A DNA stretch of 33,961 nt from a virus. The stretch covers positions 1-33,961 of the IMG/VR virus record IMGVR_UViG_3300049855_000221; one strand, 5' to 3'. Below, in pieces: positions 1-33,961 of this stretch (within the stretch, counting starts at the first letter, position 1; every line of letters starts with the position of its first letter). A program made the position numbers and the translations under genes. Under the pieces are notes generated by a model. It made no database searches. It had not been told where the DNA came from and was given only the letters and a program-made list of their open reading frames with translations.

Positions 1-24
1 GGCGTTTATCAGGGGAATTTCTGG

Positions 25-792
25 ATGGTAAAGACAGTCCTGCTGCTTGTTGCGTCGTTTTACTTCTTCCATCCATCGTGGTACGCAAATATCCCCGAAT
101 TTAACGGATCAAGCGCACAAGAAGAAACTATTTTTCACATAAAGCACTATAACCAATTCAATAAACCGCACTCTTTCTATACCGCCGGACACGGGCTATT
201 CTTCCAGATAAATTCACTTTTCTACAAGATAATTAAAGACGAAATCCCATTTAAAGAGGATTTATCTATCTATTTCAGCTCCAAGTTATTAGGTGCGTTT
301 ATAGCCCTTATAAGCGTTATTTTATTTTATGAGGTTTCTTCTGTATTCAGCGCTTTCCTGTTCGTCCTGAACCCTATATTTGCAACATTCAGCCAAGTGC
401 CGTTATATCATTTCTTCACCATGTTTCTAATACTGCTAACGTGGTGGAGTTATAAACAGAGAAAGTCATTTTTACTTGGATTTTCACTTATGACTACGGC
501 TCTTGTGTCGTTTTCCAGTCTGATGTTCCTGCCTATCATTGGGTATTTTATCTATCAAAACAGGAACGAATTTAGATGGAAACTAGTGTCTCTTGGGTTT
601 CTATTAGCGATTATTCCTCAATGGTATTACGTCGTTCATCCTCAATGGTATCTGGAATGGATTTATTATGCTCTTTTCAACTCCGCTCCATCTCCGTTTA
701 TTGTTGGTGAGAAAAGACTGATTATATTCCTGCCGTTTATCTGTTACTTTATTGGAGGTTTGTTTAATGTACTCACAAGAGAAAAAGATTAA
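25..792 (+). CDS. Multi-pass membrane protein, possible GT-C glycosyltransferase part (5' end uncertain)
   Basis: Roughly seven or more hydrophobic segments alternate with short aromatic loops over about 255 residues, so this is an integral inner-membrane protein. The pattern (an N-terminal membrane segment, a polar loop with EE and H residues, then many helices rich in W, Y and F) resembles GT-C/PMT-type glycosyltransferases, but I see no decisive catalytic motif. The frame is open from base 1, so the real start could lie outside the window. An AGGGG at 11-15 makes the ATG at 25 a credible start. The end overlaps the next gene by 26 bases in another frame. An O-antigen or surface-glycan modification role is inference. 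Confidence 0.6.
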   Translation: MVKTVLLLVASFYFFHPSWYANIPEFNGSSAQEETIFHIKHYNQFNKPHSFYTAGHGLFFQINSLFYKIIKDEIPFKEDLSIYFSSKLLGAFIALISVILFYEVSSVFSAFLFVLNPIFATFSQVPLYHFFTMFLILLTWWSYKQRKSFLLGFSLMTTALVSFSSLMFLPIIGYFIYQNRNEFRWKLVSLGFLLAIIPQWYYVVHPQWYLEWIYYALFNSAPSPFIVGEKRLIIFLPFICYFIGGLFNVLTREKD

Positions 793-1738
793 AGTCATAT
801 CTTATCTTGCGTTCGTTTCTATCCTGTTAAGTTCAATGCTGCTAACCAAGCATGCGTTACCAGCTAAAACGAGGCAGAACAAATTACAAAGCGCCATTGA
901 TTATATTGGTAATGGTAAAGTGGTCGTTTTAACAATGGAAATTGACAGAAAGTTGCTCCCTTTAACCTGGGATGTGTACTCATTCGATACTATAGATATT
1001 CAAACATCTAATATCGAACGGTTAAAACGAATAAACTTTGATTTTATGATTATAAAAAATCTGCATCGTAAATACGATGATGAACGAAAGTTAATATATA
1101 AAGTGAGTCTATCAAACTATATAAGTGAAGCTATGGACGTTGAACTTATGGCAGAATTCGGAGATGATAAACCGTTCTCCGATAGCGATACCTATACCAT
1201 AGTTCGCCATAAACGATATGTCGCAGAAAGGAAGAAGGTGACAGAGGTTATAGGTTCCAAATCAAGCGATTATTCGGAAAGCGGTAAATTCACCTTGGAT
1301 GAAGAAGCTGCTTATTTGTACGCCATTGGTGTTAAGAAATGGATGCCTACGGAGTCCTATAGTTTAAGATTCTCTAAATATGGGAAAACAATAAATTTAA
1401 AGAGTGTTTTATCTATTGGAATAGATAAATATCTTAGTCATATATCTAAACTTCAATATAAATACCCTGGTATGCAGATAATTCCTGGCGTGGAAATTAT
1501 GGATGGTTCCTATTGGACTGGCTCTCTTTTTAAGTTTAACCTAATTCTACATGGAGGAACTAAGTCCTATTGGGAGATATTGCCTAAAAACAGGGTTATG
1601 GTTAAAGTTCGTGACGTTTACTGCGGAGAAAACAATACCAGTAAAGTAAAGCACCAATTTGCCTATTTTGAGCAAAGCTCTAACTGTTACGAATATGGGA
1701 AGAAAGGGTGGACTTCAAGATTGGATGAGATACAATGA
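767..1738 (+). CDS. Signal-anchored protein of unknown function, coupled to the upstream membrane protein
   Basis: This 323-residue protein has one hydrophobic helix near the N-terminus (residues about 9-29) followed by a soluble, probably extracytoplasmic domain. I chose ATG 767 because GGAGG lies at 754-758; an upstream in-frame TTG at 752 overlaps that ribosome site. I recognise no family. It starts inside the end of the preceding membrane protein, so the two are probably translationally coupled. Alternatively they are two halves of one GT-C-like protein (membrane part plus C-terminal soluble domain) split by a frameshift in 767-792. The gene lies on the opposite strand to the lysis genes, typical of a moron. 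Confidence 0.6.
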   Translation: MYSQEKKIKVISYLAFVSILLSSMLLTKHALPAKTRQNKLQSAIDYIGNGKVVVLTMEIDRKLLPLTWDVYSFDTIDIQTSNIERLKRINFDFMIIKNLHRKYDDERKLIYKVSLSNYISEAMDVELMAEFGDDKPFSDSDTYTIVRHKRYVAERKKVTEVIGSKSSDYSESGKFTLDEEAAYLYAIGVKKWMPTESYSLRFSKYGKTINLKSVLSIGIDKYLSHISKLQYKYPGMQIIPGVEIMDGSYWTGSLFKFNLILHGGTKSYWEILPKNRVMVKVRDVYCGENNTSKVKHQFAYFEQSSNCYEYGKKGWTSRLDEIQ

Positions 1739-1824
1739 GAAAAGAAGAAATATTTTCATTGGGGATAATAGTCGGAGGATTGCTTGGAATTATTGCGATG
1801 TCTAAACACCTCCCCATTGTCTAG
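1735..1824 (+). CDS. 29-residue single-span membrane peptide
   Basis: The ATG overlaps the stop of the preceding gene (ATGA at 1735-1738). The 29-codon frame encodes a charged N-terminus (MRKEEIF) followed by a glycine-rich hydrophobic stretch (GIIVGGLLGIIAM) and a short basic tail. The coupling and membrane-helix composition make it a plausible small membrane protein ending the plus-strand cassette. The function is unknown, and by length alone it could be chance. Confidence 0.4.
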   Translation: MRKEEIFSLGIIVGGLLGIIAMSKHLPIV

Positions 1825-1911
1825 ACCAGTTTTTGAGTGAAATAAGATATAGCCGCCGTAGTCATTTCTCTTTCCTTTTTTGCTTCTTTTTTCCTTTCTT
1901 ACAGTAAATAA

Positions 1912-2670
1912 CTACTGCATTAATTTAACAAGCTGTTTGGCTATTGTTTTTGCTACATACTTGTTCTGCCAATATGCCAGATGGCTAATAAGCCCACCTG
2001 TCACCCTTAATTTCTGCAGCCAGTTCTTGGGATTGAAATAGTTTATAGGAACCTCGTAGTCCTTAACAAAAACAGCAATATCTTTATTTGGATGTACCTT
2101 TTGTATCTTGGAACTTATCCAGTCATCAGGGATATAGAAATTCCAGAAGAAGTCTATTGGATAGGGTGGCAAGGACCCATAGTTTTCATAGGGAACGCTA
2201 TATAGAGCAAATGGGGACCCTATAACAAATATGCCATTAGGCTTCGTTTCTAGCTTCGTTTGAAACAAATGGTTATATAGAACCTGGGAACCAAGAGAGT
2301 GTCCTAAAAGGGCTATTTTGGCGTTTTCTAGGCCATTCAGCTTGAATTCGATAAGGTTGTCTATTTCCCTGTGCAGTTCCTCGAAAAATCCATTTCCATT
2401 CCTAGTTCTCTGGTATGCTATTAAATCACCACCTATAGTGTACTTTAACTTCCTAACTACATCTCGCGGTAGTCCTTCATCACATTGTTTAAACAGTTGA
2501 TTCTGTCTATATTGAGTCTTTTTAGTCCAGTTAAGTATAACAGTGTGAAAGTTCCATTGTTCATCATCAGTCATAAATGACTTAATGTTGTTTATTAATG
2601 GATCAGCATAAGAGTCTGATATCTCTTTATCTTCCACACCATGTGATACAACTAGGATAACTGGATTCAT
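1912..2670 (-). CDS. Alpha/beta-hydrolase (serine esterase/lipase-like)
   Basis: This 252-residue protein carries the nucleophile-elbow motif GHSLGS with Ser125 as predicted nucleophile. It opens with a strand and SHG (PVILVVSHG), and His230 in SHLAYW is a candidate catalytic histidine; the acid is probably Asp182, 183 or 204. That layout fits an alpha/beta-hydrolase acting on an ester or lipid. No signal peptide is visible. It is the last gene of the minus-strand lysis operon and overlaps the stop of the upstream lipoprotein by 4 bases. Its position suggests a role at lysis, for example attacking an envelope ester as LysB does in mycobacteriophages, but that link is inference; a host-metabolism esterase is possible. 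Confidence 0.7.
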   Translation of the reverse strand: MNPVILVVSHGVEDKEISDSYADPLINNIKSFMTDDEQWNFHTVILNWTKKTQYRQNQLFKQCDEGLPRDVVRKLKYTIGGDLIAYQRTRNGNGFFEELHREIDNLIEFKLNGLENAKIALLGHSLGSQVLYNHLFQTKLETKPNGIFVIGSPFALYSVPYENYGSLPPYPIDFFWNFYIPDDWISSKIQKVHPNKDIAVFVKDYEVPINYFNPKNWLQKLRVTGGLISHLAYWQNKYVAKTIAKQLVKLMQ

Positions 2671-2864
2671 TTTTTACCTATATAGGCCTTGTTTACAAAC
2701 TCAAGCACCCGCTCATAGATGGAAGCAACCTTCCCAATGGTCGCCTTACCTTCAACTTCGCTTGTGATGATGGTTTCGTCCGCATGGTTTGCATATTGCG
2801 TGGTGATCTTGTACCTGTTTTGTACGCAGCCAGTTAAGAGTAAAACAAGCAATAGTTTCTTCAT
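2667..2864 (-). CDS. Small lipoprotein, candidate outer-membrane spanin or entry-exclusion protein
   Basis: The 65-residue product starts with a basic-hydrophobic leader and a lipobox (LLTGC, Cys12), so it should be lipidated and exported. The mature part is about 53 residues, mostly polar with a helical C-terminus. It overlaps both neighbours by 4 bases within the lysis operon. A short lipoprotein beside an endolysin is the classic setting for an o-spanin, but I cannot identify a matching i-spanin with confidence. Confidence 0.65.
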   Translation of the reverse strand: MKKLLLVLLLTGCVQNRYKITTQYANHADETIITSEVEGKATIGKVASIYERVLEFVNKAYIGKK

Positions 2865-3055
2865 CGTTCTTTTCTCCTTAGATTTTCAAGTAGAAAAGCG
2901 TCGTAAAATGATCTGTAGTACCCATCATCCGCCACTTTCCCTTTACGGCAATACTTAATTCCATCAGATTCACCTTTATCTACCCGGTAGGCATGATAAG
3001 CACTACATCCAGTAAGAAACAAGCAAGCATATACAACATATAGTAAATATCGCAT
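2861..3055 (-). CDS. Small lipoprotein in the lysis cluster
   Basis: A hydrophobic leader ends in a lipobox (FLTGC) followed by a roughly 46-residue charged mature region rich in K, R and D. I placed the start at ATG 3055: an AAAGGAG sequence covers 3061-3067 and overlaps the GTG at 3061, leaving proper spacing only for 3055. The start region also holds the stop of the preceding 37-residue membrane peptide. Together with the next gene it gives two successive lipoproteins, consistent with an envelope-disruption or spanin role; this is not proven. Confidence 0.65.
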   Translation of the reverse strand: MRYLLYVVYACLFLTGCSAYHAYRVDKGESDGIKYCRKGKVADDGYYRSFYDAFLLENLRRKER

Positions 3056-3057
3056 AA

Positions 3058-3171
3058 TCACTCCTTTATATTAATAGCAACAATAAGTGGTATTACTGTT
3101 AAGACAATAACAAATACCCACATCAATCCATTGTCTTGCGGATATGTAAATTGGTTAAAAATACTATTCAT
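3058..3171 (-). CDS. 37-residue single-span membrane peptide, holin candidate
   Basis: ATG 3171 overlaps the upstream stop (ATGA). The frame encodes a polar N-terminus of about 16 residues, one strong hydrophobic helix (WVFVIVLTVIPLIVAI), then a short charged end (NIKE). Its last codons contain the ribosome site of the following lipoprotein. Tiny single-span proteins next to an endolysin are candidates for holins, antiholins or pinholins. Coupling on both sides supports a real gene; the function is inferred from context only. Confidence 0.55.
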   Translation of the reverse strand: MNSIFNQFTYPQDNGLMWVFVIVLTVIPLIVAINIKE

Positions 3172-3389
3172 TTATAGTTCCCGTCCGATCTCATATAGCC
3201 ACTACCGTCCCATTTATATCCAGTATTAATAGCGTTTCTCCAAAATCGCATATGGTCCTGAACCTTTAAATATTGAGACTTGTCTTTATCTTCAATTTCA
3301 ACAAATGTGTTTGTTGTGTTTTTAGTAACGTCAAAATTAATATCAATATCTTTAGGCCTAAATACCATCCATGCGTCTTTTTTATTCAT
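3168..3389 (-). CDS. Hypothetical 73-residue protein in the lysis operon
   Basis: This is a soluble, charged protein with no signal peptide, membrane segment or motif I recognise. It lies 9 bases after the endolysin and its stop overlaps the start of the next membrane peptide. A plausible ribosome site (AGGAG) lies just upstream of ATG 3389. The C-terminal part is aromatic and Gly-rich (YKWDGSGYMRSDGNYK). Confidence 0.55.
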   Translation of the reverse strand: MNKKDAWMVFRPKDIDINFDVTKNTTNTFVEIEDKDKSQYLKVQDHMRFWRNAINTGYKWDGSGYMRSDGNYK

Positions 3390-3398
3390 AATAAACTC

Positions 3399-3863
3399 CT
3401 AAATTAATTTGACATGCCGCCGGAATCCAAGGAAATTTGGTTTATAGTTTATCCACTTATTTATTGGCCTTAATATAACTTTCCCGGTCTCAAAATCAGC
3501 TCCTTCCTGGTGCCCCCTAGCCTCTATAATATTCTTGTCGTCAAATACCATTCCTACATGATAGACCTTGGAAGTGTCCCCGCCCTTACCAAAGAAAGCT
3601 AAATCAGCTCGTTTAATGGTGTCCGATGGTATTGGAATAGAGAAGTTAAACTGGCTTTGGGAACCATCTGGCATTCTCAATCCGCTTATTAGGTAGCAAT
3701 TTTCCACTAATTCTGAACAATCGAGAGAATCTGGGATTTTAGTTAGATCGACCCATTCTGCTCCCAAATAGTAAGGAACACCTAAACATTTTTTAGCCGT
3801 CTCGATTATCTTGTCCCTTAAGGAATTTTTTTGATCTTCTGTTAATCCGTCCATATTATTCAT
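3399..3863 (-). CDS. NlpC/P60-family peptidase, probable endolysin
   Basis: The 154-residue protein has the NlpC/P60 layout: catalytic Cys49 in LDCSELV, His102 in YHVGMVF and a third polar residue, probably His118 in EARGH. The family cleaves peptide bonds in peptidoglycan stem peptides. There is no signal peptide, so export would need a holin, fitting the small membrane proteins downstream. I prefer ATG 3863 over the in-frame ATG at 3878 because a remnant at 4471 begins MNGGALSEEQK, matching MNNMDGLTEDQK here. An HNH gene inserted upstream appears to have separated this gene from its original start region. Confidence 0.8.
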   Translation of the reverse strand: MNNMDGLTEDQKNSLRDKIIETAKKCLGVPYYLGAEWVDLTKIPDSLDCSELVENCYLISGLRMPDGSQSQFNFSIPIPSDTIKRADLAFFGKGGDTSKVYHVGMVFDDKNIIEARGHQEGADFETGKVILRPINKWINYKPNFLGFRRHVKLI

Positions 3864-3914
3864 AAAATCACCAACCATTATTGACTGCTGTGAGATTTAA
3901 TTGTAAAGTAAATT

Positions 3915-4436
3915 ATGAAATCTAAGATTTATGGTAAACCTAAGCCATGCAGAAAATGCACTGTTGTTTTCACAGCAACAAGCCCAAGGCAGTTCTACTG
4001 CATGAATTGTGGCTCTAATTATTTTAAGGATTGGTATAGAAAAAAAGTTGGGGAAGGAAAAAGACACAAACTTTGCAAATGCGGTAAAACAATATGGGCT
4101 GGCTCTAAGCTTTGTAAATCTTGCTCCGCGGTAGTTATTAATAAGAAAAGGGCAATGTCTGGAAAACCATACGTTTCTAAGCGCGGGGCAGAACATGGGA
4201 ATTACGATCTTTTTACAGAAAATAAACAAACAGGCAGAAGCAGGGCGTTGAAAATATACGGAACCTCTCCTTGCCAATTCTGCGGTTTTGAAAAAAGTCA
4301 TATTCATCATATAGACTTCGATACGTTTAATAATAATCCATCTAATATCATGAGGCTTTGTAATAATTGTCATCAAGCAGAACACAGTAGGTTAAGGAAA
4401 TTAGGCATAACTTACAAATCAACCATTAAGAAATAA
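3915..4436 (+). CDS. HNH homing-type endonuclease with zinc ribbons
   Basis: The 173-residue protein has several Cys pairs in its first 70 residues (CRKC, CMNC, CKCG, CKSC), then an HNH core. The core has Cys120/Cys123, His131-His132 (IHHIDFD), Asn144 (PSNIM) and Cys149/Cys152/His153 (LCNNCH). HNH enzymes nick or cut DNA; free-standing phage copies often behave as selfish elements. It is encoded against the surrounding lysis operon, sits between the endolysin and its natural upstream partner, and its 3' end overlaps a broken copy of the endolysin start. All of this points to insertion. Confidence 0.85.
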   Translation: MKSKIYGKPKPCRKCTVVFTATSPRQFYCMNCGSNYFKDWYRKKVGEGKRHKLCKCGKTIWAGSKLCKSCSAVVINKKRAMSGKPYVSKRGAEHGNYDLFTENKQTGRSRALKIYGTSPCQFCGFEKSHIHHIDFDTFNNNPSNIMRLCNNCHQAEHSRLRKLGITYKSTIKK

Positions 4437-4471
4437 GCTTTTTGTTCTTCGGATAACGCCCCACCATTCAT
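4412..4471 (-). pseudogene. Remnant 5' end of the endolysin gene beside the HNH insertion
   Basis: A 19-codon frame starts at ATG 4471, overlapping the stop of the upstream 59-residue gene (ATGA), exactly where the next operon gene should begin. It reads MNGGALSEEQKAYF, then runs into HNH gene sequence and stops. The intact endolysin begins MNNMDGLTEDQKNSL. The shared M-N-x-L-[ST]-E-[ED]-Q-K pattern suggests this is the original start of that gene, cut off by the insertion. Confidence 0.55.
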
Positions 4472-4647
4472 TTGCAGTCCCCCGAGTGTCCATGTTCAAA
4501 TTCAACCCTATAACCATCACCAGTTGTATGTTGTACTTCAATCATTTCTTGTCCTAGTAAAATATACTCTAGGCATAATCTACAAACCGGATGGAAGTTT
4601 GGATCACCTGTCTGTCTTAGGATTTCATCCGCAAACCCGTAACTCAT
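4468..4647 (-). CDS. Hypothetical 59-residue protein with Cys/His pairs
   Basis: ATG 4647 overlaps the stop of the upstream coiled-coil membrane protein (ATGA), and its own stop overlaps the endolysin remnant. The product has a VCRLC motif at residues 21-25 and a C-terminal HGHSGDC, suggesting metal binding. No family is recognised. The unbroken chain of 4-base overlaps through this operon is the main reason to call it. Confidence 0.55.
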   Translation of the reverse strand: MSYGFADEILRQTGDPNFHPVCRLCLEYILLGQEMIEVQHTTGDGYRVEFEHGHSGDCK

Positions 4648-5006
4648 TTAGGCGCACCACCCATTAAAGACCTCCCATGCTCTATGATCCACAATATCGC
4701 ACCAGCGCCAGCACTGATGCCACCAAATATCCATCCAACAATAGTTGGTATTTTATCTATCCTTTTATTTAATGATTCAAGCTCATTTCTATGATTGTTT
4801 ACTATTTCAGTATGTTTCTTAATAACTTCTTCATGTTCCTTGACCATTGGTACGGTTATCTCAATTTGCCTTTGGTGTACCTCGCTGACAGTCTTAATAG
4901 TTTGAACAATCATGCTTTCAATAGAAGACTGACGTTCTTTAATTGCCAAAACCATGTCGTATATAAGATCCATTTTGTCGTCATATTTCCTTCTATCGTC
5001 ACTCAC
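4644..5006 (-). CDS. Coiled-coil protein with C-terminal membrane helix, holin-like candidate
   Basis: The 120-residue protein starts with about 95 residues of heptad-rich charged helix (KERQSSIESMI, VKEHEEVIKKHTEIVNNH, LNKRIDKIP). It ends in one membrane helix (IVGWIFGGISAGAGAILWII) and a short tail. This resembles XhlA-type or tail-anchored phage lysis accessory proteins. It is the first gene of the lysis group, immediately after the beta-helix tail protein. Holin or i-spanin-like roles both fit; neither is shown by sequence. Confidence 0.6.
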   Translation of the reverse strand: MSDDRRKYDDKMDLIYDMVLAIKERQSSIESMIVQTIKTVSEVHQRQIEITVPMVKEHEEVIKKHTEIVNNHRNELESLNKRIDKIPTIVGWIFGGISAGAGAILWIIEHGRSLMGGAPK

Positions 5007-5009
5007 TCC

Positions 5010-6773
5010 CTACCTCCAATAAGCATGAGATGATCCTGCACCTGATCCGCCACCAGAAACCCCCCGCTCCTCCCGCTGCGCAGCTCCAATGTCCATGTAG
5101 GAAGTCGTTGAACTCCCAGCGATTTTGAACTGGTTTAATGCCTTTAAGTTATTACCGATGTTAAAGTTTTTACCTATGCGGATAGTGAATTTTTTATCAG
5201 CATTTGTAGATGTTCCAAAAGAACCTGTAGTAGTTACACTGAAACTTGAATGGCCAATTATTTTTGCAGTTGAAGTAGATGAATTGTTGTAATGTAGATT
5301 GATGAAATCAACATTGTCAGTTATCCCATTAGAAAACATCCCTCCACCATGCATGAATATTTGAGTTCCTCCCGTTGTGGCCGTGGAGCCTGACAACTCC
5401 GTAACATCTACAAACTGCGGGTCCAAACCCCATGCGGTTTTAGTATCAAAATAAATATTTGATAAAGGATTGGGGTTGTATACAGAATTTGTGCTAAAAG
5501 TTGAAACTATATTGAAATATGAATTTCTATAATTCACATTCTGTGCAAAAGGAATGTGCCTACTCTCAAAAGCAGAAAACGACTGACTAAAGGAATTTCC
5601 AATCATATTTATTGAACAAGAAGTTACATTCACCGTGAGCGTTGAAACCTTAAAGGCATCAAAACCAATAAAAGTATTATTGAATAAATTGACTTTAGCC
5701 GCAGGAAGCGTTGCACTTGATCCTACACCGTATCGATTATTGGCAAATATATTGTTTATAAAAGTCGCTTCACCACCGGTTCCGCTAGAAAATGCCCCCG
5801 TTGAACAATCGTGAATATAGCTGCCATAAATAACGTAATCAAAAGCGCTCGCGTTACTTAAAGATAATCCCAGCCCGTTGCTGGCGGAAATTTCTGAATT
5901 TATAATGCTCATGCCACCTGCAGATACCGAGGCACCATAAGCAAGCCTCCCAGCGTTTGTGGAGTTTTGCTCAATTTTAACATTGCTTAAGACCGTATTT
6001 ATAGATGCCGTAAACAATGTTGTTGCGGTTCCAATTATTTTTATGTTTCTATAAATAATATGACTGCCTCCTGAATATGTATTTGCAGCTAAATCAATCG
6101 TAGGCGCACTCGTTGATGTACCAAACGGAGTAGCAGGGTCCTGAAATGTGCTAATACCAATAACATATGCTGGAGTCGATGCAGTTAAAAAATTACCAGC
6201 ATCTCTTGCAACCGAGCTTTCTAAATAATAACCAGGATAAATAAGTAAAGTGCAGCTAGCAATTAATGTTTCTATTACTGCATCAAAAGTATTATTTTGT
6301 GTTGGAATTGACGCCGATCCACCGCTTAGTGCCCCACCTAAATTCATAGCCCCGTCAGTTACCGCACCAGTTGACGCATTATTTATTAACCCCGTTGCTG
6401 AATTTACAGTAAAATCAACGCCAGGAGTAACTTTCGTAATCTGCCACCAAGGACTACTTAAATTCATATTTGCGCCTGCCGTAAAAAATACTCCGTTCCC
6501 TTTCCAATCAGCAGCAGCCGATGTTGAAGCAATGACATTTCCGGCTCCAACCGTCGTAAGTCCACCAATAGGTATAGGAGCATCCCAAGTTGAATAATCC
6601 ACTCCACCACCATCACCAATAGAATTATTCCATGAACCGCCGTTCCTGTTGGCAAGAGCCGCATTAGAGGGACTCGCGCCCCTACTCATAACTATTTTTG
6701 TTCCAGGGGAATATAGAGCAAAGACAGGAGATGTCGAAATGAAAAATAAAGAATAAATAAGTATTTTTTTCAT
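5010..6773 (-). CDS. Exported parallel beta-helix protein, probable tail spike or fibre
   Basis: This 587-residue protein has a signal peptide ending in an A-x-A-like site (SPVFA, residue 19). The middle region, about residues 200-400, has repeated Asn-rich rungs such as IIYRNIKIIG, FINNIFANN and LFNNTFIG, typical of right-handed parallel beta-helices found in pectate lyases and tailspikes. The C-terminus is Gly/Ser rich. It follows the two other exported tail-region proteins and overlaps the previous gene by 4 bases. A host-surface polysaccharide binding or degrading role is likely by family resemblance; I cannot assign catalytic residues. The cleavable signal peptide is unexpected for a virion fibre. 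Confidence 0.65.
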   Translation of the reverse strand: MKKILIYSLFFISTSPVFALYSPGTKIVMSRGASPSNAALANRNGGSWNNSIGDGGGVDYSTWDAPIPIGGLTTVGAGNVIASTSAAADWKGNGVFFTAGANMNLSSPWWQITKVTPGVDFTVNSATGLINNASTGAVTDGAMNLGGALSGGSASIPTQNNTFDAVIETLIASCTLLIYPGYYLESSVARDAGNFLTASTPAYVIGISTFQDPATPFGTSTSAPTIDLAANTYSGGSHIIYRNIKIIGTATTLFTASINTVLSNVKIEQNSTNAGRLAYGASVSAGGMSIINSEISASNGLGLSLSNASAFDYVIYGSYIHDCSTGAFSSGTGGEATFINNIFANNRYGVGSSATLPAAKVNLFNNTFIGFDAFKVSTLTVNVTSCSINMIGNSFSQSFSAFESRHIPFAQNVNYRNSYFNIVSTFSTNSVYNPNPLSNIYFDTKTAWGLDPQFVDVTELSGSTATTGGTQIFMHGGGMFSNGITDNVDFINLHYNNSSTSTAKIIGHSSFSVTTTGSFGTSTNADKKFTIRIGKNFNIGNNLKALNQFKIAGSSTTSYMDIGAAQREERGVSGGGSGAGSSHAYWR

Positions 6774-7327
6774 TTAACCAAATCTCCTTGAATTCCCGCT
6801 TCTAGTTCCGCCTGTAAATCTGAAACCTCTTTTAGCTTCTCATCAATGGCATTTTCTTTCGACTTATTTTTTTCTTCTTTAATGGTTATTGGTTCTGAAA
6901 TCTTCTCTTTCGGAATATCTTCAGGTTTTGTGCTAATACCTAAATTAACAAACTTCTCTTTATTTATCGGCTCTATTGGCTCGAGCGTCTTGCTGTCAAC
7001 CTTCCAATCCTCCCCGTCATTTTGTATCTGAACTGACCCAATAACACAGTCTTCGGAAACGGTATTTCCATCAGGTACTATAACGTTGGTTAAAATGCAG
7101 CCATTAAACGTAGACCCATGCATCCCATCAGGGAAAATATCGGAATTTGGCTGCTCGTTATAAAAGTTAGAATTGCAGATCGTTTTACCGTTAAAGTCAT
7201 ATTCTGGTAATGATTTAAAGTTCCAGTTTGTAAACGGTTTATTGCTCAAAGCGGGATCGCAATCGTTTGCTTGAACACAGAAACCCATGCTAAAAGATAA
7301 AGCAAATATAATTAATAGTAGTCTCAT
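6770..7327 (-). CDS. Exported protein with charged coiled-coil C-terminus
   Basis: The 185-residue product has a signal peptide (MRLLLIIF to VQA at about residue 20). A Cys-containing domain of about 75 residues follows, with repeats reminiscent of pentapeptide proteins (CNSNFYNEQ, STFNGCIL). The C-terminal 70 residues are highly charged and probably a coiled coil (EKLKEVSDLQAELEAG). It sits between two fibre-like proteins, so a fibre-attachment or chaperone role is possible. No family is recognised. Confidence 0.5.
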   Translation of the reverse strand: MRLLLIIFALSFSMGFCVQANDCDPALSNKPFTNWNFKSLPEYDFNGKTICNSNFYNEQPNSDIFPDGMHGSTFNGCILTNVIVPDGNTVSEDCVIGSVQIQNDGEDWKVDSKTLEPIEPINKEKFVNLGISTKPEDIPKEKISEPITIKEEKNKSKENAIDEKLKEVSDLQAELEAGIQGDLVK

Positions 7328-9069
7328 TATCGTCGCCTCATCATCAAAGCTAGCGTGGCACGGTTTATCGTTGTCACCGAATCTACGTTAAACCTCAACG
7401 TGTCATTTGCATTTAGATTTACTGTCCAACCTGTTAAGGTGGCTGAATTTGCGTACTGCGCTGTGGTTATGGCTGGTTTAGCGGCTGCTGTTATAGTATT
7501 TGCTACAGTAGGTGGATATGATCCAATATTGGTACTCCAAACGTCAAAAGTGATTGATCCACTCTGTCCGGCTAGTATTACCCATGAAGTAATAGTAACG
7601 TCATAAGGGACAAACAAGTCTCCTGCTATACCCACGCTGATGACAGGGGTATCTATAACCAAAGTTGCAATTGCCACATCTCCCACAATTGAAGATGAAA
7701 CAGTTAAAGTATTGGTTATGTTAGCTGACCCTATCGTTACGGCGTTAGTTATAGTATTGGAAGAAGCCCCCCAGGTTTGAGGTTGTTGATATGTAAAAGT
7801 CGATCTAAAACCACTGTAGTTCGTTGCCCCTTCTATCAATGGTAAAGACTGAACAGTTGTCGCCGTAATACCTGTTATTCCAGCACCATTCCCAAAGAAA
7901 TAGGCCGCCGAAGCGGTTTTTACTACTAAATCACTTGTTGAAGTTATCGTCCCGTAAACAGTTGTAGAACCAATAAATATAGATGATGTAATTGTGCTTA
8001 TTTGCGGAGTAAAACCAACCATCTCTGTCCCGTTGCTATTTTGCATTGATATATATGTCCTGGTGTTACTTAATGGGCTCGTTGACGCAATCAGAAGTAA
8101 TGCCCCATTACTTGCCACGTTGCTTGTCCCAATGGAAACACTCTGGAAGTTTGGAAACACAGTAAAAGCAGGGTTTGTGTTTGTTAAATTTCTAAATATC
8201 TGAAACTTCTGGTTGGCATGGCCCTGAAAATCAATCAGTAATTCACCAGGGTTCGTAGCTGCTGTTTGTCCCCTAGAACATAACTCCGTATTAACAGAAT
8301 CAGCACTATCGTTACCAAAATCAATACAGGCACCACCCGTTACACTTATGTTTCTAATTACTAGATGCCTATTTGCACCAGCGGCGTTATCAACAAACGA
8401 AGCTATCTCCGCACCGCCAGAATGAGTTAAGCTAGTTTGAGCCGTATTGTTTTTGTCTATATATAATCCACCATTCTTCATTGATACTAAACCAATAAAT
8501 GTTGAACTTGATTGACCAATAGCCAACATCCTAGAACCGCTATCGGTACCAGTTGAATAAACAAATCCAGTTGAAGATGTCTCAATAAGCCACAATTCCC
8601 CTGTAAACGTATTAGACGAACCACTAAATGTCTGCGGTTGCCTGTAAGTAAAAGTAGACATAAACCCAGAATAGTTTGTGGCACCCTCTATTAATGGCAA
8701 GGATTGTACAGTAACAGCCGTAATTCCTGTCAATTTACTCCCGTCTCCAACAAAACCACTTGTTGACGTTACAGTTCCAAATACATTCATACTACCAACA
8801 TTAATTATCCAATTATTGTTCATGTTTAGAGTTCCAGTAGCAATACTTCCAGCCAAAGACGACTGCGCCCCGCCTCCACCACCAGCCAAAGCCGCTGTTA
8901 TACCACTATCAATCTTCTGGAAGTTCTCATTCAATTTGTCACCTGGATGCCTAGTTCTATCTATACTACCTGTTGTAATAAGTATCAAAGACAAGCTACC
9001 AGTAGATACTGTATCTGCATAAGAAACACCAGGAATTAATAGAAGTAGTGATAAAAGGAGTTTTTTCAT
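7327..9069 (-). CDS. Exported tail-fibre-like protein with internal duplication
   Basis: This 580-residue protein begins with a signal peptide (PGVSYA, cleavage near residue 18). Gly/Ser/Thr-rich beta-structured sequence of the kind seen in phage fibres follows. The motif G-[DN]-G-x-[KG]-[LI]-T-G-I, common in fibre repeats, occurs twice inside a 41-residue duplicated block. A segment near the N-terminus (HPGDKLNENFQKIDSGI) resembles the conserved start of many fibre proteins. It overlaps both neighbours and is presumably co-expressed with the beta-helix protein. Receptor binding is inferred. Confidence 0.6.
   Translation of the reverse strand: MKKLLLSLLLLIPGVSYADTVSTGSLSLILITTGSIDRTRHPGDKLNENFQKIDSGITAALAGGGGGAQSSLAGSIATGTLNMNNNWIINVGSMNVFGTVTSTSGFVGDGSKLTGITAVTVQSLPLIEGATNYSGFMSTFTYRQPQTFSGSSNTFTGELWLIETSSTGFVYSTGTDSGSRMLAIGQSSSTFIGLVSMKNGGLYIDKNNTAQTSLTHSGGAEIASFVDNAAGANRHLVIRNISVTGGACIDFGNDSADSVNTELCSRGQTAATNPGELLIDFQGHANQKFQIFRNLTNTNPAFTVFPNFQSVSIGTSNVASNGALLLIASTSPLSNTRTYISMQNSNGTEMVGFTPQISTITSSIFIGSTTVYGTITSTSDLVVKTASAAYFFGNGAGITGITATTVQSLPLIEGATNYSGFRSTFTYQQPQTWGASSNTITNAVTIGSANITNTLTVSSSIVGDVAIATLVIDTPVISVGIAGDLFVPYDVTITSWVILAGQSGSITFDVWSTNIGSYPPTVANTITAAAKPAITTAQYANSATLTGWTVNLNANDTLRFNVDSVTTINRATLALMMRRR
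7771..7893 (-). repeat. Fibre repeat, copy 2 (41 codons)
   Basis: Encodes GNGAGITGITATTVQ through YSGFRSTFTYQQPQTW, matching copy 1 at 8626-8748. The DNA copies have diverged mostly at third positions, so this is an old duplication kept at protein level. Confidence 0.75.
8626..8748 (-). repeat. Fibre repeat, copy 1 (41 codons)
   Basis: Encodes the block from GDGSKLTGITAVTVQ through YSGFMSTFTYRQPQTF. Copy 2 at 7771-7893 has the same length and about 85 percent matching residues, indicating an internal duplication in the fibre gene. Confidence 0.75.
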
Positions 9070-10241
9070 TTGTTTTTTTTATTAATTAAATCTGTCAATT
9101 GTTTTGTTCCAATAGCTCCTGCTCCACGAATATCATTAGTGATACCTCTCGCACCAGCCAAGAACGCTCTTTCGGAAACATCTCCAATCAAAGACTTTCC
9201 TATATCTTTAGCGTTTCCAGCCAAAGCATTAATTAAAGAATCTCTAAATTGAATCATAGTTCCCTGTCTTGAATTTAAACCCTTAACCATAGGGACAACT
9301 TCTTCAATCCCATTTTTTAAAGAATTTGCTAACATTTTTTCCGCTTTTACTCTAATAGTTGGTGCTTCAGTTAAATATCCCTTGTCCCCTGTTTTTCTGT
9401 AAATTTCCCTTTTTATTTCATTTGCACGAGAAACAGGAATTTGTTCTGGAATTGTTTTTTCAAATTCATCAATTACATCGAGAACCTGATTTGATTCCTT
9501 TCCGCTAACGCCACTTCTTTGAAGTTTGTTCGCTAAGTTATAAAGACCATCAACAACCTTGTTCCTATCTATAGTCTTTTCTCCTTGTACATTTGAAGAA
9601 AAATCAATAATCCCAGATATCTCATCCTCCAAATCATCAGCAATCGCACTCACCTTATCTAAAACATTAGACCTTGAACCAGTCAATTCTGATTCTTTCA
9701 ATAATTTAGACGCAAGTTTTTCTGAACCAGTCCCTATTTCCTTTTTTAAAATAGCTTTTTTTGTATTCAGGAATTTATTAGCTATTGTTTCTGCCAACTT
9801 TACCCTGGTTCCAGCAAACGCCGCTACCGGCATAACTTCCGTTGCAATAGCGCCTGCAAATTCAGCCGGAGTAAATGGAGCCATTTCCGTTGCTGCGCTA
9901 GCCAATGTTGCAGCACCAGCCGGAATCTCCTCTGGTAAATAAGCACTCCTTGGCCTAGTTAGACTATTTGAAATGATATTTTGAACACCCTGCTTAACTT
10001 CCTCTCCCTTTTCGGTTAGCTTCCTAGAAATAGGATTAGTAAATGGAGATGTTATCATCCCTTTCATTGCAGAAACAGTTTTTTCAGCTAAAGAAGGATC
10101 ATTCTTTTCAAAATCTCCCACATCCTCAACCTCGAAGTCAGCTATACGCTTTTTCCCCATACTAATAAGCTGTTTTGCTGTATCTTGGTCAACCTCAACA
10201 TGCTCTCCTCTGGGTGTAGTTGTAAAGTATTTCTTGCTCAT
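9066..10241 (-). CDS. Probable internal virion/ejection protein
   Basis: A 391-residue, largely helical protein without signal peptide. It has an Ala/Pro-rich weakly hydrophobic centre (EIPAGAATLASAATEMAPFTPAEFAGAIATE reads across about residues 104-135) followed by long amphipathic helices. It is the third of three consecutive helical genes between the tail protein and the fibres, the place where short-tailed phages encode internal core or ejection proteins. The sequence is not assignable to a named family by eye. Confidence 0.45.
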   Translation of the reverse strand: MSKKYFTTTPRGEHVEVDQDTAKQLISMGKKRIADFEVEDVGDFEKNDPSLAEKTVSAMKGMITSPFTNPISRKLTEKGEEVKQGVQNIISNSLTRPRSAYLPEEIPAGAATLASAATEMAPFTPAEFAGAIATEVMPVAAFAGTRVKLAETIANKFLNTKKAILKKEIGTGSEKLASKLLKESELTGSRSNVLDKVSAIADDLEDEISGIIDFSSNVQGEKTIDRNKVVDGLYNLANKLQRSGVSGKESNQVLDVIDEFEKTIPEQIPVSRANEIKREIYRKTGDKGYLTEAPTIRVKAEKMLANSLKNGIEEVVPMVKGLNSRQGTMIQFRDSLINALAGNAKDIGKSLIGDVSERAFLAGARGITNDIRGAGAIGTKQLTDLINKKNK

Positions 10242-11467
10242 TGGAAATCCTCTAATGTTGCCTTCCGTCTGGTTCCACCAACACTCTGTTTTTCACTACC
10301 AGGAATCACAGGTGCCTCTGCCTCTTTTAATTCTATTGGCTTAAATAGATCTTTAATGATCGGATTCAATTTGTAAGTTCCATATAGTCTTTGATTATAA
10401 GAATCAACCCTGCTTTTAGCTAAACCCTTGTAATAGTTCAACAATGTGTCTGCTGCCTTCTTGCTTGCACCTCCTCCTCCTGAAAGTTGCTGAATTAATT
10501 TTTGTTCGAACTCGCTAACCTGTCCGGGTCCAATTAAATCTAACCTCATAGGCCCGGTAATTGCTCTCGTCAGCAATTGAAACGTCTGCGCATCATCTAA
10601 ATTGTCAAAATTTTCACCTGGGAAGAAATCTTGATATTGAGCAAGGATTGCTTTTGCTTGACCAACTTTACCAGTAACTCCATTCTTAATTAATCCAAGT
10701 GCTTTGTTTATACTCGAATATGATGAACTTGCTGATTTTGCAGCAGTTTCCATTTTAGGCAAATCTTCCATCATTTTGTTAAGAATAAGATTTTCTTCTT
10801 TTTGACCGGCTCCGCCAGAAATCAATGCCCTTGAATATGCCTCATGTGCCTGCAATTCCGGCTTTGACAATGTGTCGTTTAATGACCTGCCGGGTACCTG
10901 TAGATATAGTTTCTGTGCAAATGGACTTAACCCAGATGCTTTTTCTGTCTTTCCAATATTTTCAGCTTGTGCGACCTTTAGCTGTGCCGCCGCATCTCCT
11001 AAATATTCTTTTTGCGTTAAATCCCCATATTTATCCTGTCCAGATTTAATTTTACCTTGAATTTCGTATAAACCCTTTTGAGTTGTGTCCAATCTCCCGG
11101 AAATTAAATCTTGAGCAGGAATAGGCTGTTGCATAACTTGATTTGTTAACGCCTGGGTCTGTTCAGGAGATTGACCACCAGGGGCAATAAACATATAAGG
11201 GATATTTCCTCTAACTGTTCCCTCATTAGCCAATCTCAATTGTTCTGATTCCTGTTGGATTTTAGGTATTTCCGCCTCGGTCTTCCTAGCATCCAAAGCA
11301 GCTTTTTTCCTGGCGATAGAATCAGCAACAATATTATTAATAGTTCCAGAAATATTGTTTAAACTAGAAAATGTTTGATTAACTTTATCTAAGGTACGTT
11401 GTCCTTCTGGTTTACCACCACCTTCCAAATAAGCAATTTGTTGTATTAAATCTGATAGATTAGCCAT
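10238..11467 (-). CDS. Probable internal virion/ejection protein
   Basis: A 409-residue helical, Gln/Lys/Ala-rich protein with no export signal. A clear AGGAGG precedes ATG 11467. The N-terminal 80 residues form probable coiled coil (ARKKAALDARKTEAE); the central region is mixed. The position and composition match the block of ejection proteins of podovirus-like genomes. The 4-base overlap with the following gene suggests coupled synthesis. Assignment is by context. Confidence 0.45.
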   Translation of the reverse strand: MANLSDLIQQIAYLEGGGKPEGQRTLDKVNQTFSSLNNISGTINNIVADSIARKKAALDARKTEAEIPKIQQESEQLRLANEGTVRGNIPYMFIAPGGQSPEQTQALTNQVMQQPIPAQDLISGRLDTTQKGLYEIQGKIKSGQDKYGDLTQKEYLGDAAAQLKVAQAENIGKTEKASGLSPFAQKLYLQVPGRSLNDTLSKPELQAHEAYSRALISGGAGQKEENLILNKMMEDLPKMETAAKSASSSYSSINKALGLIKNGVTGKVGQAKAILAQYQDFFPGENFDNLDDAQTFQLLTRAITGPMRLDLIGPGQVSEFEQKLIQQLSGGGGASKKAADTLLNYYKGLAKSRVDSYNQRLYGTYKLNPIIKDLFKPIELKEAEAPVIPGSEKQSVGGTRRKATLEDFQ

Positions 11468-11476
11468 AATTCCTCC

Positions 11477-12481
11477 TTACCTCTTTCCTGAGTAAGACAT
11501 TGGTTGACCAACGGAACTAACCTGCGGACCCTTATTCAATTTACCTATGGCACCACCTAATCCAACCAAGGAACTTAACCCGCCAAAAGCCGTATTAATA
11601 TAGTCCAATGTTCCAGGCTTGTTCGCATCTGCCTGCAATTGACCCAATCTTTGAGCTAAAGTCTTTTGTTCGTTGAATTGACGCTGATTTTCTGCCAAAC
11701 CTTCATTGTATTGGCGGATTTGTTCAGATAACGACTGCCTCTGTAATCCTAATTGTTTATTCTGCTGTTGAGTCCCAACGTCAAATTGACGACCTTGCAT
11801 GATGTTCTGCATACCTTGCTGTTCAACACCTAACTGCGAACCTATCTGGGAAGCTCTAATTCCAGCCAATGCCTGCTGTAAGGTACGCTGATTTTCACCT
11901 TCAGCCCTCTTCAATGTTTCAGTAGCCTGTGGAGTGTTTAAACGACCAGAAGAAGCCAATTCACTCAAAAGACGACCCCTGGATTGACCAAACTGTTGAT
12001 TTGATTGGTCAACATATTGCCCTTCCTGCGTTTTAGCCAACTGTTCTAATAAACTGCGCTGTGTAGCCGTATTCTGTGCTTGCTGTTGCTCGAAATTTCC
12101 CCTGGAAGCATCTAGTTGAGCCTGTTGTGCCTTTTCACCGGATTCAATCAAAATAGGGTCGTTTTTGGCGATTGCATACATATCCTGATTGGATAATGTT
12201 CCTTGCAATCCCTTGGAAAGGATAGTTCTATCGCTTAGTTTCGTTCCAACGAACTGTTGAACCTCTTGTTCAGTAGGCAATTTCCCATAAGCATCATAAT
12301 AAGCATCAACGAAACCAGAAGCTAAACCTTTAGCTACCCCCTGTCCAACCTCCGCAACACGGGCGTTGTTACCCATTAAACCCAATACATCTTCATATGT
12401 CCGCTGTGACTTTCTATTTACATCGGCAGTATCAATCCCACCATAAATCCTCTCTTTTAAACCAGCTCTATCATCAGCCAT
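11477..12481 (-). CDS. Gln-rich helical virion protein, probable ejection protein
   Basis: About 334 residues, strikingly rich in Gln in the middle (QQQAQNTATQRSLLEQLAKT, QFDVGTQQQNKQLGLQRQSL). It ends in a Gly-rich hydrophobic stretch (FGGLSSLVGLGGAIGKL) that could insert in membranes. I chose ATG 12481 since GGAGG ends 8 bases upstream; the ATG at 12487 overlaps the previous stop and is too close. Gln-rich helical proteins with a small hydrophobic C-terminal patch are common among ejected internal proteins. Confidence 0.5.
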   Translation of the reverse strand: MADDRAGLKERIYGGIDTADVNRKSQRTYEDVLGLMGNNARVAEVGQGVAKGLASGFVDAYYDAYGKLPTEQEVQQFVGTKLSDRTILSKGLQGTLSNQDMYAIAKNDPILIESGEKAQQAQLDASRGNFEQQQAQNTATQRSLLEQLAKTQEGQYVDQSNQQFGQSRGRLLSELASSGRLNTPQATETLKRAEGENQRTLQQALAGIRASQIGSQLGVEQQGMQNIMQGRQFDVGTQQQNKQLGLQRQSLSEQIRQYNEGLAENQRQFNEQKTLAQRLGQLQADANKPGTLDYINTAFGGLSSLVGLGGAIGKLNKGPQVSSVGQPMSYSGKR

Positions 12482-12486
12482 ATACA

Positions 12487-12786
12487 TTACCTCCGTTTAA
12501 ATTCCTGATAAAATAAATTGTTTCCATACCTAATAAACAATGCTCCGTATGTATTGGAACTGTAAAACACTCCCTGTCCATCTTCAATCGTTATTGTCCC
12601 TGTCGCCACAACCACCGGAGAACTATTGACCACCTTGAACGATGTCGCATTTAACGATTTGTAAACATTCTCAAATTCGTTGGCAATCGCTGGTTCGCTA
12701 TCATACCTTTGAGCTAGTTTTATTGCCCTAGCTTCTAAAACAGACGGAACCAACAACAAGCTAATAATTATCAGTCTGTTTAACAT
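12487..12786 (-). CDS. Small exported protein of the tail module
   Basis: Starting at ATG 12786 gives 99 residues with a good signal peptide (MLNRLIIISLLLVPSV) and an ARA cleavage site near residue 21. An upstream ATG at 12807 would put charged and aromatic residues before the signal and is less likely. The mature part of about 78 residues looks beta-rich. The start lies inside the 3' end of the large tail protein gene. Function unknown; possibly a tail or fibre accessory. Confidence 0.55.
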   Translation of the reverse strand: MLNRLIIISLLLVPSVLEARAIKLAQRYDSEPAIANEFENVYKSLNATSFKVVNSSPVVVATGTITIEDGQGVFYSSNTYGALFIRYGNNLFYQEFKRR

Positions 12787-15148
12787 CAGGTAAATACACC
12801 ACTCCAAAATGATTGATTTTCATTATCTTATCCAACTGCGAATTGCTAAATCTCCACCTAAATGAATTCCCATAATCGTTAGGATAAGGCAAATGCCTAA
12901 CTAAACGCCCAGTTCCATCAATACTCAATGAATAGTCACTATAAGCACGATTGTTTATCTGCGTTCCAAGTGTAACTGTAGCGCCAGACTGTTTATCAAT
13001 ATCAACAAAATAACTCACCAACTGTTTATCGAAGAACGGCGAACTAAACGTCTGTTCATTTGTTTCAAATATAGACGGTATGGCTCTGCCGTTATAATTC
13101 GTCCCATAATCTAACCTGTATATGAAAGGACAAGTTGACGCTCCTCCATAAAGGATATCACCAGAACGCCAAAAAGATTTAATATCTATACCTTCAAACA
13201 CCGTAAAACCATTCCTAAAATCACTGGAAATCCTTGATTTAACGTATTGTAACGAAGTCGAACCTGAAGCGGTCGTTGTTACAGATAACCAATACCGACC
13301 TCCCCATGCCACTCCAAATGGGTTTACGTCACCAGAACCGCCTTGAACATAATTTATTTCAACATTGTCTATATTTGCATTAGCACCAGTAATACTAGAA
13401 GCCCACTGAATAAAAGTATTTGTAAAAGAAGAACCCACAACTCCACCTGGAGTTATTGGAATCCAAGGATAGGTAGCAATATTTACAGGAGAAGTTGCTG
13501 CTCGATAGAAAAACGACACATTCCCTCCGTTTGGAGAATTTATTGAATTAAAATTACCCCACGCAGACATGCTTGTCGTTGTTGCTATATTAGATATAAA
13601 ATTCCCACCTGAAGTAGATTGAATTATTACGTTTGCCTCCGTTGCAAAGTTTATTGAAGATATAGTTACAAATTGACCACCGGAACACCCAGGGTTTCCT
13701 GTCTTAACACCAACCTGAACAGCTAAACTACTACCAAATAATTCTTGTCCTGAAATAATAAAATTAGAGTCGCATCTCCATGAAGAAAAAGTAGTAAATG
13801 CCCCAACCGCACTCCCCGTTGATTCACATATCCCACCAGTATTTATATTCTTAAAATGAATAAATCTTGCAGATAATCCGCCATCACAATTTGTGTCGTA
13901 ATTTGCTTCAACTATATATGGCGTATAAAAACTTGAACTAGATATACTTGCATGTATCATCTGTGTTGCAAAAAACACAACATATGCACCAGTAACATCT
14001 TGCTGCGCTCCACCAGACGGTGTAAATTTTGATTGCTGCGTTTCTCCTCCACTCTGAATGTTTATTGGAAACGTAGTTAAAACAGTTATAAATCCATTTG
14101 CAGTAGCTGTAGTGTTCTTGAAAAAACTATTATTCACAAAATCAGAATAAGAATCCCAGCTTAATACCTTTGAATTGCTAACATTGTTTACAAAACTTTC
14201 AACGTCCGGCCTTATGTGGTCACTTATCCTGTTAAAGTTCCTACCGTCAAATTCGTATATTCCATTCTCCGAACCATATCCAATAAGAGTATTGTCCAAT
14301 TCAACTACGGAATCGTTGCTTAAATAACCGTAATCTTTAACAACTTTTACATCTGCGTAGCTAACGTCATCATCACCAAGAATAGCCGATATCCCGCGCT
14401 GCTTACCAGCATAGAGTCTGCCTTGATATACCCTAAGAAACGTAGACTGTGAACCGTCTCCCTTATCTACATCTAGGAAGAAATTTGGATTGTTCCATGC
14501 GTTTTCATTGTCTGGAGCGATTGCAATAGGAACCGTATCAGTAGTCATTATGGCTGAATAACCCAAATAGGACGAATTGGAAGGAATCCCAAAACCCCAT
14601 ACCCTGTTCTGCCAATAAGCTAAGTATTTAAATCTTGGTACATTAGGAGTCTTGCTGGAAAGACTATAGGTACCACCATCTAAAACAGTAGTCGTTGTCT
14701 GTGTATAGGTAAATACGGGATCATTACCATTAGAACACCAAACCTTATCATAAACCTGTATGCAACCTAGTTTAAAGAAACTATTTAAACCAGTCCTAAC
14801 AGTTGAATATGTCCTGAAATCGTCCGTTACGAGAACTATGCTAGAATCAGAAACTAAGAAGTGACTTCCACCGGAAGTGTCTATATACTCAAATATCATG
14901 TTTACCTTAGTTAAAGAAGCACTAGAACCAAGGTAACTGTATCCATTAGATGTCTTTACTTCGCCATCATCTATAATGACGTTTCTTAAATATGGCGATT
15001 CGTTTGTCTTTAGTTTGTGAGCCTCGTCTCTGGTATTTAAACCACCAGAAAAATCACTATAAGTGACAATTCCAGCTCCCTTAGGAAGAACCTCTGCCCC
15101 CAATAAGGTAGGGACAACTAAAAACAACAAAGCTAATAGTTTTTTCAT
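12761..15148 (-). CDS. Large tail protein with N-terminal signal peptide
   Basis: A 795-residue protein with signal peptide (MKKLLALLFLVVPTLLGA). After the signal comes DFSGGLNTRDEAHKLKTNES, then N-V-I-I-D-D-G-E-V-K-T-S-N-G-Y. This GGLNT...L...E...N...G-x-[LV]...GY signature opens many phage tail/DNA-stabilisation proteins with beta-propeller-like repeats (the functional class of T7 gp12 or P22 gp10). Beta-rich repeats continue throughout. It follows the head-tail adaptor genes as expected. The export signal is the oddity: close relatives in model phages act in the cytoplasm. Confidence 0.6.
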   Translation of the reverse strand: MKKLLALLFLVVPTLLGAEVLPKGAGIVTYSDFSGGLNTRDEAHKLKTNESPYLRNVIIDDGEVKTSNGYSYLGSSASLTKVNMIFEYIDTSGGSHFLVSDSSIVLVTDDFRTYSTVRTGLNSFFKLGCIQVYDKVWCSNGNDPVFTYTQTTTTVLDGGTYSLSSKTPNVPRFKYLAYWQNRVWGFGIPSNSSYLGYSAIMTTDTVPIAIAPDNENAWNNPNFFLDVDKGDGSQSTFLRVYQGRLYAGKQRGISAILGDDDVSYADVKVVKDYGYLSNDSVVELDNTLIGYGSENGIYEFDGRNFNRISDHIRPDVESFVNNVSNSKVLSWDSYSDFVNNSFFKNTTATANGFITVLTTFPINIQSGGETQQSKFTPSGGAQQDVTGAYVVFFATQMIHASISSSSFYTPYIVEANYDTNCDGGLSARFIHFKNINTGGICESTGSAVGAFTTFSSWRCDSNFIISGQELFGSSLAVQVGVKTGNPGCSGGQFVTISSINFATEANVIIQSTSGGNFISNIATTTSMSAWGNFNSINSPNGGNVSFFYRAATSPVNIATYPWIPITPGGVVGSSFTNTFIQWASSITGANANIDNVEINYVQGGSGDVNPFGVAWGGRYWLSVTTTASGSTSLQYVKSRISSDFRNGFTVFEGIDIKSFWRSGDILYGGASTCPFIYRLDYGTNYNGRAIPSIFETNEQTFSSPFFDKQLVSYFVDIDKQSGATVTLGTQINNRAYSDYSLSIDGTGRLVRHLPYPNDYGNSFRWRFSNSQLDKIMKINHFGVVYLPDVKQTDNY

Positions 15149-15456
15149 TTATTAAAATGCCTGATCCCATCAAAAACCCCCTGTCCATAGGGAGCGCCTA
15201 AGTTTAACTCGTCTATCCCATAATAATCACTTGTAATGAAATCACCACTCCAACCGCTATTCTCCGCCCTTTTAAATATAAACCTCGTATATCCAGTCTT
15301 GGCACTAAACGCTAAAGAAGATTTTAAATTAGTTGAATTAGAAAAAGAATGATCTATAGGTTGACCAACAACAGCATTAAATGACGTATCAACAGCCAAA
15401 TTAGAACTGGCAGAGAACGATGTGTCAGAATTTGTGTTAGAACTTCTATTAAACAT
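15145..15456 (-). CDS. Hypothetical 103-residue tail-region protein
   Basis: A Ser/Asn-rich protein with short repeated phrases in the first half (NSDTSFSASSNLAVDTSFN, DHSFSNSTNL, KSSLAFSA), suggesting a repetitive beta structure. The C-terminal part is aromatic. It overlaps the starts of both neighbours and lies between adaptor and tail protein, so it is probably a minor structural component. Confidence 0.5.
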   Translation of the reverse strand: MFNRSSNTNSDTSFSASSNLAVDTSFNAVVGQPIDHSFSNSTNLKSSLAFSAKTGYTRFIFKRAENSGWSGDFITSDYYGIDELNLGAPYGQGVFDGIRHFNK

Positions 15457-16175
15457 TAAAAGAACCTTACTCCGCTAGGATAGTTATCATTAAGTTCTGG
15501 AACATTCCCCCAACTTAAATTCATCTGTTCCTTCTCACTTGTTATAGTCAACTCTACACTCTTTATTTTTTGTAAAAATTCATTATTCTTCTGAATTGCT
15601 AACTCTGGATTCTTTAATTCTCCACCATAAGCCAGAGAAGCCATATAAAACGGTAGAATGTCATGGTAAATTAAAGGCAAATCTGGAACGTCGCTATCAT
15701 TAACTAATGTGGCTGGATAATAAACATACGTCATTATCACTTTCTTACCATTCGTATCATTATTAGGTGATGGACTTAATAAGAAATGGTACCTGTCTAA
15801 CAACATAAATACATCCGGTTTACCCATGTCAGAAGAAGTCCTGTTCATCCACCCAGGACGGTATGAATCCAGCTCCCTCTCGTCCATTATCTTTAACTGA
15901 AACACGTCTCCAGTTGACTGCGAACCCATCTTAACCGAAATTACAGAAATGAAGTCACTTGGTAAGTCATAGGTATCTTTAGAACTAGCTGGAGTATTAG
16001 AACCTTCAATCGTCCATTCAGCATGATCCCTGGGCCATTTCGCCAACGTAGCAGCATAACGGCATGCCTGATTAGCAAAATTATTAGCCTCACTATCAGA
16101 AATATCGGAATTGTTAGAGTCCGATTGTGATATCTGTGCCCTAAATAGCGTTCTTATTGCAGATAATGTTGCCAT
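15456..16175 (-). CDS. Head-to-tail adaptor (connector) protein
   Basis: A 239-residue protein that starts with a helical region (SDSEANNFANQACRYAATLAKWPRD) followed by DLPSDFISVISVKMG and a beta-rich part. A helix at the end carries LIYHDILPFYMASLAYGG. This order (helices, [YD]-[DL]-P-x-D-F, later helix bundle) is typical of adaptor or gatekeeper proteins docking below the portal, such as T7 gp11-type or gp6-like adaptors. Its location between capsid and tail genes agrees. Confidence 0.6.
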   Translation of the reverse strand: MATLSAIRTLFRAQISQSDSNNSDISDSEANNFANQACRYAATLAKWPRDHAEWTIEGSNTPASSKDTYDLPSDFISVISVKMGSQSTGDVFQLKIMDERELDSYRPGWMNRTSSDMGKPDVFMLLDRYHFLLSPSPNNDTNGKKVIMTYVYYPATLVNDSDVPDLPLIYHDILPFYMASLAYGGELKNPELAIQKNNEFLQKIKSVELTITSEKEQMNLSWGNVPELNDNYPSGVRFF

Positions 16176-16176
16176 C

Positions 16177-16563
16177 TTATTTACCCTTCTTCGCTACCTC
16201 TAAACCCAATGGAGATTGAGTTAGTTTGTAAATATCGCCATTTAATTTCTCTAATTCTGAACGCTTAATGGAAATCTCCGCGCTAAGTTCCGCCAACTTC
16301 CTTGCATAGTTATCTTCCATTTCCTTGTACTTTGAACGACCCTTATCCAAAAGCGCAGCATTATCTTCCTTGGCCCTGTCGTTGGCCACCTTCAACATCT
16401 CGTTTTCTTGTTTCAGAGAATTTAATTTAGCCATTTCAGCTTCCTTATCCCAAATCATCATATTCTCTGCCATATCAATATTAGAAAGGTATGGAACCAT
16501 CTCGTCATAAATACGTTTCATTTCCTTTAAATTCTTAACAAAACTCTCTCTTTGTGTTGACAT
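16177..16563 (-). CDS. Coiled-coil protein, unknown function
   Basis: 128 residues, nearly all charged heptad-like helix (LNSLKQENEMLKVANDRAKE, LAELSAEISIKRSELEKLNG). No membrane segment or signal. The gene lies one base after the adaptor start in the structural operon. Length and coiled coil could fit an assembly chaperone or internal structural rod; this is not determinable from sequence. Confidence 0.5.
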   Translation of the reverse strand: MSTQRESFVKNLKEMKRIYDEMVPYLSNIDMAENMMIWDKEAEMAKLNSLKQENEMLKVANDRAKEDNAALLDKGRSKYKEMEDNYARKLAELSAEISIKRSELEKLNGDIYKLTQSPLGLEVAKKGK

Positions 16564-16574
16564 ATTAATTCTCC

Positions 16575-16826
16575 TTAATAATAATCGGGATACCTGTCCT
16601 GCAATTTCCCGTTTTCTCCGACACGAACCAAATGCTCCGACCCGTCTTTATCGAAAACCAAATGCCTGCGATTTAGTTCATCCAACCTCGCAGAACTAAC
16701 CATCCCATAATTCTCCAAATACTCCATTTTCTTAACATAAAGATTATTTGCCTTACGTTCCTGCTTGTCGCTACAACTAGGACAAATTAATCCAAATGGA
16801 TATTTAGAACAAGTACATTTACTCAT
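16575..16826 (-). CDS. Small zinc-ribbon protein
   Basis: The 83-residue protein begins CTCSKYPFGLICPSCS, giving four Cys (positions 4, 6, 15 and 18) in a compact metal-binding arrangement. A helical, charged remainder follows. No catalytic motif. It is placed among the head genes; role unknown. Confidence 0.5.
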   Translation of the reverse strand: MSKCTCSKYPFGLICPSCSDKQERKANNLYVKKMEYLENYGMVSSARLDELNRRHLVFDKDGSEHLVRVGENGKLQDRYPDYY

Positions 16827-16873
16827 AAATTTGTGCGGGGTTTAGTTTAACACCACCCCCCGCGAAAAGTGTT

Positions 16874-17320
16874 TTAACGAGAACCCTGCTGGATAGCGTA
16901 GTAATACAAACGCGACAAGTTCGCAGTTGCATCGTCAAAAGAGAACCAAGCACCCCTTTGAACGCGCAAAGGAACAGGGAACCAAAGATCACCAGCGGCA
17001 ACACCGCTAGTCGAATATTGGTTATTAAAGTTTGAAGCCTTCCAAACTTTATCAGTGTTCTGTACGTTACCACCACCAGGACCATTCGTAGGAGCGAAAG
17101 TTGAATCAAAGATCGTCCATGTGCTAAATACGGAAGAAGAAGAACATCCCACTCCGTAAATAAGCCCGGGTCCTTCAAATGCCTTAAAGGCACTCGAAGA
17201 GAACTGAATCGTTGACACTTCCACACCATACGACTGAACATCAATAGCTCCGCCTGCGTGCAATTTATTGGCTACACCAAAAGCAAGCAGGCAGATAACG
17301 GGCATCAATATTTTCTTCAT
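16874..17320 (-). CDS. Exported protein adjacent to the capsid gene
   Basis: 148 residues with a clear signal peptide (MKKILMPVICLLAFGVANKLHA) and a strong AGGAGG ribosome site upstream. The mature part is Gly/Ser rich and beta-like, ending in an aromatic-rich region (LYYYAIQQ). It sits immediately after the major capsid gene, where decoration or minor head proteins are usually coded. The signal peptide conflicts with a simple cytoplasmic head role. Confidence 0.55.
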   Translation of the reverse strand: MKKILMPVICLLAFGVANKLHAGGAIDVQSYGVEVSTIQFSSSAFKAFEGPGLIYGVGCSSSSVFSTWTIFDSTFAPTNGPGGGNVQNTDKVWKASNFNNQYSTSGVAAGDLWFPVPLRVQRGAWFSFDDATANLSRLYYYAIQQGSR

Positions 17321-17334
17321 GTTATCCTCCTGTA

Positions 17335-18201
17335 TTATTTGGGTGTATTAATAACTGCAATATGGTCGCCTCTAAGAACTTTTCCGCCATAGAGGTTCGC
17401 CATAAGAACGGCTTTCCCAAGGACTCCGGTAGGAGCCAAGGAAAAACGCTCGTAGTAGTTATTTTTCTGCATCGCAAAAGCAATAGAGCTTTTGTGGAAC
17501 ACAAGGGCCTTATATGTAGTTCCTCCAACAAGCGCTATCTGTTGAGTCATAACAATTTTGCATCCAATCGCCTGGAAACCTAAATTCCCAGAAACAATCG
17601 GAGATTCACGATTCCCACCGAAGGCATAAGCCATCGAGAAGGCCTGATCATCTAAAATATCAATGAGCAAACCCCTCGCTGGAACTGCGACGGTAAGATC
17701 GCTTTGCGGCACTTTGGCTTCCGCCAAACGAAGCAGCGCAACACGAATATTGTTGTTATTAACGGCAACAGGATTAGCTTCAGAGCCAACTGCGGCAAGA
17801 GTGGAACCTTGATATCCAGTAGTCGCAATAAAATTCTCGTATGTTTCTGCAAGAGCTTTAGATGCGCTCTTTGGAAACACGCTATCAGGAGTCCAGAACG
17901 CTTGCCATTCGGCAAGGTTTGTCGCCCCAATAGATACGGTTTTATGCTGATTAACAATCAACTGAACCGTGGTTGGAGTTACGGCGTCAATCGTAAAAGC
18001 ACCAGTGGCCTGGGTAACGTCGCGCGCAACCAACTGCGGTTCAATGGTCATATTAATGATATCGCCAGATTCTTTAACGATTTCAGATTTGCTCAATATT
18101 CGCGGCAACAAGACGCTTTCCGAGTAGCGATACATTTCGATATCCCTATCCCATTTTTCATCAATTGTTGCTGCGTATTCTGTAGCTGTAGCAATAGCCA
18201 T
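17335..18201 (-). CDS. Major capsid protein, HK97-fold type
   Basis: 288 residues with features of the shorter HK97-fold coat proteins: an N-terminal helix (YAATIDEKWDRDIEMYRYSE), then V-K-E-S-G-D-I-I-N-M. Next come a central beta-rich A-domain region and the typical late segments VPARGLLIDILDD and GNLGFQAIGCKIVMTQ. A Gly/Tyr-rich end carries VLMANLYGGKVLRGDHIAV. It lies directly downstream of the scaffold gene. No N-terminal protease-cleaved delta domain is evident, consistent with a separate scaffold. Confidence 0.75.
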   Translation of the reverse strand: MAIATATEYAATIDEKWDRDIEMYRYSESVLLPRILSKSEIVKESGDIINMTIEPQLVARDVTQATGAFTIDAVTPTTVQLIVNQHKTVSIGATNLAEWQAFWTPDSVFPKSASKALAETYENFIATTGYQGSTLAAVGSEANPVAVNNNNIRVALLRLAEAKVPQSDLTVAVPARGLLIDILDDQAFSMAYAFGGNRESPIVSGNLGFQAIGCKIVMTQQIALVGGTTYKALVFHKSSIAFAMQKNNYYERFSLAPTGVLGKAVLMANLYGGKVLRGDHIAVINTPK

Positions 18202-18218
18202 TTTATTTTCCTATATAT

Positions 18219-19043
18219 TTACCTAGAAGCAGCTTGTTCTTTTGCTCTATAGATTTTGTCGGAAAGTTCTTTATATTTTGCCTGAAACGCTGGATCAGAA
18301 GCTTTTGTTGCAACTTCTCTTTCCATTTGTTTAAACTGCGTTTCCAATTCAGCAACGTCCATGGAACCATTCCCGCCATTAACTGGACTGCCAGACCCAG
18401 GAATACCCATACGGCTCTTTTTAGGAGCTAATGGAGTTTTTTCTTCCTTTTGGTTTTTAATTTCTTCATATACTTTGTCAAAAGCCTTGAGTTTGTCTGA
18501 ATAACTGTCAAACCAAGGGTTTTCTTCAATATACTCAAGAAATTTATCTGTCAACCCTTCCTCTTCGAGCTTGCTGCGTCTTTTTTCCAATTCATTGTTC
18601 AACGCTTCCTCTTCTCTACGAGCCGATTCCTCAGCCCATATTTTCTTAACATCTTCAGCCGTTAAGCCTTTCGCATTTTGGAGAATTTCTTCTCTTAATT
18701 GCGCTAATGTTTTTCCAAGTCCGGTTTTTAAAATCTCTTCATCCCGATACTCTTTGAAGGAAGGTTTAGTTTCAGCGGGGACATTTTTTTCTGCCAAGAG
18801 CCTTTTGATTTCCGCCAGTTCTGCGCGCAAAGCTCGAGTTTCTTGTCTTTGTCTTGCAAAATCTGATGGCCTCCCGTTGATACTATTACTTTGTTTTGGC
18901 TTCGATGCCTCGACCTTGGCAACGGTTTCCGGTTTCTCCTGAACAGCAACTTGCGTCGCTGGTCCAGCAGACTGCGTATCCGATTTAACGGATTCACCCT
19001 GTTCGGGAACGGGGGTGGTATTTGTTTGTAGTTCTTCGCTCAT
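18219..19043 (-). CDS. Capsid scaffolding protein
   Basis: 274 residues, highly charged (Lys, Glu and Gln rich) and helical, with a disordered Thr/Pro/Ser N-terminus. A long coiled coil runs across the middle (RRSKLEEEGLTDKFLEYIEE); a short helical basic C-terminus ends it (YKELSDKIYRAKEQAASR). Scaffolds of this size and composition immediately precede the coat gene in podovirus-like genomes, exactly the arrangement seen here. A hairpin overlaps the region just before its ribosome site. Confidence 0.7.
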   Translation of the reverse strand: MSEELQTNTTPVPEQGESVKSDTQSAGPATQVAVQEKPETVAKVEASKPKQSNSINGRPSDFARQRQETRALRAELAEIKRLLAEKNVPAETKPSFKEYRDEEILKTGLGKTLAQLREEILQNAKGLTAEDVKKIWAEESARREEEALNNELEKRRSKLEEEGLTDKFLEYIEENPWFDSYSDKLKAFDKVYEEIKNQKEEKTPLAPKKSRMGIPGSGSPVNGGNGSMDVAELETQFKQMEREVATKASDPAFQAKYKELSDKIYRAKEQAASR

Positions 19044-19052
19044 TTTAGTCTC

Positions 19053-19076
19053 CTTAGCATGAGATGCCTCACTAAG
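19053..19076 (-). promoter_or_regulatory. Hairpin at the scaffold ribosome binding site
   Basis: CTTAG/CTAAG (5 bp) and TGAG/CTCA (4 bp) nest around a 4-base loop. On the minus strand the 3' arm runs directly into GGAG before ATG 19043, so the stem could limit scaffold translation. Inferred from sequence only. Confidence 0.35.
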
Positions 19077-19121
19077 CGAACAGTTTTCTCTGCTCCGCTT
19101 CGTGGAATATGTAACAAATCG

Positions 19122-19619
19122 TTATCTTGGCCAATCAATGTAATCCCAAAGAATTCGCAATTTAGCAGGAACATCACCTGTAGTCCTAAAAGACCAACCT
19201 AATGGAGTCCCTGAACCAGTAGAAGTATAAACTTGACCACGAGGAGTTGATAAATAAGTACCAGAATCAATAAGATTTAAAAATATTCCGTCACCAGTTG
19301 TGGGAAATATCGTTGGTAAACCTCCGCCATAAGCAGGCATTGTTGAACCTGAATAATATCTAAAGTTCATTCCTGCATTTGTGCTACCCATTTGCTGAAA
19401 TGAAATTGAGGAGTTTAAGCCAGGGCTTGATACTTGAACATAACCAATAACAATTGCCCCCGTTGTCATCCAAATCCAATCGCTATTAGATGCAGTTTCA
19501 GAACTTTGCCATATTTTTTTAAGCCCAAAATTACCAGTAACTCCTTCGTCGTTTCCAGCAGCAAACAGACTGGAACCAAACAACATTAACCCAACAATAA
19601 ATACAGCGATTTTTCTCAT
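19122..19619 (-). CDS. Exported protein of unknown function in the head module
   Basis: 165 residues with a signal peptide (MRKIAVFIVGLMLFGSSLFA) and a beta-rich mature part rich in Ser, Thr, Gly and Trp. It ends in LRILWDYIDWPR. It lies between portal-proximal and scaffold genes, far from the fibres, making it the most upstream of the seven signal-bearing proteins in the virion block. I recognise no family. Confidence 0.55.
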   Translation of the reverse strand: MRKIAVFIVGLMLFGSSLFAAGNDEGVTGNFGLKKIWQSSETASNSDWIWMTTGAIVIGYVQVSSPGLNSSISFQQMGSTNAGMNFRYYSGSTMPAYGGGLPTIFPTTGDGIFLNLIDSGTYLSTPRGQVYTSTGSGTPLGWSFRTTGDVPAKLRILWDYIDWPR

Positions 19620-19969
19620 TAGACTCCTCCTATATTTAATTTTAAATCCGATTGAAAATTATTCTTCTCAGCCACTTCACGTTCCATCTGTTTATCTGCC
19701 CTGGCAACAACCATTTCAGCTAACGCAAACCCATCATCATATCCGCTGCGTTTAGCCGTTAAAATCTGAATCATAGAATGTTTATCTTTATCCAATATCC
19801 ACTTGTTTTCAGTTTTAAAGAATTCCTCTCTTGTCGCTTCATAATATTTTTCAAGAGTTTTCCAACCTGGATGCTGCATCATCGACTTAATTTTGAAAGC
19901 GTCATCCAAATCATTCTTCTCAAGAATAAGTCTTGGCTGCATATTCTTTTCATCAAAACCGTATCGCAT
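19619..19969 (-). CDS. Hypothetical 116-residue protein after the portal gene
   Basis: A charged, helical protein (Lys/Asp/Glu rich) with no signal or membrane helix. Overlapping bases join it to the portal upstream and to the exported protein downstream. It resembles small head-assembly proteins by position only. Confidence 0.5.
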   Translation of the reverse strand: MRYGFDEKNMQPRLILEKNDLDDAFKIKSMMQHPGWKTLEKYYEATREEFFKTENKWILDKDKHSMIQILTAKRSGYDDGFALAEMVVARADKQMEREVAEKNNFQSDLKLNIGGV

Positions 19970-21915
19970 TAGATACCTCCCTGATTAACTGATCCGCCCA
20001 CTGGTCCAACAGGAGTCGATTGAACTGCCAATCCATTAGCCGTCTGCGGTGGTGTTCCTTGGCCTGCTTCACTTGCAATCTCGTTACCCGCGCTAGATAA
20101 AGAACCGCTGCCGGCAGGACTCCGACCACTCAATTGGTTCATACGGCTGTTATATTCAATAGAATCAGCTATGTTAACTTGATTTTCAAGTAGTCTTGGA
20201 TCAATACCTAATTCTCTAAATATTTCTTTAGATAAATGGTTTGAACCGTTAATAACAATCTGTTCAGGTATCATTTGCCTTATACTGGAAAGCAATTGAA
20301 ATGCTTGAGTCAATTTTCCAATACGTTCCGGACGATAATCGCTATCTGAAGATGTTTTCCAACGTATTCCAATAGATTTAGGAAGATTAACTCTGCTGTA
20401 TGCACGATATTCGGGTTTATTGTTACCGCTTAAAGAAACCCATATCTCTGCATCAAGGTTGTTTAAATTGTTTAAGTGACAATCTTCAAAATGTTCCCGA
20501 CCTAAAGTCTCTGAGAATATCTCTCCATGAACCGACTGCTGCCTGACAGCTTCATTTTGAGCTAAAGAACTTTCCGTAGCAGAAGCGCCAGTAACTTGCG
20601 CCTGTAACGTAGTCGAAGCACCCGTAGTAGACCTGAAATCTTCACGAAGCTGGTTTATAAGATTGATTGCATATGCAATACCGTTGATATCCGGGCTAAA
20701 CGGTTTAATGGAAGTGTTTATATCTTCCACTTCAATCATGTTTAACGGTTTAACATTCAACTGGCTTTGTTTAATACCGGAATATGAACTAACTAAGAAC
20801 TGGTTAAACAAACTCAAAGTAGAAGTATCGGAAGCATTGGAGGTCATAAAGTCCATGCTTAATTGAGCTTTTTTACCGATTTTCGGTACTCCGTAACCCA
20901 GCGGCTCTAATTCAAATCGTTTGTAGACAGCGGTTTTAAACCTCGTATGCCAATCGCCATACTGTGTTGGATAACCGGCAATCATGCTGTTTCCATTCAT
21001 AATCTTAAAAGTAAAATCAACATTAGCCGGATTCTGGTCAGGATCACCTTCAGAAATCCACAAATCTTCAATAAGCGAAGTCTTTAAACAAGACTTATTT
21101 AACCTGCCATGATAATTAATTACTTCATTTAGCCCAGTTTCCTGTTCTCCGTACCCAGCCCGAGACTTACGTTCCTGAATGTTAGCCCACGCATCCAGGT
21201 TATTCCTCGTACCGGAATTCTTTAACTCTAAATTTTTATTTATCTCATCAACGTCATACGTCTCTGTATCATTCTCTGCCATGTCCACAACAGCATAATC
21301 AGTCAAATAATCGCAGTTCGCAATATAGTGGCTCTCATCAATCGTTGACCGGCTCGTGTCAAAATACGTCTTAATTAATGGGCTAATAACAAAATCTGTA
21401 GCTTCAAAATATTTCCTTCCAGTAATAGGTTTCTGCACCCACGGCTGCTCAACAACAACAGCTCCAAACGTAGCTAATGAACGCAATACGTTTAACAGCT
21501 TCTCCTTATAATGAGTCGCTGACTTCTGTTTAATTAAAATCTGTTCTACGGCATACAAATCTTCCGAAGATAACTGTATACCGTTCTCGTCTAATCCTGA
21601 AGCAATAACTTCAAAGAACGGATCTTTAGATGTCATTACCCTGAACCAGAACGTCGCCAACGTCTCTATACCGCGATGTGTCTCTCCAGTCCGTGAATTA
21701 AAAAGGTTTCTGTTGTCTCTGTTAGATTTAGCTCTCCGCACACGCCAAAAATCAGCGTATTCCTGATACTCACTAGAAAACCCAGACATACTCGCCTGAC
21801 ATTTGCGAATATTCTCGTTCATTATAAATTCAACAATCTTATTCTTGTCTTGCTCAGAATGACGAGCTAAGGAAAAAGGTTGCGGAATTATTACGTTAAA
21901 AGATATCTGTTCCAT
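19969..21915 (-). CDS. Portal protein (podovirus-type head-tail connector)
   Basis: 648 residues. The N-terminus has conserved-looking portal elements: a helical start with SEYQEYADFWR, then a stem-domain region around FNSRTGETHRGIETLATFWF and MTSKDPFFEV. Later come APVVDE-like connector segments and the wing/crown-type disordered Gly/Pro-rich C-terminus (SPAGSGSLSS, TPPQTANGL). The length, and the position just after terminase, match the large portals of short-tailed phages. It forms the dodecameric DNA gate at the capsid vertex. Confidence 0.75.
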   Translation of the reverse strand: MEQISFNVIIPQPFSLARHSEQDKNKIVEFIMNENIRKCQASMSGFSSEYQEYADFWRVRRAKSNRDNRNLFNSRTGETHRGIETLATFWFRVMTSKDPFFEVIASGLDENGIQLSSEDLYAVEQILIKQKSATHYKEKLLNVLRSLATFGAVVVEQPWVQKPITGRKYFEATDFVISPLIKTYFDTSRSTIDESHYIANCDYLTDYAVVDMAENDTETYDVDEINKNLELKNSGTRNNLDAWANIQERKSRAGYGEQETGLNEVINYHGRLNKSCLKTSLIEDLWISEGDPDQNPANVDFTFKIMNGNSMIAGYPTQYGDWHTRFKTAVYKRFELEPLGYGVPKIGKKAQLSMDFMTSNASDTSTLSLFNQFLVSSYSGIKQSQLNVKPLNMIEVEDINTSIKPFSPDINGIAYAINLINQLREDFRSTTGASTTLQAQVTGASATESSLAQNEAVRQQSVHGEIFSETLGREHFEDCHLNNLNNLDAEIWVSLSGNNKPEYRAYSRVNLPKSIGIRWKTSSDSDYRPERIGKLTQAFQLLSSIRQMIPEQIVINGSNHLSKEIFRELGIDPRLLENQVNIADSIEYNSRMNQLSGRSPAGSGSLSSAGNEIASEAGQGTPPQTANGLAVQSTPVGPVGGSVNQGGI

Positions 21916-21917
21916 TT

Positions 21918-22109
21918 TTATTCAGACTCTTTTTCACCGGAATAACAAAGCTTCTTAATTAATGTGTCTACCAACTGCTTATCTTCACCTTCCAACATCT
22001 TGTACATTCCCATAACGTCCATTTCATCGCCTTCTTCACAGGAATAGTAATCTTTTTCTTCAACTTCATTATCTTTTGTCGTGTCCTTCATTCTCTCTGA
22101 TAGTTTCAT
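21918..22109 (-). CDS. Small acidic hypothetical protein
   Basis: 63 residues, very rich in Glu and Asp, with two Cys and a helical C-terminus. It lies between terminase and portal with 2-base spacing to the portal start. A good GGAGG precedes ATG 22109. Role unknown; perhaps a small assembly factor. Confidence 0.5.
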   Translation of the reverse strand: MKLSERMKDTTKDNEVEEKDYYSCEEGDEMDVMGMYKMLEGEDKQLVDTLIKKLCYSGEKESE

Positions 22110-22124
22110 TTAATTCCTCCGCTT

Positions 22125-23501
22125 TTAAATAGCCGCAGCTTCCTTTTCTATCCAATTCATCTTAAAATCGTTAGGCCGATAATCAGCGTTATCTTTAGTC
22201 TGCACTGATAACCACTTCGCCATATCCATTGTCATTTCATTCTTGCTAAAATTACCATCAGGAACATTATCTAGTTCCCTTAACTTGCTCATATCCATTC
22301 CGTACATATAGTCATTAATACGAACCAAGGCGTACCTTAAGGCGTCTGTGCCATCATCATTAAGCTTATCTTCCCAAGTTAAATGGCTAAACTCCCAAAT
22401 CAAGTCTTTACATTTAGGATCAATCTTTAAACGTCCCATCTTTAAAAACGTGTTCACAATGTCGTAACCGCGAGACCTGTTATCTCCAGGAATACAATGC
22501 AATCCGTTGCGGTTCCATTCATCAATCTCGCGCATAGATACAATCTTGTCCCGTTTAGTCGTAGAAGGATCAATGACGCACATATCTATTTTTTTATTTC
22601 CGTTACGTTTTTTAATTTCTGTTACAACGTCTCTGATAATTGCGCCTGAACGGTAACATTCATCCGTTACATACACCATCCGCTCATTCAAATCCACATT
22701 CAACCACACACAAGTAGAAGGATGGCTGCCAGCAATACCAGAATCTAAACCTAAATATAAGGAAAGTTCATTATTTCCTTGGTATTTACCTATATTCCTA
22801 TTAAAGTCAAACTCCGGAAACCGCATCCCGCCTCGTTCTGTAGGCAAAGCCATGATCTCACGGTTATACTTATATTCCGGCATACTGGCTTTAAGACGTT
22901 CCAACTGCTTCCTGTCCAAGTGAGGGTTATCCCAAGAAGTGAAATGAAACGCTGACCACTCAACATCACCAGCAATCTCCCTCCGTTTAGCGTCATCATG
23001 CAACTCCGTAAACCAATTTGTACCACATTCCGGAGGAGTCGAATAAAAGTGACAAAAACCGTTCTTTTTTGCCAAACGCAACTGTATGACATCTTCCCAT
23101 ACCGCCCGATCCAACATGGCCGCCTCGTCCATTATTACCCCGTCTAAAGGCACACCACGCAACGTATCATAATGATCAGCTCCCTTAAGCACCAACATAG
23201 AACCGCTAATCAAAAAGACAGTTAAATCATCCTCTCTAGGCTTCTTCAACACATACTGCGGAGGTAATGACAACTTCAATCTTCCCCATACAATGTCCTT
23301 AGCCATCCCATAAGTAGGACAGATATACCAAAACACACCGTTCTTCTTCCCTAACCCACTCTGAATCAAATCAAAAATGGCCAATTCAGTCTTCCCAAAT
23401 TGACCACCTAACATAGATACCTTGAACCGAGCAGTATTCTGATGTATTAAGTTCTGCTTTTCATGTAGTATCGTGTTTAACTTAACTATTTGCTGATCCA
23501 T
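22125..23501 (-). CDS. terL: Terminase large subunit
   Basis: About 458 residues. The ATPase motifs are a Walker A GGQFGKTE (about residue 32-39), Walker B VIMDEAA and a coupling motif FYSTPPE. The nuclease domain starts with YLGLDSG; further acidic motifs are CVIDPSTTKRD and GTDALRYAL. This is the packaging motor with an RNase H-fold nuclease that cuts concatemers. The Walker A departs from the usual GGRGSGKS by having Gln-Phe in place of Arg-Gly-Ser. I chose ATG 23501, 5 bases after AAAGGG; the GTG at 23507 overlaps that site. A structured non-coding segment lies directly upstream. Confidence 0.9.
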   Translation of the reverse strand: MDQQIVKLNTILHEKQNLIHQNTARFKVSMLGGQFGKTELAIFDLIQSGLGKKNGVFWYICPTYGMAKDIVWGRLKLSLPPQYVLKKPREDDLTVFLISGSMLVLKGADHYDTLRGVPLDGVIMDEAAMLDRAVWEDVIQLRLAKKNGFCHFYSTPPECGTNWFTELHDDAKRREIAGDVEWSAFHFTSWDNPHLDRKQLERLKASMPEYKYNREIMALPTERGGMRFPEFDFNRNIGKYQGNNELSLYLGLDSGIAGSHPSTCVWLNVDLNERMVYVTDECYRSGAIIRDVVTEIKKRNGNKKIDMCVIDPSTTKRDKIVSMREIDEWNRNGLHCIPGDNRSRGYDIVNTFLKMGRLKIDPKCKDLIWEFSHLTWEDKLNDDGTDALRYALVRINDYMYGMDMSKLRELDNVPDGNFSKNEMTMDMAKWLSVQTKDNADYRPNDFKMNWIEKEAAAI

Positions 23502-23518
23502 TATCACCCTTTAAAATC

Positions 23519-23717
23519 GTGCTGGCAGTATTTAGCTCACGTTTCTATATAGACTGTTTACTAAGCAATCAACTGCCAGCCACAAATTCATTCCAGGGAA
23601 TCAAAACAGGAAGTAAGAAAGATAATCAGACCATTCGCCTCAACTCCCTGGAATAGAGAAACCCACGATCAAGTAAGTTCCCCAAATTTGTTGGGAACCG
23701 TTTTTGATCGTGGGTTT
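23519..23717. other. Three consecutive stem-loops upstream of the terminase large subunit gene
   Basis: Three perfect inverted-repeat pairs follow each other. The first is GCTGGCAG at 23521-23528 with CTGCCAGC at 23573-23580. The second is ATTCCAGGGA at 23590-23599 with TCCCTGGAAT at 23645-23654. The third is a 14-base pair, 23659-23672 with 23704-23717 (core CCCACGATCAA). The third encloses a further hairpin (GTTCCC/GGGAAC, 23677-23698). Each unit spans about 60 bases. There is no ORF here. A packaging site, structured 5' UTR, small RNA or bidirectional terminator are all possible. Confidence 0.6.
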
Positions 23718-23722
23718 TAATT

Positions 23723-23753
23723 TACTTCTAAAATACTTCTAATTTACTTCTAA
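23723..23753. repeat. Three 11-base direct repeats
   Basis: TACTTCTAA begins at 23723, 23734 and 23745, exactly 11 bases apart, with AA or TT between copies. The period is about one helical turn, so a protein could bind all copies on one face. The block lies at the end of a small minus-strand ORF and next to the stem-loops. Confidence 0.6.
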
Positions 23754-23896
23754 TATTTTGGCTTTTTAGGCTTTTTCTTAATGTTCATCCTCATCTCTTT
23801 CCTTATCTGCTTAATCTCATCCAACATTGCTGGTATAAATACCATAAACTCATCGTTCCCATTGTATGCAAATTCCGTATAACTCCTCCACTTCAT
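23750..23896 (-). CDS. 48-residue basic peptide before the terminase leader
   Basis: The ATG overlaps the stop of the upstream 42-residue ORF (ATGA). The product starts MKWRSYTEFAYNGND and ends in a Lys/Pro-rich tail (KKKPKKPKY). No family is seen. Coupling and coding-like composition give moderate support. No separate strong ribosome site is visible. Confidence 0.4.
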   Translation of the reverse strand: MKWRSYTEFAYNGNDEFMVFIPAMLDEIKQIRKEMRMNIKKKPKKPKY

Positions 23897-24021
23897 CTCT
23901 TTAACAACCTGCAGTAAAATTTAAAAAATCTATTTATATACCGCTCAATCCCATACAAAGCCCAATCAGGACACTGAATATTAAACATACCACTAACCAT
24001 CTTAAAATTACACCTAAACAT
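23893..24021 (-). CDS. 42-residue hypothetical peptide
   Basis: ATG 24021 follows TTTAGGTAT, a modest ribosome site. The peptide contains FNIQCPDWALYGIERYINRF and is basic and aromatic. Its stop overlaps the start of the next small ORF. Evidence is limited to the overlap and position between the terminase genes. Confidence 0.35.
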   Translation of the reverse strand: MFRCNFKMVSGMFNIQCPDWALYGIERYINRFFKFYCRLLKR

Positions 24022-24057
24022 ATACCTAAATAACTCTTTTAAAAAAATATACGTACA

Positions 24058-24480
24058 TCACCGACTCCCATTCCCCTGCCTAACATCAAACGTCATCCCT
24101 ATACCAACATTCGTCACACCTTCATTCAACAAACCCTTTACCTTAGCTAAAATCTTCAAACTGTCCCTCTGCCCCTCATCCATCCTCTCTATCTTCTCTA
24201 TATCCTTTATCAACCTCTGCTCTATCACTTCCTTCGTATACCCCCTCCGCTTTAACTCCATCCTAACATACCCCTGTATCCACGGTATACTCAATATCTT
24301 CTTTATCGCCCTTACCTTGTAATTACCCCTAACCGCCCTCTCACACTCATCATACCTACCAGTCTTTATCCATGTATCAATTATAGTCCTATGATACCAG
24401 TTAACCCTATTCCCTCCTATTACCTCGGGAACTCCAAGTGTATTCCCCAACTGCTCTTCTGTCAATGTTAATGTCTTCAT
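24058..24480 (-). CDS. terS: Terminase small subunit
   Basis: 140 residues, helical, with the family's DNA-binding layout: YHRTIIDTWIKTGRYDECERAVR, then an HTH-like A-x-KKILSIPWIQGYV and a helical oligomerisation region (EVIEQRLIKDIEKIERMDEG). The pattern of a helix-turn-helix followed by x-P-x-[IV]-x-x-[YF] is typical of terminase small subunits, which recognise the packaging site and load the large subunit. It lies at the upstream end of the packaging operon. Confidence 0.7.
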   Translation of the reverse strand: MKTLTLTEEQLGNTLGVPEVIGGNRVNWYHRTIIDTWIKTGRYDECERAVRGNYKVRAIKKILSIPWIQGYVRMELKRRGYTKEVIEQRLIKDIEKIERMDEGQRDSLKILAKVKGLLNEGVTNVGIGMTFDVRQGNGSR

Positions 24481-24735
24481 GTCAAATAAAGCCCGTTTCT
24501 GTTAGTTTAAACACCATTACAATCGATTGCTTAATACTTCTTTTATCTATTTCTCGATTTACGTCTTTTGTCCCTTCGTGGCTAACCACAATTATCAAGG
24601 GTGGGGTCAAACACCTACCCCTATACGTATACCCACACCTACAACTATTAACAACTATTTACCATGAATAATCAACTATTTTGTTACTTAGTACTGATAA
24701 CTATCATTATGTTACGTTAATAACGAAGGTGGTGA

Positions 24736-25029
24736 TTATTTACCTAAATCTATACTTTTCTCATCCTCTTGTAACATAAATGTAACATTTTTATTAATAT
24801 CATCCCATATTGTCCGCATCACATCTACTGGTATAAATAATCCTTTACTCGTCGGCAACCACTTGCCGCCTTGAATAGCCTCTGTCGTCTTAATCCAATG
24901 CCTTAAATTAATATATTTTTTATTGATATGATTAGTCCACGAAAGTATTAGCTTACGATTATTATCAAGATAATACTCTGCTACATCATTACTTACATAA
25001 CTATCGGGGTTAGCTTTATATTTATTCAT
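24736..25029 (-). CDS. PC4-like (transcriptional coactivator p15) DNA-binding protein
   Basis: 97 residues. Residues 27-80 match the PC4/p15 pattern of strand, strand with I-N-[IL]-R-x-W, a lysine-glycine turn and final helix: LILSWTNHINKKYINLRHWI, then KWLPTSKGLFIP and VDVMRTIWDDI. PC4-type proteins bind single-stranded or melted DNA and can modulate transcription or replication. It is the first gene of the leftward operon, next to the control region, fitting a regulator. The family call is by eye from a short domain. Confidence 0.5.
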   Translation of the reverse strand: MNKYKANPDSYVSNDVAEYYLDNNRKLILSWTNHINKKYINLRHWIKTTEAIQGGKWLPTSKGLFIPVDVMRTIWDDINKNVTFMLQEDEKSIDLGK

Positions 25030-25079
25030 TTTTCATTAATGTAACAAAAATGTAAAAAGCGACTCCATGAAAAGGATTT

Positions 25080-25098
25080 CTATAGCTAGATGCTATAG
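25080..25098. promoter_or_regulatory. Perfect inverted repeat upstream of the PC4-like gene
   Basis: CTATAGC, 5-base spacer TAGAT, GCTATAG, about 50 bases upstream of the gene start. It could be an operator or an RNA hairpin in the leader. Confidence 0.45.
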
Positions 25099-25204
25099 TT
25101 GTTGTTATTTATAGACCTGATATCAAGTACACTGATACTTTGTCTTTCTTTTTTTTATTTTAGAATTAATTAAAAAGAAAAAAATTAATGTTTTTATAGC
25201 GTTT

Positions 25205-25357
25205 GACGCGCTCTCTTATGTGGTCTTTCAGTCCACAAGCAAAATTTTAATTTATCTAGCCGTGCTATTTGTTAAGTCCACGGAAGCGAGGAGGCATCCA
25301 TAGGCCCGTTGTCCTCTAGTAACATTTATCGCCGTTTTGGGTTGGAGGTTCGGCGAT
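25205..25357. other. Hairpin-rich non-coding segment of the divergent region
   Basis: No ORF of useful length is present between 25030 and 25742 apart from the leader described separately. This part contains TGTGG/CCACA (25219-25223 with 25233-25237), CCGTG/CACGG (25260-25264 with 25279-25283) and a 7-bp ATCGCCG/CGGCGAT (25328-25334 with 25351-25357). AGTCCAC occurs twice. An A/T-rich tract (25144-25190) flanks it on the left. It may be a structured leader, small RNA or replication origin. Confidence 0.45.
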
Positions 25358-25401
25358 TAACTCTAATTGTCAAAGATGCTAAAAATTTTCAGGTATAAAA
25401 G

Positions 25402-25440
25402 AAAAAACCGCTTAGAGTATTTTATAACTCTTTGCGGTTT
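25402..25440 (-). terminator. Strong intrinsic terminator for leftward transcription
   Basis: Stem AAACCGC/GCGGTTT (25405-25411 with 25434-25440) with an inner AGAGT/ACTCT stem and short AT loop. On the minus strand it is followed by TTTTTTC and more T residues. It lies about 120 bases downstream of the leftward promoter, so it should stop or attenuate that transcript. Confidence 0.75.
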
Positions 25441-25517
25441 AATCTAAGGATTTCTTCCCGCAGCAGGAACGCTGTTTGCACGTTTGAACTACGGACTAAG
25501 AAAAAAGCTTTATTCAA
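25422..25517 (-). CDS. Possible 31-residue leader peptide ending inside the terminator
   Basis: A TTG start at 25517 follows AAAAGGA with 5-base spacing. The frame encodes NKAFFLVRSSNVQTAFLLRE and a basic end (ILRLNRKEL). The stop codon lies in the terminator hairpin. Leader translation into an intrinsic terminator is a known attenuation arrangement. The alternative is a non-coding small RNA or chance ORF. Confidence 0.3.
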   Translation of the reverse strand: MNKAFFLVRSSNVQTAFLLREEILRLNRKEL

Positions 25518-25565
25518 TTTTTCCTTTTATATCCAAAAAAATAAAATCAATTTTCCTACACCCAA

Positions 25566-25594
25566 AATATACCAGTAAATCCATATTGTGTCAA
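25566..25594 (-). promoter_or_regulatory. Leftward sigma70-type promoter
   Basis: On the minus strand: TTGACA (25589-25594), 17-base spacer, TATATT (25566-25571). Both boxes are at or within one base of consensus, and transcription would start near 25559. Confidence 0.75.
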
Positions 25595-25682
25595 CGTCTT
25601 TTTTAACAAAAATAAACCATAAATATTTTTAACTAAATTAAAATAAAATCTGTAAAACATAATTTACACTAAAATAAATATA

Positions 25683-25736
25683 TTATCTACTTGACATATA
25701 TTATAGGTAGTGTTATACTGTAACCGTAGTAGATAA
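25683..25736. promoter_or_regulatory. Inverted repeat bracketing the early promoter
   Basis: TTATCTACT at 25683-25691 and its exact reverse complement AGTAGATAA at 25728-25736 sit on either side of the rightward promoter. The left arm touches the -35 box and the right arm covers the transcription start. This is a plausible operator pair for a repressor. Confidence 0.5.
25691..25719 (+). promoter_or_regulatory. Rightward sigma70-type promoter for the early operon
   Basis: TTGACA (25691-25696), 17-base spacer, TATACT (25714-25719), an almost ideal promoter. It should start near 25726 and drive the plus-strand genes from 25777 onward. Confidence 0.8.
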
Positions 25737-25776
25737 CAACAATGGCAAACAAAATAAAAAATGGAGATAAAAACAA

Positions 25777-25938
25777 ATGAATAAAATATTATCAAAATCC
25801 TATAGATCAGAAGCAGTCCCACGATGGAATGAAGCCAAAGAGTGTTACGAGCTAGTCTCAAACCACGGTGAAATATTGGAATTCAACAATCTAACAGACG
25901 CATTTTATATGGCGCATAGGGGAATCTATTATGAATAA
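25777..25938 (+). CDS. 53-residue early hypothetical protein
   Basis: First credible gene after the early promoter. GGAG at 25763-25766 precedes ATG 25777. The product is MNKILSKSYRSEAVPRWNEA followed by CYELVSNHGEILEFNNLTDA and FYMAHRGIYYE; it is small and soluble. No family recognised. Early position suggests host takeover or regulation. Confidence 0.55.
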   Translation: MNKILSKSYRSEAVPRWNEAKECYELVSNHGEILEFNNLTDAFYMAHRGIYYE

Positions 25939-26083
25939 ATCACTGGAGGCATTAAAAGACGTATCAGAATCAATCGCGGACTTGTATAAAAATCATCCGC
26001 AAATAGCAGGGGAATACTTTGGAGCGGCGCTTGATATCAGAATTAAAGATATTGTCACCAAAGCCACAAAGGGGGGAAAATGA
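25931..26083 (+). CDS. 50-residue early hypothetical protein
   Basis: Overlaps the preceding gene by 8 bases and the next by 4 (ATGA). A helical, charged small protein (MNKSLEALKDVSESIADLYK). Function unknown. Coupled arrangement and lack of stops support a real gene. Confidence 0.5.
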   Translation: MNKSLEALKDVSESIADLYKNHPQIAGEYFGAALDIRIKDIVTKATKGGK

Positions 26084-26274
26084 TAAACAAAATGGATATG
26101 CTGGATGATATACGCAAAATAGTACGTTTGCCTATGAGTTTAGAACTTAAAAGCATCGCTCTGTATCAGATTAAACAAAGAGCCAAAGAAGACTTAGATG
26201 CTTTTAATTGCTCCGTGGTCTTAGGGGTTATTGATGGCGTTAAAAAACAAATACTAAATAAGGAGATTGCATAA
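26080..26274 (+). CDS. 64-residue early helical protein
   Basis: GGGGGG at 26071-26076 precedes ATG 26080. The sequence is helical (LDDIRKIVRLPMSLELKSIA, IKQRAKEDLDAF). The next gene's ribosome site (AAGGAG) lies in its last codons. No family recognised. Confidence 0.55.
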   Translation: MINKMDMLDDIRKIVRLPMSLELKSIALYQIKQRAKEDLDAFNCSVVLGVIDGVKKQILNKEIA

Positions 26275-26275
26275 T

Positions 26276-26914
26276 ATGAAATTAGAAAAAATTGAAATTA
26301 AACTGGAATTAATTGAACCTATCTTGGGTTCGTGTCCTAAAAATAAAGACGTTTATGAGTCATACATCGTTGAAAAAATGCGTAAAGACGTTGATAATGA
26401 AAAACTCGATGTTAAAGAACTTAAAAAAAGAGGAGTCGAAGAACTAGAAACAATTCAGGAAACAGAAGAAAAAGGATGGACGGGGTTCCATTGTGACTCC
26501 GAAGGCATATTCATCTATGACTATGTAATAAGAGGTATGCTTAAAAATGCCGGTAAAGCCCTTAAATATGAAACTGAAATAAAAAATTCAGCTTCAAAAA
26601 TTGACCAGTATGTGTTTGTTTTCCCCAGAGTAATACATTTTAAAAATTCCGGAAAGTTTGTTAAAGAGCCTCACGGCACATTAGAACGTCCATTGAGAGC
26701 TATGACTATGCAAGGCCCGCGAGTGACTCTTGCTAAGTCTGATATGCTCAATTCCGGAGTAACTTTGGAATTTAATATCAAACTAGTTCCAAATCCTGAT
26801 ATAACAGTTAAGAAAATTCAGGAATTGTTTGAATATGGTGAATTGTGCGGTTTAGGTCAGTTCCGCAATGGAAGCTATGGCCGCTTTGTCGTAAAGGAGT
26901 TCAATAAAGTATAG
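26276..26914 (+). CDS. RAMP-like (Cas7/Csm3-type fold) phage protein
   Basis: 212 residues from ATG 26276, preceded by AAGGAG; a TTG at 26267 is too close to that site. The N-terminus (IEIKLELIEPILGS) is a first beta strand. GIFIYDYVIRGMLKNAG resembles the G-x-[SL]-x-[KR]-G-x-[LF]-[RK] element that RAMP proteins use near their RNA-binding helix. The C-terminus CGLGQFRNGSYGRF closely matches the RAMP glycine loop (G-x-G-x-x-R-S-x-G-Y-G-R-[FV]). Proteins of this superfamily bind single-stranded RNA, several as filaments. No Cas neighbours are present. Immediately after its stop begins a G-anchored 5-base periodic array. Confidence 0.55.
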   Translation: MKLEKIEIKLELIEPILGSCPKNKDVYESYIVEKMRKDVDNEKLDVKELKKRGVEELETIQETEEKGWTGFHCDSEGIFIYDYVIRGMLKNAGKALKYETEIKNSASKIDQYVFVFPRVIHFKNSGKFVKEPHGTLERPLRAMTMQGPRVTLAKSDMLNSGVTLEFNIKLVPNPDITVKKIQELFEYGELCGLGQFRNGSYGRFVVKEFNKV

Positions 26915-27073
26915 GCACTGTGTTGTTTGGTGGTGCGCGGCAACGGTACGGTTGTGTCACGCAAAGTCGAGTTGGGAAATGTGAAGTAACGTAAAGTTCC
27001 GGCTCTGCTACGTCCGGTAAAGAAAAGTTAAGTATTTGTGAAGTGGAGATTTGTATCGTAGAGTGACGGTATA
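26915..27073 (+). repeat. Degenerate pentanucleotide array (GTNNN-type) filling the intergenic gap
   Basis: From the base after the RAMP-like gene's stop, a G stands every 5 bases: 26915, 26920, 26925, 26930, 26935, 26940, then 26946 to 27001, 27007 to 27032, and 27038 to 27068. I count 31 G-anchored units, 21 of them GT, 5 GC, 3 GA and 2 GG. Only three one-base slips occur, after 26940, 27001 and 27032. It ends just before the ribosome site of the next gene. There is no ORF and no spacer/repeat structure like a CRISPR. Confidence 0.85.
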
Positions 27074-27089
27074 AAAGGAGTTTAATTAA

Positions 27090-27212
27090 ATGAATCCTTG
27101 TGAATGTGAGTGCCTATCATGCGAAATCGGTGATCATTGCGGGTTGGAATCCTATGACTGCTTTAAACCGCAAGGGGGTGAACCCATAGAGAATTGGAAA
27201 CAAAATGACTAA
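27090..27212 (+). CDS. 40-residue cysteine-rich peptide
   Basis: AAAAGGAG at 27074-27080 precedes ATG 27090. The peptide contains CECECLSC, then Cys17 and Cys24, six Cys in all, suggesting metal binding or a compact fold. Its stop overlaps the next gene. First gene after the pentamer array. Unknown function. Confidence 0.55.
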   Translation: MNPCECECLSCEIGDHCGLESYDCFKPQGGEPIENWKQND

Positions 27213-27402
27213 AAAAGGACGTAAAAAGATTGTAGTTAAATGTAACAAATGTGTAACAATTCTGACTACTTATGAGCGTAAAAAACTAGCTCAATTATGC
27301 CGCAAATGCGCTCAAATTCGTAATTCTAAACAACGGTTTACCCTAGCTCCGCCGGAATACTACAAAAAGATAAAAAATAAGAATGATTGGAGGTTTTACT
27401 GA
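27205..27402 (+). CDS. Small zinc-ribbon protein
   Basis: 65 residues, highly basic (KKGRKKIVVK), with C-x2-C (CNKC) and C-x2-C (CRKC) pairs forming a zinc ribbon, suited to nucleic-acid binding. Overlaps the preceding gene by 8 bases. Family not named. Confidence 0.6.
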   Translation: MTKKGRKKIVVKCNKCVTILTTYERKKLAQLCRKCAQIRNSKQRFTLAPPEYYKKIKNKNDWRFY

Positions 27403-27403
27403 T

Positions 27404-27598
27404 ATGGAAAAAAATACAAGAAGTTGTGATATATGCAATGGCAGGAATGATACAAACGTGACCGAACTGTTATCTATACGCATATATGATTTTGACGTCT
27501 GCGGCATTTGCGGCCATGAAGTATGGCTATTTTTACAAAAAATAGGCGATAGATATACCAAAGTTGTAACCAGAGAAATAAAGGATGGAAAACTATGA
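27404..27598 (+). CDS. Small CxxC zinc protein
   Basis: I chose ATG 27404, 8 bases after GGAGG; the ATG at 27383 lies upstream of that site. 64 residues with CDIC and CGIC pairs, a rubredoxin- or zinc-ribbon-like knuckle pattern. Its stop overlaps the next lipoprotein start. Likely nucleic-acid or protein binding; unknown. Confidence 0.6.
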   Translation: MEKNTRSCDICNGRNDTNVTELLSIRIYDFDVCGICGHEVWLFLQKIGDRYTKVVTREIKDGKL

Positions 27599-28149
27599 AA
27601 AAATTAATATCCGTAGGCGTGATGGTGTTTCTAACTGGCTGCTCTCCGGCTCTTGCTGGATGGCGTGGCGAATTGTTTTGCGGTGTCCTGTTTTCCGGTG
27701 CCGCCGTTATGTCCTCAATGGCCGCCAACGACGCCGAAAACAAAGCAAATAGAATAGAGTACGACGCTAATAAACATCGTTCAGAGTTTGCCAGACGTTT
27801 AGACATCGCCTCCTATTATGAGGGAGCAGCATACGTTGAGCAGAAGTATAACGGACAATCAAACCTATGGGCATATTATCAGGAGCAGCATTTCCTGAAT
27901 AGCGACGCTTATCAGTATCATAACAAGCAATATTTATCATTAAATACTATGCGCAACAGTTCACTGACGGATGCAGGTATATACCGAGGGATATCTTACG
28001 GGACAGCCGTTATCGGCGCGTACTTCTTAGTTAAGTCGTGTTTTTCCGCAGCCCAAGAAGCTAAAAACAAAAAAGATAAAACGAAAAACGGAAACATAAA
28101 AGTAATTGCAAACAATCTGCAAGGATTGAGTTTTAAATATTCTTATTGA
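27595..28149 (+). CDS. Early lipoprotein, candidate superinfection-exclusion factor
   Basis: 184 residues with a signal and lipobox (FLTGCS, Cys16), then an extracytoplasmic domain and a second hydrophobic stretch near residue 130-150 (YRGISYGTAVIGAYFLVK). A lysine-rich C-terminus (KNKKDKTKNG) ends it. It is unusual to find a lipoprotein among early genes; phage lipoproteins expressed early, such as T5 Llp, block receptor use by other phages. That role is inferred from location. The start overlaps the previous gene by 4 bases. Confidence 0.55.
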   Translation: MKKLISVGVMVFLTGCSPALAGWRGELFCGVLFSGAAVMSSMAANDAENKANRIEYDANKHRSEFARRLDIASYYEGAAYVEQKYNGQSNLWAYYQEQHFLNSDAYQYHNKQYLSLNTMRNSSLTDAGIYRGISYGTAVIGAYFLVKSCFSAAQEAKNKKDKTKNGNIKVIANNLQGLSFKYSY

Positions 28150-28193
28150 TTTACCGACGATTATTTTTATTTAAAAGTTTATGATTATTTTTC

Positions 28194-28222
28194 TTGACAT
28201 TGTTAAAGCGAAAATATAGGAT
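28194..28222 (+). promoter_or_regulatory. Second rightward sigma70-type promoter
   Basis: TTGACA at 28194-28199, 17-base spacer, TAGGAT at 28217-28222. It lies in the only sizeable gap of the early region, just upstream of the gene at 28241. The -10 box is imperfect. Confidence 0.6.
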
Positions 28223-28240
28223 TGTTATATCAGAAAGTGA

Positions 28241-28477
28241 ATGAATAAAAATATGAATAACAAAATGATTTCTGCGCTAGGCGTATCTCCAGTAACAATC
28301 CCCGTAGAGGGCCGACGCGCATCGGGCGAAATTCCCGAATCATTCAACCTTTACGGGGAACAGTTTTTAGATAGCGGTGCACATCGTCCGGCAGGCATAG
28401 AGTGCACAGGGACTGGGAACTCGATAAACGTGACCTGCCGACCTTTTGCAGTTAAATTGAATGATAAAGGAGAATAA
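28241..28477 (+). CDS. 78-residue hypothetical protein
   Basis: Starts just downstream of the second early promoter, with only a weak ribosome site. Its base composition is noticeably richer in G and C than its neighbours, hinting at a different history. The sequence (VTIPVEGRRASGEIPESFNL, ECTGTGNSINVTCRP) has no recognised domain. Confidence 0.5.
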   Translation: MNKNMNNKMISALGVSPVTIPVEGRRASGEIPESFNLYGEQFLDSGAHRPAGIECTGTGNSINVTCRPFAVKLNDKGE

Positions 28478-28478
28478 A

Positions 28479-28682
28479 ATGGATAATAAAATGATAAAAG
28501 ACTTAGAGGAATTGAAATTGTTGTTGCATTATAAAAAGGAAGAAATTTACCTGCACAATGAAAAGATATTTGCGGAAATGACAAATGCTATTACTGACAT
28601 GAAGTTTCGTCTTGAAGATGAAATTGCAGAGATGATGGAAAAACTTGAAGAGCGGCAAACGAAATATGGGGAGGTTGTATAA
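28479..28682 (+). CDS. 67-residue coiled-coil protein
   Basis: ATG 28479 is chosen because AAAGGAG precedes it; the in-frame ATG at 28461 is before that site. The sequence is nearly all charged helix (DLEELKLLLHYKKEEIYLHN, FRLEDEIAEMMEKLEERQ), predicted coiled coil. Unknown partner. Confidence 0.55.
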   Translation: MDNKMIKDLEELKLLLHYKKEEIYLHNEKIFAEMTNAITDMKFRLEDEIAEMMEKLEERQTKYGEVV

Positions 28683-28683
28683 C

Positions 28684-29340
28684 ATGAGCGATAATAAAGA
28701 ATCTGATTTTAAGTTAATTGAGTTTGTTAGCATTGAACTTACTAGCAAAGGTGATAAATGGTGCGGAACTAAAACCGATGGTGGGAAGCTGTATTGGTCA
28801 ATAAAGGCAAAAGATGGGGTAACTGATAGGCCATTGCCGCCAATAGGAGTTAAATTGTCGGCTCTTACTCAAAAGGGGAAATTTTTAGAGTATTTAAACT
28901 GGTTTAAAGAAGATACTGGGACGCCGCATACGGAACCTCTACATATACCGGAGTCTTTACAAAAAGCCAAGATGGATGCACTTGCCGCTAATGTCTTTAA
29001 GCCATTGCCAGCCCTCATTAAGCAGCCTGAAAAGCCTATTTCTCTTCCCTCTAGGTATTCCGATGATGACAAACTGGCCTTTGCCAACAAACAGTTGGAA
29101 ATTAGACGCTCTTGCGCGTTAAATAATGCTACCAGTATGATATTAGCATTGTCTAATTCGTTAAAGTTTGAAAACATGGATAATACCACGATTAAGACAT
29201 TCTTAGATTCTGAACGTAAAAGGTATTATTCAGAATTTATGACTTTGTTATCTGGTGTCGTACCGCCACTAAAAGGCAATCATTCTGAAATAGATTTAGC
29301 GGAAGAAGTCGGAATCGAAGAAGAAAAAATTCCTTTTTAA
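28684..29340 (+). CDS. Probable single-stranded-DNA-binding protein with SSB-type tail
   Basis: Starts at ATG 28684 after GGGGAGG; the ATG at 28645 is inside the previous gene. 218 residues: an N-terminal domain of about 70 residues that could be an OB-fold (KGDKWCGTKTDGGKLYWSIK), a Pro/Lys linker and a helical domain. The last residues, IEEEKIPF, match the acidic D/E-D/E-D/E-x-I-P-F tip by which bacterial SSB proteins recruit replication enzymes. It may be a phage SSB or a mimic that captures host SSB partners. Confidence 0.55.
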   Translation: MSDNKESDFKLIEFVSIELTSKGDKWCGTKTDGGKLYWSIKAKDGVTDRPLPPIGVKLSALTQKGKFLEYLNWFKEDTGTPHTEPLHIPESLQKAKMDALAANVFKPLPALIKQPEKPISLPSRYSDDDKLAFANKQLEIRRSCALNNATSMILALSNSLKFENMDNTTIKTFLDSERKRYYSEFMTLLSGVVPPLKGNHSEIDLAEEVGIEEEKIPF

Positions 29341-29355
29341 TATAAGGAGAAAAAC

Positions 29356-29688
29356 ATGAAAAAAGTATTATTTTTACAGCAGGGAGACGTATTGATTAAA
29401 AGAGTTAATTCCTTACCTTCCAAAGCAATTGCTAAAAAGCCAACTCCAAAAGGGTATGTCTTGGCCGAAGGCGAACATACTGGACACGCCCATAGGATTG
29501 CCAATATTGAAACTGATATTTGTGAACTGTATGAAAAAGATGGGGTTCTATATATTAAAGCCAATAATCCGTGTAATTTAACTCATGAAGAACACAAGCA
29601 AATTACAATTCCAGAAGGCATTTGGGAAATTGGAATAGTCAAGGAGTACGATCACTTCTTAGAGGAGGCGCGTAATGTCGAGGATTGA
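29356..29688 (+). CDS. Cupin-like protein paired with the DUF6745-type gene
   Basis: 110 residues with a beta-rich pattern: QQGDVLIKRVNSLPSKA, VLAEGEHTGHAHRI, then LTHEEHKQITIPEGIWEIGI. Closely similar genes often lie directly before DUF6745 genes in bacteria and phages, and here the next gene is of that type. The H-x-G-H-A-H motif suggests a metal- or ligand-binding barrel. The biochemical role is unknown. The gene overlaps the next by 14 bases. Confidence 0.55.
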   Translation: MKKVLFLQQGDVLIKRVNSLPSKAIAKKPTPKGYVLAEGEHTGHAHRIANIETDICELYEKDGVLYIKANNPCNLTHEEHKQITIPEGIWEIGIVKEYDHFLEEARNVED

Positions 29689-30988
29689 AAATTTAACCGA
29701 CGCACAAAAAGCGCGTTTCGATGAGTTTATAGATAAATGGATGGCTATTGGCTTATCTACTAAAAAAGCAGATCGCGTTATGGCGGAAAATGGAATAGAA
29801 GAGGCATATAAAATCGCTGGTCTTAAAAAACCTAAAGTAGTTTGGACATTATCACCGCTTTCTTCTGGAATTACTAGGTATACTGTCTTTGAAATTATCA
29901 AACACGATGTTCCTTCGGTGAGAGATTCGGTGTGGGCTTCAGTGGGGGCTTCAGTGGGGGATTCGGTGAGAGCTTCAGTGGGGGATTCGGTGTGGGATTC
30001 GATATGGTCCTCGGTGAGGGATTCGGTGTGGGCTTCAGTGGGGGCCTCGGTGAGGGATTCAGTGGGGTATTCGGTGAGGGATTCGGTGGAGGCTTCGGTG
30101 AGGGATTCGGTGGAGGCTTCGGTGAGGGATTCGATATGGTCCTCGGTGAGGGATTCGGTGTGGGCTTCAGTGGGGGCCTCGGTGAGGGATTCGGTGTGGT
30201 CTTCGGTGAGGGATTCGGTGGAGGCTTCAGTGGGGGCCTCGGTGAGGGATTCAGTGGGGTCTTCGGTGAGGGATTCGGTGAGGGATTCGATATGGGATTC
30301 GGTGAGGTCTTCGGTGTGGGCTTCAGTGGGGGCCTCGGTGAGGGATTCGGTGTGGTCTTCGGTGAGGGATTCGATATGGGATTCGGCTTATGGGTCGCAC
30401 GATTCGCATTGGCTTGGGTTTTACGATTATTTAAATGATGTTGTTAAACTAGAAGCGCATACGGAAAAATTAAAAGGACTGTGGATGATAGCGCAATCCG
30501 CAAACTGGTTCCTACCACATGAGAATATTTGCTGGATTTCTGAAAGACATAATATCTGTAAGTTAAAAGAAGGAAGAATTCACGCAGACGGTGGCCCAGC
30601 GATTCAGTATCCTGACGGGTTTTCAATTTGGGCTTTAAATGGTGTTCGAGTCCCGCAATCAATAGCCGAAACGCCAGCGGAAAAGATAGATGCCAATATC
30701 ATTCTAAAAGAGCAGAACGCAGAAGTTAGGAGAGAGATTGTCCGTAAGATTGGTATTGAGCGAGTCTGTAAAAAACTTAATGCTAAATGTATTGATAAAA
30801 GCAACGATGGTGTTTATGAATTGCTAATTCTTGATTTGGGAGATGGGCGAAAACGTCCTTATTTAAAAATGTTAAACCCAAGTATAAGGTGCTATCATAT
30901 TGAGGGTGTTTCACCCGGAATAACTACTATAGATGGGGCGCTCATATGGCGAAATGGCACAAAAGAAAAACCGGCAATTTTAACTTAG
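29675..30988 (+). CDS. DUF6745-like protein with a long Ser-Val tetrapeptide repeat
   Basis: 437 residues. Residues 1-80 form a helical start (DAQKARFDEFIDKWMAIGLS). About residues 80-238 are a repeat of x-S-V-x units (RDSV, WASV, GASV, EASV, WDSI). The rest is a conserved globular domain (ANWFLPHENICWISERHNIC, GRIHADGGPAIQYPDGFSIW, ending ALIWRNGTKEKPAILT) resembling DUF6745. Function is unknown in the family. The C-terminal 16 codons are copied at the end of the next HNH gene, which starts inside this one. Confidence 0.65.
   Translation: MSRIENLTDAQKARFDEFIDKWMAIGLSTKKADRVMAENGIEEAYKIAGLKKPKVVWTLSPLSSGITRYTVFEIIKHDVPSVRDSVWASVGASVGDSVRASVGDSVWDSIWSSVRDSVWASVGASVRDSVGYSVRDSVEASVRDSVEASVRDSIWSSVRDSVWASVGASVRDSVWSSVRDSVEASVGASVRDSVGSSVRDSVRDSIWDSVRSSVWASVGASVRDSVWSSVRDSIWDSAYGSHDSHWLGFYDYLNDVVKLEAHTEKLKGLWMIAQSANWFLPHENICWISERHNICKLKEGRIHADGGPAIQYPDGFSIWALNGVRVPQSIAETPAEKIDANIILKEQNAEVRREIVRKIGIERVCKKLNAKCIDKSNDGVYELLILDLGDGRKRPYLKMLNPSIRCYHIEGVSPGITTIDGALIWRNGTKEKPAILT
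29913..30389 (+). repeat. 12-base tandem repeat coding for Ser-Val tetrads
   Basis: Nearly 40 units of a variable 12-mer resembling GGTGAGGGATTC, C-poor and G-rich on the plus strand. In the gene frame it reads x-S-V-x. A second plus-strand frame is also free of stops for 168 codons and would read Gly/Phe-rich repeats, a by-product of the 12-base period. Likely unstable in length. Confidence 0.9.
30938..30988 (+). repeat. Gene-end repeat, copy 1
   Basis: Codes for ALIWRNGTKEKPAILT and stop at the true end of the DUF6745-like gene. Twelve of 16 residues match copy 2 at 31573-31623, in the same frame position relative to a stop. Confidence 0.8.
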
Positions 30989-31623
30989 AAATATGTTCAA
31001 GGTGTGAGCTTTTAAAGGATATAAGTAAATTTCATAAAAGCAATTCACATACAAACGGGTTAAGGCCAGAATGTAAAGATTGTTGGAAAAAAAGCTATTT
31101 AGAAAACAGGATTAAAATACTGGCTAAAAGAAGTGAATATAGAAAATATAATAAAGAAATAATAAGGGCTTCAAAAAGAAGATATTACGTTAATAGTAGA
31201 TATAAAATAAGATTAAAAGCCAAAGAAAATTACAAGATTAACAGAGAATCGATACTTGCAAAAAATATGATATGGAGAAAAAATTCAGATAGGGGGCAAT
31301 TTTTGAGTATTCGCAGGGGGGCTATTTTAAGGGATATGCAATTTGCAATTACATTTGAGTCTGCATTAGAGTTTAAAAATAAGCCATGTTTTTATTGTGG
31401 AGAAAACGTGCCCAGGATCGGGATTGACAGAGTAAACAACGATATTGGTTATGTAGTTGGAAATTTGGTCACATGTTGCACGATTTGCAATCGTATGAAA
31501 ACTAATTATTCCGTTAACAACTTCATTAAGCATTGTAGAAAAATTAGTGAACATTTTATAAAAGTTGAAAAGGCATTGAATTGGCGTAATGGAACCACGC
31601 TTAAACCTGGGATATTAACTTGA
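30946..31623 (+). CDS. HNH homing-type endonuclease
   Basis: 225 residues. The N-terminal zinc knuckle has CSRC and CKDC; a long basic helix follows (RASKRRYYVNSRYKIRLKAK). The HNH core has C148-x2-C151, GIDRVNNDIGYVVGN and C-C-T-I-C-N-R-M-K. This is the type of phage HNH with GIDR-x-x-N-x-x-GY. It begins within the DUF6745-like gene, without an obvious ribosome site, and its last 16 residues (ALNWRNGTTLKPGILT) repeat that gene's own end. It therefore appears to have inserted at the gene's 3' end. Confidence 0.85.
   Translation: MAKWHKRKTGNFNLEICSRCELLKDISKFHKSNSHTNGLRPECKDCWKKSYLENRIKILAKRSEYRKYNKEIIRASKRRYYVNSRYKIRLKAKENYKINRESILAKNMIWRKNSDRGQFLSIRRGAILRDMQFAITFESALEFKNKPCFYCGENVPRIGIDRVNNDIGYVVGNLVTCCTICNRMKTNYSVNNFIKHCRKISEHFIKVEKALNWRNGTTLKPGILT
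31573..31623 (+). repeat. Gene-end repeat, copy 2
   Basis: Codes for ALNWRNGTTLKPGILT and TGA at the end of the HNH gene, and directly abuts the start of the nuclease gene (TTGA overlap). That is how the DUF6745-like gene would have ended before the insertion. Confidence 0.8.
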
Positions 31624-32453
31624 AAAAATATAAATTCCTAGAAAAAGAGCATATACATACTTTTGACAATAAACCCCTTATGGGTACTAGCACCATTGTC
31701 TCATCTATTGGAAAGGGCGCAGCCCTTAGCTGGTGGGCTAGTCAAAAGGCATGTGAGGTTATGGGGTGGATTAAACCTGTAAAAGATGAGAAGAATAACT
31801 GGTGCATATTGAATGGTTCCGATCGAGAGATTTCTGCTATGCAGGCAGTTGAGAATATTAAAAACATGTCACCTGCTGAATATTTAGCTCTTTTAGATAT
31901 CGCATATAAAGCCCATTCTACTAACTTAAAGAAAACAGCTAAAAGCGGGACTGATCTCCATGCGGAGCTTGAATCATATATAAAATCACAAATGAAAGGA
32001 CAAAAAGCAGACTATTCAGAACGCTTAGAATCTTTTGTTGAATGGTCTAAGAAGAACGTAAAGGAATGGCTATTTAGTGAGATTCATGTCTATTCTGAAT
32101 CTATGGGTACGGGTGGTATCATTGACTGTGGGTTTATAGACAAAGATGACTATTTCGTTATTGGTGATTTTAAATCTGGTGGGGCTTGGTTCTCCGGTAT
32201 GGCCCAAATTGGCGGGTATGATATCCAACTGTTTGAAAACATGGCTGGACATGACGCAGATGGAAACAAGATATTTGAACCTATTAAATATCAAAAAGGA
32301 ACTAAACACGCTATTTTGTCTTTTAAAGACGGGTTTAAAAAACCATTCGTGAGAGCAGATATAGAATCGAACAAAAACGCCTTTAAGTTCGCTCATGGCT
32401 TATACGTCGAACAGATGAAATTTGAAAAGGAAGTGTCTAATGGAAAATCTTGA
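31620..32453 (+). CDS. PD-(D/E)XK nuclease of the RecB/Cas4-like type
   Basis: 277 residues with TTG start overlapping the previous stop. Motifs in order: His114 in SGTDLHAELE, Glu154 in FSEIHVY, Asp169 in GGIIDCGF, Asp183 and Lys185 in IGDFKSGG, Gln196 and Tyr200 in QIGGYDIQL. That is the complete RecB-like nuclease set (H, D, D-x-K, Q-x3-Y). It probably processes DNA ends in phage recombination or replication. No iron-sulphur cysteine cluster typical of Cas4 is visible. Confidence 0.75.
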   Translation: MKKYKFLEKEHIHTFDNKPLMGTSTIVSSIGKGAALSWWASQKACEVMGWIKPVKDEKNNWCILNGSDREISAMQAVENIKNMSPAEYLALLDIAYKAHSTNLKKTAKSGTDLHAELESYIKSQMKGQKADYSERLESFVEWSKKNVKEWLFSEIHVYSESMGTGGIIDCGFIDKDDYFVIGDFKSGGAWFSGMAQIGGYDIQLFENMAGHDADGNKIFEPIKYQKGTKHAILSFKDGFKKPFVRADIESNKNAFKFAHGLYVEQMKFEKEVSNGKS

Positions 32454-32676
32454 ATCTTTAAACACAGATGATATTAGTAACAAGATAGTCGAAAAAGATA
32501 AGTCCATAATCAGTCAAATGGATAGGCTCGATGAGTTAATGACTGAAAAGCACAATTTAGAAGTGAGTCTAATGAATCTAAACGAGACTATAAGAATGGC
32601 TAAGAAGCTAATCAGTAAGACTAAGATTGAAAAAGACATGCTGGAACGATCATACTGGAAAGCGAGAAATAGATGA
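32440..32676 (+). CDS. 78-residue coiled-coil protein
   Basis: ATG 32440 follows AAGGAAGTG and lies inside the end of the nuclease gene; an ATG at 32422 lacks a site. Strongly heptad-like charged helix (ESLNTDDISNKIVEKDKSII, LDELMTEKHNLEVSLMNLNE). Possible nuclease partner or adaptor. Confidence 0.55.
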   Translation: MENLESLNTDDISNKIVEKDKSIISQMDRLDELMTEKHNLEVSLMNLNETIRMAKKLISKTKIEKDMLERSYWKARNR

Positions 32677-32828
32677 TTGAAAATATATTTAAATTTATTA
32701 TGTTTTTAATCAGAATGATTTTTACACCATTAAGCTTTGGTTATTGGATGAATAATTATTATGCTGGAATATTTATGTTTTTTTTAATTGATTTAATAAT
32801 TTATCTTGCAGGGCAACGGGATGTATGA
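32673..32828 (+). CDS. 51-residue membrane protein with two helices
   Basis: ATG overlaps the previous stop (ATGA) and its own stop overlaps the next start (ATGA). Two hydrophobic segments (IENIFKFIMFLIRMIFTPLS and AGIFMFFLIDLIIYLAG) flank a short polar turn. An early membrane protein of unknown role. Confidence 0.6.
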   Translation: MIENIFKFIMFLIRMIFTPLSFGYWMNNYYAGIFMFFLIDLIIYLAGQRDV

Positions 32829-33082
32829 AAACCAATAAAGATACAGTTGAAGCATATGCACAGGCTTGCTGGGATATTCTATTGGCTCTTGATATTCAGG
32901 ATGGGCATTGTAAGAGTTATGATCCATTGACGATAGACGAGGCAGAAAAGATAGCTCATTCTTACGTTTTTGATTTATGGGACGGCGGCCGTCATCACAA
33001 ATACGGGAGTCTTTATCAGGTAATCAATGCCATAAAGGAAGAAACAGTTAAGGCGATAAAAACAGAATATGAATCTAACTAA
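32825..33082 (+). CDS. 85-residue hypothetical protein
   Basis: Soluble protein (VEAYAQACWDILLALDIQDG, LYQVINAIKEETVKAIKTEY) with mixed helices. No family recognised. It is coupled on both sides by short overlaps. Confidence 0.5.
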   Translation: MKTNKDTVEAYAQACWDILLALDIQDGHCKSYDPLTIDEAEKIAHSYVFDLWDGGRHHKYGSLYQVINAIKEETVKAIKTEYESN

Positions 33083-33176
33083 AACCCATATATTCTTGGT
33101 GCTAATTGCTTACGGAATCGTATTCGTTTCTTTTGTTGTTGGATGGAAATTCTTAATGGAGTGGCTGTTTATATGA
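33069..33176 (+). CDS. 35-residue membrane peptide
   Basis: ATG 33069 overlaps the end of the preceding gene. One hydrophobic helix (IFLVLIAYGIVFVSFVVGWK) with basic residues on both sides. Its stop overlaps the following ATG (ATGA at 33173-33176). Small but well placed in the overlapping-gene chain. Confidence 0.45.
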   Translation: MNLTKTHIFLVLIAYGIVFVSFVVGWKFLMEWLFI

Positions 33177-33337
33177 ATTTAGTTAAGAGTCATTGCTGTT
33201 CAATGCCTACTTTTATTGATTCTTGGATAGGGGAGAATTTTGAAAAGGTAAGAAAGTGCAGTAAATGTTTAAATACCTGTTATGCTGTTGTGAGTCCAAT
33301 TAAAGAAGAAGATATGAAATCAAAGGTGGGAAGTTAA
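33173..33337 (+). CDS. 54-residue zinc-knuckle protein
   Basis: Start at ATG 33173 (ATGA overlap with the membrane peptide) rather than 33143. The product has HCC and CSKCLNTC motifs, likely a zinc knuckle. Unknown role. Confidence 0.5.
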   Translation: MNLVKSHCCSMPTFIDSWIGENFEKVRKCSKCLNTCYAVVSPIKEEDMKSKVGS

Positions 33338-33589
33338 ATGAATTGTAATTACTGTGGGAATAAAGCTACTAGGATAGGACTATGTAACACGCATTATCAA
33401 AGACGCTGGTGGAGGAAGAAGCATGGCGTTCCGTATGACAACCTTAATGTTAGTGGCAGAGAGAAAAGGGCTGCCTGTAAGGTATGCGGAAAACCAAGGG
33501 ATTTAAAATTGTCGACTGCTATATGCAGGGAACACTACAACAAAATGCAGAGAGCTAGATATTATTCTATGAGGAAATTAAAGAAATGA
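33338..33589 (+). CDS. Double zinc-finger protein
   Basis: 83 residues with two C-x2-C ... C-x2-H repeats: CNYCGNKATRIGLCNTHY and CKVCGKPRDLK...CREHY. They are separated by a basic aromatic segment (QRRWWRKKHG). Resembles small phage nucleic-acid-binding zinc proteins. No HNH catalytic residues are visible. Confidence 0.6.
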   Translation: MNCNYCGNKATRIGLCNTHYQRRWWRKKHGVPYDNLNVSGREKRAACKVCGKPRDLKLSTAICREHYNKMQRARYYSMRKLKK

Positions 33590-33837
33590 CTAAAAAAGAC
33601 ATCATTTTGAATTCTTTAAGAATAGCAAAGAACAGAACTTTATCTATAAAAGAGTTTGAGGATGTCCAGTTTGGTATTTACCATAAATTAGCCAGTAGGT
33701 GTTCTGATTTGAATAAGCTTGGGTATAAAATTGAATATATCCCGTCTTCATCCGGCGTCTGGAGTGATGCTGCCTACAGGTTGGTCTTAGATAAAGACTA
33801 CGATATTGAACAGAACGGGCAATTGAGGTTTGCATGA
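33586..33837 (+). CDS. Winged-helix DNA-binding protein (HTH type)
   Basis: 83 residues: helix (DIILNSLRIAKNRTLSIKEF), second helix with [LI]-A-S-R-x-S-D-L-x-K-x-G-Y-x-I, then wing. That S-R-x-x-D-L-x-x-x-G-[YF] core matches the HTH_39-like domain common in phage and plasmid DNA-binding proteins. Its stop overlaps the RusA gene start, suggesting joint expression with recombination genes. Confidence 0.6.
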   Translation: MTKKDIILNSLRIAKNRTLSIKEFEDVQFGIYHKLASRCSDLNKLGYKIEYIPSSSGVWSDAAYRLVLDKDYDIEQNGQLRFA

Positions 33838-33961
33838 TACAGAATCCTTCGCTTGATTTAATTATTGAAATTGAACCTGTGGCGCAGTCTCGTCCTCGTT
33901 TCACTACCAGGGGGGGGTTTGCAAGGACTTATGAACTTAAAGAAATGACTCAATATAAAAA
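33834..33961 (+). CDS. RusA-like Holliday junction resolvase, partial
   Basis: The window ends inside this gene; 42 residues are visible. The start (LIIEIEPVAQSRPRFTTRGG followed by FARTYE) matches the RusA N-terminus: I-x-x-x-P-x-[PA]-x-x-R-P-R-F then x-Y. RusA enzymes cleave four-way DNA junctions in phage recombination or before packaging. The start overlaps the winged-helix gene by 4 bases. The catalytic acidic residues lie beyond the window. Confidence 0.65.
   Translation, partial: MIQNPSLDLIIEIEPVAQSRPRFTTRGGFARTYELKEMTQYK

Follow-up and report, generated by a model that had tools for sequence, protein, structure and literature searches.

What does a phage gain from a gene for a RAMP-like protein that runs straight into a long array of G-anchored pentanucleotides? 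This question is raised by positions 26276-27068 of the window, that is, the whole 33,961-nt stretch analysed here, which is an IMG/VR virus record. A preliminary description of the locus had noted a G at every fifth base from the stop codon onwards, mostly as GT, and had counted 31 units with three slips. The array was indeed found to start at the first base after the stop of the 26276-26914 ORF and to occupy 26915-27068 on the + strand, with 31 G anchors and none missing. The count is better given as 30 complete units (GYNNN or GANNN) followed by a final anchor, the second letters of the complete units reading GT in 21, GC in six and GA in three. The three slips stand as three 6-nt units, GCAACG at 26940-26945, GTTCCG at 26996-27001 and GTATTT at 27032-27037.

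The claim that such spacing would not be kept by random sequence was put to a shuffle test, which it passed. When the whole window was scored with a 5-phase HMM, the array reached 69.1 bits, against a best score of 17.5 in 20 dinucleotide shuffles of the window, 17.4 bits for the runner-up site on the + strand and 14.1 bits for the best site on the minus strand, which ruled out chance periodicity. Scored alone, the array gave 46.7, against a mean of 8.0 (sd 2.1, maximum 19.2) in 1000 shuffles. It is the single array of its kind in the window and lies on the strand of the gene. Tandem Repeats Finder did not list it: the array is a lattice in which only the G is fixed and the other letters vary, not a copied repeat, and a microsatellite was ruled out in the same way; a known RNA family was also set aside, as Rfam held no relevant match. 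No intrinsic terminator was found between the gene and the array. The best promoter-like site upstream on the + strand, TTGACA-17-TATACT at 25691-25719, is a candidate promoter of the + strand operon by sequence match, such matches as a set being not above shuffle expectation. Elsewhere in the window, the coding region at 29913-30373 contains a 24/36-nt repeat that gives rise to protein repeats like SVRDSVWASVGASV.

The ORF (+ strand) encodes 212 amino acids and ends in CGLGQFRNGSYGRFVVKEFNKV, and its product had been likened to RAMP/Cas7 proteins. Structure prediction confirmed the resemblance. An AF2 model (pLDDT 84, pTM 0.80) was matched by Foldseek to the type VII Cas7 8yhe_F (E 4e-7) as well as to Csm3 proteins, VIA gave structural matches to Csm3/Cas7 with Z about 13 (13.2 for one), and every one of the top PDB structures was a Csm3/Cas7. 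As modelled, the 212-residue protein is thus of the Cas7/Csm3 RAMP fold, as found in type III and type VII CRISPR-Cas, and like these proteins it would form oligomers evenly spaced along a guide RNA. The spacing of Csm3/Cas7 on RNA is 6 nt, against 5 nt here. The most conserved stretch is the invariant RPLRA.T.QGPR loop, together with the C-terminal G-loop GLGQFRNGSYGRF. None of the RAMP proteins tested reached the cut-off of a Pfam, NCBIfam or PADLOC family; with regard to Class 1 CRISPR-Cas, the PADLOC scan of the RAMP protein alone was without a match, no copied repeat was found at the array, and neither a further cas gene nor a CRISPR repeat-spacer array was noted in the window.

Profile comparison pointed to a closer relative. 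The window protein matched PHROG 4652, a family to which the library assigns no function, at E 2e-4; members of this family, which match at E values down to 1e-26, carry the same arrays. An hhalign comparison of the window clade with the PHROG 4652/SUSP1 branch gave 98.3% (E 2e-14). Among PDB sequences, the window-clade profile ranked 36pp, the 'SUSP1 Vipr protein' (E 0.0075), above Cas7 (E 0.052), and the product of one of our homologue loci (L347) is identical to the 36pp protein. By profile comparison, the window protein is therefore placed in the Vipr lineage.

The VIPR system was described in a 2026 preprint (PMC13142463, doi 10.64898/2026.04.26.720920). According to that source, Vipr proteins coat vrRNAs built of GGY/NN pentads, read double-stranded DNA by non-contiguous pairs, skipping one base for every two that pair, and act as repressors of competing phages or satellites (PMC13142463). 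For SUSP1, it reports the RNP, DNA binding, the 1-nt skip code and repression, and gives sequenced vrRNAs; vrRNA expression and Vipr binding are reported for SUSP1 and for a P. fulva prophage (PMC13142463). It distinguishes seven types and speaks of a 'related consensus' and of 'staggered arrays with overlapping vrRNAs' (PMC13142463); the window clade may already be included there.

The window locus resembles SUSP1 VIPR (PDB 36pp) in having a stand-alone phage RAMP protein of about 200 amino acids, homologous by profile, flanked by a G-anchored pentad RNA with hypervariable positions between fixed anchors; its location in a virus record also agrees with the phage or provirus setting of VIPR. 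In contrast to the GGY of SUSP1, however, the anchor of the window clade is G followed by Y or A, and the array accords with the 'related consensus' (G in 95%, then Y/A and a variable rest) and not with strict GGY/NN. The window clade also differs in having up to 315 uninterrupted units and a superunit element, GCRANG, and in the window neither a vap gene nor a 3' pseudoknot tail was recognised. The vap gene is typical of VIPR, not universal; no named family lies beside the window gene, and a partner profile matched just two window-clade loci. By eye, the genes next to vipr in other loci fall into two small protein families, winged-helix-like or with an HN.FEW motif, which are perhaps vap and neither of which is named by Pfam (L340:4591-5031, L344:3563-4021 and L342:3582-4148; also L259, L261, L290 and L346).

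The preliminary description had tied array and protein together, and this link could be assessed in homologues collected from viral contigs, genomes and MAGs. Of about 180 homologue loci, nearly all had an array next to the gene. In 88 non-redundant loci, an HMM with a learned second letter yielded 9931 units, of which 80.5% were 5 nt and 18% were 6 nt long (mean 5.18 nt). In these loci the anchor was G in 95% and the next letter C, T or A, almost never G; the arrays comprised 23-315 units and either followed the gene directly or ended just before it, always on the same strand. Most loci of a second set of 80 behaved in the same way. The link also held in the converse direction, when viral contigs were searched for a ten-anchor GT pattern irrespective of genes and lattices of at least 55 bits that were not tandem repeats were kept. 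Among the matches listed, 31 of 35 such lattices had a RAMP homologue within 2.5 kb on either strand, 18 of the 31 on the strand of the GT reading, while none of the eight tandem repeats listed had one nearby; some of the lattices are G-anchored on the strand of the RAMP gene only once reverse complemented. In Hydrogenobaculum phage 1, the array adjoins a homologue of the window protein.

Two further properties of the arrays were considered and not relied upon. Variable letters diverged by 7%, against 22% at fourfold sites, but this sign of purifying selection is only suggestive because the flanks in that phage group are mosaic. Folding was mixed, with a mean z of -1.3 in 43 arrays and positive values in the window and SUSP2. 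A ParB-like gene, recognised by eye, adjoins the array in two loci (L262 and L231), and ParB_N is also found among window-clade neighbours.

The blind scan also led to the divergent PHROG 4652 branch, which occurs in Felix O1-type coliphages and in Gordonia, Mycobacterium and Pseudomonas phages. The Felix-type protein shares the fold of the window protein. Its arrays are short, and between them lie a 5' stem-loop and a 3' element which can be read as a pseudoknot. In eight Felix-type genomes, 30 of 31 arrays (29 of them distinct) had a length of 3 mod 5, and length therefore changes in steps of 5. SUSP1 and SUSP2 have a 100% identical gene and no shared arrays. Likewise, the Felix O1-type loci L339, L340 and L347-L353 have vipr genes that are 94-100% identical and arrays that nearly all differ, a few being common as wholes. 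In most of the 230 phage records that match the cassette region of this group, the region has no annotation or is called a repeat_region. In Salmonella phage Mushroom, a group I intron match below threshold adjoins the DNA polymerase gene (L339:1-224).

In Mycobacterium phage LittleE (L342:2676-4510), Gordonia phage Trine (L341:3571-3848) and a third locus (L354:2566-3499), the arrays are separated by tRNA-like minihelices consisting of an acceptor stem and a T-arm without D or anticodon arm; in LittleE, a small hairpin lies ahead of them. Such separators suggest cutting by tRNA-processing enzymes, by which the guide RNAs would be freed. The main text of the preprint mentions hammerhead ribozymes, and tRNA-like separators are not mentioned there (PMC13142463).

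Taken with the Vipr-branch homology, these observations make it likely, in our judgement, that the window locus is a VIPR-type RNA-guided system, in which a Vipr protein gene is followed 3' by a vrRNA array, and the array very probably makes the guide RNA of the adjoining protein. Vipr protomers would be arranged along this RNA so that each takes up a 5-nt unit and grips its fixed G(Y), and the remaining letters of each unit would form a gapped code for non-contiguous pairing with double-stranded DNA; the complex, once on the DNA of a competing phage or prophage, would block transcription. Phages appear to use VIPR to switch off the genes of their competitors. For the window itself, production of the RNA, the assignment of the code letters, DNA targeting and the target would follow this scheme by analogy. 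Counted against the VIPR reading are that the whole system of the window rests on one array with no sign of processing, that neither a vap gene nor a 3' tail was recognised there, that the target searches described below found nothing, and that the clade lacks the GGY consensus, phase 4 being G in just 26%.

Searches for targets bear on the code. Searches for self-targets with masks in a 5-nt register gave no excess over reversed or complemented controls; the 5-nt register is the wrong rule for SUSP1, because its register in the target is 3 nt (PMC13142463). Under skip rules of 0-3 nt, matches were not in excess in either 2.7 Mb of phage DNA or 0.8 Mb from one host, and one exact 1-nt-skip pattern found no target in IMG/VR; the target space covered was small. 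Large counts obtained for skip rules with a 5-nt target period were residual array copies and not targets. That targets are in excess under no skip rule would suit a RAMP-guided system that differs in its code or substrate, in which three letters of each GYNNN unit are displayed and may pair with RNA or, by another skip rule, with DNA. In the window clade each of phases 2-4 varies, and the closest folds include the RNA-targeting Cas7 proteins of types III and VII. However, the protein superfamily and the 5-nt lattice are shared with SUSP1 VIPR, which targets DNA by a 1-nt skip, and we consider this alternative unlikely.

TRAP, the trp RNA-binding attenuation protein, binds RNA triplets of the form (G/U)AG at about 5-nt spacing, and the window protein could be imagined to coat its own 3' UTR in the same manner and so control its transcript or serve as a scaffold. 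An array within the same transcript unit, with no terminator between, and strict conservation of the anchor alone would be in keeping with such autoregulation. TRAP itself has an unrelated fold, 11 sites only and an autoregulatory role. In related branches of the present family, however, the arrays are divided among a number of distinct cassettes that have stem-loops, pseudoknots or tRNA-like separators, and their contents turn over as whole cassettes, which would be needless for a binding scaffold; autoregulation is accordingly improbable. A DNA-level element bound by the protein, such as an origin, partition or recombination site, seems more improbable still. The mean unit of 5.18 nt is close to half a DNA helical turn, and replication and recombination genes are neighbours, but the array keeps strictly to the strand of the gene in the window clade, RNA structures flank the arrays of relatives, and vrRNAs have been sequenced for SUSP1 (PMC13142463). 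Of the roles proposed in the preliminary description, that of an RNA guide is in essence the one shown for the homologous VIPR (PMC13142463; PDB 36pp), while regulation of its own transcript and a decoy function are less likely and gain no support, since the arrays of relatives sit in separate structured or tRNA-like cassettes that resemble discrete small RNAs.

The window locus is best read as a member of the system made known in 2026, and its clade is marked by a less strict anchor and by superunits. The superunits correct the earlier statement that no CRISPR-like repeat is present, as GCRANG recurs every 21-36 nt across the clade. The 6-nt units of the clade are nonrandom, usually with four or five 5-nt units between them, whereas simulated random slips gave a falling distribution of spacings. 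The consensus superunit opens with GCRANG-GYAWN and continues with three to five GNNNN units, for lengths of 21, 26, 31 or 36 nt. In the window array itself the pattern is weak, with the unit GCAACG matching the element. Among six related phages (L170, L174, L176, L177, L179 and L184), superunits are present or absent as wholes with their order conserved; several are identical, and some are common to all six. Tentatively, the window clade could be a distinct VIPR type with its own code, in which each 5 nt contain one fixed G(Y) and display two or three letters, and in which overlapping guides are cut from long arrays at GCRANG every 21-36 nt, the guides being gained and lost as whole superunits in the manner of CRISPR spacers.

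VIPR is a barely described RNA-guided system and a proposed forerunner of CRISPR, and it was found to be common in uncultured phages of several bacterial phyla. Since the RNA of the window clade obeys looser rules than the characterised one, variants of the code become testable. The turnover of arrays by whole units is a natural record of changing targets and, if the guides hit competing phages, the arrays would be a readable log of phage-phage conflict. The isolate genome of Porcincola intestinalis contains three different loci of the system (L209, L210 and L116), near the starts of contigs C1, C5 and C6, and would make a convenient test host.
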